This document shows, piece after piece, positions 1 to 64,000 of a DNA stretch of 64,000 nucleotides. This stretch comes from Goekera deserti. GTDB taxonomy: Bacteria; Actinomycetota; Actinomycetes; Mycobacteriales; Geodermatophilaceae. The stretch lies in the NCBI RefSeq assembly GCF_010685995.1, contig NZ_JAAGWK010000011.1:1-64000 (forward strand). Direction: 5' to 3'. The position numbers and the translations under genes were made by a program. Below the pieces are notes generated by a model. It did not search any database and had not been told where the DNA came from. It saw nothing but the letters and a program-made list of their open reading frames with translations. The stretch's first letter is position 1; each line of letters opens with the position of its first letter.

Positions 1-44
1 GCGCGGATCGACACCGCCACCCCGAACCCGCCGCCGTCCTCCAT
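1..44 (-). CDS. possible N-terminus of a gene running off the left edge
   Basis: An ATG on the minus strand at 44 opens a frame of 14 codons (MEDGGGFGVAVSIR) that runs off the window. Seven bases upstream lies TAGGTT (minus strand, 52-57), which fits the TANNNT -10 element of leaderless actinobacterial promoters. The same hexamer precedes two better supported genes in this window (7269 and 51367). No Shine-Dalgarno sequence is visible. The fragment is too short to assign a family, and the frame could be chance. Confidence 0.3.
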   Translation of the reverse strand, partial: MEDGGGFGVAVSIR

Positions 45-688
45 GACCACGAACCTACGGAGGGGGTACGACAGAAATCGGCCCGATCACGCAGCTGATC
101 AGGACTTTCAGAATTCTGTCCGCCCACGGGGGTCCTGCCATGTGACCCGACCCGACCACAGCCGAGCCAACAGAGGCCGAGCCGACCGGGCACGAGCCCA
201 GCCCACGAGAGCGCTGAGCCCATCAGCGCCGGGCCGAGCCGCGCCGGGCCACCAGCGCCGAGCCGGGCCGACCGGGCCGGGACCGACCAGCACCAGGCCG
301 ACCCGACCTGGGCCCACCAGGGCCGAGGCGAGCAGACCGAACCAGGGCCGAGCCGAGCCGACGAGGACCCGGGGCGAGCCGAGCACGCTCGGGACCGGGT
401 CCGCCGGCACCGGGTAGACCGGACCGCCGTCGTCCAGCTGGCACGGTCGAGCTGCTGGGCTCGCCGGGCAGTCGGAGCGGCTGACTGCCCCGCGAGCCCA
501 CCTGCGGCTGCCCATCCCGCCGACGACCACGTCATCGCCCCCGGCGGCGGCCAGCGACCGGCCACCCCCATCGCCACACCCGGACGCCGCGCACCCCGTC
601 CTGGGTGCTCAACCCGTGCGTCGGGCGGACCTCCTGGGCACTCGACCGACGACCACGCCCGGAGCCCGGGCGGCACATCGCCCCCGGT
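45..688. repeat. non-coding stretch with degenerate GCCGAGCCG-type repeats
   Basis: About 640 bases without a credible gene. From roughly 160 to 420 the sequence is dominated by imperfect iterations of gccgagcc / gaccgggcc / gggccgac. Open frames here exist on both strands only because GC-rich repeats lack stop codons, and their products are Arg/Pro/Ala/Gly strings with no domain. I see no clear promoter except the possible TAGGTT near the left edge. Function unknown; it may be a decayed intergenic region. Confidence 0.5.
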
Positions 689-1765
689 TCACCCCACCGG
701 GCCGAGCACCCGCATGACCGTGGTGCTGAGCCACTCCTGCCCGGGCCGCAGCACGACGTCGCCGAAGGCCGGCTGGTTGACCGCGTCCGGCAGCGCCTGG
801 GTCTCCAGGCAGAGCGCGTCGGCCTGGCGCACGGGCAGGCCCTGGGCGGTGGAGGTGGCGGCGTCCAGGAAGTTGCCCGAGTAGAACTGCACCGCCGGCT
901 GGTCGGTGAGCACCTGCAGCAGCCGGCCCGACGTCCCGCGCAGCTCGGCGACGAGCACCGGCTCCGCCGGCGACGGCTCGTCGAAGACCCAGCAGTGGTC
1001 GTAGCCCTGCGCCCGCAGCAGCTGCGCGTCGGCGTCCCGCAGGTGTGCCCCGATCTCCCGCTCGGCGGTGAAGTCGAACGGCGTCCCGGCCACCGGTGCC
1101 AGCTCGCCGAGCGGGATCAGACCGGCGTCCACCGGCAGGTAGCGGCCCGCGGCGATCCGCAGCCGCTGCCGCTCCACCGACCCCGACCCCACCCCGTCCA
1201 CGTTCAGGTAGGCGTGGTTGGTCAGCGCGACCGGCGTGGCCGCGTCCGTCGTCGCCCGGTAGTCCAGCCGCAGCTCGGCACCACCGTCCACGTCGGTGAG
1301 CGCGTAGGTGACCTGCACCGACAGCGTGCCGGGGAACCCCATGTCGCCGTCCGGGCTGGTGAGGTGGAACCGCACCGCGGTCTCCCCCGGCACCCGCTCG
1401 GCCTCCCACACCCGCCGGTCGAACCCGTCCACCCCGCCGTGCAGCGCGTGCTCGGCCCCACCGGTCGGGACGTGGTGCTCCACGCCGTCGACGGTGAACC
1501 GGCCGCCGGCGATGCGGTTGGCGACCCGGCCCACGGTGGCCCCGAAGAAGGCGGTGCTCGCCTCGTAGGCCGGCACGTCCGCCAGCCCGACGACGAGCTC
1601 GGTGCCGTCGGCCGCCCGCCAGGACTGCAGGGTCGCGCCCCGGGTCAGCACCGCCGCCACCGCCCCGCCGGGCGTGCGCAGGGTCCAGCGGTGCACCTCC
1701 GCCCCGGACCCGGTGCGGCCGAACAGCTCGCTGCGGACGTCACTGTCGACGGTGCTCTCAGCCAT
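689..1765 (-). CDS. galM: aldose 1-epimerase (mutarotase)
   Basis: Predicted cytoplasmic enzyme of 358 aa interconverting alpha and beta anomers of aldoses such as galactose or glucose. The family pattern is clear: an N-terminal beta-sandwich, an NHAYLN motif carrying the catalytic histidine near the middle, and a C-terminal CLETQALPDAVNQP segment whose glutamate is the expected catalytic base. The ATG at 1765 (MAESTVDSD) is preferred; an upstream in-frame start at 1834 would add 23 residues that do not look like the family. It is transcribed away from the MprF-like gene, so the 214-base gap at 1766-1979 holds both promoters. Length is normal for GalM. Confidence 0.9.
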   Translation of the reverse strand: MAESTVDSDVRSELFGRTGSGAEVHRWTLRTPGGAVAAVLTRGATLQSWRAADGTELVVGLADVPAYEASTAFFGATVGRVANRIAGGRFTVDGVEHHVPTGGAEHALHGGVDGFDRRVWEAERVPGETAVRFHLTSPDGDMGFPGTLSVQVTYALTDVDGGAELRLDYRATTDAATPVALTNHAYLNVDGVGSGSVERQRLRIAAGRYLPVDAGLIPLGELAPVAGTPFDFTAEREIGAHLRDADAQLLRAQGYDHCWVFDEPSPAEPVLVAELRGTSGRLLQVLTDQPAVQFYSGNFLDAATSTAQGLPVRQADALCLETQALPDAVNQPAFGDVVLRPGQEWLSTTVMRVLGPVG

Positions 1766-1903
1766 GTCTGCATCGTTGCAGAGCGCTCGGGTCCCGGCCC
1801 CTCCCTGCACGGCCGGCGCGTGCAGCGACCCCACAGCCGACGCGCAGCCCCCGTGCGGCCGGCCCGGTGATCGTCACAGCCGACCGACCGCTGCCCGCAC
1901 GCC

Positions 1904-1975
1904 GGGACACAGAACAGCAGCACACAGGACAGCAGGACAGCAGGACACAGCGCAGCAGGACACGGAGCAGGGAGT
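1904..1975. repeat. AGCAGGACA-type short tandem repeats in the 5' leader of the MprF-like gene
   Basis: The stretch upstream of the start at 1980 is built from imperfect iterations of agcaggac/acag, giving an A/C/G-rich, T-poor run on the plus strand that differs in composition from its surroundings. It ends at the ribosome-binding site (ggag, about 1971-1974). It may be a slippage-prone untranslated leader. No hairpin is obvious. Confidence 0.4.
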
Positions 1976-1979
1976 CAGC

Positions 1980-4900
1980 ATGTCCACGGCCGAGGCCACC
2001 CGCAGCGACGTCGCGGCCGGCGAGGCAGGCACCGGCGGCCACCCTTGGCGGGGGGTGGTCGCCCTGCTGCTGGCCGCCGCGGTGGCCAGCGCCGTCTGGG
2101 GCGAGCACGCCGACCTGACCCGAGCGCTGCGCCTGCTCACCAGCGCCCACCCGGGCTGGCTGCTGGCCTTGGCCGGCGCCCTGGTGCTGTGGTCCGCGGC
2201 CTGGACCGCGGTGCACGCCACCGCCTCGGCCGCGGTCGGCCTGCCGGCCCGCGGTGAGCTGCGCGACCTGACCCGCACCTCGCTCGCCGCCGTCGCGCTG
2301 AACTCGGCGGTGAAGTCCGGCGGGATGGCCGGGCTGGCCGCCTTCCTGCGCCGCGGCCGCCGCCGCGGGCTGCCGGACGCCGACGTGAGCGCCGGTTACC
2401 TGCTCGCCGCCACCGCCGCCGACGCCGGCTTCGTGGCCGTACTGGCCGGCGGGCTCGTGGTGCTCGGCGCCGACGGCGACCTGTCCGGGGCCGACGTGCT
2501 GGCCGGGACGCTGTTCCTGCTGCTGCTCGGGGCGCGGCTGGGCGCGCTGCTGCTCGCGGCCCGCCACCCGGCCGCACTGCGCCGCGTCGCCGTCCTGCTG
2601 CGCCGGCTGCGCAGCCGGCTCACCCGCCGCCCCGCCCCGGACGACGCCTGGGCGCCGGCGGACTCGCTGGCCGCCGCGCTGCGCCCGGCGCTGTCCCGGC
2701 CGGCGCGCGTGCTGCTGCCCGCGGCCGCCGCCGCCGTGGTGGACCTGGCCGGGGTGCTGATGCTGCTGGCCGCGCTCGCCGCCGTAGGTGGTGGCGCGCA
2801 GCCGCGGCTGGCCCTGGTGGCGTACGTGTCGTCGGCGCTGTTCGCCTCGGTGGGGCCGCTGCCCGGGGGGCTGGGGGTCGTCGAGGTCGGCACGGTCGCC
2901 GTCCTGGTCGCCGGTGGCGTGCAGCTGCCCACCGCCACGGCCGCCGTCGCGCTGTTCCGGCTGGCCGAGTTCTGGCTGCCGCTCGCCGTCGGCGGACTCG
3001 CCTGGTCGCGGATCCGCGGCGGCGCCGGCCGCCCGGCGCCGTCCCCGCGCGCCGGGGTGTGGCTGCGCCGGGGCAGCGCGCTGGCCTGCCTGGTCGTCGG
3101 GGTGGGCGGGCTGGCCTCCGCCCTGGGCACGCACACCGCCCGGCCGCTGGAGCGCGGGCTGCACCCGTTCCGGCAGGCGTTCCTCGCCGTGGAGGGCGGC
3201 CACTACCTGCTGCTGGGCAGCGGCCTGGTGCTGGTGCTCATCGCCCGGGCCCTGCTGCGCGGACGGCGGGCCGCGTGGACCACCGCGGTCGCCGCGCTCG
3301 GCACCGCCACCGCCGGGGCCACGGCGCTGCACCGGCCGGTCGCCGTGCTCGTCGCCGGGGCGGCCACCCTGGCGGTCGGTACGTCGCGGCAGGCGTTCAC
3401 CGCCCGCGGGGACTCCTCGCTGGCCCGCCGCGGACTCGCCGTCCTGGTCGCCGGCGAGCTGCTGGTGGCCGGCTACGCCGCGGTCGGGCTGTACCGGCTC
3501 GACGACCAGTTCCGCGGCGGCACCACCGCGGTCGGCTCGGTGACCGGCGCGCTGCGGCTGCTGCTCATGCTCCCCGTCGACGCCGAGCCGCGCACCGTGC
3601 ACGCGGCCTGGCTGATCGCCTCGGTGCGGCTGGCCACCCTCGGCGTGGTGCTGGTCGGTGCAGGGCTGCTGGTGGCCGCGGTCACCGGCGGGCACCAGTC
3701 GGCCGCCGACCGGGCCGTGGTGCGCCGGCTGCTGGCCGAGCACGCGACGTCGGCGCTGGCGCACTTCCAGCTGCTGCCGGACAAGCACTGGATGGTCACC
3801 GAGGACGGACGCGCCTTCGTCGGCTACGGACTCAGCCACGGCACGGCGGTCGCGCTGGGCGGCCCGATCGGCGCCCCGGACGCGGTCGGCCCGGCCGCCG
3901 AGCAGTTCCTGGCGCTGTGCCGGCGCAACGGCTGGCGGCCGGCGTTCCACCAGGTGGGCGAGGCGGACCTGCCGTTGCTCACCGGACTCGGGCTGGTGGC
4001 GGCCAAGATCGGCGAGGAGGCGGTGGTCGACGTGACCACGTTCAGCACCGAGGGCCGCGAGCACAAGTCGCTGCGCTCCGCGCTGCGCCGGTGCGAGCGG
4101 GCCGGCTACCGCGTCCAGGAGCTCCCCCACCCCCTCACCGACGACGACGCCGCCCGGCTACGGGTCGTCTCCGACGCCTGGAGCGCCGACGGCCGGCACC
4201 GGGAGCGCACCTTCACCCTGGGCCAGTTCGACGTCGCGCAGCTGCGGGAGACACCCGTGCTGGCCGTGCTGGACGGCGACGGCGAGGTGCAGGCGTTCAC
4301 CAACCTGCTCCCGGCCTACCGGTCCGAGGAGCGCACCTTCGACCTGATGCGCCGCCGCCCCGGCTCGGTCAACGGCGTCATGGAGCTGCTGTTCGTGGCG
4401 ATGATCGACCGGGCGCGGGCCGAGGGCGCGCGCGGGCTGGACCTGGGGCTGGCGCCGTTCACCGGCCTGGAGGACCAGCCCGGGGCGCCGGCCACCGTCA
4501 TGCGGCTGCTGTACGAGCACGGCGGGGCGCTGTTCGCCTACGCCGGGCTCCGGGCGTTCAAGCAGAAGTGGGGCCCGCGCTGGGAGGCCCGGTACGTGGT
4601 GGCCCGCAGCGCCGGCGAGCTGCCCGCCGTCGCCGTGGCGGTGGCCCGGCTGGGCGAGCTGCCCCGGGGCCGGTGGTCGCGGCTGCGCACCGTGCCGCTG
4701 CGCTGGCCGGTGACCACCGCGTTCGCCGCCGTCCAGCTGTGGCTGATGGGCAGCGGCGCCTACGACCCGCGGGTGCACCGGGAGCTGCTGGCCGCGGCCG
4801 GCTCGAACTGGGAGCTGCTGCTGCACGGCCAGCTGTGGCGGCTGCTGACCTCCCCGGTGGTGCAGGCCAGCCCCGGCTTCGTCTGGGTCAACGCCGCGCT

Positions 4901-5342
4901 GGGCCTGCTGGCGTTCCCACTGGCGGAGGCCCGGCTGGGCGGCCGGCGCACCGCGGCGCTGTTCCTGCTCGGTGACCTGGTGGGCAGCGTGCCGGTGCTG
5001 CTGGCCACCCGACTGCTCGCCGGGACCGGCCTGGACGCCGCCGGCCAGCACCTGCGCGAGCTGGACGGCGGCTCGTCGGCCGGCACCTGGGCGCTGCTGG
5101 CCGCCGTCGCGTGGACCCTGTCCGGCCGATGGCGCACCGCCGCGCTGAGCACGGTCGGCACGGTGCTGCTCGCCGCGCTGGTGCTCGACCACGCCCTGGC
5201 CGACGTGCAGCACCTGGTGTCCGCCGCCGGCACCGTGCTGGTGCTGGCCGGCCTGCAGCGCCGGCCGCGGCGTCCCGACGGCGAGCTGCCCGGCGCCGAC
5301 CCGGTGCCCGCCCGGGACCGCACCCCGGCCGCCGCCGGCTGA
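1980..5342 (+). CDS. MprF-like phosphatidylglycerol lysyltransferase/flippase fused to a rhomboid-like domain
   Basis: A 1,120-aa polytopic membrane protein. Residues about 25-330 form the MprF flippase-type transmembrane region. Further membrane segments follow, and residues about 580-890 are a soluble DUF2156 synthase domain (the aminoacyl-tRNA-dependent transferase fold; LMRRRPGSVNGVMELLF and FKQKWGPRWEARY are characteristic). MprF proteins aminoacylate phosphatidylglycerol and flip it, lowering surface negative charge. The last 200 residues are an unusual addition: membrane helices with LHGQLWRLLTSPVV, GGSSAGTWALL and DVQHLVSAAG, resembling rhomboids with a possible Ser-His dyad. ATG at 1980 follows GGAG; longer in-frame starts lack such a site. 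The substrate amino acid cannot be read from sequence. Confidence 0.82.
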   Translation: MSTAEATRSDVAAGEAGTGGHPWRGVVALLLAAAVASAVWGEHADLTRALRLLTSAHPGWLLALAGALVLWSAAWTAVHATASAAVGLPARGELRDLTRTSLAAVALNSAVKSGGMAGLAAFLRRGRRRGLPDADVSAGYLLAATAADAGFVAVLAGGLVVLGADGDLSGADVLAGTLFLLLLGARLGALLLAARHPAALRRVAVLLRRLRSRLTRRPAPDDAWAPADSLAAALRPALSRPARVLLPAAAAAVVDLAGVLMLLAALAAVGGGAQPRLALVAYVSSALFASVGPLPGGLGVVEVGTVAVLVAGGVQLPTATAAVALFRLAEFWLPLAVGGLAWSRIRGGAGRPAPSPRAGVWLRRGSALACLVVGVGGLASALGTHTARPLERGLHPFRQAFLAVEGGHYLLLGSGLVLVLIARALLRGRRAAWTTAVAALGTATAGATALHRPVAVLVAGAATLAVGTSRQAFTARGDSSLARRGLAVLVAGELLVAGYAAVGLYRLDDQFRGGTTAVGSVTGALRLLLMLPVDAEPRTVHAAWLIASVRLATLGVVLVGAGLLVAAVTGGHQSAADRAVVRRLLAEHATSALAHFQLLPDKHWMVTEDGRAFVGYGLSHGTAVALGGPIGAPDAVGPAAEQFLALCRRNGWRPAFHQVGEADLPLLTGLGLVAAKIGEEAVVDVTTFSTEGREHKSLRSALRRCERAGYRVQELPHPLTDDDAARLRVVSDAWSADGRHRERTFTLGQFDVAQLRETPVLAVLDGDGEVQAFTNLLPAYRSEERTFDLMRRRPGSVNGVMELLFVAMIDRARAEGARGLDLGLAPFTGLEDQPGAPATVMRLLYEHGGALFAYAGLRAFKQKWGPRWEARYVVARSAGELPAVAVAVARLGELPRGRWSRLRTVPLRWPVTTAFAAVQLWLMGSGAYDPRVHRELLAAAGSNWELLLHGQLWRLLTSPVVQASPGFVWVNAALGLLAFPLAEARLGGRRTAALFLLGDLVGSVPVLLATRLLAGTGLDAAGQHLRELDGGSSAGTWALLAAVAWTLSGRWRTAALSTVGTVLLAALVLDHALADVQHLVSAAGTVLVLAGLQRRPRRPDGELPGADPVPARDRTPAAAG

Positions 5343-5348
5343 GCACGC

Positions 5349-5540
5349 TCAGCCGACGACCAGCACCACCTCCAGGGTGCGTGGGCCGTGCACCACCCGG
5401 TCCCACTCCACGTCGGGGGTCACCGGTAGGGGGTCGCCGGGGAGCGGGCGCTCGGCGGACCAGCGGATGTGCGACTCCATCGCGCCGGCAGCGGCGTCGG
5501 CGTCCCGGGCGCGCACGGCGGCGTCGATGGCGAGGTGCGC
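5349..5540 (-). pseudogene. remnant of a GntR/FadR-type regulator (FCD domain C-terminus)
   Basis: The frame encodes HLAIDAAVRARDADAAAGAM followed by ESHI, matching the last helices of FCD ligand-binding domains of GntR regulators, then a divergent tail ending at a TGA at 5349. Upstream the similarity stops abruptly and no HTH domain follows in any minus frame. The rest of 5343-5842 holds nothing else recognisable. I read it as a decayed regulator; a chance resemblance is possible because the match is short. Confidence 0.4.
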
Positions 5541-5842
5541 GGCCGGGCGCCCCCCGCGCAGGTGGCCCGCGCTGCGCTGACGACCTGCGCCGGTTCGACC
5601 ACCGGCCCCTCCGCGCGACGACGTCGGCCGGATGGGTGACGGGAGTCGCACGGGACGGCCCGATCTCGGTACGACGACGGTCGGACCACACCGATCGCGG
5701 CCGGCCGTGGTCGGTGGCGCCGCGTCGTCCGTACCCCGGAGCAGTCGCCGCTCCAGGGGGGTGCATCGTCAGGACGTCAGGGGTGATGATGTGACCAGGC
5801 GACACAGGAGATGACCGAACACCTGATCCGAGAGGCCGGCGC

Positions 5843-7201
5843 ATGAGCAGCACCAGGGAGATCCACACCCCCGCGCAGCAGACGTCCGTCGTGAACCCGC
5901 GCGGTCCCCGCAGCATGCTGTTCTGGGCGCTGCGGCACGGGCTGCCGCGCCTCGTCGTCGGCCAGGGGGTCAAGCGCGGCGACGTGCAGGCCCGGCTGAT
6001 CGGCGACCCCGCGGCACACCACGACCCGTTCCCGCTGCACGCCGAGGTGCGCGCGATGGGCCCGCTGGTGCGCGGCCGGCTCACGTACATGACCGCGACG
6101 CACTCGGTGGTCAAGGAGGTGCTGCGCAGCAGCTCCTTCGGGGTCAAGCGGGACGGCAGCGAGCTGCCGCAGGCGCTGGGGGCGATGCTGCGCTGGTCGG
6201 GCCAGGGCGGTCCGCCGCACCCGATCCAGCCGCCGTCGCTCTTGGCCGTCGAGGGCGCCGAGCACACCCGGTACCGCCGGCTGGTGTCCTCGGTGTTCAC
6301 CGCCCGCGCCATCGGCCGGCTGCGCGGCCAGGTCCAGGCCGTCGCCGACGAGCTGCTGGACGAGCTGGCCGCCGGCCCGTCGGAGGTCGACCTGGTCGCC
6401 GCCTACGCCGCCCGGCTGCCGCTGACGGTGATCGCCGACATCCTCGGGGTGCCGGCCAGCGAGCACGCCCAGGTGCTGGACTTCGGCTCGCGGGTGGTCT
6501 CCAGCCTCGACATCGCCGTCACCTGGCCCGAGTTCCGGGAGACCCAGTTGGCGCTGGCCGAGTTCGAGGTGTGGGTCGGCAACCACCTGGACCGGCTGCG
6601 CCGCGATCCCGGGGACGACCTGCTCAGCCAGCTGGTCGTCGCCAACGAGGGCGGTCAGGGCCTGACCGAGCGCGAGCTGCGGTCGCTGGCCGGCCTGCTG
6701 CTGGCCGCGGGCTTCGAGACGACGGTGAACCTGCTCGGCTCCGGCACCCGGCTGCTGCTGCAGAACCCCGACCAGCTGGAGCGGCTGCGCGCCGACGAGA
6801 CCCTGTGGCCGACCGCGGTCGACGAGTGCCTGCGCCTTGAGTCCCCGGTGCAGACCACCGACCGCACCGCCCTGCAGCACACCGAGCTGGCCGGGATGCG
6901 CGTCGGGAAGGACGCGCACGTCGTGCTGTTCCTCGGCGGTGCGAACCGCGACCCCGCGGTGTTCCCGGACCCCGACACCCTGGACGTCGGCCGGCCCAAC
7001 GCCGCCGACCACCTCTCCTTCTCCGGCGGGCCGCACTTCTGCCTGGGCGCGGCGCTGGCCAAGCTGGAGGGCGAGATCGGGTTGAAGAGCCTGTTCACCC
7101 GCTTCCCCGACCTCGCCCTGGCACCCGGTGCGCACCGCCGGGAGACCCGGGTGCTGCGCGGGTACGACCGGCTGCCGGTGCGGCTGGGCACCCCCGCCTG
7201 A
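5843..7201 (+). CDS. cytochrome P450
   Basis: A 452-aa soluble bacterial cytochrome P450, a haem monooxygenase fed electrons by ferredoxin partners that are not encoded nearby. Hallmarks are present: the I-helix oxygen-binding segment AAGFETT around residue 290, the K-helix ECLR (E328, R331) and the haem-binding loop FSGGPHFCLG with the proximal thiolate at C400. The ATG at 5843 is preceded by gagagg. The first 40 residues are not typical of the core fold. Substrate cannot be predicted. The neighbouring GntR remnant may once have regulated it. Confidence 0.93.
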   Translation: MSSTREIHTPAQQTSVVNPRGPRSMLFWALRHGLPRLVVGQGVKRGDVQARLIGDPAAHHDPFPLHAEVRAMGPLVRGRLTYMTATHSVVKEVLRSSSFGVKRDGSELPQALGAMLRWSGQGGPPHPIQPPSLLAVEGAEHTRYRRLVSSVFTARAIGRLRGQVQAVADELLDELAAGPSEVDLVAAYAARLPLTVIADILGVPASEHAQVLDFGSRVVSSLDIAVTWPEFRETQLALAEFEVWVGNHLDRLRRDPGDDLLSQLVVANEGGQGLTERELRSLAGLLLAAGFETTVNLLGSGTRLLLQNPDQLERLRADETLWPTAVDECLRLESPVQTTDRTALQHTELAGMRVGKDAHVVLFLGGANRDPAVFPDPDTLDVGRPNAADHLSFSGGPHFCLGAALAKLEGEIGLKSLFTRFPDLALAPGAHRRETRVLRGYDRLPVRLGTPA

Positions 7202-7256
7202 GCCGACGGGCCCCGCGCGGGCCCGGCCACCACCCGGTGTCCGGGCCGGCGCGTCG

Positions 7257-7262
7257 TAGGTT
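7257..7262 (+). promoter_or_regulatory. TAGGTT -10 element of a leaderless promoter
   Basis: TAGGTT lies 6 bases before the ATG at 7269 and no Shine-Dalgarno sequence is present. This fits actinobacterial leaderless promoters (TANNNT about 7 bases from the transcription start). The identical arrangement occurs upstream of the PPOX enzyme at 51367. No good -35 box is visible. Confidence 0.45.
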
Positions 7263-7268
7263 GCCTGC

Positions 7269-8753
7269 ATGCCGGCCGACGACCGCCCCTCCCCCGCACC
7301 CACCCCGACGGAGGGCCCGGCAGCTGCCGTCCCGGAGCCGGCCGACGACCTCGTCGTCACCCACCACGAGCTGGGCAGCGGCCCCGACGCGCTGCGCTAC
7401 ACCGCGACGACGGGGCGGGTGGTGCTGCGCGAGGAGGTCGTGGAGGACGGCCGGTCCCGCGGTGTGCAGCCTCGCGCCCAGCTGTTCTCCACCTCCTACG
7501 TGCTCGACGGCGCCGACCCGGCGACCCGGCCGGTGACCTTCGCGTTCAACGGGGGCCCGGGCTCGTCGTCGGTGTGGCTGCACATGGGGCTGCTCGGCCC
7601 GCGGCGCGTGGTCATGGGCGACGCCGGCGACCTCGCCCCGCCCCCGTACGCGCTGGCCGACAACCTGCAGACCCTGCTGCGGGTCTCCGACCTGGTGTTC
7701 ATCGACCCGGTCAGCACCGGCTACTCGCGCACCCACGAGGGCCACACCGCCGACGACTTCCACGGCTTCACCCGCGACGTGGAGAGCGTCGGGGAGTTCA
7801 TCCGGCTGTGGACCTCGCGCAACGGCCGCTGGCTGTCCCCGAAGTTCCTGGCCGGGGAGTCCTACGGCACCACCCGCGCCGCAGCGCTGGCCGGTCACCT
7901 GGCCACCGGCTGCGGCATGTACGTCAACGGCCTGGTGCTGATCTCCTCGGTGCTGGACATCGGCTCGGTCGACTTCGAGCCGGGCAGCGACCTGGGGTAC
8001 GCCCTCTACCTGCCCACCTACACCGCCGCCGCGCACTTCCACGGCCGGGTGGACGGCGAGCTGCGCGCCCGGGTCGCCGAGGCCGAGGAGTTCGCCGCCC
8101 GCGAGCTGCCGTGGGCACTGGGCCGGGGCAGCCGGCTGACCGGGGAGGAGCGCAGCGCCGTCGTCGCGCGGTACGCCGAGCTGACCGGGCTGAGCCCGGG
8201 CTACGTCGACCGGGCCGACCTGCGGGTGGACCTGTTCGCGTTCACCGCCGAGCTGCTGCGCGAGGAGCGGACGCTGATCGGCCGGCTGGACATGCGGTTC
8301 ACCGGCTGGCTCGCCGACCCCAACGACGCCCGGATGACCGGCCACGACCCGTCGTCCGCGGCGATCATGGGCCCGTACTCGGCCACGCTGAACGCCTACC
8401 TGCGCGGCGAGCTGGGCTACGCCAGCGACCTGACCTACAACGTGCTGACCCCGAAGGTGCACCCCTGGTCGTACAAGGAGTTCGAGGGCCGCTCCGTGGA
8501 GGCCACCGGCGCCCTGACGACGGCGATGCAGGCCAACCCGCACATGCGGGTGCACATCGCCTGCGGCTGGTACGACGGCGCGACACCGCACTTCGCCGCC
8601 GAGCACGTCATGGCGCACCTGCGGGTGCCGCCGGCGGCGCTGGACCGGGTGGAGTGGGCGTACTACGAGGCCGGGCACATGATGTACGTGCACGAGCCCA
8701 GCCGGCTGCAGCAGTCCGCCGACCTCGCCGACTTCGTCACCCGCGCCTGCTGA
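7269..8753 (+). CDS. S10 family serine carboxypeptidase-like peptidase
   Basis: A 494-aa alpha/beta-hydrolase-fold peptidase of MEROPS family S10. It carries NGGPGSSSVWLHMG (oxyanion hole), GESYGTT with nucleophile S198, and the rest of the triad as D436 in GWYDGATPH and H470 in YYEAGHMMYVHE. Residue 1-30 is a Pro/Ala-rich tail with no evident signal peptide, so it may be cytoplasmic, as for many actinobacterial S10 proteins. It is probably transcribed from its own leaderless promoter. It precedes the pyroglutamate-hydrolysing pxp operon by 56 bases, so both may serve peptide catabolism, but this link is inferred. Confidence 0.92.
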   Translation: MPADDRPSPAPTPTEGPAAAVPEPADDLVVTHHELGSGPDALRYTATTGRVVLREEVVEDGRSRGVQPRAQLFSTSYVLDGADPATRPVTFAFNGGPGSSSVWLHMGLLGPRRVVMGDAGDLAPPPYALADNLQTLLRVSDLVFIDPVSTGYSRTHEGHTADDFHGFTRDVESVGEFIRLWTSRNGRWLSPKFLAGESYGTTRAAALAGHLATGCGMYVNGLVLISSVLDIGSVDFEPGSDLGYALYLPTYTAAAHFHGRVDGELRARVAEAEEFAARELPWALGRGSRLTGEERSAVVARYAELTGLSPGYVDRADLRVDLFAFTAELLREERTLIGRLDMRFTGWLADPNDARMTGHDPSSAAIMGPYSATLNAYLRGELGYASDLTYNVLTPKVHPWSYKEFEGRSVEATGALTTAMQANPHMRVHIACGWYDGATPHFAAEHVMAHLRVPPAALDRVEWAYYEAGHMMYVHEPSRLQQSADLADFVTRAC

Positions 8754-8809
8754 CCCGACGGCCCGACGGACGGCCGGTCATCGAGCTGTTCGCCTGAGAG
8801 GCTGACCAC

Positions 8810-9562
8810 ATGGACCTCAACTCCGATCTCGGCGAGGGCTTCGGCCAGTGGACCCTGGGTGAGGACGACGACCTGCTCGGCGTGGTCACCAGTGCCAACG
8901 TGGCCTGCGGCTTCCACGCCGGCGACCCCTCGATCATGCGGCGGGTGTGCGAGCGGGCGGTGGCGCAGGGCGTGGCGATCGGCGCCCAGGTCGGCTACCG
9001 CGACCTGCCCGGCTTCGGCCGGCGGTTCATCGACATGGAGCCCGCGGCGCTGACCGACGACGTCGTCTACCAGATCGGTGCGCTGGCGGCCTTCGCCCGG
9101 GCGGCCGGCGACCGGGTGCGCTACGTCAAGCCGCACGGGGCGCTCTACAACGCGATCGTGCACCACGAGGAGCAGGCCGCCGCGGTGGTGCAGGCGGTGC
9201 TGGACGTCGACCGCACCCTGCCGGTGCTCGGGCTGCCCGGGTCCGCGTGGCTGGAGCTGGCCGTCGACGCCGGGCTCACCGTGGTGCACGAGGCCTTCGC
9301 CGACCGCGCCTACACCGCCACCGGCACGCTGGTGTCCCGGCGACTGCCCGGTGCGGTGCTGCACGACGCCGACGAGATCGCCCGCCGCTGCGTGGCCATG
9401 GCCGCCGGCGACCCGGTGCCGGACGCCGACGGGGGCGCGCTGATCCTCACCCCGGACTCGATCTGCGTGCACGGGGACACCCCGGGGGCGGTGGACATCG
9501 CCCGCCGGGTGCGGGCCGCGCTCACCGACGCCGGGGTGCAGCTGGCGTCCTTCGCCCGCTGA
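8810..9562 (+). CDS. pxpA: 5-oxoprolinase subunit A (LamB/YcsF family)
   Basis: A 250-aa member of the LamB/YcsF family beginning [12 protein letters not shown], the family signature, with GFHAGDPS and KPHGALYN motifs further on. PxpA works with PxpB and PxpC in ATP-dependent hydrolysis of 5-oxoproline (pyroglutamate) to glutamate. ATG follows a gagagg site. Its TGA overlaps the ATG of pxpB (TGATG), indicating translational coupling. Length is typical. Confidence 0.93.
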
Positions 9563-10194
9563 TGCCCGGCGGCGGGATACGCGTCCTGCCCAGCGGGAGC
9601 ACGGCGCTGCTGGTGGAGCTGGCCGACCTGGAGGAGGTGCTGGGCCTCTACGCCGCCCTGGTCGAGGAACCGCTGCCCGGGGTGGTCGACGTGGTGCCGG
9701 CCGCCCGCACGGTGCTGCTCACCGTCGACCCGGCGGCCACCACGCTGGAGGCGGTGCAGGCCGCGGTGCGCCGCACCACGCCCCGGACCGGCCGGCGCGG
9801 CACCGGCGAGCTGCTGGAGGTGCCGGTGCACTACGACGGCGCGGACCTCGCCGACGTCGGCGAGCTGCTCGGCTGCGACCCCGACGAGGTGGTGCGCCGG
9901 CACACCGCCGAGGAGTGGACCGTGGCGTTCTGCGGCTTCTCCCCCGGCTTCGGCTACCTGACCGGTGCCGGAGCGTGGGACGTGCCCCGGCGGGCCACCC
10001 CGCGCACCCGGGTGCCGGCCGGGTCGGTGGCGCTCGCCGGGGAGTTCAGCGGCGTCTACCCACGCGCCTCCCCCGGCGGCTGGCAGCTGCTGGGGCACAC
10101 CGGGCTCGCCGTGTTCGACCTGTCCCGGGACCCGGCCGCGCTGCTGCGGCCGGGCACCCGGGTGCGCTTCGTCGACGTCGGGAGCGGCCGGTGA
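9562..10194 (+). CDS. pxpB: 5-oxoprolinase subunit B (KipI/allophanate hydrolase subunit 1 family)
   Basis: A 210-aa protein of the carboxyltransferase/allophanate hydrolase subunit 1 family. Characteristic segments are VPVHYDGADLADV, FCGFSPGFGYL and PRRATPRTRVPAGSVALAG. It forms a complex with PxpC and helps phosphorylate 5-oxoproline handed over by PxpA. Start ATG at 9562 shares a base with the pxpA stop, and its own stop overlaps the GTG of pxpC. The KipI homologue of Bacillus was first described as a kinase inhibitor, but this operon context supports the 5-oxoprolinase role. Confidence 0.92.
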   Translation: MPGGGIRVLPSGSTALLVELADLEEVLGLYAALVEEPLPGVVDVVPAARTVLLTVDPAATTLEAVQAAVRRTTPRTGRRGTGELLEVPVHYDGADLADVGELLGCDPDEVVRRHTAEEWTVAFCGFSPGFGYLTGAGAWDVPRRATPRTRVPAGSVALAGEFSGVYPRASPGGWQLLGHTGLAVFDLSRDPAALLRPGTRVRFVDVGSGR

Positions 10195-11030
10195 CCGCGC
10201 TGACCGTGCTCGCCACCGGTCCGCTGAGCACCGTGCAGGACGCCGGGCGTCCCGGGCAGGCCGCCTGGGGCATCGGCCGGTCCGGGGCGTGCGACCGCGC
10301 CGCGCACCGGCTGGCCAACCGGCTGGTCGGCAACGACGAGGACGCCGCCACGGTGGAGGTGACGTTCGGCGGCCTGGCCGTCCGTGCCGACGCCGACGTG
10401 CTGGTGACCACCACCGGCGCCCGGTGCGCCGGCTCCTCGTGCCACGACGCGCCGGTGACCCTGCCCGCCGGCGCGGAACTGCGGCTCGGGCCACCGGCCA
10501 CCGGGCTGCGCACCTACCTGGCGGTGCGCGGCGGCATCGCGGTGCCGCCCGTGCTCGGCTCCCGCTCCACCGACCTGCTCGCCGGGCTCGGGCCGGCCGT
10601 GCTCTCCCCCGGCGTCGTGCTGCCGGTCGGCGACCCGACCCGGCCGGAACCCGGCGTCGACCTGGCGCCGGTGCCGGACCCGGCCGGCGGCACCGTGACG
10701 GTGCGGGTGCTGCCCGGGCCGCGCCGGGACTGGTTCCCCGACGCGGCGTGGGCGGCGCTGACCGCGACGGCGTGGGTGGTGTCCAGCGACAGCAACCGGG
10801 TCGGGGTGCGGCTGGAGGGCGCCCCGCTGGAGCGCTCCAGCACCCGCGAGCTGCCCAGCGAGGGCATGGTGCGCGGCGCGCTCCAGGTGCCGCCGTCCGG
10901 GCAGCCGGTGCTGTTCCTCGCCGACCACCCGGTCACCGGCGGCTACCCGGTGATCGGCTACGTCACCGACGGCGACGTGGACCGATGCGCCCAGCTGCGC
11001 CCCGGGCAGCTCCTGCGGCTGCGCGGCTGA
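10191..11030 (+). CDS. pxpC: 5-oxoprolinase subunit C (biotin-dependent carboxyltransferase-like)
   Basis: A 279-aa allophanate hydrolase subunit 2 family protein. It starts with GTG at 10191 inside the pxpB stop and shows GPLSTVQDAGRPGQAAWG, TYLAVRGGI and VLGSRSTDLL near the start and middle, with FLADHPVTGGYPVIG close to the end, all typical. It completes the PxpABC set. Slightly short of the usual 290-330 residues, but no domain appears missing. A strong hairpin follows the stop directly. Confidence 0.92.
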   Translation: MTALTVLATGPLSTVQDAGRPGQAAWGIGRSGACDRAAHRLANRLVGNDEDAATVEVTFGGLAVRADADVLVTTTGARCAGSSCHDAPVTLPAGAELRLGPPATGLRTYLAVRGGIAVPPVLGSRSTDLLAGLGPAVLSPGVVLPVGDPTRPEPGVDLAPVPDPAGGTVTVRVLPGPRRDWFPDAAWAALTATAWVVSSDSNRVGVRLEGAPLERSSTRELPSEGMVRGALQVPPSGQPVLFLADHPVTGGYPVIGYVTDGDVDRCAQLRPGQLLRLRG

Positions 11031-11057
11031 CCGCGGGGAGGGCCGACCTCCCCGCGG
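11031..11057. terminator. bidirectional hairpin between pxpC and the ESX operon
   Basis: Perfect 11-bp inverted repeat ccgcggggagg / cctccccgcgg with a 5-base loop, starting right after the pxpC stop and ending 7 bases from the stop of the convergent WXG100 gene. There is no clear T-run, as is common in actinobacteria. It probably ends transcription from both sides. Confidence 0.7.
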
Positions 11058-11064
11058 CGCGCGG

Positions 11065-11364
11065 TCAGCCCGCGATCGTGCGGGTCATCTGGTCGTTGTA
11101 GTCCGAGGCCGTGGTGCCCACCCGCTGCACCGCGCTGGACTGCGAGGCCATGTTGTCCACGTGCTGCTGGGTCTTGGCGTGGTACTCCGCGCTGCGCTGG
11201 TCCAGCGAGCCGCCGACGGTGCTGGACAGCGCCTCGGCCGCCGTCGCGGACAGCTTGCTGCGCACGCCGTTCCAGATGGAGTCCCACTGCTCGCGGTGGG
11301 CGGTGGTGACCGAGGAGATCGCGGCGATCTGCTCGGTGTCGAACTTCAGGACGCCGTAGCTCAT
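11065..11364 (-). CDS. WXG100 family ESX substrate
   Basis: A 99-aa helical hairpin protein with the signature WNG at residues 31-33, in the turn between two helices. WXG100 proteins dimerise and are exported through the EccBCDE membrane complex. ATG at 11364 follows an ggag site. It is the last gene of the eccC operon, 13 bases after its partner. A strict C-terminal YxxxD/E secretion motif is not present; the tail reads SDYNDQMTRTIAG, so the export signal may sit on the partner or be degenerate. Confidence 0.85.
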   Translation of the reverse strand: MSYGVLKFDTEQIAAISSVTTAHREQWDSIWNGVRSKLSATAAEALSSTVGGSLDQRSAEYHAKTQQHVDNMASQSSAVQRVGTTASDYNDQMTRTIAG

Positions 11365-11377
11365 CAGGGGTTCTCCT

Positions 11378-11698
11378 TCACATCGCCGACGCGACGGCGG
11401 CGGACGACGCGGAGCGGGCGATGCTCGTGGCGGCGTCCGAGCCCTCGGCGGCCTGGGACTGGATGCTGGACAGGTCGTGCTGGAGCTGGGTGAGCACCTC
11501 GGACAGTGCGCGGCCGGCGCCGCCGATGCCGTCGAAGGTCTCCGCGGTCACCTGACCGGCCGGGGCCTGCATGGCCGCCTGGGACAGGCCGGCCTGGGAG
11601 AGGATCTGCTTGGTCAGGTCCTCCATCTCGGTGATGGCGCCCGCGACGACCTGCTGCGCCGCGTGCACCTCCTCGAAACTGATCTTCAGGTCACTCAC
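11378..11698 (-). CDS. WXG100-like ESX protein lacking the tryptophan
   Basis: A 106-aa all-helical protein, start GTG at 11698 after GGAG. Where the WXG turn is expected it has FDG (residues 55-57) in a longer, glycine-rich linker, then a second helix ending in an Ala/Ser-rich tail. Its size, helical pattern and position next to a canonical WXG100 gene indicate an EsxA/EsxB-type partner. The Trp-to-Phe change and long linker set it apart from classical members. Confidence 0.72.
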   Translation of the reverse strand: MSDLKISFEEVHAAQQVVAGAITEMEDLTKQILSQAGLSQAAMQAPAGQVTAETFDGIGGAGRALSEVLTQLQHDLSSIQSQAAEGSDAATSIARSASSAAVASAM

Positions 11699-11773
11699 TG
11701 GTCACTCCTGTCCGGTGTCCTGCAGGGCGGGGAGGTCCCGTCCTGCGCGTCGAGCGGTGTGCCGCGGCGCGGC

Positions 11774-12115
11774 TCACATCCCCTGGCTGACGGCTCCCGC
11801 CTGGGCCTTCCGGGGGGCCAGGCTCGTGGTCGCCGCCTCGTTGTCGTCGCCCAGGTCGGCGGTGGCCGCGGCCCGGTCCCCCTGCGTCTGCAGGTTCGCC
11901 GTGGTGACCTGCGCGGCCGCGGCATGCGCGCTGCGGGCGCTCTCCAGGGCGCCGGCCAGGCCACCGGCCTGGGACACCCCACCGAAGGCGCCGCCGGGGA
12001 CGGTCGCGCCGGAGAGGGTGGCCGTGGCCGCGGCCTCCTGGTCGGAGGCCTGGACGGCGGTGCGCCCGCCCTGACGCACGCCCTCGCTGTCGTAGGAGAA
12101 GGTCGGCACGGTCAT
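11774..12115 (-). CDS. small ESX-locus protein, helical, no WXG
   Basis: A 113-aa Ala-rich, predicted helical protein starting MTVPTFSYDSEGVRQGG. Its ATG at 12115 overlaps the TGA of the PPE-like gene (ATGA), so both are co-translated. The SYDSEG/VRQGG opening and central GALESARSAHAAA helix resemble small ESX-associated helical proteins (EspC/PE-like in size), but I cannot place it firmly in a family. Inferred role: secreted partner or chaperone-like substrate of this system. Confidence 0.62.
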   Translation of the reverse strand: MTVPTFSYDSEGVRQGGRTAVQASDQEAAATATLSGATVPGGAFGGVSQAGGLAGALESARSAHAAAAQVTTANLQTQGDRAAATADLGDDNEAATTSLAPRKAQAGAVSQGM

Positions 12116-13668
12116 CGGCTCCCGTCGAGCACGGCCGGGGACGCCGGCGGCGTGCCCCACAGGTCGTCCTCGACCAGCCAGTCGGGCCGGTCGCGCCGGG
12201 CGGCCTCCCGGTCGGCGGCGCCGCCGGCCTGGGTCGGCGGCAGCCAGCTGCGGGTCTGCTGCCCGCCCGGCTCGCCGGCGCGAACCCCGGCCCGGGCGGT
12301 GGCCGGCTCGCTCCCGGCGCCCCGGCCGGCCGGGGCGCCGGCCGGCAGCGACGCGGCGGCGGGGGCGCCACCGCGGGCGGCTGCCGCCCGGGAGGACGCG
12401 GTGGAGAACAGGGCCTCGTCGCTGGTGGACCGGCTCGTGCGCCGGGCGGTGCCGGCGCCGGCGCCGGCGGCGGTCTGCACCGGCGGGGCGTAGGGGTGGC
12501 CGGTGCGCAGGGCGTCCTCGCGGGCCAGCATCCGGCTCGCGGTGGCGCTGCGCACGGCCATCGTGTCCCGGGCCGTGGCGTACGCCCGGCCCTGGGCGGG
12601 GCTGCTCGCGGCCAGGGACGGCGGCAGGAACCCGCCGTAGCCGGCGGCCAGCCCACCGGTGCCGGCACCGCCGGCGAACATGCGGCTCCAGCCGGCACCG
12701 CCGACGCCGGTGGCGCCGTCGCCGAGCAGGCCACCGGTGAGCGAGGCGCCACCGACGCCCTCCAGCCGCGTCGCGTACTGGGTGGCCTCGCCGAACGGGC
12801 GGCCGGTGACCGGGTCCACCCAGCGCGAGGTGGCCGGGTCGAACTCCCGCCCGGTGGAGGGGTCGACGTAGAAGCCGCTGGTCGGGTCCCGGAACCAGCC
12901 GGCGAAGTCACCGCCGTCGGCCCCGACCGTGATGCTGCCGGGCGCACCGGGCTGGATCGGCACCGGCGCCAGGGCCGGGGCGGGCTGGGCGCCGCCGCCG
13001 TCCCCGGTGCCGACCGTGCCGGTCGGGCGGGGCCCGTCACCGACCACCCCGACCGCCGGGGCGCCGCCGGTGGGTCCGGGGCCGGCGGGGGCCGGGAGCC
13101 CGTCGACCGCGCCCCGGTAGCCGCTGTCCGCGCCCCCGGCGTACGGCGCGGCGGGGGCCGACGCCGGCGAGCCGGCGCCCGGGGTGCCGGGAGCCGGCGG
13201 CGGGGTGGGTGCCGCCAGGCCGTCGTAGGCGGTCGACCACTGGTCCACCGCGGTGCTCATCCGGCTGGCGCCGTTCTCCCGGGCGCGCAGGTAGGCCTGC
13301 TCCTGCGCAGCGGTGACGTCGGGAGCGGACAGCTGCTGCGCCGCCTGGTCGGCGATGGCCCGGGCCGCCTCCGCGGACGTCTGCGACTGCAGCCCGACCT
13401 GCACGACGTGGTCGATCCGCCCGGCGAGGTCCTCGGCGCCCTCCGCGACCGCGACGAACCAGGCGGCGCGCACCTCGGCCTGCTCCTGCGCGGCGACCCC
13501 GGAGGTGCCGGCGTCCTGGTTGACCGTGGAGCCCTGCGAGCGCAGCTGCTCGGCCTGCAGCCGGGCGGCGGCGGCGAGGTTGCGCCACGACGTGGAGCTG
13601 ACCGCCTGCTGCTGCGGTGCGGGGCTCATCAGCCGCGCGTAGGCGTCCTCGAAGGCGTACTGGGGCAC
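12112..13668 (-). CDS. PPE/EspB-like ESX protein with Pro-rich middle and DPxTG repeats
   Basis: A 518-aa protein in three parts. Residues 1-165 are helical with SWRNLAAAARLQAEQL, like the N-terminal domains of PPE/EspB-type substrates. Residues about 165-250 are Pro/Gly/Ala-rich. Around 256-292 is a run of short repeats (DPTSGFYVDPSTGREF, then WVDPVTGRPFGE), and the end is a flexible tail closing with RPDWLVEDDLWG, a motif common at the C-termini of actinobacterial ESX-locus proteins. GTG at 13668 follows ggagga with good spacing; upstream frame extension is not protein-like. It is coupled to the next gene by ATGA. Confidence 0.72.
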   Translation of the reverse strand: MPQYAFEDAYARLMSPAPQQQAVSSTSWRNLAAAARLQAEQLRSQGSTVNQDAGTSGVAAQEQAEVRAAWFVAVAEGAEDLAGRIDHVVQVGLQSQTSAEAARAIADQAAQQLSAPDVTAAQEQAYLRARENGASRMSTAVDQWSTAYDGLAAPTPPPAPGTPGAGSPASAPAAPYAGGADSGYRGAVDGLPAPAGPGPTGGAPAVGVVGDGPRPTGTVGTGDGGGAQPAPALAPVPIQPGAPGSITVGADGGDFAGWFRDPTSGFYVDPSTGREFDPATSRWVDPVTGRPFGEATQYATRLEGVGGASLTGGLLGDGATGVGGAGWSRMFAGGAGTGGLAAGYGGFLPPSLAASSPAQGRAYATARDTMAVRSATASRMLAREDALRTGHPYAPPVQTAAGAGAGTARRTSRSTSDEALFSTASSRAAAARGGAPAAASLPAGAPAGRGAGSEPATARAGVRAGEPGGQQTRSWLPPTQAGGAADREAARRDRPDWLVEDDLWGTPPASPAVLDGSR

Positions 13669-13778
13669 GGGTGCGGTCCTCCGGGTGCGGCGGGCGTGCA
13701 CCGAGCTTGCCCGACCCCGGCCGCCCGGGGCGCCTGCGCGCGTGGACTTCACCCGATCGGGGCAGCGCCGCCGGCAGC

Positions 13779-16700
13779 TCAGCCGGACGCGGGCGCCGGT
13801 CCCTCCGGGACGCCGGCCACCTCGTCGTGCGCGGCGTCGGTGCGCACCAGCTGCACGGGGACGGTGCCGTACCGCCGGTGCACCAGCGTGCCCCGGCCGG
13901 GGCGGGCCGGTGCCGGCCGCACGCCCAGCAGCACGCCCTCCTCGCGCGGGGCGGAGAGCACCACGGCGGCGGTGCCGAGCTCGCGCAGCCGGCCCAGGAA
14001 GGGGTCGGCGAGGGCGCGGGCCGCGCCCCCGGCCCGGCGGGTGACGTGCACGTGCAGGCCGAGGTCCCGGGCCTGGGCGAGGTGGTCGACCAGGGGCAGC
14101 AGCGGGTTGGCCGTCCCGGTGGCGACCAGGTCGTAGTCGTCGACCAGCACGAACACCTCCGGGCCGGTCCACCAGGAGCGGGTGCGCAGCTGCTCCGGTG
14201 TCACGTCGGGTCCGGGCATCCGGCGGGCGAACCCGTCCAGCAGGCCGGCCACGGTGTCCACCGCCTGCTGCGCGGTCGCGGCGTAGGAGAGCACGCCGTC
14301 CCCGCCGAACTCACCGAGCAGGGAGCGCCGGTAGTCGACCAGCACGATCTTGGCCTCGGCCGGCTCGAAGCCGCCGAGCACCTGCCGGGCCACGGTGCGC
14401 AGGTAGCCGGTCTTGCCCGACTCGGCGTCCCCGAGCACCAGCATCCCGAAGTCCTGGCGGGGGTCGACGGCGACCGGGGTCAGCCGGTTGCCCTCCACCC
14501 CGACGACGAGCACCCGCTCGCCGGTCGCCGGGCGGGGCAGCTCGGCCAGCCGCACCGACACCGGCAGCAGCCGTACCGGCGGGGCCCCCGGGCCGGTCCA
14601 CGCCTCCCGCACGGTGCGCACCAGGTGACCGACGCCGGCAGCCAGGTCGGTGGTGCCCGACCGGCCGTCGATGCGGGGCAGCGCCGCCAGCCACTGGTGC
14701 CGGCCGGCGCTCACCCCGCGGCCCGGCCGCCCGGCGGGCACCGACTGGGCGGCCTTGCGGTCCACCTCGGAGTCCAGCGCGTCGCCGAGCTTGAGCTCCA
14801 GCTTGGTGCCCATCAGGTCGCGCAGGCCCATCCGCAGCTCCAGCCAGCGGTTCGCGGACAGCACCAGGTGCACGCCGTAGGTCAGCGCCCGGGAGGCCAG
14901 TGCGGTCAGCCGCTCCTCGACGTCGGCGTGGTCCTGCCGGAGCACGCCCCAGCCGTCGACCAGCACGAACACGTCGCCGAACGGGTCGTCCCGCACCCGG
15001 CCGTCGGCGCGGGACTGCCGGTAGGTGGCCATCGAGTCCACGTCCAGCTCCCGGAACCGGGTCTCCCGGGCCTCGACGACGGCCTCCACCTCGGCCACGA
15101 TCCGCCGGACGACGTCGGTGTCCTGGCGGCCGGCGACCGCACCCACGTGCGGCAGCTGGGCCAGGGCGAACAGGCCGCCGCCGCTGAAGTCCATGGCGTA
15201 GACCTGCACCTCGGCCGGGGTGTGCCGCAGCGCCAGCGAGGCGACCAGGGTGCGCAGCACGGTCGACTTGCCCGAGCGCGGGCCGCCGACCACCGCGACG
15301 TGCCCCCCGGAGCCGGCGAGGTCGACCACCAGGGGGTCCCGGCGCTGCTCGAAGGGCTTGTCCACCACGCCCACCGGCACCTGCAGGTCCGGGCCGGTCG
15401 GCGGGGCGCCGAACCCGCGCCCGGGCCGGACGGCGAGGTCGGGCCACAGCGCGTCCAGCGGGTCGGGCTCGTCCAGCGGCGGCAGCCACACCTGGTGCGC
15501 CGGCACGCCCCGGCCCACCATCTGGCGGACCATCACGCCGAGCACGGTGGCGTCCTCGGGCAGCTGCTCGTCGTCGTCCGGGCCGTCCGCGGGGGTGGGG
15601 TCGACGGCGGCGGTCTCCGGCGCGGACCCGGCCTGGAAGCGGGCGGTGAACTCCCGCACCTCCGCACCCGGGCGCACCTCCACCTCCACGGGCGTGCTGG
15701 CCGAGCGGTGCGGGCCGGACACGTAGGCGGCACGGAACCGGCGCAGCCCCGCGGTGTCGGCCTTGAGGTACCCGTGCCCCGGGGCGCTGGGCAGCGAGTA
15801 CGCGTCGGGCACGCCGAGCACGGTGCGCGACTCGGACTCGGAGAACGTGCGCAGCCCGATCCGGTAGGACAGGTGCGACTCCAGCCCGCGCAGCCGGCCC
15901 TCGTCCAGCCGCTGGCTGGCCAGCAGCAGGTGCAGGCCCAGCGAGCGGCCCAGCCGGCCGATCTGGGCGAACAGCTCCGCGAACTCCGGCTTCTGGCTGA
16001 GCAGCTCGCTGAACTCGTCGACCACGAGGAACAGCGTGGGCAGCGGCGCCAGCGGGGCGCCCTGCAGCCGGGCCCGCTCGTAGTCGCGGACCGAGACCAT
16101 GTTCCCGGCGTCGCGGAGCACCTCCTGCCGGCGGTTCATCTCCCCGGCCAGCGCCTCGCGCATCCGGTCCACCATCGACAGGTCGTCCTGCAGGTTGGTG
16201 ATCACCGCGGCCACGTGCGGCAGCTGGCTCATCCCGGCGAAGGTGGCGCCGCCCTTGAAGTCGACCAGCACCAGGTTGAGCACGTCCGGGCCGTGCGTGG
16301 TGGCGGCGGCGAGCACCAGGGTGCGCAGCAGCTCGCTCTTGCCCGACCCGGTGGCCCCGATGACCAGCCCGTGCGGGCCCATGCCGTCCAGCGCGCTCTC
16401 CTTGACGTCCAGCGCCAGCACCGAGCGGTCGGCGCCCACGCCGAGCGGGAAGCGCAGCCGGTCGCGCACCGGTCGCGGCCGCCACAGCCGGTCCAGGTCC
16501 AGCGCCCCGGCGTCGGGCACGTCGAGCAGCCGCGGCAGCGTCTGGTCGACGGTCATCTCCTCGGTGTGCGCCGCGTCGGTGTCCAGCCGCGCGCCGGCGA
16601 GCTGGTGGGCCAGGGCGTCGGCCAGCGGCACCGGCATCGCGTCGGCGGTGCCCAGCGGGCGCAGCCGGTCGCCCACCCGCTGGCTCATCGCCCGCTCGTC

Positions 16701-17777
16701 CAGGGTGATCTCGGTGCCGTGCCGGGCGGCCAGCTCCTGGGCGTGGCCGTCCAGGTCCAGCACCGTCACCCCGGCCAACCCGTCCGCGCCGAGCACCAGG
16801 TCCGCGCCCTCGGTGAGCGCGCCGTCCAGCACCAGCAGCAGGTGCGCGAACTCGGCGTCCGGCTCGGCGTTGCGGTTGAACCGGGGGCGCCGGGCGAGGT
16901 CGGGCCCGAGCAGCTCGGTCAGCGTGGCCAGCGAGGGGTCGATCAGCCGCACCGGGCCGACGTGGTCGGTCAGGTCGGGGGCGTGGGCGTGCGGCAGCCA
17001 CTTCACCCACGACCAGCGCGGGTCCTCCGGGTCGCGGGTGGCCACCGCGATCCGCAGGTCACCGGGGGCGTGGAAGGCCGCGGCCTGGCACACGAGCGCG
17101 GCCGCCAGCGCGCGGGCGTCGTCCCGGGAGCCGGAGAGCCGGACGGCGGCCAGCCGGCGCACCGCGAGCAGCAGCGGGCTGTCCGGCACGGTGGCGTGGG
17201 TGACGACGAACCGGCGCAGCGCCGTCGCGCAGAGCGGGTCGAGCTCCTCCAGCGGCGCGGACTCCCCGGTGACCAGCGTGGACATCAGCTGCTGGTCGCC
17301 GGTGCCGATCCGCAGCAGGCCGAAGTCCTCGTCGGCCGGGCGCCGCTCCCAGAGCCGGGCGCTGCCGGCCACCGTCCACAGCTGGTCCGGCGCCGGACCG
17401 CGCCAGGCCCCGAGCTCCCGCTGGGCCGCGGCGATCCCGCGCACGTCCCGCCGGACGCGGCGCAGGTGGCGCAGGTAGTCCCGGCGGGACTGCTCGGCGC
17501 TGCCCCGGGTGGTGGAGCGGGAGCGCAGCACGCTGCCGCCGACCATGGCCAGGGAGGAGAACAGGAACATGGAGCCGGCGACGTAGGTGACCGGGTTGGC
17601 CGGCCCGGCGAACATGTAGGCCACCGAGCCCAGCCCGGACAGCGCCGGCAGCGCGGTCAGCCAGGTGTTGGCCCCGTCGTCGGTGGGCAGCTCCGGCGGC
17701 GGCTGCACCAGGACGTCGCCCACCGGCACCGGTGGCGGGTGCACCCGCGGCGGGCGCCGGAAGAAGACCGTCGCCAC
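13779..17777 (-). CDS. eccC: type VII secretion ATPase EccC
   Basis: The motor of the ESX system, 1,332 aa. After the opening VFFRRPPRVHPPPVP come two membrane helices (about residues 35-80), then three FtsK/SpoIIIE-type ATPase domains. Walker A motifs are GATGSGKS (K480), GGPRSGKS (K837) and GDAESGKT (K1122); Walker B-like strands are LFLVVDEF, VFVLVDGW and VFVLVDDY. In the family the first domain is the catalytic one and the others bind substrate signals. I place the start at GTG 17777; the frame stays open further upstream, so the exact start is uncertain. It is a single-chain EccC, not split into EccCa/EccCb. The PPE-like gene follows 110 bases downstream. Confidence 0.93.
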   Translation of the reverse strand: MATVFFRRPPRVHPPPVPVGDVLVQPPPELPTDDGANTWLTALPALSGLGSVAYMFAGPANPVTYVAGSMFLFSSLAMVGGSVLRSRSTTRGSAEQSRRDYLRHLRRVRRDVRGIAAAQRELGAWRGPAPDQLWTVAGSARLWERRPADEDFGLLRIGTGDQQLMSTLVTGESAPLEELDPLCATALRRFVVTHATVPDSPLLLAVRRLAAVRLSGSRDDARALAAALVCQAAAFHAPGDLRIAVATRDPEDPRWSWVKWLPHAHAPDLTDHVGPVRLIDPSLATLTELLGPDLARRPRFNRNAEPDAEFAHLLLVLDGALTEGADLVLGADGLAGVTVLDLDGHAQELAARHGTEITLDERAMSQRVGDRLRPLGTADAMPVPLADALAHQLAGARLDTDAAHTEEMTVDQTLPRLLDVPDAGALDLDRLWRPRPVRDRLRFPLGVGADRSVLALDVKESALDGMGPHGLVIGATGSGKSELLRTLVLAAATTHGPDVLNLVLVDFKGGATFAGMSQLPHVAAVITNLQDDLSMVDRMREALAGEMNRRQEVLRDAGNMVSVRDYERARLQGAPLAPLPTLFLVVDEFSELLSQKPEFAELFAQIGRLGRSLGLHLLLASQRLDEGRLRGLESHLSYRIGLRTFSESESRTVLGVPDAYSLPSAPGHGYLKADTAGLRRFRAAYVSGPHRSASTPVEVEVRPGAEVREFTARFQAGSAPETAAVDPTPADGPDDDEQLPEDATVLGVMVRQMVGRGVPAHQVWLPPLDEPDPLDALWPDLAVRPGRGFGAPPTGPDLQVPVGVVDKPFEQRRDPLVVDLAGSGGHVAVVGGPRSGKSTVLRTLVASLALRHTPAEVQVYAMDFSGGGLFALAQLPHVGAVAGRQDTDVVRRIVAEVEAVVEARETRFRELDVDSMATYRQSRADGRVRDDPFGDVFVLVDGWGVLRQDHADVEERLTALASRALTYGVHLVLSANRWLELRMGLRDLMGTKLELKLGDALDSEVDRKAAQSVPAGRPGRGVSAGRHQWLAALPRIDGRSGTTDLAAGVGHLVRTVREAWTGPGAPPVRLLPVSVRLAELPRPATGERVLVVGVEGNRLTPVAVDPRQDFGMLVLGDAESGKTGYLRTVARQVLGGFEPAEAKIVLVDYRRSLLGEFGGDGVLSYAATAQQAVDTVAGLLDGFARRMPGPDVTPEQLRTRSWWTGPEVFVLVDDYDLVATGTANPLLPLVDHLAQARDLGLHVHVTRRAGGAARALADPFLGRLRELGTAAVVLSAPREEGVLLGVRPAPARPGRGTLVHRRYGTVPVQLVRTDAAHDEVAGVPEGPAPASG

Positions 17778-17921
17778 CGCCTCGAGCCCCCCGGTCGTCG
17801 GCCCGGGCACCGAGACGGCCGGGACCCCCGGACCGTACCCGTACGGAGCGTCGCGGGCCGGTGACCCGCCGCAACTCCTAGGCTGCTCCTCACCCGTCCC
17901 GAGATCGCCGAGGAGACCCGC
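17778..17921. promoter_or_regulatory. divergent promoter region eccC / eccD
   Basis: The gap separates the divergent eccC and eccD starts. On the plus strand TAGGCT (17879-17884) is a plausible -10 element about 38 bases before the eccD GTG, followed by the ribosome-binding site gaggag. A matching minus-strand element is less clear because the eccC start is uncertain. No operator palindrome stands out. Confidence 0.4.
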
Positions 17922-19352
17922 GTGACCGTGTCGACGAGTGGGTCGACCAGCGCGTCGACGAGTGGGGCGACGACCGGTTTCTGCCGGATCACCGTGGCCA
18001 CGGCGCAGACCCGGGCCGACCTGTCGGTGCCCTCGGTGGTCCCGGTGGTGGCGGTGATGCCCACCGTGCTGCGCTTCGTCGGCCAGCCGCTGGACCGCAG
18101 CGGCACCGCCGGCGCCCCGCACGGCGGCTGGGGGCTGCGCGACCTGGACGGCCGGGCGCTCGACCTGTCGCAGAGCCTGGCCGGCAACGGCGTGCGCGAC
18201 GGCGACGTGCTCGTGCTCGGCCCCCGGACCGACCCGGTGGACGAGCCGCTGTTCGACGACGTGGTGGAGCTGGTCGGCGCCGACGGCGTGCGCGAGCGCT
18301 GGTCGGTCGCCGACCGGCGCGCGGCCGCCGGTGCCGCCTGCGTGGCCGCGGTGCTGCTCGCCCTGGCCGTGCTGGCCACCGGCCCGCGGCACGGGGTGGT
18401 CGAGGCCGCGGCGACCGTGACCGCCGGGGTCCTGCTGCTGCTGGGCGGCGGCGCGCTGGCCCGGGCCGCCGGGGACGTCGCGGCCGGGGTGCTCGCCGCC
18501 GGCCTGGCGGTGCCCGCCGTCGGGGTGGGCGCGGCGCTGGTGCCGGACGAGCCGTGGGGCGCGAACCGGGTGCTCGTCGGGCTGGCCGCCGCGCTGGTGG
18601 TCGCCGTCGTCGTGCCCGGGGTGGTGGGCGGCGGCGAGCCGGTGGCCGCCGGGTGGGGCCTGGGCCTGCTGCTGGCCGGGATGTCGCTGACCGTGGGCGT
18701 GCTGCTGGACGCCGGCGCGGTCCAGGCCGCGGCGATCGCGGCCCCGCTCGGCCTGGCGGTGACCACGCTGCTGCCGGTGGCCTCGCTGCGGCTGGCCGGG
18801 GTGCAGCGGCCGCGGCTGGCCACCAGTCCCACCGAGCTGCGCGGACTGGACGCCGCCGTCGACGTGGAGCGCACCCGGCACCGGGTGCGCACCGCGCGGG
18901 CGCTGCTGGTCGGGTCGTCGGCAGGCGCGCTCACCGTCACCGTCGTCGGGGTGGGCGTGCTCGCCGCCGACCCGTCGGCCTGGTCGCTGGGCCTGGTCGC
19001 CGCGCTGCTGGTGGCCCTGGTGCTGCGCGCCCGGCTGTACTCCTCGCGCGCCGCCGTCGGGGTGACCGTGCTCGCGGCGCTCGCCGCCGTCGTCGTGGCT
19101 GCCGGCAGTGCCCTGCTGAGCTGGGGTGCGGGCCAGGCCGGGAGCACCGCCGGGCTGGGGGTGCTGCTGCCGGCGCTGCTGCTGCTGGGCCTGCTCGGGC
19201 TGGTCGTGGGCACGTCGGCCGGGCGCACCGGCGGCACGCCGCGCGGTGGGCGGCTGCTGGACCTGCTGGAGTTCCTCGTGCTGCTGGCACTGCCCCCGCT
19301 GGTGCTCGGCGTGTGGGACGTCTACCGCACGCTGTTCCACCTGGGCTCGTGA
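17922..19352 (+). CDS. eccD: type VII secretion integral membrane protein EccD
   Basis: A 476-aa protein with an N-terminal ubiquitin-like domain (about residues 20-110, ending DGDVLVLGPR) followed by about eleven transmembrane helices, the standard EccD plan. EccD forms the membrane shell of the ESX channel. GTG start at 17922 with gaggag upstream. The first 18 residues are a Ser/Thr/Gly repeat (TSGSTSASTSG), unusual but harmless. Its stop overlaps the GTG of mycP. Confidence 0.92.
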   Translation: MTVSTSGSTSASTSGATTGFCRITVATAQTRADLSVPSVVPVVAVMPTVLRFVGQPLDRSGTAGAPHGGWGLRDLDGRALDLSQSLAGNGVRDGDVLVLGPRTDPVDEPLFDDVVELVGADGVRERWSVADRRAAAGAACVAAVLLALAVLATGPRHGVVEAAATVTAGVLLLLGGGALARAAGDVAAGVLAAGLAVPAVGVGAALVPDEPWGANRVLVGLAAALVVAVVVPGVVGGGEPVAAGWGLGLLLAGMSLTVGVLLDAGAVQAAAIAAPLGLAVTTLLPVASLRLAGVQRPRLATSPTELRGLDAAVDVERTRHRVRTARALLVGSSAGALTVTVVGVGVLAADPSAWSLGLVAALLVALVLRARLYSSRAAVGVTVLAALAAVVVAAGSALLSWGAGQAGSTAGLGVLLPALLLLGLLGLVVGTSAGRTGGTPRGGRLLDLLEFLVLLALPPLVLGVWDVYRTLFHLGS

Positions 19353-20689
19353 GGGGCCGGACCGGGCTGCTGGTCCTGGTGACCCTGCTGCTCGGCGTGC
19401 TGCAGGTGCCCGGGGCGGCACCGGCCCGGGCCGCGTGCGACCGGCCGCCGCTGCCGGGGGTGCCGCTGCCGGCCACCGCGCCCCGGGACCCGCTGGTCGA
19501 CCGGCTGGGTCTGGACCGGGCCTGGCAGCTGACCCGCGGCGCCGGGGTGACCGTCGCCGTGGTGGACACCGGCGTCGACCCGGCCAGCCCGAAGCTCGCC
19601 GGGGCGGTGCAGACCGGGACCGCGCTGAGCCCGGTGCCCACCCCGGAGGTCTACGCGATCACCCCGGGTGGGCAGGAGGACTGCGACGGCCACGGCACCC
19701 AGGTGGCCGCGATCGTGGCCGGGCGCACCGCCGCCGGCGACGACCGGGTCTCCGGGGTCGCCCCCGATGCGGCCGTCTACCCGGTGTCGATCACCGGCGA
19801 GATCGGCAACGCCCCGTCCGCGCTGGTCGGCGCGGCCATCCGGGACGCCGCCGACCACGCCTCGGTGGTCAACCTGTCCTTCGCCCGCCCGGTGGACGAC
19901 CCGGACGTGCGCGCCGCGGTGGAGTACGCGCTGGCCCGCGACGTCGTGGTGGTGGCCGCGGCGGGCAACGAGGACGCGGCGCAGGACGCCGGCCGGACGT
20001 GGTACCCCGCGGCCTACCCGGGGGTGCTCGCGGTGGCTGCGGTGGGCGCGGACGGGCTCAGCCTGACCACCACCCGCGGCGACTGGATCTCGGTGGGCGC
20101 ACCCGGTGCCTCGCTGACCACGGTGGACCGCGGCGGGGTCGGCTTCGTGGCCGTGACCGGCACCAGCTTCGCCGCGGCCGTCGTCTCCGGGCAGGCAGCG
20201 CTGATCCGCTCGCTGGACCCGGCGCTGCCGGCCGCGGAGGTGGTGCGGCGGGTGCAGCAGACCGCGGTCGCCCCCGGTGACGCCGACCCCTCCGGCCGGG
20301 ACACCTCGGTCGGGCACGGCGTGGTCGACCCGTTCGCCTCGCTGTCCGCCGTGCTGCCGGCCGGGCCGGCCGCGGCCGCCGGGCCGGTGGTGGTCGGCCG
20401 GGTGGCGGTGCCGGACGTGGACGCCGCCGACCCCGCCGCGGCCCGGGCCCGCGCGGCGCTGGGCTGGGCGTCGCTGCTGGCGCTGGCCGCCGTGGTCGCG
20501 CTCGTCGCCGGGGTGGCCCTGCGCGCCGGGCGGCGCCGTGGCTGGCGGCCCGGCCCCGCACCGGCCACCCCCCGGGGCGCCCGGCACGCGGTCGTCCCGG
20601 TCACCGCCGACGGGCTGGGCTCGGACTCCGACGCGGTGATGGTCGGTGCCAACCGGGCCCAGCTGGTGGAGGCCCCCGAGCGCAGCTGA
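19349..20689 (+). CDS. mycP: type VII secretion mycosin (subtilisin-like protease) MycP
   Basis: A 446-aa membrane-anchored subtilase. An N-terminal signal segment (LLVLVTLLLGVLQVPGAAPA) precedes the catalytic domain with D73 (VAVVDTGVD), H115 (DCDGHGTQV) and S273 (TGTSFAAAV). A C-terminal membrane helix around residues 375-395 anchors it, as in mycosins, and a short cytoplasmic tail follows. Mycosins stabilise and regulate the ESX complex. GTG at 19349 overlaps the eccD stop, so the two are co-translated. The stop lies only 5 bases from that of the convergent eccB. Confidence 0.92.
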   Translation: MRGRTGLLVLVTLLLGVLQVPGAAPARAACDRPPLPGVPLPATAPRDPLVDRLGLDRAWQLTRGAGVTVAVVDTGVDPASPKLAGAVQTGTALSPVPTPEVYAITPGGQEDCDGHGTQVAAIVAGRTAAGDDRVSGVAPDAAVYPVSITGEIGNAPSALVGAAIRDAADHASVVNLSFARPVDDPDVRAAVEYALARDVVVVAAAGNEDAAQDAGRTWYPAAYPGVLAVAAVGADGLSLTTTRGDWISVGAPGASLTTVDRGGVGFVAVTGTSFAAAVVSGQAALIRSLDPALPAAEVVRRVQQTAVAPGDADPSGRDTSVGHGVVDPFASLSAVLPAGPAAAAGPVVVGRVAVPDVDAADPAAARARAALGWASLLALAAVVALVAGVALRAGRRRGWRPGPAPATPRGARHAVVPVTADGLGSDSDAVMVGANRAQLVEAPERS

Positions 20690-20694
20690 GCGGC

Positions 20695-22143
20695 TCAGCC
20701 GCCCGGCGACGGCGCCGCCGCGCCTCCGGGCACCACCGTGACCGGCCCACCGCCGTACTCCTGTGCCGCGGCCTGCGCCGACAGCGACGGCCCGGCCGGC
20801 ACCAGCTCCAGGAAGGCGTCCGGGACGTCGACCGCTGCCGCCGGGTCGTAGCCCAGCCGGGAGACCGCGTCGGCGTCGGCGACCGGGAACTGCAGGCCGC
20901 CGTCGAGCACCAGCCGGTAGGAGCCGTCCCCGCCCGACGTCGTCGTGGCCCGCACCAGCGTGCCGCTGCCGGACCGGACGACGACCGTGGTGGCCACGGT
21001 CGGCAGCGTGCCCGCCGAGGGGCGCACCGGGCTCAGCCCGGAGGGCACGTCGGCGTCGGCGGGGGTGCGCACGGTGACCGCCCAGGCGGCGCCGTCGACC
21101 GGCGCCCGGCCGGGATCGTGGCCCAGGCACAGCGGCGCCCCCGGGGCGACCGCGGTGAGCCCGAGCAGCCGGCGCGGCCAGCCCACCGGCACCGGCGGGC
21201 GCAGGTCGGCGGGCAGCCCGGAGAGCACGTCCGGGGTGACCGGCACCGTGCGGGCGGCCTGTCCGGCCAGCAGCACCGCCGCGAACGGGTCGACCGGGGC
21301 CAGCCCGGTGCCGAGCACCACGTAGCTGGTCCCGGGCCGGCTGGTGGTCGCCGTGCTGACCAGGTCGCCGACGGTGGCGGTGAACGGCAGCGGCACGGTG
21401 GGCAGGCCGCCGGCACCGGGCACCGCGGGCACCGCCAGCGGCGGCCCGGCGGGGAGCAGGTCCAGCACCTGCGGCTCCACCTCGGTGGGCACGACCCGGT
21501 CCAGGCCCAGCAGCGCCCGGGCCTGCGGGGTGGCCTCGTACCGCTGGCCGCCGGCGACCAGGAACGACCGGGCCGCTGGGTCCCCGCGCACGGTCAGCAC
21601 CACCGCCTGGTCGGCCGGCAGCACGGCGGCGGCGGGCAGCCGGCCGCCGACGGCGACCTGCACCTCGGCCCGGGCGTCCCGGGCGCGCGGCGCCACCGAG
21701 CAGACGTCCCAGGCCGCGGTGTGCAGGTCCTCCGCCGCCGGCAGCGCGTCCGGTGCGCCGGGGATGCCCACCGGCAGGCCGCGGTCCACGCCGGACAGCG
21801 CCGAGGGCGACACCGTCGTCACGCCCGCGCCGCCGAGCAGCTTGGCCGAGGCCAGGTTCAGGGCGGGGTGCAGCACGCCGTCCACCACCACGTACCGGTC
21901 GCCGGTCCCGGAGACGAGCACGGTGCCCGAGTCCGGCAGCGAGGTCTCCCCGTTGCCGGTGAGCAGGCCGACCACCCCGCTGACGGCCAGGGCGAGCACC
22001 CCCACCACGACGCCGCCGACCAGCGCCCGGTTGAGCCGGCGGCGGGGGTCGACCGGGCCGGGCTCCTCGCCCTGCAGCAGTGCCATCGCCTGCCGGCGGA
22101 CCTCGTGGGCGTAGGAGTCGACCTGCTCGCGCGGGGTGGGCAC
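20695..22143 (-). CDS. eccB: type VII secretion protein EccB
   Basis: A 482-aa protein with a short cytoplasmic N-terminus (REQVDSYAHEVRRQAMALL), one transmembrane helix at about residues 40-62 and a large extracytoplasmic domain with repeated beta-alpha modules, the EccB plan. EccB extends into the periplasmic space and stabilises the EccCDE core. GTG at 22143 has an excellent gaggagga site. It stands alone on the minus strand, divergent from eccE and convergent with mycP, with no room for an intervening terminator at the latter junction. Confidence 0.92.
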   Translation of the reverse strand: MPTPREQVDSYAHEVRRQAMALLQGEEPGPVDPRRRLNRALVGGVVVGVLALAVSGVVGLLTGNGETSLPDSGTVLVSGTGDRYVVVDGVLHPALNLASAKLLGGAGVTTVSPSALSGVDRGLPVGIPGAPDALPAAEDLHTAAWDVCSVAPRARDARAEVQVAVGGRLPAAAVLPADQAVVLTVRGDPAARSFLVAGGQRYEATPQARALLGLDRVVPTEVEPQVLDLLPAGPPLAVPAVPGAGGLPTVPLPFTATVGDLVSTATTSRPGTSYVVLGTGLAPVDPFAAVLLAGQAARTVPVTPDVLSGLPADLRPPVPVGWPRRLLGLTAVAPGAPLCLGHDPGRAPVDGAAWAVTVRTPADADVPSGLSPVRPSAGTLPTVATTVVVRSGSGTLVRATTTSGGDGSYRLVLDGGLQFPVADADAVSRLGYDPAAAVDVPDAFLELVPAGPSLSAQAAAQEYGGGPVTVVPGGAAAPSPGG

Positions 22144-22350
22144 GGGTCCTCCTCGCGCGGGTCGGGCCGTCCGCCGGTCGGCGTGCGGGCAGGCCGGACG
22201 GCGGCCCGGCGCGCGGGCCGACGCGCTCGGCCGGGCAGCACGATCCTGACCGATCCCGGCCCTAGCATGGGGACCCACGCCGTCCCGCCGTCCGATCCCC
22301 GTCCGCCCTCTCGGCCCTGCCGGGGCCGTCCTGCCCTGGAGGGCCGCACC
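22144..22350. promoter_or_regulatory. divergent promoter region eccB / eccE
   Basis: A 207-base gap between divergent eccB and eccE. On the plus strand an in-frame ATG at 22267 could extend EccE by 28 residues, but the GTG at 22351 with ggaggg is better. I see no convincing palindrome. The region presumably carries promoters for both outer transcription units of the ESX locus. Confidence 0.35.
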
Positions 22351-23475
22351 GTGGTCGACGCCCCGCCCCGCACCGCTGCCCGACCCGGCAGTGCCGTCCT
22401 GCCCCGGCGGGTGCCGCGGCCGGTCGGGCGCGGGCGGCGGGTGCTGGTGGCGGTGCTGCTGGTGGAGGGCCTGGCCGCGGTCGCCGCGCTGGGCGTGGCC
22501 GGCCCGCGCCGGGCCGGCGTCGTCGCCGGGGTGGCCGGCGTGCTGGTCGTGCTGGCGGGCCTGGTGTCGCTGCGCTGGCGGCGCGCCGCGACCGGGCAGC
22601 ACGAGCAGTTCGCCGCCGGCCCGGACGGCGCCGCCACCGACCGGGACGACGCCCACCGGCTGCCGTGGGGCCTGGCCGTCAGCGACGTGGTCAGCCGGAC
22701 CAGCGGGCCGATCGGGGTGCTCGCCGACGCGCAGGGCATCGCGGCGACGCTGGAGGTCGACGTCGGCGCGGACCCGTCGGCGTCGCTGCGGCTGCCGCTG
22801 GGCCGGGTCGCCGCGCTGGCCGCCGCCGACCCCGCGGCACTCTGCTCGGTGCAGGTGCGGCTCACCTCCGGCACGCCCGGCGGCGCCGCCGGGCGCACCG
22901 GGTCCCCGGCGGCGGCGATCTGGCGCGACCTGGGTGCCGGCGCGGTGGTGCGCACCGCGCACGTGGTGCTGCGGCTGGAGCCGCTGCGCGCGCCGGCCGT
23001 CGTCGCCGCGCACGGCGGGGGCGCGGCGGGGGCGGAGGCCGCGCTGGCCGCCGCCGTCGACCGGGTGTCGGCCGCGCTGCGCGCCGACGGGCTGCGCAAC
23101 CGGCCACTGGACGGCGACGCGCTGACCACCCTGGTGCGGCAGATGGCCGTCCCGGCCGGCCGCGCCGGGCACGTCGACGTCGACCCGGACGAGGCCGCGG
23201 AGGTCGCCGGCCTGTTCGCCACCGCGACGTGCACGTGGGCGGTGCTGTCGGTGGCGGTCGACGTGCAGGACCCGCGCGGCTGGACCGTGCGCGGGGCGGG
23301 CTGGCTCAGCGGCCACGACGAGGCCGCCACCGCCGCGGCGGTGGCGGAGCTGGCCGGGCACCGGGCGGTGCGGGAGCTGCCCGCCGCCGGCACCGCTGCC
23401 GCGGTCGCGCTGACGCTGCCCCTGGGCGGGGGCCCGCTGGACCTGCTGCCGCTGCTGACCACGGTGCAGCCGTGA
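22351..23475 (+). CDS. eccE: type VII secretion protein EccE
   Basis: A 374-aa protein with two N-terminal membrane helices (about residues 30-75) followed by a cytoplasmic domain with SDVVSRTSGPIGVLADAQG and TWAVLSVAVDVQDPRGWTVR, consistent with EccE. EccE is the peripheral component of the ESX core and is absent from ESX-4-type systems, so its presence suggests a more complete system. GTG at 22351 with a ggaggg site. The stop overlaps the start of the next gene (GTGA). Confidence 0.85.
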   Translation: MVDAPPRTAARPGSAVLPRRVPRPVGRGRRVLVAVLLVEGLAAVAALGVAGPRRAGVVAGVAGVLVVLAGLVSLRWRRAATGQHEQFAAGPDGAATDRDDAHRLPWGLAVSDVVSRTSGPIGVLADAQGIAATLEVDVGADPSASLRLPLGRVAALAAADPAALCSVQVRLTSGTPGGAAGRTGSPAAAIWRDLGAGAVVRTAHVVLRLEPLRAPAVVAAHGGGAAGAEAALAAAVDRVSAALRADGLRNRPLDGDALTTLVRQMAVPAGRAGHVDVDPDEAAEVAGLFATATCTWAVLSVAVDVQDPRGWTVRGAGWLSGHDEAATAAAVAELAGHRAVRELPAAGTAAAVALTLPLGGGPLDLLPLLTTVQP

Positions 23476-24104
23476 GTGGGCCGGGCGCCCGGCGGGTGGT
23501 GCCGTCGTCGCTGGAGTCGAGCTTCGGGCTGGAGGCGCCGGGCATCCCGATCGGGGACCGGCCGGACGGCCGGCCGCTGCGGCTGCCGCTGCTGGCCGAC
23601 GAGCAGGTGCGGGTGGCGGTGCTGGACCTGCCGGAGCTGCTGCGGCTGATGGCGCTGCGGCTGCTCGGCGCGGGCTGCGAGCTGACCGTGGTCACCGCCG
23701 ACCCCCGGTCCTGGGCCGGTGTGCAGCGGGCCGGCGGCAACCCGCCGGTGCTGGTGACGCCGGGGCTGACCCGCTGGCCGCTGGAGGGGTCGGTGGCGCC
23801 CCGGGCGCTGGTGGTGGACATGCCGGAGCCGCCGCGGCCGGAGTTCGCCCGGCACCGCTGGACCACCGTCGTGCACGGCGCCACCCGGGCGTCGCTGCGC
23901 TCCCCGTGGTGGCTGGGCGCGCAGGTGCTGCTGGCCCGGCCTGGGTCGGGGCGGACGGTGGCGGCGCTGTCCCCGAGCACGGACGCGGCGTCGGTGCGCG
24001 AGATCGACCTGCTCTCCCCGCCGGACTTCGCCGCGGTGGTGCGCGGCCGGCTGCACGTGGCCCGGTGGGCGCCGACCGCGCGGGAGACCGCCGCGCTGGG
24101 CTGA
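23472..24104 (+). CDS. unrecognised protein coupled to eccE
   Basis: A 210-aa soluble protein with no membrane helix or signal peptide. GTG at 23472 overlaps the eccE stop, which argues for a role in the ESX system. Alternating hydrophobic strands and helices (VRVAVLDLPEL, CELTVVTADPRSW, PRALVVDMPEP, WTTVVHGATRA) suggest a Rossmann-like or FHA-unrelated alpha/beta fold; I cannot assign it. It is neither EccA (no AAA motif) nor clearly EspG. Possible roles are chaperone or regulator. Confidence 0.7.
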   Translation: MSGPGARRVVPSSLESSFGLEAPGIPIGDRPDGRPLRLPLLADEQVRVAVLDLPELLRLMALRLLGAGCELTVVTADPRSWAGVQRAGGNPPVLVTPGLTRWPLEGSVAPRALVVDMPEPPRPEFARHRWTTVVHGATRASLRSPWWLGAQVLLARPGSGRTVAALSPSTDAASVREIDLLSPPDFAAVVRGRLHVARWAPTARETAALG

Positions 24105-24298
24105 CGGTGCCGGCCCACGGTCCCGCCTCCTGCTGGTCCACGAGGGTCCGGCAGACCGGCGAGGGGCGCACGCCGACACCGTGACCTGGTCCGCGGCCCG
24201 GGCACCTGCCTCGGCTACCGTCCAGCAGGCCGTCGACCAGCGCACGAGGACACCCTCCGTCCGCTGCGCGCCCACGTGCGACGAACCGAGGGGGGCGC

Positions 24299-25468
24299 AT
24301 GTCGACCACCAGCGTGGCCGGCGCGGTCACCGCCCTGGTCGGCTTCCTGAGCTCCTTCGCCGTCGTGCTGACCGGTCTGCGCGCGGTCGGCGCGAGCGAC
24401 GCGCAGGCCGCCTCCGGGCTGCTGGTCCTGTCGCTCACCATGGGCGCCGGCACGGTGTTCCTGGCCCAGCGCACCCGGATGCCGATCACCCTGGCCTGGT
24501 CCACGCCGGGTGCGGCGCTGCTGGCCACCGCGGGCACGCCGTCGTGGCCGGCGGCGGTCGGGGCGTTCGTCGTCGTCGGGGTGCTGGTGCTGGTGACCGC
24601 CGCCTGGCCGCGGCTGGGCACGCTGATCGCCGCCATCCCCACACCGCTGGCGCAGGCCATGCTCGCCGGGGTGCTGGTGCCGCTGTGCCTGGCGCCGGTG
24701 ACCGGGGCGCTGGCACGCCCGGAGCTGGTGGTGCCGGTCATCGTGGTGTGGGCGGTGCTCGACCGGCTCGCTCCCCGGTGGGCCGTGCCGGCGGCGTTCC
24801 TGGTGACGTTGGGCATCGTCGGCGTGCTGGCCGCCCGGGACGGCGGCCTGTCCCCCGCCGACGTCGTCCCGCGCCTGGAGTGGACGACGCCGGAGCTCGG
24901 CGTGGCCGCGCTCGTCGGTGTGGCGGTGCCGCTGTTCGTGGTCACGATGGCGTCGCAGAACGTGCCGGGCGTCGCCGTGCTCGCCTCGTTCGGCTACCGG
25001 GTGCCGTGGCGCTCGGCGATGACCGTGACCGGCGTGGGCACCCTGCTCGGCGCCCCGTTCGGTGGTCACGCGATCAACCTGGCGGCGATCAGCGCCGCCC
25101 TGTCCGCCGGTCCCCAGGCCGGCCCGGACACCACCGCGCGCTACCGGGCGGCCCGCACCGCGGGGCTCTGCCACGTGGGGCTGGCACTGGTGTCCGCCGC
25201 GGTGGCGGCGCTGGTGGTCAGCGCACCGGCGGGTCTGGTCGAGGCCGCGGCCGGGCTCGCCCTGGTGCCGGTGCTCGCCGCCTCCGTCGCGGCCGCCTTC
25301 GGTGCGGCCGGGTCGCGGGTGCCGGTCGCCGCCACGTTCCTGGTCGCCGTCAGCGGCACGTCGATCGCCGGGATCGGCCCCGCCTTCTGGGCACTGGTCG
25401 TCGGGCTCGCGCTCTGGCCCTGGCGGCGCCCGCTCCCCGCGGGCGACCTCGCCCCCGCGTCACCGTAG
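24299..25468 (+). CDS. BenE-type benzoate/H+ symporter family protein
   Basis: A 389-aa integral membrane protein with about 12 helices. It shows ITLAWSTPGAALLA, IPTPLAQAMLAGVL, FVVTMASQNVPGVAVL and GAPFGGHAINLAAISAAL, all family signatures. BenE proteins import benzoate or related aromatic acids. ATG at 24299. No benzoate catabolic genes are nearby, so the substrate is uncertain. Its TAG stop lies inside the first arm of a palindromic repeat. Confidence 0.88.
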   Translation: MSTTSVAGAVTALVGFLSSFAVVLTGLRAVGASDAQAASGLLVLSLTMGAGTVFLAQRTRMPITLAWSTPGAALLATAGTPSWPAAVGAFVVVGVLVLVTAAWPRLGTLIAAIPTPLAQAMLAGVLVPLCLAPVTGALARPELVVPVIVVWAVLDRLAPRWAVPAAFLVTLGIVGVLAARDGGLSPADVVPRLEWTTPELGVAALVGVAVPLFVVTMASQNVPGVAVLASFGYRVPWRSAMTVTGVGTLLGAPFGGHAINLAAISAALSAGPQAGPDTTARYRAARTAGLCHVGLALVSAAVAALVVSAPAGLVEAAAGLALVPVLAASVAAAFGAAGSRVPVAATFLVAVSGTSIAGIGPAFWALVVGLALWPWRRPLPAGDLAPASP

Positions 25469-25495
25469 GAACGGCAGGACGGGCCGCCGGTGACC
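25458..25495. repeat. dispersed palindromic element, copy A
   Basis: Two 15-base arms (25458-25472 and 25481-25495) around an 8-base loop ggcaggac. Complementarity is strongest in gtcaccg/cggtgac. Copies at 26077 and 29487 share arms, loop length and the GGTGACC end. It overlaps the stop codon of the BenE gene, so it may act as its terminator. Confidence 0.55.
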
Positions 25496-25554
25496 CTGCT
25501 GTGCCGGCCGCGCGCCGCACGGGCCGGCGCCGGGTGAGGAGGCATCGTGGTCAC

Positions 25555-26088
25555 GTGCTGATCCGCCCCGCCCTGGTCGAGGACGCCGCCGGGATCGCCG
25601 GCGTGCACGTGGCCGGCTGGCGGGCCGGCTACCGGGGGCTGTTGCCCGACGCGCTGCTCGCCGGGCTCGACGTCGACCGGTACCGCGCCGGCTGGACCCG
25701 CCTGCTCAGTGCCCCCGACCCGCGCAGCACCACGCTGGTCGCCGAGCGGGACGGCGTCGTCGGGTTCGTCCAGACCACCCCCGCCCGGGACGACGACGCC
25801 GACCCCGCGACCACCGCGGAGCTGACCACCCTCTACGTGCACCCCGACGCCTGGGGCACCGGCGCCGGCCGTGCGCTGACCACCGCGGTGCTCACCGCGG
25901 CCGCCACGCAGGGCTTCACCGACGTGACGCTGTGGGTGCTGCACGACAACGGGCGGGCCCGCCGCTTCTACGAGACCGGCGGGTGGGTGCCGGACGGGCG
26001 CACGAAACACGACACGCAGGGCGGCGCGGTCCTGTCGGAGGTGCGCTACCGCCGAGCGCTCACCGTCGGCACGCCCGGGTCGCCGTAG
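25555..26088 (+). CDS. GNAT family N-acetyltransferase
   Basis: A 177-aa acetyl-CoA-dependent acetyltransferase. The fold shows the first strand LIRPALVEDAAGIAGVH, the acetyl-CoA pyrophosphate loop in LYVHPDAWGTGAGRAL and the C-terminal LWVLHDNGRARRFYETGGW typical of the phosphinothricin/ribosomal-type subgroup. GTG at 25555 is chosen. A strong gaggagg site sits 12 bases upstream, closer to another GTG at 25547 that reads only four codons (VVTC) before a stop overlapping this region, so initiation may be unusual. Substrate unknown. Confidence 0.87.
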   Translation: MLIRPALVEDAAGIAGVHVAGWRAGYRGLLPDALLAGLDVDRYRAGWTRLLSAPDPRSTTLVAERDGVVGFVQTTPARDDDADPATTAELTTLYVHPDAWGTGAGRALTTAVLTAAATQGFTDVTLWVLHDNGRARRFYETGGWVPDGRTKHDTQGGAVLSEVRYRRALTVGTPGSP

Positions 26089-26116
26089 GCACGGCCGGAC
26101 GTGCCGACGGTGACCC
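26061..26116. repeat. dispersed palindromic element, copy B, with an extra half-arm
   Basis: Arms 26077-26092 and 26101-26116 (16 bases, 14 complementary) flank the 8-base loop ggccggac. An additional copy of the arm, caccgtcggcac at 26061-26072, lies just before and is perfectly complementary to gtgccgacggtg at 26101-26112, so two alternative hairpins can form. It overlaps the GNAT stop and separates convergent genes. Confidence 0.6.
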
Positions 26117-26173
26117 CTCGGTGCCTGCGGCCACCGCCCGACCCGGGCACCGACCCGCCGCATCCCGGTCGGC

Positions 26174-27508
26174 TCACTGGTACGCCGAGCCGCCCCGCAG
26201 CCGGGCACCGACCGCCACGTGCAGCGGCGCGAGCACCACGCCGTCCCGGGCCAGCCGGGCGCGCAGCTGCCGGCGGTGCCGGAGCACCCCCACCAGACCG
26301 ATGGCCCAGAACACGTACTGCACCGAGAACGCGGCCCGGAACGCGTCCCGGCTGTACGCGGTGGAAGACCCTGGCGTGAGGACGTCGAGCACCGCACCGA
26401 TGGCGAGGATCGTGACCAGCGAGGCCACGAAGCCGCCGATGTTCACCACGCCGCTGGCGCTGCCCAGCCGCGCGGGCGGGTTCTCGGTGCGGGCGAAGTC
26501 GAAGCCGATCATCGAGCCGGGGCCGTTGGTGCCGAGTACCACGACCAGCAGCACCAGCAGCGGCAGCGGCGCCCGTCCGGGCCACAGCAGCACCACCGTC
26601 CAGACCGCCGCGGTGGCGGCCAGGATGCCGAACACCAGCGCGGAGCGGCGCAGTGGCCAGCGGGCGCACAGCCGGCCGAGCAGCGGGCCGACCAGCATGC
26701 CGACCAGCACCAGCAGGGTGAGCAGCCCGGCGGCCTGGCCGGCCGACAGCCCCTCGCCCACGGTCAGGAACGGGTAGCCCCACAGCAGCGCGAACACGGT
26801 GCCGGAGAACTGGGTGACCAGGTGCGTGTACAGCCCGATCCGGGTGCCCGGCTCCTGCCAGGCCAGTGCCAGGTTGCGGCGCACCTGCCCGGCGTCCGTG
26901 GGGGGCATCACCGGGGAACCGGGCGGGGCGTCCCGCAGCGCGACCACCACCAGGACGGCGACCAGCAGCCCCACCGCCGAGGCGCCCAGGAACGTGCTGC
27001 GCCACGACGTCGCCGCCAGCAGGCTCACCAGCGGGTAGGCCGCCACGATCGAGCCCACCTGACCCAGGATGCCGGTGAGCTGGGTCACCACCGGGACCAT
27101 CCGGCCGGGGAACCACAGCGAGACCAGCCGCAGCACGCTGATGAAGGTCATCGCGTCCCCGGCGCCGACGAGCACCCGGGCGGCGATGGCGGTCGGCACG
27201 TCGGTGGCCAGCGCGAGCACCAGCTGGCCGAGCGCCATGGTCACCGCCCCGGCCAGCACCATGCGCCGGGAGCCGAAGCGGTCCAGTGCCACACCGACCG
27301 GGATCTGCATGCCGGCGTAGACCACCAGCTGGAGCACCAGGAACAGCGACACCACCGAGGCGCCGGCGGAGAACCGCTCCTGCGCGTCGGTGGCGGCGAC
27401 CCCGAGCGACGCCCGGTGGAACACGGCCACGGCGTAGGCGAGCAGCCCCACCAGCCAGACGGCGTAGGCCCGGGTCGACGGTCGGGTCGTCGTCGTCGGC
27501 GTCGTCAC
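26174..27508 (-). CDS. MFS transporter
   Basis: A 444-aa major facilitator with 12 predicted helices. The loop 2-3 motif reads GVALDRFGSRRMVLAG and helix 4-5 includes AARVLVGAGDAMTF. Closest in style to the nitrate/hexuronate-type actinobacterial MFS group, but the substrate cannot be read. The start is uncertain: the GTG at 27508 lies directly on a ggagg run, and a GTG at 27568 is an alternative. Divergent from the acyltransferase gene. Confidence 0.85.
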   Translation of the reverse strand: MTTPTTTTRPSTRAYAVWLVGLLAYAVAVFHRASLGVAATDAQERFSAGASVVSLFLVLQLVVYAGMQIPVGVALDRFGSRRMVLAGAVTMALGQLVLALATDVPTAIAARVLVGAGDAMTFISVLRLVSLWFPGRMVPVVTQLTGILGQVGSIVAAYPLVSLLAATSWRSTFLGASAVGLLVAVLVVVALRDAPPGSPVMPPTDAGQVRRNLALAWQEPGTRIGLYTHLVTQFSGTVFALLWGYPFLTVGEGLSAGQAAGLLTLLVLVGMLVGPLLGRLCARWPLRRSALVFGILAATAAVWTVVLLWPGRAPLPLLVLLVVVLGTNGPGSMIGFDFARTENPPARLGSASGVVNIGGFVASLVTILAIGAVLDVLTPGSSTAYSRDAFRAAFSVQYVFWAIGLVGVLRHRRQLRARLARDGVVLAPLHVAVGARLRGGSAYQ

Positions 27509-27728
27509 CTCCGGGGCAAGGACGTCGCGGCCACGGCTTGTTCCCCGACCCCCGGTGGTGCTGCTCACCCGGGTGACGCCGGCGGCCCCCGGGACCCGAT
27601 CCGTGGCCGGGAGCCGGCCGGTCCCACCCCCTGCGGGGTCCGCAGCCACGGTCCGGGGGAGCCAGATCCGGCGTGCGCCTCGTACGCTGCGGACCAGGAC
27701 CTGTCCCGGGCGGCGAGTGGAGCACCTC
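27509..27728. promoter_or_regulatory. divergent promoter region MFS / acyltransferase
   Basis: A 220-base gap. On the plus strand TACGCT near 27682 could be a -10 box for the acyltransferase. No operator palindrome was seen. Part of the region may be coding if the MFS gene starts further upstream. Confidence 0.3.
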
Positions 27729-29348
27729 ATGAGCGCGACAGAACTGGAGACCGGCGCGCCGGGACCGACGGCGGAGACGCCCGCGCCGGCACCCGCGGCA
27801 CCGCACTACCCGTGCCTGGACGCCGCCCGCGCCATCGCCGCCACCGGGGTCGTCGTCACGCACGTGGCCTTCTGGACCGACGACTACACCGGCGGGAACA
27901 TCGGCCGGCTGTACGCCCGGCTGGACGTCGGCGTCGCGGTGTTCTTCGTGCTCTCGGGCTTCCTGCTGTCCCGGCCGATGTTCCTCGCCGCGCGCACCGG
28001 CCGGCAGCAGCCCAGCCGGTTGAGCTACCTGTGGCGCCGCGGTCTGCGCGTGCTGCCGGCGTACTGGGTCACCGTCTTCGTCGCGCTGCTGTTCCTGCCG
28101 ATCAACGAGGGGCAGAGCTTCACGACGTGGTGGGAGCACCTGGCGCTGCTGCAGATCTACACCGGCAACGGCGTCGCCGAGGGGCTGACCCACACCTGGA
28201 GCCTGTGCACCGAGGTCGCCTTCTACGTCGCGCTGCCCTTCCTCGTCGCCGCGCTGCTGCGGCTGTCCCGGGACGGCAGCTGGCGCCCGGGCCGGCTGCT
28301 GGGCGGGATAGCGGTGCTCAGCGTGGCGGGCCTCGCCTATCTGGCCTGGGTGTGGGCCACCAGCCCGGACGACGGGACGGCGGGCACCTGGCTGCCCTCC
28401 TACCTCGCCTGGTTCGGCGTCGGCATGGCCTTCGCGGTGCTCACCGTCTGCGAGCCGGACTGGTGGCCGGTGCGGGCCGCGCACGAGCTCGGCTCCAGCC
28501 TCTGGACCTGCTGGGCCGCGGCGGCCGGCGTGCTGTGGATCGCGTTCAGCCCGCTCGCCGGGCCGATCCTGCTGGTGGCACCCACCCCGTTCCAGGCGGT
28601 CACCAAGAACGTGCTGTACACGGTCGTCGCGACGCTGTTCGTCCTGCCGCTGGTGTTCGGCGACCAGCGCGCCGGCCGCACCCGAGCCGTGCTCTCCAGC
28701 GCGCCGCTGCAGTTCCTCGGCCGGATCTCCTACGGCCTGTTCCTGCTGCACCTGCCGGCGCTGGTGGGCATCTACGCCGTCCTCGACATGCCGCTGTTCA
28801 GCGGCAGCTTCTACGGCGTGCTGCTGCTGACCTGGGTCCTCGGCGTGCTGTTCGGCTGGCTGAGCTACCAGCTGGTGGAGGCCCCGGCCCAGCGCTGGCG
28901 CAACCTCTTCGCCACCCCCCGGCCGGCGGACACCGGCACCACCCGGGACGCCGACGGCGTGCTCCCCGGGAGCGCCGACGCGGCCTCCACGCACGTCTCC
29001 CCCACCGACCCGCCCACCACCCAGCCCCTCCCGGACGACGCCCCGGCCGGCGCCCCGGCCGACTCCCCGGCCGGCGCCCGCCGCCGGGCCGCGGGCGGTG
29101 TGGCGGTGGCCACCGCGCCGGTCCCCGGGACCAGCCCGGTCGCCGCGGTCACCGCAGAAGAGGCCGCCGCGGACTCGACCCCGGCGCCCACGGCAGCATC
29201 CGGTGGCGACGCCGCGGCCCCGCGCACCGGTTCGACCGCGGCGGCCGGCCGCAGCGCCGGCAAGCGGGTCCGTGGCCGCAGGACCTCCCGGCCCCGGACG
29301 GCCACGACGGGCGAGGACACCGAGGACAGCACGCCGCCCACCGCCTGA
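27729..29348 (+). CDS. OafA/YrhL-type acyltransferase with long disordered tail
   Basis: A 539-aa membrane acyltransferase of the acyltransferase-3 family. After about 25 disordered residues comes YPCLDAARAIAATGVVVTHVAFW, with the conserved catalytic-type histidine, then VFFVLSGFLLSRP, the RVLPAYW segment and HTWSLCTEVAFY, all typical. These enzymes O-acylate cell-surface glycans or exported metabolites. The last 160 residues are an Ala/Pro/Thr-rich tail ending in a basic GKRVRGRRTSRPRT patch, much longer than usual. ATG at 27729. A palindromic element follows downstream. Confidence 0.88.
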   Translation: MSATELETGAPGPTAETPAPAPAAPHYPCLDAARAIAATGVVVTHVAFWTDDYTGGNIGRLYARLDVGVAVFFVLSGFLLSRPMFLAARTGRQQPSRLSYLWRRGLRVLPAYWVTVFVALLFLPINEGQSFTTWWEHLALLQIYTGNGVAEGLTHTWSLCTEVAFYVALPFLVAALLRLSRDGSWRPGRLLGGIAVLSVAGLAYLAWVWATSPDDGTAGTWLPSYLAWFGVGMAFAVLTVCEPDWWPVRAAHELGSSLWTCWAAAAGVLWIAFSPLAGPILLVAPTPFQAVTKNVLYTVVATLFVLPLVFGDQRAGRTRAVLSSAPLQFLGRISYGLFLLHLPALVGIYAVLDMPLFSGSFYGVLLLTWVLGVLFGWLSYQLVEAPAQRWRNLFATPRPADTGTTRDADGVLPGSADAASTHVSPTDPPTTQPLPDDAPAGAPADSPAGARRRAAGGVAVATAPVPGTSPVAAVTAEEAAADSTPAPTAASGGDAAAPRTGSTAAAGRSAGKRVRGRRTSRPRTATTGEDTEDSTPPTA

Positions 29349-29657
29349 CCACGGAGCCGGGCGCACGCGAGCTCCGCGAACGACCGGCGTCGTCCGGGCT
29401 CGGCGCTGACACGTGCGCTCTGGCGGCAGTCGGTACCCCGGCGGGTCAGGACGTCGGCGCTCCGGCCCCGTGGGGAGGCACACCCAGGTCACCACCGGCA
29501 CGTCCGACCGTGCCGACGGTGACCCTGCCCCGCCGACCGTTCGACGGCACCAGCCCCCGCTCCGCGGACCAGCCGGGTCCCGCCGTCGCCCCCGGCGGGG
29601 ACGGCCGTCGACAGCGGGGCGGGGCCGTCGACGGCGGGGCGGGCGCGGCGCCGGCGG
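29349..29657. other. convergent intergenic region holding palindrome copy C and a 20-bp duplication
   Basis: This 309-base gap between convergent genes holds no credible gene. It contains palindromic element copy C and, at 29603-29642, a 20-bp near-perfect tandem duplication (ggccgtcgac-a/g-gcggggcgg). Confidence 0.5.
29487..29524. repeat. dispersed palindromic element, copy C
   Basis: Arms ggtcaccaccggcac (29487-29501) and gtgccgacggtgacc (29510-29524), 13 of 15 positions complementary, with the 8-base loop gtccgacc. It matches copies A and B in arm length, loop length and end sequence, and lies between convergent genes where a bidirectional terminator is expected. Confidence 0.6.
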
Positions 29658-32600
29658 TCAGGCCGGCTCGGGCTCCGTGCCGGCCGCAGACGCCGCCGCG
29701 GCGGCGGGGCGGCGGCGCGGACGCCGCCAGGCCCAGCCGCGGGCCGGGAACAGGCCGACCAGCACCACCGCCACGCCCACCGCCGCGAGCACCTGGCGCC
29801 CGGTCTCGCCGCTGCTCGCCCCGTCGGCCGCCAGCCACGCCACCGCGGCGACGGCGAGTCCACCGGCGAGCACGCCCGACGCCGTCCCGCTCAGCAGCCG
29901 GCGGGCCGGCGCCCACCACCGGCGCGCGGCGGCCAGCACCGCCACGGCGAGCACGCCGACCCAGCCCGCGGACAGGGCGATGAGCAGCACGCCGGCTGCG
30001 GCGACGGTCGCGTCCACCCGGCGCGGACCCACCGGGGGCAGCCTGCGGCCTCGGGCGGGCAGCAGTGCCAGGGCGGCCAGCACCACCAGCGCCAGGAGGC
30101 CCACCCCGAGCGCGGCCCGGTAGGTGGCGCCGGGGGCGAAGTCCAGCCGCAGCTCACCGGCGGACCCGGCCGGGAGCAGGTAGGCCTGCTGCCAGCCGTC
30201 CACCGTCCGCGACTCCAGCGGCACGCCGTCCAGGGTCGCCTGCCAGCCCGGGTTCACGTTCTCCGGCACGACGACCAGCGCCGGTTCGGACCGCTCGGGC
30301 ACCGACACCACGCGGTGCTCGGCGTCCCAGCGGGTGACCTCCACCGGCAGCGGCTGCGGCGCCGGTGCGGCCAGGTCCCCACCGATCCGGGTCAGCGTGG
30401 CCGACTCGACGGCGAGGCTCGCGGTGCTGGCCGCGGTGAAGCGGTGCTCCCCGGCGGCCAGCTCGCCGGTGGTCGCCGGGGCGGTGCAGGTGACCGGCGC
30501 CAGCGAGGCCATCGAGGTCAGGTCGCCCAGGGTGGTGGTCAGCTGGGTCTGCTGCACCCTCCCGTCCACGGTGATCGTGGGGCCGGTGCCGCAGGGCAGG
30601 TCGACGACGGTGGCCGGGTCCGGCCCGACGACGCCGGGCAGCTCGACCTCGCTGACGCCGACGCCCAGGCCGGTCGAGAGCCGGGTCTGCGGGTCGAAGG
30701 TGGCCAGCGAGTCCGGGTCGGGGAACCGCAGCGTCACCCGGTCGGTGGTCAGCGGGGCGAAGGTCGCCGCCCCGTCCAGGTCCAGGGTGACGGTGCGCAG
30801 CAGGCCGCCGGCCCCGTCATCGATCTCCACCTGCACCGGGCGGGCAGCAGCGGCGGCCGGGTTCAGCACCAGCCGGATGCGGTCCACGGTGCGTCGGCTG
30901 TCGAAGCGCAGGCTGAGCGAGCCACCGGCGTCGGCGTCGGCCGAGCCGACGAGGGCGGCGGCCGACCAGGTGGTCCCGGGATCGCCGTCGACGGCGGCCC
31001 ACGGGCCACCGCGCGGGTCGGGCACCGCCTGGCTGCTGGCCGTGGCACCGACGACGTGGGCGACGCCCCGGTCGGGGGAGCTCGCCGCCGACGCCACCGC
31101 CGCGCGGTCCAGCAGCGCGTCGAGGCCCGGGCCCGGTCGCGGGGTGGCGGACACGGACACGTCGTAGTCGGCCGGCTCGGCCACGGTGAGCACCCGGTCG
31201 ACACCCTCCGGTTCCTCGGCGCCGCGCACCAGGTCCGTGCTGCAGCGCACAGTGCGGTCGGGCTCGTCCACGCAGCCGGAGCGGGCGGGGTCGGCGGAGT
31301 CGAAGACGTAGGCGTCCACCGCGCCGGCCGGTGCCGGGGTGACCACCGACCGGTCGACGGTGAGGCCCGGCACCGCCACCTCGGCCAGGTGCAGGGCCGG
31401 GTCGCCGCCGGCGCCCTCGACCGGCAGCGCGGTGATCCGGACGAAGGACGTCGGGCCCACGGGCAGCGGCAGGTACTGCGCCTGGTCGGTGCGCAGCAGC
31501 GGGGCGTCCAGCTGGCCGCTGCTGGTGGTGATCCGCACCTCGGTCGGGGCGAGCTGCGGGTCGGCGAGCACGAGGCTCAGCCCCTCGGCCCGGAGGGGCT
31601 CGGCGGCGTCGACCTGCCACCAGACCGGCTGCGGGTCCCCGAGCCGGTCCGCCGGCTGCCAGGACGTCGTGGGGTCGCCGTCGAGGGCGGCGTAGGGCTG
31701 CTGGTCGGGCCGGCTGCCCTGCAGGCTGTCCGGGTCGGAGGCCGAGCTCGACGCCGACACCGCGCCGCCGTCCAGCCGGACGACGCTCTGCTGGGCGTCC
31801 TGGCCGTCGATGAGGTAGTCCCGGGCGGGGGCGTCCAGCCGCAGCGGGTCGTCGGCGGTCAGGCCGGCCGACGAGGCGTCGTTGATGGCACCGAAGTTGC
31901 GCTCCCGGCGCACGAGGGCGTCGCTGACCACGATGGGCGCGCCGGTGTCCTGGGTGCCGTCGGCCAGCTGGGCGGGGCGGCCGGTGACCAGGCCGCGCTC
32001 CGCGGCGGCCAGCACGCCCTCGGGTCCGCCGAGCACGGTGACGGCGCCCGACTGCGGCGTGACGGTGACCTCGTCGGCGGCGTCGCGCACCTCGAACACC
32101 TCGACGGCCTGCACCCGGGGCGCCAGGTTGGAGTCCAGGACCCGGCCCGGGACCGCACCGGACTCGATGCGGGGGCCGAAGCCGGCCACCCGGGTGATGC
32201 CCGGCGAGGCGGCGAGCGCCTCGTGCACCAGCGCCGAGCGGGTGGCGAGTGCACCGCTGGCCAGGTCGTTGCGGACCACCAGGTACTCGATGCCCGAGCG
32301 GGCCAGGAACGGGCCGAGTCCGGCCGACCCGGTGCCCCGCGCGAGCTGCGCCTCGACCGCGTCGAGCGTCCGGATGTGGCCGGGCGGGGTGAGCGGGATG
32401 GCGTTGCGCACCTCCCACGGCGACTCGGCCAGGGGCTGCATCGGCTCGTCGCCGGTGTCGCCCCAGACGTACTGGCCGGTGGTGGAGCCGGGCAGCAGCA
32501 GGGCCCGCCCGCTGCTCTGCCGGTCGGCCAGCCAGTCGGCGGTCTGGTCCCAGTAGCCCGGCAGGTCGATGAAGCCGCGCGGGGCGGTGAGCCGCCCCTC

Positions 32601-33953
32601 CAGCGCAGGCGACAGGGTGCTCAGCAGTGCCAGCACCACCAGGGCCGCGCCCGCCCTCCCGAGCAGCAGCCGGGCCGGGCGGGTACCCGGACCCTGACGC
32701 CCCCGGTCCCAGGCCCGGCCGACGACGTGGGCCACGGCCAGCGCCAACGGCAGCCGCAGCACCGGGTCGTACTTGTGCACGTTGCGCAGCGGGGACAGCG
32801 GCCCGTCCAGCGCGGTGTGCAGCGGGCCGGCCAGCACACCCTCGACGGTGGACAGGTGCCCCAGGGTGACCAGCACCAGCCCGGTCAGCAGCCCCAGCAC
32901 CATCCAGGTGCGGTGCGGCAGGTGCCGCCGGGTCAGCCCGAACAGGCCCACCGCCAGCAGGACGCCGGTGGCCAGCACCGGCAGGGTGTTGCGCACCAGC
33001 TCCCAGCCGGCCGGCCACACCGGTCCGTCCGGGGTGGACAGGAACGCCAGCCACTGCGACGTGCCGCGCAGCGTCTGCGTCAGCTCGGTGCGGGCGGTGG
33101 TGGTGTCGGCGGTCTCGATGTAGTCCAGGAACGGCGGGCTGTACCGCCCCAGGAGCAGCAGCGAGCCCGACCACCACGCGGTGGCCAGCAGCACCGACGC
33201 CGCCCACCAGGCCATCAGCCGGCGGCGCCGCGGGCCGGGTTCCCGGGTGAGCAGCCAGAGCGCCGCGAGCGGGAGCACCGCGGAGGCGGCGACGGCGTTC
33301 ACACCGCCGGCGCAGAACACCGCGACCCCGGAGAGCGCGGCGGCCCGGCGCGGTGACCCGGTGCGGGACCCGGTCACCAGGGGCACCAGCACCCACGGCG
33401 CGACCGCCATCGGCAGCACCTCGATCGAGGTGGCGCCCAGGCCGCTGATCATGCGCGGGGCGAGGGCGAAGACCAGCCCGGCGACGAGCCGGGAGCCCGG
33501 GGTGCCGATGCGCAGCCGCTCGGCCAGGGTGACGGCGCCCAGGAAGGCCACGCTGAGCAGCAGCGCCAGCCAGAGCCGCTGCACCACCCAGACGGGCAGG
33601 CCGATCGCGTCACCGAGGACGAAGAACGGCCCCATCGGGAACAGGTAGCCGTAGGCCTGGTTCTGCACCTGGCCGGCGAAGCCCTCGGGGTCCCACAGCG
33701 ACAGTGCGCGCCCGAGCAGGCCCAGCGGGTTGATCGCCAGGTCCAGCTTGGTGTCCGCGACGATGCGGTTGGGGTTCTGCGACAGCGCCAGGCCGGTGAA
33801 GGCCAGGCAGACCGCGGCCAGCCGCAGCCGGTGGACCAGCCGGGAGGCCGGCGGGGGTGTGCCCGCGGCCGGGGGGACCGGGACGGCGCCGCCCCCGCCC
33901 GGCGTGCGGGCGGGGGCAGCGTCGGACTGCTCGAGCAGGGTGGGTGCAGCCAT
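29658..33953 (-). CDS. aftD: AftD-type alpha-(1->3)-arabinofuranosyltransferase
   Basis: A 1,431-aa GT-C glycosyltransferase of the DUF3367/AftD family. The N-terminal half has about a dozen membrane helices; the first periplasmic loop contains VADTKLDLAINP with the acidic residues expected of a polyprenyl-phosphate-arabinose enzyme, followed by YGYLFPMGPFF. The large extracytoplasmic C-terminal half has beta-rich modules resembling carbohydrate-binding (F5/8 type) domains, for example AALDGDPTTSWQPA and AAVDGDPGTTWSAA, and the end returns to the membrane. AftD adds branching arabinofuranose to arabinogalactan/arabinomannan in mycobacteria; the glycan here is inferred. ATG at 33953. Probably in an operon with DUF3068 and the methyltransferase. 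Confidence 0.88.
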   Translation of the reverse strand: MAAPTLLEQSDAAPARTPGGGGAVPVPPAAGTPPPASRLVHRLRLAAVCLAFTGLALSQNPNRIVADTKLDLAINPLGLLGRALSLWDPEGFAGQVQNQAYGYLFPMGPFFVLGDAIGLPVWVVQRLWLALLLSVAFLGAVTLAERLRIGTPGSRLVAGLVFALAPRMISGLGATSIEVLPMAVAPWVLVPLVTGSRTGSPRRAAALSGVAVFCAGGVNAVAASAVLPLAALWLLTREPGPRRRRLMAWWAASVLLATAWWSGSLLLLGRYSPPFLDYIETADTTTARTELTQTLRGTSQWLAFLSTPDGPVWPAGWELVRNTLPVLATGVLLAVGLFGLTRRHLPHRTWMVLGLLTGLVLVTLGHLSTVEGVLAGPLHTALDGPLSPLRNVHKYDPVLRLPLALAVAHVVGRAWDRGRQGPGTRPARLLLGRAGAALVVLALLSTLSPALEGRLTAPRGFIDLPGYWDQTADWLADRQSSGRALLLPGSTTGQYVWGDTGDEPMQPLAESPWEVRNAIPLTPPGHIRTLDAVEAQLARGTGSAGLGPFLARSGIEYLVVRNDLASGALATRSALVHEALAASPGITRVAGFGPRIESGAVPGRVLDSNLAPRVQAVEVFEVRDAADEVTVTPQSGAVTVLGGPEGVLAAAERGLVTGRPAQLADGTQDTGAPIVVSDALVRRERNFGAINDASSAGLTADDPLRLDAPARDYLIDGQDAQQSVVRLDGGAVSASSSASDPDSLQGSRPDQQPYAALDGDPTTSWQPADRLGDPQPVWWQVDAAEPLRAEGLSLVLADPQLAPTEVRITTSSGQLDAPLLRTDQAQYLPLPVGPTSFVRITALPVEGAGGDPALHLAEVAVPGLTVDRSVVTPAPAGAVDAYVFDSADPARSGCVDEPDRTVRCSTDLVRGAEEPEGVDRVLTVAEPADYDVSVSATPRPGPGLDALLDRAAVASAASSPDRGVAHVVGATASSQAVPDPRGGPWAAVDGDPGTTWSAAALVGSADADAGGSLSLRFDSRRTVDRIRLVLNPAAAAARPVQVEIDDGAGGLLRTVTLDLDGAATFAPLTTDRVTLRFPDPDSLATFDPQTRLSTGLGVGVSEVELPGVVGPDPATVVDLPCGTGPTITVDGRVQQTQLTTTLGDLTSMASLAPVTCTAPATTGELAAGEHRFTAASTASLAVESATLTRIGGDLAAPAPQPLPVEVTRWDAEHRVVSVPERSEPALVVVPENVNPGWQATLDGVPLESRTVDGWQQAYLLPAGSAGELRLDFAPGATYRAALGVGLLALVVLAALALLPARGRRLPPVGPRRVDATVAAAGVLLIALSAGWVGVLAVAVLAAARRWWAPARRLLSGTASGVLAGGLAVAAVAWLAADGASSGETGRQVLAAVGVAVVLVGLFPARGWAWRRPRRRPAAAAASAAGTEPEPA

Positions 33954-34009
33954 CAGCTCACGAGGTCAGGGGTCGGTGTGTTGACGGTGCAGCCTTGCAC
34001 GTGCCCCTG

Positions 34010-35008
34010 TCAGCGCCCCTGCAGCTGGAAGAACTCCCGGTCGTCCTCGTCGGCCTCGGCGTGCCGGTCATGGGCCGCGACGTCGCCGCCCCGGCCGGCC
34101 CGCAGGAACAGCAGCAGCCCACCGACGAGCAGCAGCAGGCCCAGCACACCGAGCGCGATCGGCGCGGTCGTCGTGACGGCGCGGATCTGGTCACGCTTGT
34201 CCGACGCCAGGTCGACCTGGGTCGCGACCGTCTGCTCGTTGGCGGTGAAGTCGCCGGAGAGGTAGGTGATGCCGGTCTCGCCGTCCGGACCCTGGAACAC
34301 CACGTTCGGGCTCTCGGTGGCCGAGATGATGACGCCGGTGGTCGGCTCCACCAGCATCGTGCGGACGTTGGAGTAGACGACGTCGGCGGTCACGTTGCCG
34401 TCGCCCGGGGCACCGGCCAGCGCGGCCGGCACCTCCTCCTGGCGGATCGTCGTCGCCGGGACCTCGGTGACGAAGCGGTAGACGTCGAGCCCCTGGACGG
34501 TGTCCTCGCCCTCGTACCTCGCGGGGAAGGACTGCCCGACGGTGGAGTTGAACCAGGTGTAGTCCCGCTGCTCGGTGCCGATCGGGAACGTGATCGTGAG
34601 GCCCTGGATGTCGGCGGGCTCGCCGTCGACGCTGGCCGATCCGCAGTTGCCGACCGCCTCGGCCGTCCTGCGGTCCAGGCAGACCCGGAACTCCGTGGTG
34701 GTCAGGATGTCCCCGCGGGAACTCAGGATCGACGTGCCGCTGCTCCAGACCGCGGTGTCGGGATCGGCCTCGGGGGCGTTCGGGTCGCCCTGCACCGTCT
34801 GGTTGGCCCTGCCCTCGTCGTTCGTCACCGGCTGCAGGGTGCCCAGGTCGAAGTAGGTGAGGTCGTCGGCGATCGCCGTCGGCGTCGCCGACTGGTCCAG
34901 GTCCACCTTCACGAGCTCGGGGACGAGCACGAACCGCACAGCCAGAGCGGCGACCAGCATGAAGGTGCCCAGGCCGAGCAGCACCAGTCCTACGGCGCGT
35001 CCACGCAC
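34010..35008 (-). CDS. DUF3068 domain membrane protein
   Basis: A 332-aa protein with an N-terminal membrane helix (VGLVLLGLGTFMLVAALAVRF), a beta-rich extracytoplasmic domain rich in threonine, and a C-terminal helix before an acidic/aromatic tail. This is the DUF3068 plan, found next to cell-envelope glycan genes in actinobacteria. GTG at 35008 has a good ggagg site. It sits 56 bases before aftD on the same strand, so a role in surface polysaccharide assembly or sensing is likely, but the biochemical function is unknown. Confidence 0.85.
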   Translation of the reverse strand: MRGRAVGLVLLGLGTFMLVAALAVRFVLVPELVKVDLDQSATPTAIADDLTYFDLGTLQPVTNDEGRANQTVQGDPNAPEADPDTAVWSSGTSILSSRGDILTTTEFRVCLDRRTAEAVGNCGSASVDGEPADIQGLTITFPIGTEQRDYTWFNSTVGQSFPARYEGEDTVQGLDVYRFVTEVPATTIRQEEVPAALAGAPGDGNVTADVVYSNVRTMLVEPTTGVIISATESPNVVFQGPDGETGITYLSGDFTANEQTVATQVDLASDKRDQIRAVTTTAPIALGVLGLLLLVGGLLLFLRAGRGGDVAAHDRHAEADEDDREFFQLQGR

Positions 35009-35060
35009 GTGGGGCCTCCTTCGGGTTCGGCGACGGCTCCGACGGCGTCGCGGCTGCGCA

Positions 35061-35078
35061 CGTTACTCATGGGTAGCG
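35061..35078. promoter_or_regulatory. GTTACY-N5-GTAG motif upstream of the DUF3068 gene
   Basis: cgttactcatgggtagcg is an imperfect palindrome (14 of 18 positions) lying between the methyltransferase stop and the DUF3068 start. Similar sequences occur at 35865-35882 before the glycosyltransferase and 39199-39215 before the flippase. On the minus strand TAACGT within it could be a -10 element. Confidence 0.35.
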
Positions 35079-35824
35079 TGATTTCCAACATGTTCGACAG
35101 GATCCTCCCTCCGACGGAGGACGACCACGAGGTTCCAGGACACCACCTCCCGCAGGCCGGGGACGCGGACGATCCACTGCGCCCACCACGGGTGGTACCG
35201 CGGGTACGCGGCGACGACGTCGGCGTCCGGGCACTGCCGGGCCCACAGCACCGCGGCACCGGCGGAGACGGCGAACAGAGACTCCCCGAAGCGGTTCTTG
35301 GGCTCCCGGCCGTGCTCCCGCACGTAGCGGCGCCGGGCCCGGTACCCGCCCAGGTAGTGCCACGGCCCCGTCTCGTGCCCCCCGTGGGGTGACAACCACG
35401 GGGTGAAGCTGAGGAAGACGGTGCCCCCGGGCTTCGTCACACGCACCATCTCGTCGGCCATCAGCCAGGGCCGTGCCACGTGCTCCAGGACGTTGGAGGA
35501 GTAGCAGACGTCGACCGACGCCGTGCGCACCGGCAGGGCCTCGCCGCTGCCGCGCACCATGCCGGGGGTGCCCAGCCCGGCGAGCTCGCCGGCGTCCGGC
35601 TCCATGCCCACGTACGTGGCCCCGGCCTGCACGAACGCGTCCCGGAAGTACCCCGGGCCGCCACCGACGTCCAGGACGGTGGCGCCGTGCAGTGGCACGT
35701 GGTCACCGAGCTGGCGCACCGAGTCGTCGGCGAGCGTGCCGTAGAACGCGTCGGGGTCGGTCTGCTCGCTGAGGAACGCCCGGAACAGCGTCACCGAGCG
35801 GGCGAGCGTGGCCGAGTGCGGCAC
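35063..35824 (-). CDS. class I SAM-dependent methyltransferase
   Basis: A 253-aa Rossmann-fold methyltransferase with glycine-rich motif I ATVLDVGGGPGYFRDAF, motif II YVGMEPD and a post-motif region SSNVLEHVARPWLMADEMVR of the Methyltransf_11 type, which methylates small molecules or sugars. GTG at 35824 follows ggag. Its TAA stop lies inside the GTTAC motif. Divergent from a glycosyltransferase and upstream of DUF3068 and aftD, so glycan or lipid-linked sugar methylation is a reasonable inference. Confidence 0.85.
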   Translation of the reverse strand: MPHSATLARSVTLFRAFLSEQTDPDAFYGTLADDSVRQLGDHVPLHGATVLDVGGGPGYFRDAFVQAGATYVGMEPDAGELAGLGTPGMVRGSGEALPVRTASVDVCYSSNVLEHVARPWLMADEMVRVTKPGGTVFLSFTPWLSPHGGHETGPWHYLGGYRARRRYVREHGREPKNRFGESLFAVSAGAAVLWARQCPDADVVAAYPRYHPWWAQWIVRVPGLREVVSWNLVVVLRRREDPVEHVGNHATHE

Positions 35825-35864
35825 GGAGGGCTCCGATCGTCATCATCTGGGGTGGCGAAGAGCA

Positions 35865-35883
35865 CGTTACTGCCCGGTAGGGT
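35865..35883 (+). promoter_or_regulatory. leaderless promoter and GTTAC motif of the glycosyltransferase
   Basis: TAGGGT (35878-35883) ends 7 bases before the GTG at 35891, fitting a leaderless TANNNT promoter. It overlaps cgttactgcccggtaggg, which matches the motif seen at 35061 and 39199. No Shine-Dalgarno site precedes the GTG. Confidence 0.45.
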
Positions 35884-35890
35884 CGCGCCG

Positions 35891-37060
35891 GTGCGCACCG
35901 GACAACCGCCGACCGACGTCCTCGTCCTCAACTGGCGCGACATCTCGCACCCCGAGGGCGGGGGCTCCGAACGCTACGTGCACCACATGGTCGCGGGCCT
36001 CGCCGCCGCCGGGGTGCGGGTGACGATGTTCTGTGCCGCCCACGAGGGCGCACCCGCCGAGGAGGTCGTCGACGGGGTCCGCGTGGTGCGGCGCGGTGGC
36101 CGGCTCAGCGTGTACCCGCGCGGGCTCGCCCACGTGCTGCGCAGCCGGCCCCGCCTGGTGGTGGACGTGCAGAACGGCGTCCCGTTCCTGAGCCCGCTGG
36201 TCACCCGCACGCCGGTGCTGGTCCTGGTCCACCACGTGCACCGGGAGCAGTGGCCGATCCTGTTCGGCAAGCTCGGCGGCGCGGTCGGCTGGTGGGTGGA
36301 GTCGCAGGTCGCCCCCCGGGTCTACCGCCGCTGCCGCTACGTGACCGTCTCGCGGGCCACCGCGACCGAGCTGACCGAGCTCGGCGTGGACGCCGTCCGG
36401 ATCGACGTGGTGCACAACGGCACCGACCCCCGCCCGCCGGTGCAGGCCGTGCGGGCCGAGCGGCCCCGCCTGGTGCTGGTGTCCCGGCTGGTGCCGCACA
36501 AGCAGATCGAGCACGCCATCGAGGTGGTCGCCCGGCTGCGCGACCAGGTGCCGGACCTCGTGCTGGACATCGTCGGCGACGGCTGGTGGGCCGACGAGCT
36601 GCGCGCGCACGCGCAGCGGCGCGGCGTGGCGGACATGGTGCGCTTCCACGGCCACGTGAGCGAGCAGGACAAGCACGAGCGGCTCGCCGAGGCGTGGCTG
36701 CACCTGTGCCCGTCGGTCAAGGAGGGCTGGGGCATCGTGGTCACCGAGGCCGCCGGGCACGGCGTGCCGACGATCGCCTACCGCTCGGCCGGGGGCATCA
36801 ACGAGTCCGTGGTCGACGGCCAGACCGGTGTGCTGGTCGACGACCTGGACGAGATGACCGAGACCGTGGCCCGGCTGCTGGCCGACGAGGAGACCCGCGA
36901 GGTCATGGGTGCGGCCGCGGCCAAGCACGCGGACACCTTCAGCTGGCCGCGCAGCGTCGCCGGCTTCGCCCGCGCCCTCGGCGCCGCGGCGCAGCGCTCG
37001 CGCCGGCCCGCCGTCCGCGCCCTGGCGCGCGGCCCGCTGGCCTCGCTCCAGGTCGACTGA
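35891..37060 (+). CDS. GT4 family glycosyltransferase
   Basis: A 389-aa GT-B glycosyltransferase. The N-terminal acceptor half begins VLVLNWRDISHPEGGGSERYVHHM, and the C-terminal nucleotide-sugar half has VLVSRLVPHKQIEHAI, the EGWGIVVTEAAGHGVPTIAYR donor-binding segment with the EX7E-type pattern and GGINESVVDGQTGVLV. Substrate unknown; the cell-envelope context suggests addition of a hexose to a polyprenyl- or lipid-linked acceptor. GTG at 35891 is set by the leaderless promoter. Two tandem hairpins follow the stop. Confidence 0.88.
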   Translation: MRTGQPPTDVLVLNWRDISHPEGGGSERYVHHMVAGLAAAGVRVTMFCAAHEGAPAEEVVDGVRVVRRGGRLSVYPRGLAHVLRSRPRLVVDVQNGVPFLSPLVTRTPVLVLVHHVHREQWPILFGKLGGAVGWWVESQVAPRVYRRCRYVTVSRATATELTELGVDAVRIDVVHNGTDPRPPVQAVRAERPRLVLVSRLVPHKQIEHAIEVVARLRDQVPDLVLDIVGDGWWADELRAHAQRRGVADMVRFHGHVSEQDKHERLAEAWLHLCPSVKEGWGIVVTEAAGHGVPTIAYRSAGGINESVVDGQTGVLVDDLDEMTETVARLLADEETREVMGAAAAKHADTFSWPRSVAGFARALGAAAQRSRRPAVRALARGPLASLQVD

Positions 37061-37069
37061 GACAGCGGT

Positions 37070-37100
37070 GTCCGGTCCCCGGGAACACCCGGGACCGGAC
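37070..37100 (+). terminator. hairpin 1 after the glycosyltransferase
   Basis: A perfect 10-bp inverted repeat gtccggtccc (37070-37079) / gggaccggac (37091-37100) with an 11-base loop that is itself partly palindromic (cccggg-like). It begins 9 bases after the stop. Confidence 0.6.
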
Positions 37101-37129
37101 GCCGAGGTCCGGTCGACCCGTCTCCGCAC

Positions 37130-37174
37130 ACGACAGAGGTCCCGCTCCCCCGTAGGGGGCGGGACCTCTGTCGT
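37130..37174. terminator. long hairpin 2 between convergent genes
   Basis: acgacagaggtcccgc (37130-37145) pairs perfectly with gcgggacctctgtcgt (37159-37174), extended by a C-rich/G-rich stem around the loop cgta. At 16 perfect base pairs plus four more it is the longest hairpin in the window. It lies between the glycosyltransferase and the convergent 68-aa peptide gene and is probably a bidirectional terminator. Confidence 0.75.
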
Positions 37175-37212
37175 GCGGCGTCAGGGGAGGCGGCCGGGGG
37201 CCGCCGTCCGGG

Positions 37213-37419
37213 TCAGCGCGAGCCGTAGTCCAGGACGTCGGGCGGGGTGTCCTGCGTGGAACTGCTGCCGGACTCGACCTGCAGACCCCGGTCGGGGTCC
37301 AGGGCCGCACCGGCCGCGACGACTCCGCCGACGGCCACGACAGCACCGACACCGACCGCCGCGACTGCCGCGACCGACTTGACGGCGAGCAGTGACTTGA
37401 GGGCGAGGAACGTCTTCAT
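37213..37419 (-). CDS. 68-aa membrane/secreted peptide coupled to a large membrane protein
   Basis: A basic start (MKTFLALKSLLAVKSV) is followed by a 25-residue Ala/Val/Gly hydrophobic helix and a polar, acidic tail ending DTPPDVLDYGSR: either a signal-anchored peptide with an exported tail or a secreted peptide. Its ATG overlaps the stop of the upstream membrane protein gene (ATGA), which supports real translation and a shared function. An aggaaag site also precedes it. No family recognised. Confidence 0.65.
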   Translation of the reverse strand: MKTFLALKSLLAVKSVAAVAAVGVGAVVAVGGVVAAGAALDPDRGLQVESGSSSTQDTPPDVLDYGSR

Positions 37420-39158
37420 CTGTACCGCTTTCCTGGATGACGCTGACGGAGCGACACGGTAACCGCCGATCCGGCCAGCCACAACCAGGAGACGATCACA
37501 CTCCCCCCTGCGAGCAGGTGCCCGGCCACGACCGCGACGAGCCGGGACGTCGCCGGTGCCGGCGGTTCCTGGGCGTCGGGCACCCGCAGCAGCTGCAGCC
37601 ACTCGCCGTCCACGACCCGGTCCAGCCCGGCCAGCCCGGCCGGCGTGGCCGCGCCCGGGGTGCCCCGCTCCACCAGCACCCAGCCGACGCCGAGCCGGGC
37701 CAGCGCCGCCGGGTCACCGGCCACCGCCGCGGCCGCACGTGCCCGGGCGTCGTCGCCGTCCACCGCCCGGCCGTCGACGACCAGCAGGTCGCTGACCAGC
37801 GTGGTGCGCGGCAGCCAGCGCGGCGCCGGGTCCAGCTGGGGGCGGTCGTCGTTCCAGCCGAACGCCCGGACCGCGCTGAAGGGCAGCACCAGGACGTCGC
37901 CGGGGCCGTCGTCGGCGGCGACGGCCTCCCGGACGGCGGACCAGTCCGCCGGGTACTCGACCGGCTGGAGCCGGCCGCCCACGCCCCACGCCAGGTCCGG
38001 CACCGCCACCACCGGCAGCAGCAGCGCGGCGGCCACCAGCACCCGGGCCAGGACGGCGTGGCCCACGGGGAGGCCGAGCCGCAGCTGTGCGGCGCGGCGG
38101 GCGGCGAGCCCGACACCCAGGGCCAGCGGCAACGCCCACCAGGCCACCCACTTCTGCCCGTCGCGCAGCAGACCGCCGCCGGGCACGTCCTCGACCACCA
38201 GCCGCAGCAGCTCCCGGGCCCCGGGCACGGTGCCGGCCAGTGCCAGCAGCAGGCCACCGGCGCCGAGCAGCACGAGCCGGCCACCCGGCCCGCGCAGGGC
38301 ACCGGGCGTGCGCCAGCCCCACGCGGCCAGCCCGACCAGCAGCAGGGTGACCACCGGCAGGAGCACCGAGGTGCGGCTGCCGGGGACGGCGTCGGCGTTC
38401 CAGATGCCACCGGTGCCCAGCAGCGAGACGAGCGTGCCGCCCCAGCCCTCGGCGCGGGCCGCGAACGCGTCGACGCCCGCGCCGTCGGACCCGCCGCCGC
38501 CGGGGTGCAGCAGGCCGGCGAGCACCCAGGGCAGCGACAGCAGCACCACCCCGGCCGCGACCGGGCCCGCCGCCCGGTGCCGGCCCACCACCACGAGGGC
38601 GACGCCACCGGCCAGCAGCGCGCCGGTCGGGGTGAGTGCGGCCGGGGCGAGGGTCAGCACCAGGCGGGGCAGGGCCCCGGGGTCGCCGGCCCGCAGGCGC
38701 AGCGCGGCCCGCACCACCCAGGGCAGCGCGGCGTAGGCCAGCAGCAGGCTCCAGTGACCCATGAGCAGCCGCTCGCCCAGGTAGGGGCTCCAGCCGTAGG
38801 CGAGCCCGGCCGCGGCGGCCGCGACGCCGCGGCGGCCGTCCGGTCCGGGCGGCACCAGCCGCGCGGCGCCGAGCACCGCGGTGAGCACGATCCCCACCAG
38901 GACGAGCTTCTGCACCAGGTCACCGGGCACGACGGCGGTGACCAGGGCGGTCACCGCGTCGGCCGGCACGGCCCGCGGCAGCCCGCCGGCCAGGCCCAGG
39001 GCGTCCCGGTCGAGGTCCTGCTGCGGGACGAACACCATGTCGCCGACCAGTACGAACCCGGGGGCGAGGACGGGGGCGGTGACCAGCAGGGCGACGGCCA
39101 GGGAGCCCCAGCGGGCGACCCAGGGCTGCTCATCAGGAGTGACCCACTGCACCGTCAC
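37416..39158 (-). CDS. large polytopic membrane protein, GT-C-like
   Basis: About 580 aa with some 12-14 membrane helices. An early periplasmic loop carries DMVFVPQQDLDRDALGL, acidic as in GT-C glycosyltransferases, then YGWSPYLGERLLMGHWSLLLAYAALPWV. The C-terminal part has a soluble extracytoplasmic segment (WSAVREAVAADDGPGDVLVL). Similar proteins sit beside polysaccharide flippases in actinobacteria, but I know of no assigned function; I infer a polyprenyl-linked sugar transferase or polymer assembly factor. GTG at 39158 (or 39152) follows ggagg; a longer frame would overlap the divergent flippase. Its stop overlaps the start of a 68-aa peptide gene. Confidence 0.7.
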   Translation of the reverse strand: MTVQWVTPDEQPWVARWGSLAVALLVTAPVLAPGFVLVGDMVFVPQQDLDRDALGLAGGLPRAVPADAVTALVTAVVPGDLVQKLVLVGIVLTAVLGAARLVPPGPDGRRGVAAAAAGLAYGWSPYLGERLLMGHWSLLLAYAALPWVVRAALRLRAGDPGALPRLVLTLAPAALTPTGALLAGGVALVVVGRHRAAGPVAAGVVLLSLPWVLAGLLHPGGGGSDGAGVDAFAARAEGWGGTLVSLLGTGGIWNADAVPGSRTSVLLPVVTLLLVGLAAWGWRTPGALRGPGGRLVLLGAGGLLLALAGTVPGARELLRLVVEDVPGGGLLRDGQKWVAWWALPLALGVGLAARRAAQLRLGLPVGHAVLARVLVAAALLLPVVAVPDLAWGVGGRLQPVEYPADWSAVREAVAADDGPGDVLVLPFSAVRAFGWNDDRPQLDPAPRWLPRTTLVSDLLVVDGRAVDGDDARARAAAAVAGDPAALARLGVGWVLVERGTPGAATPAGLAGLDRVVDGEWLQLLRVPDAQEPPAPATSRLVAVVAGHLLAGGSVIVSWLWLAGSAVTVSLRQRHPGKRYR

Positions 39159-39198
39159 CTGGCCTCCAGCCCACCGGAGCACGTACGGTACCGCGGGA

Positions 39199-39215
39199 GT
39201 TACCAGCCAGTAGCC
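39199..39215 (+). promoter_or_regulatory. GTTAC-N6-GTAG motif upstream of the flippase gene
   Basis: gttaccagccagtagcc lies 20 bases before the flippase GTG and matches the pattern of the motifs at 35061 and 35865 (GTTACY followed after 5 bases by GTAG). It may be a shared operator for envelope glycan genes. Confidence 0.3.
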
Positions 39216-39234
39216 AACTCGGTCGAGGAGTGTC

Positions 39235-40659
39235 GTGACTGCAGGCACCACACTGCCGGGCACCGTCCCGGACGTGCCGGCCCGTGCCGGCTCGCTGGCC
39301 GTCGCGCCGGCCGCCCTCCTGTCCCTGACGTTGCTGGGTGTCAACGGCCTGGCCTACGTCTTCACCCTGCTGGCCACCCGGGTGCTCGCGCCCAGCGCCT
39401 TCGGTGAGCTGGCCGCGCTGCTGAACGTCCTGCTCATCGGTGTGGTGCCGGCCGCCGCGCTGCAGACGGTCACCGCGTTGCGGCTGGGCGGGGCGGCCCG
39501 CCGCGGTGCGTCGTCGCTGCCGCGGGTGCACGGGGTGACCGTGCTGGTGGCCGCGGGCGTCGGCACGGTGGGCCTGCTGGGCACCTGGCCGATCACCGAG
39601 CTGCTGCACCTGTCCTCGGTCGCGCCGGTGGCGTTCCTGGCCCTGGTGCTGGTGCCGCACACGCTGGTCGGCGGGTACGACGGGATGCTGCAGGGCGCCG
39701 GGCGGTACGGCCGGCTGGCCGTCGTCACCGCCACGTTCGGCGGCGCCAAGATGGTCGGCGCCGCGACCGGGCTGCTGCTCGGCGGGACCTCGACGTCGGC
39801 GCTGGCCGGCATGGCCGTGGGCGCCTGGCTCGGCGCGGCGGGCACCTGGCTGGGCACCGGCCGCCCCGGCCTGGCCCGGCCCCCGCGCGGGCTGCTGGTG
39901 GGCGTGGCGCATGCCGCCGGCGCCCTGTTCGGCTTCGTGCTGCTGGTGAACCTGGACCTGCTGCTGGCCCGGCACCACCTGACCGCCGAGCAGGCCGGCG
40001 AGTACGCGGTGGGCTCGATCATCTTCAAGATCGCCTTCTGGCTGCCGCAGGGCGTCGGGGTGATGCTGGTGCCCAAGCTGGCCGACCCCGAGCAGCGCCG
40101 CCGGGCGCTGCCCTCGGCCGTGCTGCTGGTGGCCGGGATCGGCGGGCTGCTGGTGCTGGCCACCGCCGTGCTGCGCGGCTCGGCGCTCAGCGTGCTGGGT
40201 GGGGAGGAGTACGGCGCGGAGCTCGGCGGCACCGTCTGGCTGTTCGCCACCACCGGCACCGCGCTGGCCATCGCGCAGCTGCTGCTGTACTCGGGCATCG
40301 CCCGCGCCGACCGGGTCGCCATGCTGACCGCGTGGGGAGCAGCGGGTCTCGAGGTGGTCACGGTGGGTGTGCTGAGCGCCACCGGGCGGGTCTCGCCGGT
40401 GACCATCGCGATCACCGCCTGCGCGGTCGCCACGTCGCTGGTCGTCCTGGGGCTGGTGCGGATGCGCTTCGAGGCCCACCACCCCGAGGCCGTCGACCAC
40501 CGGGAGCCGGAGGAGGTGCTGGCGATGGACACCACCAGCAGCGCCGACCTGGGCATCTCCCCCGCCGAGGCGCGCCGCGCGGACGCCGCCGGCGACCCGC
40601 AGGCGTGCCTGCGGCCACGGGAGGACGCCCCCACCTCCGGGCCGGGCCGGCGCTCCTGA
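39235..40659 (+). CDS. polysaccharide/oligosaccharide flippase (MOP superfamily)
   Basis: A 474-aa membrane protein with about 12-14 helices of the Wzx/MurJ-type MOP superfamily. The first helix runs LTLLGVNGLAYVFTLLATRVL, then the FGELAALLNVLLIG segment typical of Wzx. A cytoplasmic C-terminal tail of about 60 residues follows the last helix. Such proteins move lipid-linked glycans to the outer leaflet. GTG at 39235 follows gaggag. Divergent from the GT-C-like gene, with which it probably forms a glycan export module. Confidence 0.83.
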   Translation: MTAGTTLPGTVPDVPARAGSLAVAPAALLSLTLLGVNGLAYVFTLLATRVLAPSAFGELAALLNVLLIGVVPAAALQTVTALRLGGAARRGASSLPRVHGVTVLVAAGVGTVGLLGTWPITELLHLSSVAPVAFLALVLVPHTLVGGYDGMLQGAGRYGRLAVVTATFGGAKMVGAATGLLLGGTSTSALAGMAVGAWLGAAGTWLGTGRPGLARPPRGLLVGVAHAAGALFGFVLLVNLDLLLARHHLTAEQAGEYAVGSIIFKIAFWLPQGVGVMLVPKLADPEQRRRALPSAVLLVAGIGGLLVLATAVLRGSALSVLGGEEYGAELGGTVWLFATTGTALAIAQLLLYSGIARADRVAMLTAWGAAGLEVVTVGVLSATGRVSPVTIAITACAVATSLVVLGLVRMRFEAHHPEAVDHREPEEVLAMDTTSSADLGISPAEARRADAAGDPQACLRPREDAPTSGPGRRS

Positions 40660-40743
40660 CCCGGTGACGGGCTGCGGGGCGGGCGCGGCACCAGCATGAT
40701 CGGGGGCGACGCACCCGCCACGACCCGAGGAGCACCTCGCCCC

Positions 40744-41136
40744 ATGGACCACTTCACCATCGCCACGGTCGCCGAGCAGAGCGCGGACTTCCGCCGCGTG
40801 CTGTGGACCGGCGAGCACACCCAGCTGGTCATCATGACCATCCCCGTGGGCGGGGAGATCGGCGAGGAGACCCACGAGGGGAACGACCAGATCCTCACCT
40901 TCGTCAGCGGCACCGGCGAGGCGGTGGTGTCCGGGCAGAAGAAGAAGGTCGCCCAGGGCGACCTCGTCGTCGTCCCGGCCGGCAAGAAGCACAACTTCGT
41001 GAACACCGGCCCGAACCCGCTGGTGCTCTACACGGTCTACGGCCCGCCGGACCACGCCGATGGCGCCGTGCACACGACCAAGGAGGAGGCCGACGCGCTC
41101 GAGGAGGCCGGCCAGGACGAGCCGCCGACGGCGTGA
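40744..41136 (+). CDS. cupin domain protein
   Basis: A 130-aa single-domain cupin. Motif 1 is present as GGEIGEETHEGNDQILTFVSG with the metal-binding His/Glu set and motif 2 as GDLVVVPAGKKHNFVN. Such small cupins may be sugar isomerases, dioxygenases or binding proteins; no substrate can be inferred. The ATG at 40744 (MDHFTIATV) follows a ggag site; a longer frame from 40696 is less likely. A perfect hairpin follows the stop. Confidence 0.85.
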   Translation: MDHFTIATVAEQSADFRRVLWTGEHTQLVIMTIPVGGEIGEETHEGNDQILTFVSGTGEAVVSGQKKKVAQGDLVVVPAGKKHNFVNTGPNPLVLYTVYGPPDHADGAVHTTKEEADALEEAGQDEPPTA

Positions 41137-41141
41137 GCCCG

Positions 41142-41172
41142 CCCCGCCCCCGCCGTCACGGCGGGGGCGGGG
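41142..41172. terminator. 13-bp GC hairpin between cupin and YbhN-like genes
   Basis: ccccgcccccgcc (41142-41154) and ggcgggggcgggg (41160-41172) are perfectly complementary around a 5-base loop. The loop overlaps the stop codon of the convergent YbhN-like gene. Likely a bidirectional terminator. Confidence 0.75.
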
Positions 41173-42256
41173 TGCGCCCGTCCGGCTCGCCCGGGGCAGC
41201 GGCCGGTGACCGGGGTCGGGGGCGGCTGTGCGGCCCCCGCCGGGGCAGCGCCAGCAGGACCGCCCCGACGGCGAAGACCAGCCACAGGCTGATGAACCGG
41301 TAGACCAGCACCGCCGACACGGCGTCCGGCAGGGGCACGGTCACCCCGACGAGCGCCGCGGTCAGCGCCGTCTCCACCACCCCGATCCCGCCCGGGGTCA
41401 GCCCCAGCGTGGCCGCGCCGGCCCCGGCGGCCCAGGCGATCAGGATCCCGGTCCACGGCACCGGGACGTCGACGGCGACCAGCGCCAGCGCCAGGCACGC
41501 GGCGTCGGCCAGCCAGTTCACCAGCGACCAGCCCGCCACGACGGCGGCGTCCCGTCGGCCCAGCCGCTGCGAGCCCAGCTGGCGCACCAGCCCAGAGACC
41601 GCCGACTGCGCGCGGGGCCCGTCCAGCCGGCGCACCCGGGCGGCGACCCAGCCGACCACCGGGACCACCCAGCCCACCACCCGCTCCTGGGCGGCCGGGC
41701 TGCGCAGCGCCAGCAGCAGCACCACGCTGGGCACCACCGCGACCACGCCGGCCAGCAGCGCCCCCACCACCCCGGCCGGGGAGCCCACCAGCACGCACCC
41801 GACCGCGATCACCACCGCGAACGAGACGGTGGAGAAGACCCCGGAGACGGTGAGCACCCAGCTGACCAGCGCCGGCTCGTTGCCCAGCTCGCGCAGCCGG
41901 CGGAACGTGTAGAGGGTGCCGGCGGCGGGACCGGCCACCGGCAGTCCGACGGAGATGGTGTTGCCGGCGTACGTGGTGGCGACGACCTGGTTCAGCGGCG
42001 CGTGCCCGCCGCCGGCGCGCAGCAGCCGGGCCTGCTGCCGGGCCAGTGCCCCCATCGAGACGGCCTCGGCCACCGCCGCGGCCAGCACCCAGCGCCAGCG
42101 CACCCCGGTCAGGTTGCCGATCGCGTCGACGAACCGGTCACGGCCGGCCACCACGAGGACCGCGACGACGGCCAGGCTGGCCACCGGGGTCAGCACCCGG
42201 AGCCAGCGCCGTGGCCGGTCGGTCACCGGTGGGGGCTCGAGGCCGTCGACGGTCAC
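41156..42256 (-). CDS. YbhN/MprF-flippase-like membrane protein
   Basis: A membrane protein of about 366 aa of the lysylphosphatidylglycerol synthase transmembrane region family (UPF0104/YbhN), with 7-8 helices and signatures TTYAGNTISVGLPVAGP and LGLTPGGIGVVETALTAAL. These proteins move lipids or lipid-linked molecules between leaflets; no synthase domain is attached. The start is uncertain: GTG at 42256 or 42226, with no convincing ribosome-binding site. Confidence 0.82.
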   Translation of the reverse strand: MTVDGLEPPPVTDRPRRWLRVLTPVASLAVVAVLVVAGRDRFVDAIGNLTGVRWRWVLAAAVAEAVSMGALARQQARLLRAGGGHAPLNQVVATTYAGNTISVGLPVAGPAAGTLYTFRRLRELGNEPALVSWVLTVSGVFSTVSFAVVIAVGCVLVGSPAGVVGALLAGVVAVVPSVVLLLALRSPAAQERVVGWVVPVVGWVAARVRRLDGPRAQSAVSGLVRQLGSQRLGRRDAAVVAGWSLVNWLADAACLALALVAVDVPVPWTGILIAWAAGAGAATLGLTPGGIGVVETALTAALVGVTVPLPDAVSAVLVYRFISLWLVFAVGAVLLALPRRGPHSRPRPRSPAAAPGEPDGRTPPPP

Positions 42257-42461
42257 CGGCGGCGGCCGGCGGCCCCGGCGCCCGGCCGGGCGCGCAGCGG
42301 CGGTCGGCGGGCAGGGGTGGGCACGGCGTGGACGGTACTTCTCCCCGGTTGCCGGTGGCGGCGTACTCGCCCGGGAGGGTGGTCCCGCCCCCACCCGGTC
42401 CCCGCAGCCGGGCGCGCGCACCGGGCGAGGGCGCGCCCTGTCCTCGCCCGGTGCGCGTCCG

Positions 42462-42467
42462 TATCGT
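42462..42467 (+). promoter_or_regulatory. TATCGT -10 element of a leaderless promoter
   Basis: TATCGT lies 7 bases before the ATG at 42475, the spacing of leaderless actinobacterial promoters. Transcription would begin at or near the leader ORF start. Confidence 0.45.
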
Positions 42468-42474
42468 CGCCGCC

Positions 42475-42516
42475 ATGGCGAGCCCCTGCCTGACCCCCCG
42501 CCCCGGCACCCGATGA
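42475..42516 (+). CDS. 13-aa leader peptide ORF ahead of the redox two-component operon
   Basis: The ORF MASPCLTPRPGTR starts 7 bases after a TATCGT -10 box and ends with a TGA that overlaps the ATG of the response regulator/reductase gene (ATGA). That gene has no Shine-Dalgarno sequence of its own, so ribosomes finishing the leader could reinitiate there. The peptide contains one cysteine, four residues from its start, and three prolines, features seen in attenuating leader peptides. Inferred, not proven. Confidence 0.45.
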   Translation: MASPCLTPRPGTR

Positions 42517-44177
42517 GCGCGCCCGCCCCTGAGCGCCGCCCGGCCCTGCTCACCGTCGACGACGACCCGGCCGTGTCCCGCGCCGTGGCCCGCGACCTGC
42601 GCCGGCACTACGGCGACCGCTACCGCGTCGTCCGCGCCGAGTCCGGACGCGCGGCGCTCGAGGCGCTGCGGGAGATGAAGCTGCGCGGTGACGAGGTGGC
42701 GGTGCTGCTGGCCGACCACCGGATGCCGCAGATGAGCGGCATCGAGTTCCTGGAGCAGGCGATGGACGTGTACCCCGCCGCCCGCCGGGTGCTGCTGACC
42801 GCCTACGCGGACACCGGCGCCGCCATCGACGCGATCAACCTCGTCGACCTGGACCACTACCTGCTCAAGCCGTGGGACCCGCCGGAGGAGAAGCTGTACC
42901 CGGTGCTCGACGGGCTGCTGCGCGCCTGGCAGCACGAGGACCGGCGGCCGGTCGCCGGCACCCGGGTGGTGGGCGCCCGCTGGTCGGCCCGCTCCTCGGA
43001 GATCCGCGACTTCCTGGCCCGCAACCAGGTGCCCTACCGCTTCCACCTGTCCGACTCCCCGGAGGGCGAGCGGCTGCTCGCCGCGGCCGGGGCCGACCCG
43101 CTGGCCCTGCCGCTGGTGGTCACCCCGGACGGCACCGCGCTGCTGGCCCCCACCGACGCCGAGCTGGCCGACCGCACGGGCGTGCCGACCACCCCGGAGA
43201 CGGACTTCTACGACCTGATCGTGGTCGGCGGCGGCCCGGCCGGGCTGGGCGCGGCGGTCTACGGCGCCTCGGAGGGCCTGCGCACGATCCTCGTCGAGCG
43301 CACCGCCACCGGCGGCCAGGCCGGCACCAGCTCGCGGATCGAGAACTACCTCGGCTTCCCCGACGGCGTCTCCGGCGCCCAGCTGGCCGACCGGGCCCGC
43401 CGGCAGGCGGTGAAGTTCGGCGCCGAGCTGGTCACCACCCGGGACGTCGTCGGCCTGGAGGTGGCCGGGTCCGCGCGGCGGGTGCACTTCGCCGACGGGT
43501 CGTCGCTGGACGCGCACGCCGTCGTGCTGGCCACCGGGGTGTCCTACCGGCAGCTGGCCGCCGAGGGCATCGACGCGCTCACCGGCCGCGGCGTGTTCTA
43601 CGGGCTGGCGCAGAGCGAGGCGAGCAGCTGCGCCGCGCAGGACGTGTACGTCGTCGGCGGCGCCAACTCCGCCGGGCAGGCCGCGGTGCACCTGGCCCGC
43701 AGCGCCCGCTCGGTGACGCTGCTGATCCGCGGGGAGTCCCTCGAGGCGTCCATGTCGCACTACCTGATCGAGCAGCTGGCCGCGCTGGACAACGTGAGCG
43801 TCCGGCCGTGCACGCAGGTCAGCGCGGTGCACGGCGAGGAGCACCTGGAACGGCTGACCCTCACCCACGTCTCCGGCACGACCGAGACCGTGGACGCGAG
43901 CTGGCTGTTCGTGTTCATCGGCGCCGCCCCGCGCACCGACTGGCTGGACGGCGTCGTCGCCCGGGACCGGCTGGGTTTCGTGCTGGCCGGACCGGACCTG
44001 GTGGTGGAGGCCGGCGGCTGGACCACCGAGCGGCCGCCGTACCACCTGGAGAGCAGCGTGCCCGGCGTCTTCGTGGCCGGCGACGTGCGCGCCGACTCCG
44101 CCAAGCGGGTCGCCGCCGCCGTCGGCGAGGGCGCCATGGCGGTCATGCTGGTGCACCGTTACCTGGAGTCCAGTTGA
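42513..44177 (+). CDS. response regulator fused to thioredoxin-reductase-like FAD oxidoreductase
   Basis: A 554-aa fusion. Residues 1-140 are a receiver domain (LLTVDDDPAV; phosphoacceptor D68 in LLADHRMPQMSG). Residues about 145-220 form a thioredoxin-like spacer. The rest is a two-dinucleotide-binding oxidoreductase: FAD motif DLIVVGGGPAGLGAAVYGAS, GGQAGTSSRIENYLGFP and NADPH motif DVYVVGGANSAGQAAV. The redox CxxC of true thioredoxin reductases is missing; only C373 (EASSCAAQ) is there, so it is probably not a standard thioredoxin reductase. Start overlaps a leader ORF; the end overlaps the kinase gene. It is probably the output partner of that kinase. Confidence 0.85.
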   Translation: MSAPAPERRPALLTVDDDPAVSRAVARDLRRHYGDRYRVVRAESGRAALEALREMKLRGDEVAVLLADHRMPQMSGIEFLEQAMDVYPAARRVLLTAYADTGAAIDAINLVDLDHYLLKPWDPPEEKLYPVLDGLLRAWQHEDRRPVAGTRVVGARWSARSSEIRDFLARNQVPYRFHLSDSPEGERLLAAAGADPLALPLVVTPDGTALLAPTDAELADRTGVPTTPETDFYDLIVVGGGPAGLGAAVYGASEGLRTILVERTATGGQAGTSSRIENYLGFPDGVSGAQLADRARRQAVKFGAELVTTRDVVGLEVAGSARRVHFADGSSLDAHAVVLATGVSYRQLAAEGIDALTGRGVFYGLAQSEASSCAAQDVYVVGGANSAGQAAVHLARSARSVTLLIRGESLEASMSHYLIEQLAALDNVSVRPCTQVSAVHGEEHLERLTLTHVSGTTETVDASWLFVFIGAAPRTDWLDGVVARDRLGFVLAGPDLVVEAGGWTTERPPYHLESSVPGVFVAGDVRADSAKRVAAAVGEGAMAVMLVHRYLESS

Positions 44178-45604
44178 CCGCGCCGGCGTGCGACCCGGAG
44201 CTGCTGCGCACGCTGTTCCTGTTCGAGGCGCTCGACGACGAGCAGCTGGAGTGGCTGTGCGGGCACGGCGAGCTGGTCGACCTGGAACCCGGCCACGCCT
44301 ACCGCGAGGGTGAGCCGGCGACCTGCCTGTACGTGCTGGTGGAGGGCGAGATCGCGCTGTCCCGCCGGGTCGGGAGCGAGGACGTCGAGGTCACCCGCAC
44401 GGCCCAGCGCGGCGTGTACGGCGGCGCGTTCACCGCCTACCTGGGCAACCGCATCCCGCAGACCTACAGCAACTCGCTGCGGGTCGTCGTCCCGTCCCGG
44501 TTCTTCGTGCTCGACGCCGCCCGCTTCGCCGAGCTGGTGACCACCTGGTTCCCGATGGCGGTGCACCTGCTGGAGGGCCTGTTCTTCGGCGCGCAGAACA
44601 CCCAGGCCGCGATCGGCCAGCGGGAGCGGCTGCTGGCCCTGGGCTCGCTGTCGGCCGGGCTGACCCACGAGCTGAACAACCCGGCCGGTGCCGCGGTCCG
44701 GGCCACCAGCGCGCTGCGCGACCGGCTGGCCGGGATGCGGGCCGAGCTGCGCCGGGTCGCCGAGGCGCCGCTGGACCGGGACGTCGTCCTCGCGATGGTG
44801 GCGCTGCAGGACAAGGCGGTGGCGCGGGTCGCCACGGCGCCCGACCTGAGCGCGCTGGAGGCCGCCGACCGGGAGGAGGAGCTCGGCGAGTGGTTCGAGG
44901 ACCACGACGTCGCCGGTGGCTGGGACCTCGCCGCGGGGCTGGCCCAGGTGGGCATCGACCCTGCCTGGCTGGACGAGCTGGCCACGCACGTGCCGCCCGG
45001 GTCGCTGGACGGGATCGTGCGCTGGCTGGCCGGCACCGTCGAGCTGGAGCTGCTCACCGCGGAGATCGTCTCGGCGACCACCCGGATCTCGCAGCTGGTC
45101 GGGGCCGCCCGGCAGTACTCGCAGCTGGACCGGGCGCCGGTGCAGACCGTCGACGTGCACGACCTGCTGACCAGCACCCTGATCATGCTCAAGGGCCGAT
45201 TCCCGGAGACCCTGCGCGTGGTCAAGGACTACGACCGCAGCCTGCCGCAGGTCACCGTGCTCGCCGCCGAGCTCAACCAGGTCTGGACCAACCTCATCGA
45301 CAACGCCGTGCAGGCCATGGGCGAGGCCGGCGGCACGCTCACGCTGCACACCGCGCGGGACGGCGAGCACCTGCTGGTGGAGGTCCGCGACACCGGCCCG
45401 GGCATCGACCCCGCCGTCCAGCCGCGGGTGTTCGAGCCCTTCTTCACCACCAAGCCGGTCGGCCAGGGCACCGGCCTGGGCCTGGACATCTCCTGGCGGA
45501 TCGTGGTGCACAAGCACCGCGGTGACCTGTCGGTGAGCTCCGTCCCCGGCGACACCCGCTTCCGTGTCCGCATCCCGCTCACCCCTCCGGAGGCCGCGCC
45601 GTGA
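44174..45604 (+). CDS. histidine kinase with N-terminal cyclic-nucleotide-binding domain
   Basis: A 476-aa soluble kinase with no membrane helices. Residues 1-130 are a Crp-type cNMP-binding domain (YREGEPATCLYVLVEGEIAL). The dimerisation/phosphotransfer motif LSAGLTHELNNPAGAA has phosphoacceptor H165, and the ATPase domain has N-box NQVWTNLIDNAVQAM, G1 DTGPGID, F-box FEPFFTTK and G2 GTGLGLDI. TTG start at 44174 overlaps the previous stop and follows GGAG. It should sense a nucleotide or redox ligand and phosphorylate the upstream receiver domain. The end overlaps the UBP zinc-finger gene. Confidence 0.85.
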   Translation: MTAPACDPELLRTLFLFEALDDEQLEWLCGHGELVDLEPGHAYREGEPATCLYVLVEGEIALSRRVGSEDVEVTRTAQRGVYGGAFTAYLGNRIPQTYSNSLRVVVPSRFFVLDAARFAELVTTWFPMAVHLLEGLFFGAQNTQAAIGQRERLLALGSLSAGLTHELNNPAGAAVRATSALRDRLAGMRAELRRVAEAPLDRDVVLAMVALQDKAVARVATAPDLSALEAADREEELGEWFEDHDVAGGWDLAAGLAQVGIDPAWLDELATHVPPGSLDGIVRWLAGTVELELLTAEIVSATTRISQLVGAARQYSQLDRAPVQTVDVHDLLTSTLIMLKGRFPETLRVVKDYDRSLPQVTVLAAELNQVWTNLIDNAVQAMGEAGGTLTLHTARDGEHLLVEVRDTGPGIDPAVQPRVFEPFFTTKPVGQGTGLGLDISWRIVVHKHRGDLSVSSVPGDTRFRVRIPLTPPEAAP

Positions 45605-45942
45605 CCGACCCGATCGACCCCGACGCGCTGCCCAGTGGCACCGGCTGCCGGGAGTGCGACGCGGCGGGCGGGTGGTGGTTCCACCTGCGGCGCTGCGCCG
45701 CCTGCGGGCACGTGGGCTGCTGCGACTCCTCGCCGTCCCGGCACGCCCGCGGCCACGCCGCGAGCAGCGGCCACCCGCTGATCACCAGCTTCGAGCCGGG
45801 TGAGGACTGGTGGTGGGACTACACGGCGCAGGCGTACGCCCGCGGGCCGGCCCTGGCCGACCCGCAGCACCGGCCGCTGGACCAGCCCGCCCCGGGCCCG
45901 GCCGGGCGGGTGCCCGCGGACTGGCAGCGCCACCTGCACTGA
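45601..45942 (+). CDS. UBP-type zinc finger protein
   Basis: A 113-aa protein made almost wholly of a ZnF-UBP domain: CRECDAAGGWWFHLRRCAAC, GHVGCCDSS, SRHARGH and SGHPLITSF carry the Cys/His metal ligands. In eukaryotes this domain binds the ubiquitin C-terminus; in bacteria the partner is unknown. GTG at 45601 overlaps the kinase stop, so it is a stable third member of the redox two-component operon. Confidence 0.88.
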   Translation: MTDPIDPDALPSGTGCRECDAAGGWWFHLRRCAACGHVGCCDSSPSRHARGHAASSGHPLITSFEPGEDWWWDYTAQAYARGPALADPQHRPLDQPAPGPAGRVPADWQRHLH

Positions 45943-45987
45943 GCCGCCCGGGTACGGCGGGCTCGGCCGGAGCGGGGTGCGGCCGGC

Positions 45988-46743
45988 TCAGGCGGACAGC
46001 GCCACCCGGTCGGTGAGCGCCAGCACGTGCTGCCACGCGTCGTCACAGGCCTCGGCCCACTCGCCGAACGCGCGGTCGAAGAACGAGTGCGGCGCCCCGT
46101 CGTACACCGTCGCGTCCACCTCGGCGCCAGCGGCCCGCATCGTCTCAGCCAGGGCCAACTGGTCCTCGACCGGGGTGGCCTGGTCGCTGCCGGCGATGAG
46201 CATGACCGTGGGCCGGCTGGCCCGCTCCGCCGCCTCACCCACCATGGAGGGCCGGCCGTAGAAGCCGGCGCACCCGGCCAGGTCCAGGTCGCCGCCGGAC
46301 TGGCGCCACGAGTGGCTGCCGCCGAAGCAGAAGCCGACCGTGACCACCGGCAGGTCGGGCGACGTGCGGCTGCGCAGGTAGGCGATGCCGGCGGTGATGT
46401 CGGCGTCGATGCCCTCGGGCGTGGTCTGCGGGACGTGCGTGCCCCAGTCGAAGTCCTCGCCCCGGGTGCCGCCCTCGGCCGGCCCCGCGGTGCGGCCGAA
46501 CCAGTCCAGCGCCACCGCGACCGCCCCGGTCTCGGCGAACCGCTCGGCCAGCGCCACGTAGTAGGGGTGCAGCCCCCGGATGTCCGGCAGCACCACGACG
46601 CCGACCCGCGGCGTGGCGACAGGTGCGGCGAAGGCGGCGCTGAACGCGGTGCCGTCGGCGGCGGTGAGGGTCAGGGTGCCGCGCTCGGCGACGTCACCGG
46701 TGCGCGGCGGGGCGGGCGGGCGGCTGTCGTGGTCGTGGCACAT
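45988..46743 (-). CDS. dienelactone hydrolase family protein
   Basis: A 251-aa alpha/beta hydrolase with nucleophile cysteine in TVGFCFGGSHSW, aspartate in LIAGSDQATP and histidine in YDGAPHSFFDR, the Cys-Asp-His triad of dienelactone hydrolases. It would hydrolyse enol-lactones or related esters. ATG at 46743 follows gagagg. The histidine-rich opening (MCHDHD) is odd. No aromatic degradation genes adjoin. Confidence 0.88.
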   Translation of the reverse strand: MCHDHDSRPPAPPRTGDVAERGTLTLTAADGTAFSAAFAAPVATPRVGVVVLPDIRGLHPYYVALAERFAETGAVAVALDWFGRTAGPAEGGTRGEDFDWGTHVPQTTPEGIDADITAGIAYLRSRTSPDLPVVTVGFCFGGSHSWRQSGGDLDLAGCAGFYGRPSMVGEAAERASRPTVMLIAGSDQATPVEDQLALAETMRAAGAEVDATVYDGAPHSFFDRAFGEWAEACDDAWQHVLALTDRVALSA

Positions 46744-46783
46744 GCGCCCTCTCTACCGCACCGGCCTGGACGACGCGTGTCCC

Positions 46784-47347
46784 TCAGGTGTCCGCCGCGG
46801 CCTCGGCCGACCAGGGGTCGCCGCCGAACACGTCGGCCGCGATCTGCCGCCGGGCGGTGGCCAGCCAGCGGTGCTGCCGGTCGGCCTGGTCGATCAGCCG
46901 GTCGAACAGTGCGGCGTCCACCCGGGGCTCGACGTCGGCCAGGGCGCGCAGGGTCTCGAAGCCCGAGCGCTTGGCCAGCACCGCGACGGTGAGGAACTCG
47001 AACTCCACCACCGAGCTGAGCGGTGAGCGGGACAGCAGCCGGCCGTTGAGCTTGCCGCGGGCCAGCTTCTCCCCCACCCACACCGCCACCTGCTTGTAGC
47101 CGCGCACCGGCAGGCCGAGGGCCCGGACGGTGGCCTGGAGGGCGGCGCGCTCCTCCCGCAGCTCGGCGAGCAGCTGCCGGAGGTCGGCTGCCCACGGCCC
47201 GTCGTCGTGCTGGGCGAGCACCCGGCGCACGAGCTCCACACCGCCGGACGCCGAGGCGAGGTGGTCGTTGCAGTAGATGCCGAGCAGGTCACGGTTGCGG
47301 GCGGCCTCGCCGGCCGGGGTCGGGGACGCTGCAGCAGGTGCGGGCAC
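46784..47347 (-). CDS. conserved-looking helical protein of unknown function
   Basis: A 187-aa, mainly helical soluble protein. Helices with LLGIYCNDHLASASGGVELV, ADLRQLLAELREERAALQAT, FEFLTVAVLAKRSGFETL and DRLIDQADRQHRWLATARRQ suggest a four-helix bundle, possibly ferritin-like, although a clear diiron motif is not evident. GTG at 47347 has a strong gaggaggg site. It is divergent from the HTH-MurA gene and may share its control region. Confidence 0.7.
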   Translation of the reverse strand: MPAPAAASPTPAGEAARNRDLLGIYCNDHLASASGGVELVRRVLAQHDDGPWAADLRQLLAELREERAALQATVRALGLPVRGYKQVAVWVGEKLARGKLNGRLLSRSPLSSVVEFEFLTVAVLAKRSGFETLRALADVEPRVDAALFDRLIDQADRQHRWLATARRQIAADVFGGDPWSAEAAADT

Positions 47348-47428
47348 GGGCCCTCCTCGCGGGTGGTTCGGTGGGTCGTCCATCATGGACCCAGCGGTCC
47401 CCTCCGGCCCCCCGGACCTCCCCGCGAC

Positions 47429-47451
47429 CGATATCACATCTGAGATATCGT
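47429..47451 (+). promoter_or_regulatory. AT-rich palindromic operator overlapping a leaderless -10 box
   Basis: cgatatc (47429-47435) and gatatcg (47444-47450) form a perfect 7-bp inverted repeat separated by 8 bases, in an AT-rich island within very GC-rich DNA. TATCGT (47446-47451) in the right arm ends 8 bases before the ATG at 47460, fitting a leaderless -10 element. A repressor bound here would block that promoter; the HTH domain of the gene it controls is the obvious candidate. Confidence 0.6.
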
Positions 47452-47459
47452 GCGTGACG

Positions 47460-49019
47460 ATGTCGCTCACCGAGGAAGCCACCAGCCAGTCCCTGCGCCA
47501 GATCGGCGGCCTGGTCCGCGATGCGCGCCAGCACCACGGCCTCACCCAGGCCCAGCTGGCCGAACGGCTGAACACCAGCCAGAGCGCGGTCGCCCGGATC
47601 GAGCAGGGCAACCAGAACCTCACCCTCGAGCTGCTCGGTCGGCTGTCCGCGGCCCTGGAGTCCGAGCTGATCACCGTCGGGGCGGGCACGCCCGGGCCGG
47701 TCGGGCCCACCCACCTGCGCGTGGTCGGCGGCCGGCCGCTGCAGGGCCGGGTGATCGTGAAGTCCTCGAAGAACGCCGCGGTCGCACTGCTGTGCGCTTC
47801 GCTGCTCAACCGGGGCGTGAGCACGCTGCGCAACGTCGCCCGGATCGTGGAGGTGGAGCGGATCCTCGACGTGCTGCGCTCCATCGGCGTCTCGGCGACC
47901 TGGGACGAGACCGGCCGGGACCTGACCATCGCCGTGCCGGACCAGCTCGACCTCGCGGCCATCGACGCCGACGCCGCCCGGCGCACCCGCAGCATCATCA
48001 TGTTCCTCGGCCCGCTGCTGCACCGGGCGCAGACCTTCGAGCTGCCCTACGCCGGTGGCTGCGACCTCGGCACCCGCACCATCGAACCGCACATGATCGC
48101 CCTGCGGCCCTTCGGCCTGGACGTCGAGGCGCACGCCGGGGAGTACCACGCCACCGTCACCGCCCCGGTGTCCCGGGACCGCTCCATCGTGCTGACCGAG
48201 CGTGGGGACACCGTCACCGAGAACGCCCTGCTGGCCGCCGCCCGGCACGACGGCACCACCACCATCCGCAACGCCAGCCCGAACTACATGGTGCAGGACC
48301 TGTGCCTGTACCTGGAGCAGCTCGGCGTGCGGATCGACGGCTTCGGCACCACCACGCTGGTGGTGCACGGCCGCCCGGTGCTGGACGCCGACGTGGACTA
48401 CACCCCCAGCGAGGACCCGGTCGAGGCGATGAGCCTGCTGACCGCCGGCATCGTGACCTCCTCGGAGGTGACCGTGTGCCGGGCGCCGATCGAGTTCCTG
48501 GAGATCGAGCTGGCGATCCTCGGCGAGATGGGGCTGGGCTACGACCTGTCGGCGGAGTACCCGGCGGAGAACGGGCGCACCCGGCTGGTGGACATCACGC
48601 TGCACCCCTCGCAGCTGCGCGCCCCGATCGACAAGGTGCACCCGATGCCGTTCCCGGGGCTCAACATCGACAACCTGCCGTTCTTCGCCGTCATCGCCGC
48701 GACCGCGACCGGCTCCACGCTGATCCACGACTGGGTCTACGACAACCGGGCCATCCACCTGTCCGACCTGACCCGGCTGGGTGCGGACGTGCGCCTGCTC
48801 GACCCGCACCGGGTGCTCGTCGAGGGCCCGACCCGCTGGTCCGGGGCGGAGATCGTCTGCCCGCCGGCGCTGCGTCCCGCCGTCTGCCTGCTGCTGGCGA
48901 TGCTGGCCGCGAAGGGCCCGTCGGTGCTGCGCAACGTGGACATCATCGCCCGCGGCTACGAGCAGCTGTACGAGCGGCTGGTGGAGATGGGCGCCCAGAT
49001 CGAGGTCTTCCACGACTGA
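47460..49019 (+). CDS. MurA-like enolpyruvyl transferase with N-terminal XRE-type HTH
   Basis: A 519-aa fusion. Residues about 14-68 are a Cro/C1-type helix-turn-helix (LVRDARQHHGLTQAQLAERL, then NTSQSAVARIEQG). The rest is a full MurA/EPSP-synthase-type inside-out barrel: VKSSKNAAVALL with the conserved Lys-Asn, the catalytic-loop cysteine C201 in YAGGCDLG (equivalent to MurA Cys115) and PFPGLNIDNLPFF. MurA adds enolpyruvate to UDP-GlcNAc for peptidoglycan. All key residues seem kept, so it may be an enzyme as well as a regulator, or an alternate MurA. Promoter has a palindrome and no ribosome-binding site. Confidence 0.85.
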   Translation: MSLTEEATSQSLRQIGGLVRDARQHHGLTQAQLAERLNTSQSAVARIEQGNQNLTLELLGRLSAALESELITVGAGTPGPVGPTHLRVVGGRPLQGRVIVKSSKNAAVALLCASLLNRGVSTLRNVARIVEVERILDVLRSIGVSATWDETGRDLTIAVPDQLDLAAIDADAARRTRSIIMFLGPLLHRAQTFELPYAGGCDLGTRTIEPHMIALRPFGLDVEAHAGEYHATVTAPVSRDRSIVLTERGDTVTENALLAAARHDGTTTIRNASPNYMVQDLCLYLEQLGVRIDGFGTTTLVVHGRPVLDADVDYTPSEDPVEAMSLLTAGIVTSSEVTVCRAPIEFLEIELAILGEMGLGYDLSAEYPAENGRTRLVDITLHPSQLRAPIDKVHPMPFPGLNIDNLPFFAVIAATATGSTLIHDWVYDNRAIHLSDLTRLGADVRLLDPHRVLVEGPTRWSGAEIVCPPALRPAVCLLLAMLAAKGPSVLRNVDIIARGYEQLYERLVEMGAQIEVFHD

Positions 49020-49323
49020 CGGAGGACCTCGTCCCTCCCCACGACATGCTGCGCGCGCCGCGGGGCCCGGGGACGAGGCGGGTGCGCCCGCCCGTGCGCT
49101 GCCGTGCCCGCTCTCCCGGTGCGTCGCCCGCGATGGTGAGCGGGCGACGCACCGGGGAGCGGCGGGCAAGGCAGCGGATGGTCACGGTCTGGTCACGGAC
49201 GCAGCGGTCATCGGTCGGTCGGGGCGTCTCCTGAGGGAGGCCAGCGAGGGGACCGATGAGCAGAGCAGTGGGCGAGCGGATCACCGTGTTCGTGCGCCGG
49301 AGGGCATCGCCGGCGGCAGGACC
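49020..49323. other. 304-base gap, probably decayed coding DNA
   Basis: No gene, hairpin or promoter is evident. A start codon at 49256 opens a frame that stops after 28 codons. The frame of the following gene is open through the last part with protein-like residues (RAPEGIAGGRTVEV), which suggests a lost 5' end. Confidence 0.4.
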
Positions 49324-49713
49324 GTGGAGGTGGTCGTGAACCTGCGCAACGTCTCGGGGACCGATGTCGCCGTCTCGACGGGCTGCTCGGCGGTGCCCTT
49401 CGTCGACGCGGGATCGAGCGGCCCGACGATCCCGTACACCGCCAGGCCTAGACCGACGGTCGACTGCCAGTTCACGCAGGCACTGTTCATCCCGCCGGGC
49501 GGTGAGCGGCGGACCACGGCCACCCTCGCAGCCAGCTACCAGCAGTGCGCGCAGTCGGCGGTGGACGTCGAACCCGCCATGCCGTTGTGCGCACCCGCCC
49601 CGGACGTCCTGCCGCCGCTGCCTCACGGGCCGTACACGATCGAGGTCTTCGTCGGTGACCAGCCCTCGCCGGTCCGGGCGGTGTCGCCGGAGCAGGTGAC
49701 GGTCACGGGGTAG
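49324..49713 (+). CDS. small beta-rich protein, possibly 5'-truncated
   Basis: The frame encodes VEVVVNLRNVSGTDVAVSTG, then CSAVPFVD, IPPGGERRT and a terminal VTVTG strand, consistent with an immunoglobulin-like or BsuPI-type beta sandwich with four or five cysteines, normally exported. The only in-frame starts (GTG at 49324, 49330 or 49336) cut the first strand and leave no signal peptide. I read it as a real family member that may have lost its N-terminus; a cytoplasmic short form is the alternative. Confidence 0.45.
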   Translation: MEVVVNLRNVSGTDVAVSTGCSAVPFVDAGSSGPTIPYTARPRPTVDCQFTQALFIPPGGERRTTATLAASYQQCAQSAVDVEPAMPLCAPAPDVLPPLPHGPYTIEVFVGDQPSPVRAVSPEQVTVTG

Positions 49714-49722
49714 CGCTGCCCC

Positions 49723-50250
49723 TCACGACCGCAGCAGCACCACGACGCCCGCGCACCCGGCGGCCCAGAGCACGCTGGCCAGCGTGCCGAGGATGAAGCG
49801 CTCGGCGGCGGCCGGGTCCTTGAGCTCGGCGTAGCGGCCCAGGCCCTTGACCGCCAGCACCACGGCCAGCCCCTCCGGCCAGCCCACCAGCAGGGTGGCG
49901 GTGACCCCGATCCGTTCCAGGGCGCCGATCCAGGCACCGCCGCGGAGCACGTCGGGGTCGCTGGGACCGCCGCGCACCGCGGGGCCGCCCGGGTCGGCTG
50001 CGTCCAGCACGGCCACGGCCACCGCTCCCCCGCCCAGCCCGGCGGCGGCCACGGCCAGCACCGTGGCCAGCACCAGCGACCCGGTCGACGCCGTGCCCGG
50101 CGCCGCCCAGGCCACCCAGGCGGCACCGCCGAGCAGCAGCGTCAGCACCCCGGCGACCACCCGGCCCAGCACGCCGTCGGTGCCGGCGCGCAGCGCCACC
50201 GCGGACAGCAGCACCAGCACGCCCAGCAGCACCAGCACGATCCCGCTCAC
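49723..50250 (-). CDS. small membrane protein coupled to the SatD-like gene
   Basis: A 175-aa protein with about five hydrophobic helices (IVLVLLGVLVLLSAVAL, VVAGVLTLLLGGAAWVA, GSLVLATVLAVAAAGLG, TLASVLWAAGCAGVVVLL). GTG at 50250 overlaps the stop of the SatD-like gene (GTGA), so they are co-translated. In other bacteria SatD-like genes are likewise followed by a membrane protein. The family is not otherwise recognised. Confidence 0.7.
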   Translation of the reverse strand: MSGIVLVLLGVLVLLSAVALRAGTDGVLGRVVAGVLTLLLGGAAWVAWAAPGTASTGSLVLATVLAVAAAGLGGGAVAVAVLDAADPGGPAVRGGPSDPDVLRGGAWIGALERIGVTATLLVGWPEGLAVVLAVKGLGRYAELKDPAAAERFILGTLASVLWAAGCAGVVVLLRS

Positions 50251-50861
50251 CGTGCCACCCCCGCAGCGGTCGGCGGACCCTCGGCGCGCAGGAGGAGCCG
50301 TGCCGCCGTCGGGCGCAGCTCGCCCTCCAGGTCCCACTGCGCCGCGGCCAGCCGCTGCCCGACCGCCTGCCGGGTGATGCCCAGCCGGGCCGCGGCCTCG
50401 GTCTGCGTGTGCCCCTGCGCCACCACGTCGATCGCCTCCCAGGCCTGCGCGCTGCGCCGCTGCACCAGCGCGACCAGGGCGGTCAGCACTGCCTGGGCAT
50501 CGGCGGCGTCGGCCTCGGAGCGGCCGCGGACGGCCACCCGTACGGGGCGCTGCTTGGCGGCGTCGACGGCCCGGCGGGCACAGAGGAAGGCCGTGCCCGA
50601 CGCGGCACGGGTGCTGTCCGGCAACGGGGTGTCGACCGGGCCGGCGCCCACGCCGATGCTCCAGCCCTGCAGCCGGGCCAGGTCGAGTACCACGTCGACG
50701 ACGGCGCCGGCCTCCAGCAGCACGCCCTGGAACTCGTCACCGGCCGTGCGCTCGAACCGCAACACCGCAGCCGTGCTCGCGTTGAGCCGGTCCAGGACGT
50801 CGGCCACCCGGTCCGGACCACGGCGACTGCTCCGCTGGTCGACTGTGAGCACGAACACCAT
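50247..50861 (-). CDS. SatD-like protein with C-terminal helix-turn-helix
   Basis: A 204-aa cytoplasmic protein. The start FVLTVDQRSSRRGPDRV and the central TAGDEFQGVL segment resemble SatD-family and adenylate-cyclase-like folds. The C-terminal HTH is GHTQTEAAARLGITRQAVGQ. ATG at 50861; TTG at 50873 is an alternative. The short inverted repeat gcaag/cttgc at 50865-50882 overlaps the start region. The operon with a membrane protein suggests a two-gene stress module; the exact role is unknown. Confidence 0.68.
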   Translation of the reverse strand: MVFVLTVDQRSSRRGPDRVADVLDRLNASTAAVLRFERTAGDEFQGVLLEAGAVVDVVLDLARLQGWSIGVGAGPVDTPLPDSTRAASGTAFLCARRAVDAAKQRPVRVAVRGRSEADAADAQAVLTALVALVQRRSAQAWEAIDVVAQGHTQTEAAARLGITRQAVGQRLAAAQWDLEGELRPTAARLLLRAEGPPTAAGVAR

Positions 50862-50899
50862 GAGGCAAGTCAAACACCTTGCACCGATCAGAGCAAGGC

Positions 50900-51367
50900 T
50901 CAGGGCTTGTCGGCCAGCTCGGGCGGGAAGCCGCCGGTGGCAACCGGACCCCAGCGGGTCGGCGTGACCCGGAGCAGCACCTTGCCCTGGCGGGTCATCG
51001 CGGCCCGGTACTCATCCCAGTCCGGGTGCTCGCCGCTGATCGACCGGAAGTACTCGACCAGCGGCTCGAGCGCCTCGGGCAGGTCGAGCACCTCGATCGT
51101 GCCGTCGACCTGCACCCAGGCGTCGTCGAACTCGTCGGAGAGCACGAGCAGCGAGACGGCAGGGTCGCGGCGGGCGTTGACCACCTTGGCCCGCTGCGGG
51201 TAAGAGCTGACCACGATCCGGCCCTCGGGGTCGACGCCACAGCTGACCGGGGACATCTGCGGGCTGCCGTCCGCCCGGCGGGTGGACAGCACGGCGTGGT
51301 GCCGCGGGCGCAGGAACTCCAGCAGCTGGTCACGGTCGACGCGTCTGTTCGTGGCGATCGAGGGCAT
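50900..51367 (-). CDS. PPOX-class F420-dependent oxidoreductase
   Basis: A 155-aa split-barrel protein of the pyridoxine-5'-phosphate-oxidase-like family. LRPRHHAVLSTRRADGSPQM opens the barrel, with SSYPQRAKVVNARRDPAVSL and a C-terminal RVTPTRWGP as in actinobacterial F420-binding members. Probable cytoplasmic oxidoreductase using F420 or flavin. ATG at 51367 is 6 bases from a minus-strand TAGGTT (51374-51379), indicating a leaderless transcript. Confidence 0.85.
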   Translation of the reverse strand: MPSIATNRRVDRDQLLEFLRPRHHAVLSTRRADGSPQMSPVSCGVDPEGRIVVSSYPQRAKVVNARRDPAVSLLVLSDEFDDAWVQVDGTIEVLDLPEALEPLVEYFRSISGEHPDWDEYRAAMTRQGKVLLRVTPTRWGPVATGGFPPELADKP

Positions 51368-51373
51368 GCCGCC

Positions 51374-51379
51374 AACCTA
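51374..51379 (-). promoter_or_regulatory. TAGGTT -10 element of a leaderless promoter
   Basis: TAGGTT on the minus strand lies 6 bases before the ATG of the PPOX gene, with no Shine-Dalgarno sequence. Same hexamer and spacing as at 7257. Confidence 0.45.
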
Positions 51380-51478
51380 CGACGGTGGTCCGACGTCCCC
51401 GCCCTGGGTGGCCTGCCGGAGGCGCCCTCCGTCCACGATCACCCTGTGCAACGGCCGGGACTGTGCTGGGATCTGTCC

Positions 51479-52867
51479 ATGGCCGACCCTGATCCCTCAC
51501 CACGGACCGGCTCGACCACCGGCGCGAGCAGCACCGGCCCGAGCACGGTGGGTACCGACGACACCACAGCCGGCAGCACCGGGAGCCCGGCCGGCCGCAC
51601 GGACGACGCCGCGACGCCCCCCGGTGGTGACGCTGCGGTGACCCAGGCACCACCCCCCGACTGGGAGCGCGGCGAGCGAGCGCGCACCGCGCTGACCAAG
51701 GTCGCCGTGGTCGCCGCCCAGCTCATCGTGGTGACCGTCGCCGCGATCGGCATCTGGTACGTGCTGGGCCTGTTCTGGAACGTCCTGCTGCCGGTCATCC
51801 TCGGCCTGCTGGTGGCCACCGTGCTCTGGCCGGCGACCCGTTTCCTGCGCAACCACCGCTGGCCACCGGCGCTCGCCGCCGCCACCGTGCTGCTGGTCTT
51901 CCTGGCGCTGATCGTCGGTGTGGTCGCCGTCATCGCCCCGCAGGTCGTCAACCAGGTCGAGGAACTCGCCGACGGCGTCACCGGCGGCCTGCAGCAGGTG
52001 CAGGAGTGGCTGGCCGGGCCGCCGTTCGACCTCGGCGAGGGCCAGATCGACGACGCCGTCGACTCGGTCATCGACACGGTGCAGAGCAACGCGCAGAACA
52101 TCGCCGGCTACGCCGTCACCGGAGCCACCGCGATCGGCAACACCCTGCTCAACGTGGTGCTGGCCCTGCTGCTGACCTTCTTCTTCCTCAAGGACGGCCC
52201 GCGCTGGGTGCCCTGGCTGGCGGCGCAGACCGGGCCCCGGGCCGCCCCGCACGTCGCCGCGCTGTCGGCCCGGTCCTGGTCCACGCTGTCCGAGTTCATC
52301 CGCCAGCAGGCCCTGGTCGGCTTCGTCGACGCGTTCTTCATCGGCATCGGGCTGTTCTTCCTCGACGTCCCGCTGGTGCTGCCGCTGGCCGTGCTCACCT
52401 TCTTCGGCGCCTTCGTGCCGATCATCGGCGCCTTCGTCGCCGGCGGCTTCGCCGTGCTCATCGCGCTGGTCAGCAACAGCCCCCAGACGGCACTGTTCGT
52501 GCTGATCATCGTGCTGCTGGTCCAGCAGCTGGAGGGCAACGTGCTGCAGCCGATCCTGCAGGGGCGCGGGCTGAACCTGCACGCGGCCGTGGTCATCCTC
52601 GCCGTCACCGCCGGCAGCAGCCTGTACGGCATCATCGGCGCCTTCCTGTCCGTCCCGGTCGCGGCCCTGTTCGCGGTCGTCTACCGCTACACCCGGGACG
52701 CCCTGGACGGGAAGGAACCGGCGCAGACCATCGAGGGCATGCAGCTGCAGCTCACGAACGCCGCCGACAGCCCGGCCCCCGAGGGAGGCTCCGCCCTGGG
52801 CACCGCGCCGGCCGGCGGCGGCGACGGTCCGACGGGCGGCGGGGAGACGCGGTCCCGGCACAGCTGA
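51479..52867 (+). CDS. AI-2E family transporter (first copy)
   Basis: A 462-aa membrane protein with about eight helices. Residues 1-65 are a Thr/Ser/Gly-rich disordered segment. The core shows GLLVATVLWPATRFL, LTFFFLKDGPRWVPWL and the LEGNVLQPILQGRGLNLH motif of the PF01594 family. Members export autoinducer-2-like molecules or act as Na+/H+ antiporters; the role here is open. The C-terminal 50 residues are polar. ATG at 51479. A second paralogue lies at 54366. Confidence 0.87.
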   Translation: MADPDPSPRTGSTTGASSTGPSTVGTDDTTAGSTGSPAGRTDDAATPPGGDAAVTQAPPPDWERGERARTALTKVAVVAAQLIVVTVAAIGIWYVLGLFWNVLLPVILGLLVATVLWPATRFLRNHRWPPALAAATVLLVFLALIVGVVAVIAPQVVNQVEELADGVTGGLQQVQEWLAGPPFDLGEGQIDDAVDSVIDTVQSNAQNIAGYAVTGATAIGNTLLNVVLALLLTFFFLKDGPRWVPWLAAQTGPRAAPHVAALSARSWSTLSEFIRQQALVGFVDAFFIGIGLFFLDVPLVLPLAVLTFFGAFVPIIGAFVAGGFAVLIALVSNSPQTALFVLIIVLLVQQLEGNVLQPILQGRGLNLHAAVVILAVTAGSSLYGIIGAFLSVPVAALFAVVYRYTRDALDGKEPAQTIEGMQLQLTNAADSPAPEGGSALGTAPAGGGDGPTGGGETRSRHS

Positions 52868-52889
52868 GCGACCGCCGCCCCGCGCCGCC

Positions 52890-53213
52890 TCACCCCGGCG
52901 ACCGGGGACGACGGACCCGGACCGGGCCACGGACGCCGGTGGCGAGGTCGACCACCTCGCCACGCTGCGTGACCTGCACCCGGCCGGCCGACGCGAGCCG
53001 GCCGGCGGCGGCCCGGGCCGCGGGCATCAGCGTGCGCCAGCCGTCGGGGTCGACCAGCCGGGCCGCCTCGGACGGGCAGATCGACGCGTCGGCTCGCCGG
53101 CGGTCCAGCAGGTCACCGATCGCCCGCTCCAGTCGCGCGTCCAGGTCCCGGTCCGGTTCCTGGCGCGGGGCACCGTCCAGCTGGTGGTCGGGGTCCGGCG
53201 GGTCGTCGTCCAC
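52890..53213 (-). CDS. DUF3253 protein
   Basis: A 107-aa protein with winged-helix-like features: LERAIGDLLDRRRADASICP, SEAARLVDPDGWRTLMPAAR and AAGRLASAGRVQVTQRGEVV match DUF3253. These small proteins are probably DNA-binding, but no function is established. GTG at 53213. A longer frame continues upstream but loses protein character and overlaps the divergent gene's leader. Confidence 0.78.
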   Translation of the reverse strand: MDDDPPDPDHQLDGAPRQEPDRDLDARLERAIGDLLDRRRADASICPSEAARLVDPDGWRTLMPAARAAAGRLASAGRVQVTQRGEVVDLATGVRGPVRVRRPRSPG

Positions 53214-53376
53214 GGCACCACCGTGCGCCGTCCGCCGCGCCCGTGCCAGCCGGCCGCGCGCCGTGGGGGCCCGGGCGGGGGACGATGGGAATGAGCGGGG
53301 CGTCCGGTGGGCTGACCGGACGAACCCCGCACCGGGCACCGCCCCGGTGCCCACCGCCGACGTCCGAGGAGGACCC

Positions 53377-54327
53377 GTGGCCCAGCGTCCGGAAGACCTC
53401 GTCGAGCTGCTCCCCGCGGCCGACGAGCTGCTCGCCCGCGCGGAGGCCCCCGACCCGGCCACCCGCCCCGACCTCGTGCTCGTGCACGACCTGGCCGGGG
53501 AGTTCGACGCCGCCCACGCCGGTGCCCTCGCCGGGGCGCACCTGCTGGCCACCCTGCCGCACGAGACGATCGCGCGCTTCGACGTCGACGCACTGGTCGA
53601 CTACCGGGGGCACCGGCCGCGGATGACGTTCACCGGTGACAGCTACGCCGCGTTCGCGTCCCCGACGCTGGAGCTGCACGCCCTGCAGGACGACGCCGGG
53701 ACGCCGTTCCTGCTGCTGCACGGCGACGAGCCCGACTTCGCCTGGGAGCGGTTCACCGCCGCGGTGCTGCAGATCGCCCGGCGCCTCGGCGTCACCCGGC
53801 TGTTCGCGATGCAGGCCATCCCGATGCCGGTGCCGCACACCCGCCCGGTCACGGTCACCGCGCACGCCACCCGGCGGGCGCTGATCGAGTCCTACCCGCT
53901 GTACTGGGGCGAGATGCGGATCCCGGGCAGCATCGGTGCCCTGCTGGAGCTGCGCGCCGGTGAGGCCGGTCTCGACGCACTGGGCGTCGCCGCGCACGTG
54001 CCGCACTACCTGGCGCAGGCCACCTACCCGGCGGCCTCGGTGACGCTGCTGGAGCACCTGTCCGCGCTCACCGGGCTGATCCTGCCCACCGAGACCATGC
54101 GCGAGGCCGCCGAGGCCAACCGGACCGAGATCGACGAGCAGATCGGCCGATCGGCGGAGAACGCCGCCGTCGTCGCGCAGCTGGAGGAGCAGTTCGACGC
54201 CTTCACGTCCTCGCGGGAGGACACCGGCATGCTCGGCTCGACCGGTGACCTGCCCAGCGGTGAGGAGATCGGCGCCCAGTTCGAGCGCTTCCTCGCCGAG
54301 CAGGACCGCCGCCGTCCCGGCGAGTAG
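53377..54327 (+). CDS. PAC2 family protein (proteasome assembly chaperone-like)
   Basis: A 316-aa actinobacterial PAC2 family member. The first part shows LVLVHDLAGEFDAAHAGALA and VDALVDYRGHRPRM, with AMQAIPMPVPHTRP and PLYWGEMRIPGSIGALLE further on. A C-terminal alpha-helical segment contains REAAEANRTEIDEQIGRS. PAC2 proteins are ATP-grasp-associated or proteasome-linked; in actinobacteria with a 20S proteasome they may act in its assembly, but this is inferred. GTG at 53377 follows an excellent gaggaggac site. Confidence 0.85.
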   Translation: MAQRPEDLVELLPAADELLARAEAPDPATRPDLVLVHDLAGEFDAAHAGALAGAHLLATLPHETIARFDVDALVDYRGHRPRMTFTGDSYAAFASPTLELHALQDDAGTPFLLLHGDEPDFAWERFTAAVLQIARRLGVTRLFAMQAIPMPVPHTRPVTVTAHATRRALIESYPLYWGEMRIPGSIGALLELRAGEAGLDALGVAAHVPHYLAQATYPAASVTLLEHLSALTGLILPTETMREAAEANRTEIDEQIGRSAENAAVVAQLEEQFDAFTSSREDTGMLGSTGDLPSGEEIGAQFERFLAEQDRRRPGE

Positions 54328-54365
54328 CCGGACCCTCCGGAGCAGGGGCGGACACGTGGCACCGG

Positions 54366-56042
54366 TCAGGGGGACGGGTCGTGGCCACGGTCGGAGTCCG
54401 GAGGTCGACCGTGCAACCGCGGCACGTGCACGTGCGCGCGCACCGACTCCAGCGCGGCCCGGCGGTCCAGCACCCGCCGCCGCGCCCGCTTGGTGCGGGG
54501 CGCCCGCGGCTCCTCCCGGAGGAGCACGTCCAGCCAGTGGCCGCGCGGGTCGACGTCCACGAGCAGTGCCTTGACCAGCAGGGTGAGCGGGATGGCCAGC
54601 AGCGCCCCGAGCGCGCCGAGCACGCTGGACCAGAACAGCAGCGCCAGGAACGTGACCGTCATCGACAGGCCCACCGAGTCACCGACGAACCGCGGCTGCA
54701 CCAGCGTCTGGACGACGAAGTTGAGCAGCGAGTAGGCGATCACGATGACCAGCAGCTCGCTCCAGCCGCCGTGGAGCAGGCCGAGCAGTGCCGGCGGGGC
54801 CACGCCGAGCACGAAGCCGATGTTGGGCACGTAGTTGGTGATGAACGACAGCAGGCCCCACAGCAGGGCGAGCGGGACGCCGAGCCAGCTCAGCACGATG
54901 TAGTCGCCGACGGCGACCAGCGCCCCGAAGCAGGAGCTGACCAGCAGGTAGCTGCGGGTGCCGCGGGCGAACAGGCCGAGGGCGATCGGCAGGTGCGGGC
55001 GCTCGGCGGCGACCAGTGCCAGCCGCCGGGAGAAGCCGGCCGACTCCAGGGTGACGAACAGCAGCGCCGAGAGCACCAGCACCAGCGTGGAGGCCAGCGA
55101 CGTCAGCCGGGACAGCGCGCCGGTGGCGAAGCTGACCAGCTGGCCGTAGTCCAGTCGGGAGACCAGGTCGGAGATCTGGCCGGAGTCGAGCCCGGCCCGG
55201 GTGAGGTCGTCGGTCACACCGGCGAGCAGCGCGTTGGCCTCGTCGGCGTAGTCGGGCAGCAGCAGCGCGAACTGGGTCACCGCCAGCACGATCAGCCCGA
55301 CCAGCCCGAGCAGCACGCCGTAGACGAGCAGCAGCAGCACCACCGTGGACAGCCACCGGGGGAAGCCGTGCCGGTCCAGCGCCTGCTGCACCGGCGCGAG
55401 CGCCACCACCACGACGACGGCGAGCAGCACCGGGCCCACCAGCCAGGCGATCTCCCGCAGGCCGGCGATGGCCACGGTCGCCGCGGCCAGGCCGAGCAGC
55501 ACGGTGAGCCAGCGGGGCAGCGCACCGGCCGGCGCGCGGTTCGCCACGGCCAGGCCGTCGGGGGTGCCGGGGGCGAGCGGGTCGCCGGGCGCCCCGTCCC
55601 CCGGCAGGACGTCCACCGAGGGCGCGCCCGCGGGGGGCGGGTCGTCGGCCGGTCGTGCACCTGCCGACCGGCCGTCTGCGGGCAGCGCGTCCGTGCCCGG
55701 GTGCAGGTCGGCCGGTGTGGGCGCCGTCCGCGCGGGGGCGGCCGGGAGGGGGACGACGTGGGCCGCCGGACCGGCCGCGACGGCCGGGTGATCCGGCGCG
55801 GGCGCTGACCCGGGTGCCGGGGACGCGTGCCGCGGTGCAGCCTGAGCCGACCACGGCCGCGCCGCGGAACGGCGCTCGGCCGGCCCGTGCGCCGCCCGGG
55901 TCGTGTCCGCCGGCTCCGCGGGGTCGATGGCCGGTGGGCCGGGGGTCGCCGCGCCGTGGCGGAGCGGCGCCGTCGGCTGCTCCGAGGGAGCCGGCGACTG
56001 GGCGGGCGTGGACCGTGCACGCACAACCGGCCACACCGCCAT
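54366..56042 (-). CDS. AI-2E family transporter (second copy) with long disordered N-terminus
   Basis: A 558-aa protein. The first 170 residues are Ala/Pro/Asp-rich and disordered. The membrane core has the family pattern: LVGPVLLAVVVVVALAPVQQ, the long amphipathic region before SLASTLVLVLSALLFVTLES, YIVLSWLGVPLALLWGLLSF and LVQPRFVGDSVGLSMTVTFL, with a short polar C-terminus. It shares fold but limited sequence with the copy at 51479, so they are old paralogues. Transport substrate unknown. Confidence 0.87.
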   Translation of the reverse strand: MAVWPVVRARSTPAQSPAPSEQPTAPLRHGAATPGPPAIDPAEPADTTRAAHGPAERRSAARPWSAQAAPRHASPAPGSAPAPDHPAVAAGPAAHVVPLPAAPARTAPTPADLHPGTDALPADGRSAGARPADDPPPAGAPSVDVLPGDGAPGDPLAPGTPDGLAVANRAPAGALPRWLTVLLGLAAATVAIAGLREIAWLVGPVLLAVVVVVALAPVQQALDRHGFPRWLSTVVLLLLVYGVLLGLVGLIVLAVTQFALLLPDYADEANALLAGVTDDLTRAGLDSGQISDLVSRLDYGQLVSFATGALSRLTSLASTLVLVLSALLFVTLESAGFSRRLALVAAERPHLPIALGLFARGTRSYLLVSSCFGALVAVGDYIVLSWLGVPLALLWGLLSFITNYVPNIGFVLGVAPPALLGLLHGGWSELLVIVIAYSLLNFVVQTLVQPRFVGDSVGLSMTVTFLALLFWSSVLGALGALLAIPLTLLVKALLVDVDPRGHWLDVLLREEPRAPRTKRARRRVLDRRAALESVRAHVHVPRLHGRPPDSDRGHDPSP

Positions 56043-57317
56043 GCCGTTCCCCGCTTCCCCCGCGTCGTACAGGTCCTCCCGGGAGTCTCCCCCGCGTCCC
56101 CGGCGGTGGCCATGCAGGGGCAGGGCGTGTCCGCCACCGGGACGGGTGCGGCACGGCGTCGGGTGCGGTCAGCTCACCGGCGAGACCAGACCCGACCCCC
56201 GAGCGAGCGCCGTCCCGGGCGCAGGTCGACGGTGAACGGCCGACCGCAGACCGATCCCCGACCACCCGCGCCCCGCCCCACCCGCGCCGCGCCGCGCCGC
56301 CGGGCGGCAGTGGCCCCCATCCGGCCACGGACCGGCTCAGCTCGGCCCATGACGGGCCACTGCCCGACCGCCCGCGACGCCCCGGCACCGGCGACGCGCG
56401 CCGCAGGGCAGCAGGGCAGCAGGGCAGCAGTGGCCTCTAGCCGGCCACGCACAGGCCCTTCACGGCCGACGACGGGCCGATGCCCAGTTGCTCGCGGACA
56501 CCCGCGTCACCGACGCCACCCCCGGCACCCCGAACGCCCACACCGCCCCCAACCGCCCCCGCCACTCGCCGCCCGCGGCACCGCCGGGCAGCAGCGGCCC
56601 CGCGTCGGCCACGAACCGGCTCGGTACGGCCGAGAGCGGGCCAATGCCCGGGCGCTCGCGAACACCGCGCCGCCCGCGCCACCCCGGCCCCCCGCGCTGG
56701 CCCGCCGCCAGGCAGCAGTGGCCCCCCTCCAGCCACGGACCGGCTCAGCTCGGCCGACGACGGGCCACTGCCCGACCGCCCGCGAAACCCAGGCCACCGG
56801 CGTCCCCGGTGTTCGCGCCCGCGCCGCCTCCCGCCCCCGCGCCGCCCGCGGCATCCGCACCACGCCCGCGTTGCCAGGCAGCAATGACCCCGGTCCGGCC
56901 ACGAACCGACTCAACACGGCCGACGACGGGCCACTGCCCGAGCGCTCGCGGACACCCGCCGGCACCCGCCGGCACCCGCGGCACCCGCGCCGCGGGGCAG
57001 CAGTGGCCCTGGGCCGGCCACGAACCGGCCGAGCATGGCCGACGGCGGGCACATGCCCGGTTCCGCCCGCCGTCGACGGCCGGAGGGCGGGGACGGGCGG
57101 CGCTGTCGGTGCCGTCCGGCTGGGACCAGGCGGCCGCGGAGCCCGCTCGCGCTCCGCGCGCGTCCCATGCGGGAGGGCGCCGGCCCGGCGCGCGGAGGCG
57201 CCCGTCAGCCGCGGGCGCCGGCCCGGCGCGCGGAGGCGCCCGTCAGCCGCGGGCGCCGGCCCGGCGCGCGGAGGCGTCCGTCAGCCGCGGGCGCCGGCCC
57301 GGCGGGAGGAGCGTCCG
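56043..57317. other. 1.3-kb non-coding region
   Basis: There is no credible gene between the second AI-2E transporter and the MFS gene. Frames here give low-complexity Arg/Pro/Ala/Gly products on both strands. The region contains the six-copy hairpin repeat array (56306-57063) and the start of a 38-bp tandem repeat (57179 onward). Confidence 0.6.
56306..57063. repeat. array of six degenerate hairpin repeats
   Basis: Each unit of about 75-85 bases begins ggcagcagtggccc, continues with ggccacgaaccggctc and gccgacgacgggccactgcc, and ends near ctcgcggacacccgc. The outer segments gcagtggccc and gggccactgc are perfect inverted repeats in copies 1 and 4 and near-perfect in others, so each unit can form a hairpin with a loop of about 37 bases. 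Arm starts are at 56307, 56427, 56591, 56715, 56881 and 57000, so spacing alternates near 120 and 165 bases. No protein-coding logic is kept across copies. Confidence 0.7.
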
Positions 57318-57340
57318 TCAGCCGGGGGCGCCGGCCCGGC
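57179..57340. repeat. 38-bp tandem repeat, four copies plus a partial one
   Basis: Units begin gccggcccgg at 57179, 57217, 57255 and 57293, then again at 57330 after a 37-base unit. Each carries gcgcggaggcgcccgtcagc with few changes. The last copies run into the 3' end of the MFS gene and include its stop codon (tca at 57318), so the array may have grown by duplication of that gene end. gcgccggcccggcgc within each unit is self-complementary and could act in termination. Confidence 0.8.
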
Positions 57341-58625
57341 TCGCCCGCGCCGCGACCAGCGAGAGGGCACCCACCACGCCGACGGCGGAGAACAGGTAGA
57401 AGCCCCACGGGAAGGCCAGACCCGCGGTGAGCAGGGCACCGGTGATCACCGGCCCGGTGATGGCGCCGATGCGACCGGCGCCGGCCGACCAGCCCAGCGC
57501 GGTGGCGCGCACCTGCGGCGGGTGGTTGGCGCTGACGAAGGCGTAGACCAGCACCTGCGCGCTGAACACGAAGCAGCCGGTCAGGAACACCATGACGTAG
57601 ATGCCGGCGATCGGCAGCCGCACCGACAGCAACGCCAGGAAGACCGCGGCGGCGGCGAACCACCCGATGCCGGCGGCCCGGATGCCGATCCGGTCGGCGA
57701 CCCGGCCGGCGACCAGCAGCCCGACGATCGCGCCCACGTTGAGCACCAGCAGGAAGGCCAGCGCGTCGCCCAGGTCGTAGTCGGCCTCCCGCATGATCGT
57801 GGGCAGCCAGTTGTTGAGCCCGTAGACCAGCAGCAGGCCCATGAACGAGGTGAGTCCGACGACCAGCGTGGTGCGGCGGTAGGCCGACCCGAACAGCGTG
57901 CCCAGCGTGGACGTCGCCTCCGGCGCGCCACCGGCGTCGAGGGCCGGCTCGGCCAGGGCGAGCCCGTGCTGCGCGGCGACCCGCTCGGCGTCCGCGCGCC
58001 GTCCGGTGGCCAGCAGGTGGGCCGGGGACTCCGGCAACCGGCGCAGCATCAGCGGCACCACGACCAGCGCGGGCAGCGCGCCGATGACGAACATCCAGCG
58101 CCAGCCCAGCGGCTCGACGACGACGATCGCCAGCCCGGCGGTCAGCACCGCGCCCACGTGGTAGCCGGTCATCACCCGGGTGGTGGCCTGCCCGCTGCGG
58201 CTGCCGCGGGAGAACTCGTTCACCATGGCGATCGCGGTCGGCAGGCAGCCGCCCAGCCCGAGCCCGGCCAGGAAGCGCAGCGCACCGAACACCTCGGCGT
58301 TCGGCGCGACCGCGCACAGCAGGGTGAACAGCGAGAAGAACGCCACGGCCCCGATCAGCGCCCGGCGCCGTCCGAAGCGGTCGGTGAGCGCACCGGTGGC
58401 GAGCGCGCCGATCATCATGCCGACCAGCCCGATGGTGACCACGGCGGTGGCGCCGCCGGGTGACAGGTCGTACCCGGCCGGCGTGCGCAGCGTGGGCACC
58501 ACGGTGCCGACCACCACCAGGTCGAACCCGTCGAGCAGGACCGCCACCCAGCACAGCGAGGTCACCCAGCCGGCTCCCCGGCCCCGGCGGCTCTCGTCCT
58601 GCTCGTGCAGGGGTGTGCTGACCAT
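57318..58625 (-). CDS. MFS transporter, aromatic acid:H+ symporter type
   Basis: A 435-aa MFS protein with 12 helices. It carries the AAHS-type signature DGFDLVVVGTVVPTL in helix 1, GALTDRFGRRRALIG in loop 2-3 and LGGCLPTAIAMVNEF in helix 4. Relatives import benzoate, 4-hydroxybenzoate or protocatechuate. ATG at 58625 (MVSTPLHEQD) follows ggagg with good spacing; a longer frame to 58688 is less likely. Its 3' end lies in a tandem repeat array. Confidence 0.85.
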   Translation of the reverse strand: MVSTPLHEQDESRRGRGAGWVTSLCWVAVLLDGFDLVVVGTVVPTLRTPAGYDLSPGGATAVVTIGLVGMMIGALATGALTDRFGRRRALIGAVAFFSLFTLLCAVAPNAEVFGALRFLAGLGLGGCLPTAIAMVNEFSRGSRSGQATTRVMTGYHVGAVLTAGLAIVVVEPLGWRWMFVIGALPALVVVPLMLRRLPESPAHLLATGRRADAERVAAQHGLALAEPALDAGGAPEATSTLGTLFGSAYRRTTLVVGLTSFMGLLLVYGLNNWLPTIMREADYDLGDALAFLLVLNVGAIVGLLVAGRVADRIGIRAAGIGWFAAAAVFLALLSVRLPIAGIYVMVFLTGCFVFSAQVLVYAFVSANHPPQVRATALGWSAGAGRIGAITGPVITGALLTAGLAFPWGFYLFSAVGVVGALSLVAARASRAGAPG

Positions 58626-58783
58626 GGGGGGACCTCCGGTGTGGGCGTCGGACCGCGCGGCGGCGCGGACCGGCACGACCGGGGGCACCGGCCGTGCCCG
58701 ACGACCTTAGGAACCGGTGCGGACCGGCACCACCCGGGGCCACCCGGCGCGGGGCGTCGGGGCGGGGCGTCGGGGCGGGCGGC

Positions 58784-59494
58784 TCAGCCCAGGGCGTCCA
58801 GCACCGTGCGCGCAGCCGGCCCGGCGAGCAGCGGCTCCCCCAGCCCCGCCAGCGCCTCGCGCATGGCGTCCGGGCCGCCGAACTGGAAGCCGAGCTGGGT
58901 GGTGTAGCAGGCGCAGGCGTCGGCCCGCCGTCCCCGGTCACCCGGCAGCTCGCGGGTCTGCACCCCGCCGGGCAGGTGCGCCCCGGGGACGGCGTCCGGC
59001 GCGCGCAGCACGTAGGGGCTGTCCCGCCACCAGGCGGTCGGCCGGTCCAGCGAGGCGACCGCGCGCAGCACCTGCAGGTGGTCGACGTGCCCGCCGAGGC
59101 CCTGCGGGGCCAGCCACAGGTCGGCCTCGTACCCGGTCAGGGCGTCGGCCAGCTGCCGCCACAGGTCGTCGCCCGGGTGCACGCCGGCGAACAGGTCACC
59201 GGCGCTGATGTAGCCCCGGTGCGGTGCCTCGGGCAGGTCCAGGTGCACCGGGTGGGCGCCGAGCACGGCCATGGCGGCGGCGTCCTCGGCCCGGCGCAGC
59301 GCCATGTAGTCGACGTCGGGCCCCAGGCCCTTGTCGGTCTGGCAGGCCAGCGCGAAGCCGGTCGGGTCGGGCACGCTGCGGGTGAGGCAGGTCAGCACCG
59401 TCACCTCGTGCCCGGCGTCGGCGAGCACCGCCAGCGTGGCGCCGACGGAGAACGCGGCGTCGTCCAGGTGCGGGCTGACCGCCAGCACCCTCAC
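58784..59494 (-). CDS. PIG-L family deacetylase
   Basis: A 236-aa zinc-dependent deacetylase of the LmbE/PIG-L family. The metal/catalytic motif is SPHLDDAAF near the N-terminus, with GGHVDHLQV as the second His pair. Relatives remove N-acetyl groups from sugars (MshB in mycothiol, BshB in bacillithiol, or GlcNAc-containing antibiotics). ATG at 59494 overlaps the stop of the glycosyltransferase gene (ATGA), making it the last gene of the YcaO operon. A GT4 enzyme followed by PIG-L is the MshA-MshB logic, but the acceptor here must differ. Confidence 0.88.
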   Translation of the reverse strand: MRVLAVSPHLDDAAFSVGATLAVLADAGHEVTVLTCLTRSVPDPTGFALACQTDKGLGPDVDYMALRRAEDAAAMAVLGAHPVHLDLPEAPHRGYISAGDLFAGVHPGDDLWRQLADALTGYEADLWLAPQGLGGHVDHLQVLRAVASLDRPTAWWRDSPYVLRAPDAVPGAHLPGGVQTRELPGDRGRRADACACYTTQLGFQFGGPDAMREALAGLGEPLLAGPAARTVLDALG

Positions 59495-60699
59495 AGCAGG
59501 TGGGCCGCAGCCCGGAACCGGCAGGTGCCGTCGACCTCGTCGGGCAGGGTCCAGCCGGTGTCCGGGGTGGTGCCGGCCAGGGCCCGGTACTGCGCGTCGA
59601 CCGCCCGGGCGAGCACCGGCCAGGAGTAGAGCCGGCGCACCTCCTCCAGGGCGGTGCCGGCCAGCCGCGCGCGCAGCGCCCCGTCGCCGAGCAGCCGCTC
59701 CAGGGTCTTGCGCAGGCCGGGCACGTCGCCGGGCTCGTGCAGCAGGCCGTCCACGTCGCTGGTCAGGCAGTCGACGACCCCGACGCTGTCGGTGCTGACC
59801 ACCGGCAGGCCGCTGGCCATGGCCTCCAGGATCGTGTTGGAGAAGCCCTCGCTGTAGGTGGGGCTGACGAACACGTCGGCCCGCCGGTACACCGCGGGGG
59901 CGTCGGTGGGGTGCACGTAGCCCAGGAACTCGGTGCGCCCGTCGGCCCGCGCCCGTGCCTCCTCCAGGTCCGGGCCGATCCCGGAGACCAGCAGCCGGAC
60001 GCCGTCCGGCAGCGCCTCCAGCAGGTCCAGCACGCCCTTGCGCCGGTCGACCCGGCCGTGGAAGAGCAGCACCGGCGGGTCGGCCAGGCTGCCCAGCGGG
60101 CGTGGGCCCGGGGTGAACCGGGCGGTGTCGGTGGCGCCGGGGACGATGGTGAACCGGGCCGGGTCGGTGCCCAGGTTCGCGACCACCTCGTCCCGAAAGC
60201 TGGCCGAGCCGATCAGCACTGCGCCCGCGTGGTCGAGCACCGCGGTCATCGCGGCGTGGTGGGTGGTGCAGCAGGTGCCCACCCAGTGCCCGTCGCCGCC
60301 CTGGATGCTGACCAGGTTCGGCACCCCGGTCTCCCGGGAGGCGGCCAGCACCGCCAGGCCCGGTGGGTAGCCGTACTGCGCGTGCAGCACGTCGAACGGC
60401 GCCTCGGCGTGCAGCTCGACCACCGCACGGGTCAGCTCGGCGGTGTCGGCCTCGAAGTCGGCCGGCACCACCGTCTCGCCCCGGCTGGGCAGCGCGACCA
60501 CCCGCACCCCGGCCGGCACCCGCTCGGCCGGCGGCGGCCCGCCGCCGTAGACGGCGGTGCCCGCGGCGTCGTCCCGGTACTGGCTGACCAGGACGACGTC
60601 GTGCCCCAGCGCCACGAGCTCGCGCAGCAGGTTCTCCGCGTACACGCTCATGCCGCTGACGGCCGGCCAGTACCGCCGGCTGACCAGGCAGATCCTCAC
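59491..60699 (-). CDS. GT4 family glycosyltransferase of the YcaO operon
   Basis: A 402-aa GT-B enzyme. VRICLVSRRYWPAVSGMSVY opens the acceptor domain, and VLLFHGRVDRRKGVLDLLEAL and SEGFSNTILEAMASGLPVVS form the donor-binding part. GTG at 60699 overlaps the TIM-barrel stop (GTGA), and its own stop overlaps the PIG-L start. Likely transfers a sugar, possibly N-acetylated since a deacetylase follows, to a small-molecule acceptor. Donor and acceptor are inferred. Confidence 0.88.
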   Translation of the reverse strand: MRICLVSRRYWPAVSGMSVYAENLLRELVALGHDVVLVSQYRDDAAGTAVYGGGPPPAERVPAGVRVVALPSRGETVVPADFEADTAELTRAVVELHAEAPFDVLHAQYGYPPGLAVLAASRETGVPNLVSIQGGDGHWVGTCCTTHHAAMTAVLDHAGAVLIGSASFRDEVVANLGTDPARFTIVPGATDTARFTPGPRPLGSLADPPVLLFHGRVDRRKGVLDLLEALPDGVRLLVSGIGPDLEEARARADGRTEFLGYVHPTDAPAVYRRADVFVSPTYSEGFSNTILEAMASGLPVVSTDSVGVVDCLTSDVDGLLHEPGDVPGLRKTLERLLGDGALRARLAGTALEEVRRLYSWPVLARAVDAQYRALAGTTPDTGWTLPDEVDGTCRFRAAAHLL

Positions 60700-61559
60700 G
60701 GTGCGATGCCGGCGGCGGCCTCCGCCTTGGCGAGGGTGTCCATCGCGGTCGGGATCATCTCGTTGGCCCGACCGGAGTCGCTGGACAGCTCCAGGGTGAC
60801 CAGCTTGTCGTAGCCCACCTCGGCCATGGCGCTGAGCACGGCCACCAGGTCCAGGTCGCCCTCGCCGAGCGGCAGGTGGGTGTGCACGCCCCGCGCCATG
60901 CCCTCCAGGGCGATGCTGCCCAAGTGCGGGGCGAAGGCGCGCACCGCGTCCTCCGGCTCGAAGGCACCGCCCACGATGCAGTGGCCGGTGTCCAGCGCCA
61001 GGTCGACGCCGGGTACCCGCTCGTGCAGGGTCGCCCACTCGCCGGCGTCGCCGACCAGCATGCCCGGCTCGGGCTCGATCGCCAGGGAGTAGCCGCGCCC
61101 GCCGTGGCTGTCCACCAGCGCCTGCACGCCCTCCACCGCCCAGGCCCAGGCCTGCTCGGGGCTGGTGTGCGGCCCGGGCACGCCGGTCCAGAAGCTGACC
61201 GCCTCGGCGCCGAGGACCTCGGCCAGGTCGCAGGACAGCCGCAGGTAGGCCAGCCGGCGGGCCCGCGCGTCGGCGTCGGCGGTGACCAGCGTCGGCTCGT
61301 GCTTGACCCTCGGGTTCAGCAGGAACTTGGCCCCGGTCTCGATCACCACGCCCAGCCCCAGGGCGTCGCAGCGGGCCCGCAGCGCCTCGGCGCGGGCCAT
61401 CACGTCGGGCACGAACGGGTCGAAGTGGTTGACGTCCAGGGTCAGCGCGACACCGGCGTAGCCGTTCTCGGCCAGCATCTCCACCGCGTCGTCCAGGCGG
61501 TGGTGGGCCAGGCCGTTGGTGTTGTAGGCGTACCGGAAGTGGTGGGCGGTGGAGGTCAT
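60696..61559 (-). CDS. TIM-barrel sugar phosphate isomerase/epimerase-like protein
   Basis: A 287-aa AP-endonuclease-2-type TIM barrel. GYAGVALTLDVNHFDP, GVVIETGAKFLLNPR, YSLAIEPEPGMLVG and VDLALDTGHCIVGG carry the expected metal ligands, and VTLELSSDS closes the barrel. Such proteins isomerise or epimerise sugars, inositols or keto acids. ATG at 61559 overlaps the YcaO stop. In this operon it probably prepares or modifies the polyol or sugar part of the product. Confidence 0.83.
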   Translation of the reverse strand: MTSTAHHFRYAYNTNGLAHHRLDDAVEMLAENGYAGVALTLDVNHFDPFVPDVMARAEALRARCDALGLGVVIETGAKFLLNPRVKHEPTLVTADADARARRLAYLRLSCDLAEVLGAEAVSFWTGVPGPHTSPEQAWAWAVEGVQALVDSHGGRGYSLAIEPEPGMLVGDAGEWATLHERVPGVDLALDTGHCIVGGAFEPEDAVRAFAPHLGSIALEGMARGVHTHLPLGEGDLDLVAVLSAMAEVGYDKLVTLELSSDSGRANEMIPTAMDTLAKAEAAAGIAP

Positions 61560-63016
61560 GCCAGCTCCTTCTGCAGGTGGAGGGCCACGACGTGGCGGCC
61601 CGGTTCGCGGTACAGGGCGTAGAGGTCGCCGACCCGGGCGTCGGCCCCGGCACGGTCGAACCAGGCGGGGCCGCCGAGGCGCTGCTCGGCGTCGGCGGTG
61701 AGCAGCACGCGCGCCCAGCCCCCGGGGTCGCTGCCGACGGCGACGAGCGGGTCGCCGCGCTCCAGCAGCCGGGCCACCCCGCGCTCGCCGATCCGGCCGT
61801 AGCTCATCGTCTCGACCTCCAGGCCGGGCACGACCGCCTTGGCGGCCACCGCCTCGCCGTCGGAGGGCTGCAGCTGGACCAGCACGTCCAGCCCCTCGGC
61901 GTGTAGGCCGCCGACGACGTGGGCGTGCAGGTCGTCTCCGGACCAGCGCGGCAGGTCGGCCAGCCGCACCGTCGAGCGCCGGGACAGCACCGTGTCCCGC
62001 AGCCGGTCGACCAGGTCGCCGGTGGGCCGGCGGGCCCAGTCCAGCATCGCCCGCAGTGCCCGGTCCTCCTCGGCCAGTCGGTCCGGCGGGTGCCCGGCGG
62101 TCCAGGCGTCGAGGTAGCCGGGCGGGGTGGCCCGCGCGACGACGTCCAGCGGGCCGTGCATCAGGGCCTTGCGGCTGCGGGCGGCGACGAACTCGTGCAG
62201 CGCCTTGCGGACCGCGGCCTCCCGGTCGGGGTGCGCGGCCTCCCCGCAGGCGGTGGCCATCACCGGCACCGGCTCGCTGCCGTCGCGCGAGCAGCCGACC
62301 GCGTACACGTCGACGACGCCGTGCTCGGTGCTGGCCAGCTTCACCACCACGTCGATGCCGGCGGCGTCCAGCCGGGCCAGCAGCGCGCGGGAGTCGGGGT
62401 CGGTGACGCCGTCCAGGTCGACGACCACACCCCGGTCCATCGCCCGGAAGCCGGTGGCGTTGCCGTCGCGCTGCAGCATCTCCAGCAGGGCGTGCGCGAC
62501 GGCGGCGTCCGGGTCGGTGTGCGCGCCCTGGCCGTTGCTGATCGGGGTGGTCAGCCAGCCACCGGGCGGCGGCGCACCCGGCAGGTCGTCGGGGGTGGAG
62601 GCGACCAGCTCGGCGGGCACGAGCACCTGCTCGCCGTCGCGCAGCCGGGTCATCGGCAGCCACTGCAGCGGGCGGTCGGGCGTGTAGTCCGACCCCGCCT
62701 CCAGGCAGAGGGTGAGCGGGTCGGCCACCCGGTCGGCGCTGCGCCGGGCGACGAGCTCGGCGTAGGAGGCCTGCACCCGCTCCTGCGGCTGCAGTGCCCG
62801 GCCGGACAGCGCCATCTCGGTCATCTCACCCAGCGCGCCGGTGCGGGCCTCCTCCGCGGTGGCGCCGTAGCCCAGGCCGGACCCGCCGGGGTGCCCACCG
62901 GTCGCCGCGACGACGGCGCTGTGCAGGTGCACCTCCAACACGTCCATGCCGACCACCGGGAACTCGGTGACCGAGCCGGCCGGGTAGGAGGCCAGGTACC
63001 GCTCGGCCGGGGTCAC
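61556..63016 (-). CDS. YcaO domain protein
   Basis: A 486-aa YcaO family protein. The ATP-binding motifs are in GYGATAEEARTGALGEMTEM and ISNGQGAHTDPDAAVAHALL, then EMLQRDGNATGF. YcaO enzymes activate amide carbonyls with ATP to make azolines, thioamides, amidines or related groups. The C-terminal PxPxP tail of azoline-forming members is absent; it ends LHLQKELA. No precursor peptide or E1-like partner is seen in the window. The C-terminal 150 residues (EVETMSYGRIGERGVARLLE) extend the usual domain. GTG at 63016 follows ggaggag and overlaps the stop of the metallo-beta-lactamase-fold gene. Confidence 0.9.
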   Translation of the reverse strand: MTPAERYLASYPAGSVTEFPVVGMDVLEVHLHSAVVAATGGHPGGSGLGYGATAEEARTGALGEMTEMALSGRALQPQERVQASYAELVARRSADRVADPLTLCLEAGSDYTPDRPLQWLPMTRLRDGEQVLVPAELVASTPDDLPGAPPPGGWLTTPISNGQGAHTDPDAAVAHALLEMLQRDGNATGFRAMDRGVVVDLDGVTDPDSRALLARLDAAGIDVVVKLASTEHGVVDVYAVGCSRDGSEPVPVMATACGEAAHPDREAAVRKALHEFVAARSRKALMHGPLDVVARATPPGYLDAWTAGHPPDRLAEEDRALRAMLDWARRPTGDLVDRLRDTVLSRRSTVRLADLPRWSGDDLHAHVVGGLHAEGLDVLVQLQPSDGEAVAAKAVVPGLEVETMSYGRIGERGVARLLERGDPLVAVGSDPGGWARVLLTADAEQRLGGPAWFDRAGADARVGDLYALYREPGRHVVALHLQKELA

Positions 63017-63888
63017 GACAGCTCCTCCAGCGGGACGGGGCCGGCGTCCGGGCGCCCCGCGAGCAGCCGGTCGACCAGGTGCACGACGTGCTCGGTGGTC
63101 ACCCCGACGACGCCCTCGAACGGCGTGTAGACCGCGCCGAAGTCCAGCTCGGCGACCACCCCGCGGTACTCCCGCAGCTCGGCGTGGCTCAGCGGGATCT
63201 GGGCGTGGAAGGCCTTGTGCGCGCTCAGCGCCACCGGGGCGCCGGCGTCGTCCAGGTCGACCTTGAGCGCGTCGCCGCAGAACAGCACGCCGCGGCGGGC
63301 GTCGTGCAGCACGCTGTGCCCGGCGAAGTGCCCGCCGGTGCGGTGCATGGTCAGCCCGGGCGCCAGCTCCAGGGTCTCGTCCACCGGCCAGGTGACCCGG
63401 AACGCCTTGGTCCAGGTCAGGTCGCGCACGCCGATCGCCACCGTGGCCGGCTCCAGCTCGGCCTGCAGCTGCCACAGCGCGCCGTAGCCGTGCACGTGGC
63501 TGGAGGCGAGCACGTCCAGCCCGCCGTGCTCCCCGGCCATCCGTCGCAGCTGCGCCAGCGCCTCGGCCGAGTACCAGGGCGCGGCCTCGAAGCCGACCAG
63601 GCCGGCGTCGGTCTCGATCACCCAGCCCCGGCTGTCCAGGCCGAAGCGCGGCGTGCAGCCGAAGCCGGTGATGCCGGCGACCGCGCTCGGGCCCCAGTGC
63701 GAGGTGACCTGGGCGTCGACCTCCTTGGCGGTGACGAACTCGAAGCCGTGCTCCGGCAGCGCGTTGCGCACGTCGGCGCAGACCGGGCAGGTGAGCGGCC
63801 CGGGGGCCGGCCAGCGCTGCCAGTGCCCGCAGTTGGTGCAGGCGTAGGCCGGCAGGTCGGGCAGCAGCCCGCGGTAGGGGTTGGTCAC
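63013..63888 (-). CDS. zinc-ribbon metallo-beta-lactamase-fold protein
   Basis: A 291-aa protein. The first 40 residues contain a rubredoxin/zinc-ribbon-like pair CTNCGHW and CPVCADV. An MBL-fold domain follows, but the normal HxHxDH metal motif is altered to SSHVHGYGALW, keeping the HxH pair and losing the Asp and third His. Downstream ligands look kept in GGHFAGHSVLH and FCGDALKVD. It may bind one metal or act as an esterase/oxidoreductase variant. GTG at 63888 overlaps the upstream gene's stop; the end overlaps the YcaO start. Confidence 0.8.
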   Translation of the reverse strand: MTNPYRGLLPDLPAYACTNCGHWQRWPAPGPLTCPVCADVRNALPEHGFEFVTAKEVDAQVTSHWGPSAVAGITGFGCTPRFGLDSRGWVIETDAGLVGFEAAPWYSAEALAQLRRMAGEHGGLDVLASSHVHGYGALWQLQAELEPATVAIGVRDLTWTKAFRVTWPVDETLELAPGLTMHRTGGHFAGHSVLHDARRGVLFCGDALKVDLDDAGAPVALSAHKAFHAQIPLSHAELREYRGVVAELDFGAVYTPFEGVVGVTTEHVVHLVDRLLAGRPDAGPVPLEELS

Positions 63889-64000
63889 GAGGGGACTCCG
63901 GTTCTGGGTGCGGATGCGGGTGCGGCGCTGCCGAGTGCGTCGAGCAGCAGCCGGTGCAGGCCGAGGTCGCGGGCGGCCGGGTACGGCCAGGGGGCGCGGC
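63885..64000 (-). CDS. C-terminal end of the upstream gene in the YcaO operon (partial)
   Basis: The frame RAPWPYPAARDLGLHRLLLD, then ALGSAAPASA, ends at a TGA (63887-63885) that overlaps the GTG of the metallo-beta-lactamase-fold gene, like all other junctions in this operon. The rest lies beyond the window. The fragment is too short to identify. Confidence 0.6.
   Translation of the reverse strand, partial: RAPWPYPAARDLGLHRLLLDALGSAAPASAPRTGVPS

Follow-up and report, generated by a model that had tools for sequence, protein, structure and literature searches.

The operon of Goekera deserti

The sequence studied, hereafter the window, is positions 1-64,000 (64,000 nucleotides, forward strand) of the Goekera deserti contig NZ_JAAGWK010000011.1; genes past position 64,000 were read as well. 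An operon centred on a gene for a YcaO enzyme runs across its right-hand end (Table 1). An earlier note, made from the sequence alone, had described a six-gene operon at this place, formed by a partial gene and genes for an MBL-fold protein, a YcaO, a TIM-barrel isomerase/epimerase, a GT4 glycosyltransferase and a PIG-L deacetylase. All the named genes are present on the minus strand, with Pfam matches that agree with the families given, and the overlaps between the six are real; the gene total had to be raised, since extension of the contig rightward added a methyltransferase and an HD protein to the unit. The operon thus has eight genes here (HD, methyltransferase, Gfo/Idh/MocA, MBL, YcaO, TIM, GT4 and PIG-L) and nine in most relatives. 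The partial gene, for its part, is a true operon member, identified as a Gfo/Idh/MocA dehydrogenase truncated by the window end. Six junctions are 4-base GTGA or ATGA overlaps, and inner stops are absent from every gene. The downstream gene of an MFS transporter (57318-58688) is not kept alongside the operon in the other loci compared, and was rejected as a member.

Table 1. Genes of the YcaO operon on contig NZ_JAAGWK010000011.1
Product	Position	Strand	Remarks
PIG-L family deacetylase	58784-59494	minus	236 aa, final operon gene; Pfam PF02585, 4.6e-16
GT4 glycosyltransferase	59491-60699	minus	402 aa; Pfam PF13692, 1.8e-29 (scored on a longer frame)
Xylose-isomerase-like TIM barrel	60696-61559	minus	287 aa; AP_endonuc_2 PF01261, 2e-30
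YcaO	61556-63016	minus	486 aa; PF02624, 1.4e-52
MBL-fold protein	63013-63888	minus	291 aa; Lactamase_B PF00753, 1.9e-6
Gfo/Idh/MocA dehydrogenase	63885-64955	minus	63885-64000 inside the window (3' end)
Methyltransferase	64952-65977		beyond the window; GTGA overlap with the Gfo/Idh/MocA gene
HD protein	65989-66954		beyond the window; 11-base gap to the methyltransferase gene

Conservation, co-occurrence and neighbouring genes

In most relatives the operon is headed by a gene for myo-inositol-1-phosphate synthase (INO1), the ninth of the unit. All nine genes are contiguous and ordered in 23 of the 27 Geodermatophilaceae loci, and 15 of 25 loci of the Methylobacterium family are contiguous and ordered as well, the MBL gene excepted. 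The nine are also found in order in 4/6 f19 loci, in Roseomonas and, by tblastn, in a locus of 46% GC (L101); a second actinomycete family has the same order, and the operon of Hymenobacter is mostly intact. At all eight junctions a 4-base overlap is more frequent than any other spacing, though it barely leads between the methyltransferase and Gfo genes (8/37 versus 7/37 for 7 bases). In one locus (L092) the MBL gene sits at the opposite end. Between-gene distance correlations reach rho values of 0.71-0.87 over 47 loci, a set that includes two duplicate genomes (L027=L054, L018=L055) and is not corrected for the species tree. In a plasmid search (72,556), the Roseomonas GT4 alone retrieved at 1e-60 the identical four records that the window YcaO retrieved at 1e-20. 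The YcaO tree is a quick one with long Hymenobacter and Roseomonas branches, and no transfer routes were drawn from it.

The MBL-fold protein has an N-terminal four-cysteine ribbon, and HxHxxGA replaces the canonical MBL motif, HxHxDH; its structure model is poor (mean pLDDT 46). In alphaproteobacteria its gene is mostly unlinked from the operon, while in one locus (L042) a single ORF fuses Gfo and MBL. Strong matches (E<=1e-70) occur in 21 of 22 YcaO-positive and in 0 of 177 YcaO-negative genomes (Fisher 2e-27), two draws of 199 genomes being taken as one set, since their handles agree, and limited candidates being scored per genome (7 in one search, 12 in the other). Fourteen of those 21 genes lie on another contig than YcaO, and three more lie over 400 kb away. 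Because it tracks YcaO across genomes though mostly unlinked, its distribution strongly suggests that the MBL protein serves the same pathway. The arrangement of the genes is more than chance, since the order recurs across three phyla. The single pathway proposed in the earlier note is supported.

An NAD-dependent epimerase (Pfam Epimerase, 1.9e-56), labelled UDP-glucose-4-epimerase-like by eye, is found in the flanks of 15/27 Geodermatophilaceae loci, and the Methylobacterium family gave three weak matches to it (24-26% identity). In Roseomonas, a glucosyltransferase annotated as MdoH comes after the operon. In six distinct Geodermatophilaceae loci an ABC-2-type permease-like gene (a label given by eye) lies upstream of INO1 on the opposite strand. 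Ada/AlkA genes are near the operon in nine distinct loci of the 27 from Geodermatophilaceae, and a uracil-DNA-glycosylase-like gene in 11/25 from the Methylobacterium family; as a functional link these DNA-repair neighbours were discounted, being lineage-specific and possibly plain synteny.

Links with stress responses were found in a single alphaproteobacterial family, the one examined for the promoter and spore-photoproduct-lyase (SPL) associations. An EcfG-like promoter precedes the operon in 12 of 21 Methylobacterium-family loci versus 1/177 in the background, shared ancestry uncorrected; the sites read AGTT in 10/12 and CGTT in 2/12, and the positive loci include near copies, L056 and L082. 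No such site was found upstream in Geodermatophilaceae (0/24), f19 (0/6), Roseomonas, Hymenobacter or the Frankineae MAG. Genes of the SPL family are present in 13/22 operon-bearing versus 1/177 other genomes, again with ancestry uncorrected, and are missing at the search threshold from the remaining 9/22; in L080 and L040 they adjoin the operon. As for LexA-type sites, GTTC-N7-GTTC occurs in 5/21 Methylobacterium-family upstreams versus 0/177, and none was found in 24 Geodermatophilaceae upstreams.

Enzyme assignments and alternative products

Among the enzymes presumed to act on the ring, the TIM barrel resembles IolE and 3-epimerases in the PDB, though weakly, and its residues E164, D190, H193, H226/H228 and E257, which we take to be the metal site, are invariant in 13/13 aligned rows. 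K110, D197 and H201 of the Gfo/Idh/MocA protein are invariant in the alignment, and presumably functional. The HD protein itself has no Pfam match, its relatives matching HD_3 weakly (0.0018 and 0.015). Its structure model is usable (pLDDT 77): Foldseek found nothing at E<=0.001, while VIA-align ranked HD phosphohydrolases first (Z 11.5 for 4dmb, 9.9 for YfbR, 2pau), a Z of 11.5 being below the value of about 13 deemed telling for a mostly helical model and folds outside the list being possible. Phosphatase activity is doubtful, because the motif reads HH where H...HD...D is expected. Family membership alone cannot fix the substrates of Gfo, TIM, GT4, PIG-L or MBL.

The YcaO family is known almost exclusively for modifying peptides, which are also the usual substrates of its bacterial members. 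The window protein has the YcaO domain sought in RiPP/TOMM pathways and matches a SagD-family model at 3.5e-27, so that a peptide precursor encoded elsewhere, or too short or divergent for detection, had to be considered. The SagD score, however, is under the cut-off (95.3 versus 219.25 bits), and no short ORF is common to lineages in the 2.5-kb flanks of 19 loci: among the ORFs of <=130 aa, 48 match one other locus, 12 match two and none more, the between-lineage matches being the INO1 start and one 27-aa pair (BLASTP at 1e-4, a comparison that very short or divergent peptides can escape). Moreover, Pfam recognised no E1-like/ThiF, TfuA, RRE or PqqD partner among the operon genes, and INO1, Gfo and TIM would have nothing to do in such a pathway, which is highly improbable. 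The precursor and E1-like partner that, according to the earlier note, would have made this an ordinary RiPP cluster were looked for in these flanks and operon genes and not found. With no shared short flank ORF and no E1-like or TfuA gene in the operon, the pathway is probably YcaO-based and non-peptide, acting on inositol and an amino sugar, and the view that this is no standard RiPP locus appears sound.

Mycothiol assembly begins with INO1, a GT4 and a PIG-L enzyme, and the earlier note had read the last two as mycothiol/bacillithiol-type logic. That logic is upheld, because INO1 joins them in the operons of relatives. The further suggestion of a low-molecular-weight thiol-like cofactor, into which YcaO would insert sulfur or for which it would activate an amide, fares less well. 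It could draw on MJ1094, the nearest solved YcaO, which we take to be thioamidating, and on the best, if weak, NCBIfam matches of PIG-L, which are Mca, BshB1 and MshB; nevertheless, every score is far under its equivalog cut-off. GT4 reaches 60.7 bits against MshA (cut-off 462.5) and 60.9 against BshA (273.7), PIG-L 18.4 against MshB (224.35) and 21.4 against BshB1 (182.5), and the relatives' operon INO1 45 bits against the mycothiol INO1 model (638). GT4 also matches five PDB sequences at 1e-10, PimA included, and gave an ATPgrasp_N match (0.0042) under that model's cut-off. Apart from the operon, the genome has a genuine MshA (638 bits) and a genuine INO1 of the mycothiol type (678 bits, contig C58), the latter being the sole INO1 found there. 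In addition, no operon gene matches the families of the MshC cysteine ligase or the MshD acetyltransferase (Pfam, NCBIfam), and we know of no place for Gfo, TIM or the methyltransferase in the mycothiol and bacillithiol pathways. The low scores and the genome's own MshA and mycothiol INO1 rule out mycothiol as the operon product, and a related thiol is quite unlikely.

An aminocyclitol or aminoglycoside antibiotic would suit the inositol, amino-sugar and possible amidine chemistry, since kasugamycin-type structures combine all three. It is very unlikely, as no exporter or resistance gene is evident among the neighbours shared by all lineages (clustered, few of them annotated), though there is the permease-like gene near INO1 in Geodermatophilaceae, and occurrence in several phyla, a stress-type promoter and the SPL association suit a protectant better. 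A compatible solute or a modification of cell-surface glycans, to which the flanking epimerase and the Roseomonas glucosyltransferase would point, is unlikely too: YcaO, Gfo, TIM and MBL would jointly be left unexplained, and the epimerase is no cross-lineage operon member.

Proposed pathway and comparison with known systems

The best explanation, with a probability of roughly 0.55, is that this is a horizontally spread operon for a small non-ribosomal metabolite made from inositol and an amino sugar, probably produced during light or drying stress, which may act as a protectant against sunlight or drying. From what was directly observed (gene content, order, conservation, co-occurrence and the lack of a shared short flank ORF), we infer the following reactions, their sequence and the protective role. 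INO1 would form inositol-1-phosphate; the inositol link would thus depend on a gene that the window's own operon is without, and in Goekera the mycothiol INO1 could supply the compound. The HD protein would remove the phosphate, Gfo/Idh/MocA would form an inosose through oxidation of a ring alcohol, the TIM barrel would isomerise or dehydrate the inosose to an enolone, and the methyltransferase would add a methyl group. YcaO, with ATP, might then activate the enolone or amide oxygen, an amine (or sulfide) displacing the phosphate, to give a product of amidine, enaminone or imine type; the thioamide, amidine or azoline supposed in the earlier note is likewise hypothetical. Finally, GT4 would attach a GlcNAc-like sugar, to be deacetylated by PIG-L, and MBL would catalyze some metal-dependent step.

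A bolder version, less likely than not, is that the product is a sunscreen made by a biosynthetic route of a new class, with an inositol-derived cyclohexenone or cyclohexenimine chromophore bearing glucosamine, in which YcaO, rather than an ATP-grasp or NRPS enzyme, would couple ring oxygen and amine through ATP; its genes would have been transferred horizontally among sun-exposed actinomycetes, alphaproteobacteria and Hymenobacter. If true, it would provide candidate genes for the UVA-absorbing compounds of leaf bacteria and a further route to natural sunscreens. More generally, a nine-gene unit in three phyla, with inositol and amino-sugar enzymes, would bring YcaO chemistry into carbohydrate metabolism and provide a defined gene set for testing. 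In one open literature collection, YcaO was found together neither with mycosporine nor with inositol-3-phosphate synthase, and with Methylobacterium or Geodermatophilus it appeared, among the matches listed, in the context of berninamycin.

Mycothiol biosynthesis resembles the proposed pathway in uniting INO1, GT4 and PIG-L, but the operon's enzymes belong to other subfamilies, MshC and MshD are unrecognised, and YcaO, Gfo, TIM, methyltransferase and MBL are added in a unit that coexists with the true MshA and INO1. The archaeal MJ1094 is the closest solved profile match of the window YcaO (6pe3, 1.8e-22), and presumably thioamidates McrA glycine without an E1-like partner; the window protein differs in its score against the McrA-glycine thioamidation model (TIGR03266, 58.7 versus 365 bits), in its motif (QRDG for the ERDA of MJ1094 in the alignment) and in its setting, a sugar/cyclitol operon. 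The genes for mycosporine-like amino acids comprise EVS or DHQS, an O-methyltransferase, an ATP-grasp enzyme and a Ddl or NRPS ligase. Their pathways share with the one proposed a sugar-derived ring, methylation and an ATP-dependent amine condensation, but Pfam recognised no EVS/DHQS-like cyclase, ATP-grasp or Ddl/NRPS ligase among the operon genes, the methyltransferase being generic; in the proposed pathway INO1 would provide the ring, and YcaO would carry out the ATP step. The operon occurs in Methylobacterium (M. aquaticum and M. bullatum), a genus reported to produce methylobamine and further compounds that absorb UVA, and at a guess the sunscreen of methylobacteria could be methylobamine.

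Organisation and conservation of the operon

The window covers positions 1-64000 of contig C48 in the Goekera deserti genome (G000; 4.84 Mb, high GC). With the sequence beyond it included, the YcaO operon comprises eight minus-strand genes. Six of its junctions are GTGA/ATGA overlaps and the HD-methyltransferase gap is 11 bases, so that the single overlapping unit described in the earlier note stands, while its size has been extended from six genes to eight.

Genes of the Goekera deserti operon, contig C48
Gene	Coordinates	Strand	Pfam
HD-like protein	65989-66954	-	no match at 0.1 for the window protein
Methyltransferase (MT)	64952-65977	-	Pfam family
Gfo/Idh/MocA dehydrogenase (GFO)	63885-64955	-	Pfam family
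MBL-fold protein (MBL)	63013-63888	-	Pfam family
YcaO	61556-63016	-	Pfam family
TIM barrel	60696-61559	-	Pfam family
GT4	59491-60699	-	Pfam family
PIG-L	58784-59494	-	Pfam family

Searching with the window YcaO gave 29 named loci, of which 25 belong to Geodermatophilaceae, three to Methylorubrum and one to a Frankineae MAG; the syntenic order is INO1-HD-MT-GFO-MBL-YcaO-TIM-GT4-PIG-L, where INO1 is myo-inositol-1-phosphate synthase. The locus table holds 61 loci, leaving out the duplicates L054 and L055; L101 is also not among them. All nine genes are contiguous and in order in 23 of the 27 Geodermatophilaceae loci, the exceptions being L004 and L021, which start within the operon at a sequence edge, L053, with no called TIM barrel, and the window's own operon, which lacks INO1, unlike most loci of the family. 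Upstream of 66954, a divergent alpha/beta-hydrolase-like gene (labelled by eye) occupies the place of INO1; an aromatic-acid-type MFS transporter (window 57318-58688, same strand) lies 3' of the operon and is not conserved with it.

Fifteen of the 25 Methylobacterium-family loci hold every gene except MBL, eight in all, and the other ten hold shorter runs, some at contig ends; in L092 the MBL gene is out of order, at the operon end. Four of the six loci of a second actinomycete family (f19) hold all nine genes, including L040, in which the Gfo call is broken up and the PIG-L call shortened; L041 is truncated by a contig end, and L042 10726-12651 is a single 641-aa ORF fusing Gfo (2-329) with MBL (368-641). 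A Roseomonas haemaphysalidis plasmid carries nine of nine genes. The plasmid of Hymenobacter volaticus (source 'air') carries INO1, HD, a Gfo split in two, MBL, YcaO, TIM, a GT4 without annotation and PIG-L, with no methyltransferase among the operon genes. In the Frankineae MAG the YcaO is separate from an INO1-HD-MT block cut by the edge of its sequence, and in L101 (46% GC) the nine genes, overlooked by the gene caller, were found in order by tblastn. The co-occurrence of families to which the earlier note had looked is thus borne out, the order being kept in Geodermatophilaceae, f19, Roseomonas and, minus MBL, the Methylobacterium family.

Distribution of the YcaO and its unlinked partners

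At E<=1e-60, the YcaO profile matched 41 of 112 genomes of the window's family: 32 at 1e-223 or better and nine, all from genus g8, near 1e-140, the operon being absent from the three of these nine inspected (L050-L052). Ten of 396 genomes matched in the phylum sample (the window's own, six f19 with the operon and three without), 22 of 199 in the Methylorubrum family and 2 of 289 in the class sample of Methylorubrum. A second YcaO group lies outside the nine-gene operon (L046 9191-10693, L047 9037-10539, L049 1-1494, L050 9536-10963, L051 9658-11070 and L052 9402-10814), close to sugar ABC transporter genes (labelled by eye) in L046 and L050-like loci; a polysaccharide-deacetylase-like gene is nearby, matching PF01522 at 3.2e-8 in L046 and without a Pfam match in L050.

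The MBL gene of the Methylobacterium family is usually outside the operon, and a profile search found one in 8/8 operon-bearing genomes tested. At E<=1e-70 over 199 genomes there were 21 matches, all within the 22 YcaO-positive genomes; the remaining one, G981, has an operon contig of 5.4 kb. Matches near 1e-42 in two YcaO-negative genomes are probably paralogues. The association, uncorrected for ancestry, gives a Fisher value of 2e-27, or 4e-25 counting weak matches. Fourteen of the 21 genes are on another contig than the YcaO, three more than 400 kb off, three within 8 kb and one (genome G834) in the operon, and six MBL neighbourhoods compared had no other gene in common beyond pairs of loci. 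A plasmid search with the Roseomonas GT4 alone gave four records, identical to those obtained with the window YcaO.

Possible links to stress responses

The motif GGAAC-N17-GTT, whose spacing was derived from the loci themselves ahead of comparison with published motifs, stands upstream of INO1 in 12 of 21 Methylobacterium-family loci; among 177 upstream regions taken from other genes of these loci, one has it. Eight alternative spacings reached at most 1/21 loci and 3/177 background sequences, and first-order random sequences gave the motif in a mean of 0.17 loci and never in more than 2. The spacers are diverse (mean identity 0.45), L056 and L082 being near copies. Published motifs are GGAAC-N16-CGTT (PMC7083833), GGAAC-N17-20-GTT (PMC6599016) and, for M. 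extorquens, GAAC-N16,17-C/GGTT (PMC4814048). In ten of the 12 promoter-like sites an A replaces the expected C or G. The motif is absent upstream in 24 Geodermatophilaceae, 6 f19, Roseomonas, Hymenobacter and the Frankineae MAG. GTTC-N7-GTTC, which we take to be alphaproteobacterial LexA-like, was also seen upstream of INO1 in 5/21 Methylobacterium-family loci versus 0/177 background sequences.

Spore-photoproduct lyase (SPL) family genes (TIGR03886) are present in 13/22 operon-positive versus 1/177 operon-negative genomes (Fisher 8e-14, not corrected for ancestry), and adjoin the operon in two lineages, Roseomonas (L080 17630-19751, two genes) and L040 (18363-19415). Going by its name, this family would repair UV lesions; methylobacteria, according to PMC9664959, produce UVA-absorbing compounds, methylobamine among them.

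Flanking DNA-repair genes differ lineage by lineage. Eleven Methylobacterium-family loci, L028 (14495-15136) among them, have a uracil-DNA-glycosylase superfamily gene, and nine Geodermatophilaceae loci, such as L009 (15529-17028), have Ada/AlkA. In six distinct Geodermatophilaceae (L002, L006, L009, L015, L018, L019), an ABC-2-type permease-like gene lies upstream of INO1 on the other strand, accompanied by an ATPase and a response-regulator-like gene (labels by eye).

Pathway readings and enzyme features

A separate true MshA and mycothiol INO1 in the same genome speak against mycothiol assembly by the operon. With the MshA model the true MshA scores 638 bits and the operon GT4 57.5, and the INO1 on contig C58 passes the mycothiol cut-off (678 vs 638 bits). 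The INO1s in the operons of L002 and L028 reach 45 bits; the thiol-like cofactor suggested earlier is not supported in its mycothiol version. As to an ordinary peptide substrate, the conserved precursor ORF that the earlier note proposed to look for did not appear, no short ORF being common to different lineages in the operon flanks compared. A shared, mobile YcaO pathway acting on inositol and an amino sugar, probably peptide-free, is well supported as anatomy; its chemistry is what we infer from it, and its product may be protective, the stress associations being uncorrected for ancestry.

The L002 INO1 matches a solved synthase at 3.3e-84. Gfo K110, D197 and H201 are invariant in 12/12 alignment rows, as are TIM-barrel E164, D190, H193, H226, H228 and E257 in 13/13, the latter protein weakly matching PDB entries of IolE and 3-epimerases. 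The HD protein has the motif HH, its relatives show weak HD_3 Pfam matches (0.0018 and 0.015), and HD phosphohydrolases head the structural rows for its predicted model, with Z middling for a helical model. In MBL, four cysteines are invariant in 10/10 rows and the canonical motif HxHxDH is reduced to HxHxxGA.

The window YcaO scores under the cut-offs of every named family matched, and its best solved match is MJ1094 (6pe3, 1.8e-22). Q182, R183 and D184 are invariant in 15/15 rows, and QRDG also occurs in the transporter-linked YcaOs L046, L047, L049, L051 and L052 (QRHG in L050). The Glu of known YcaOs binds metal; the operon family has QRDG at the position of MJ1094's ERDA.
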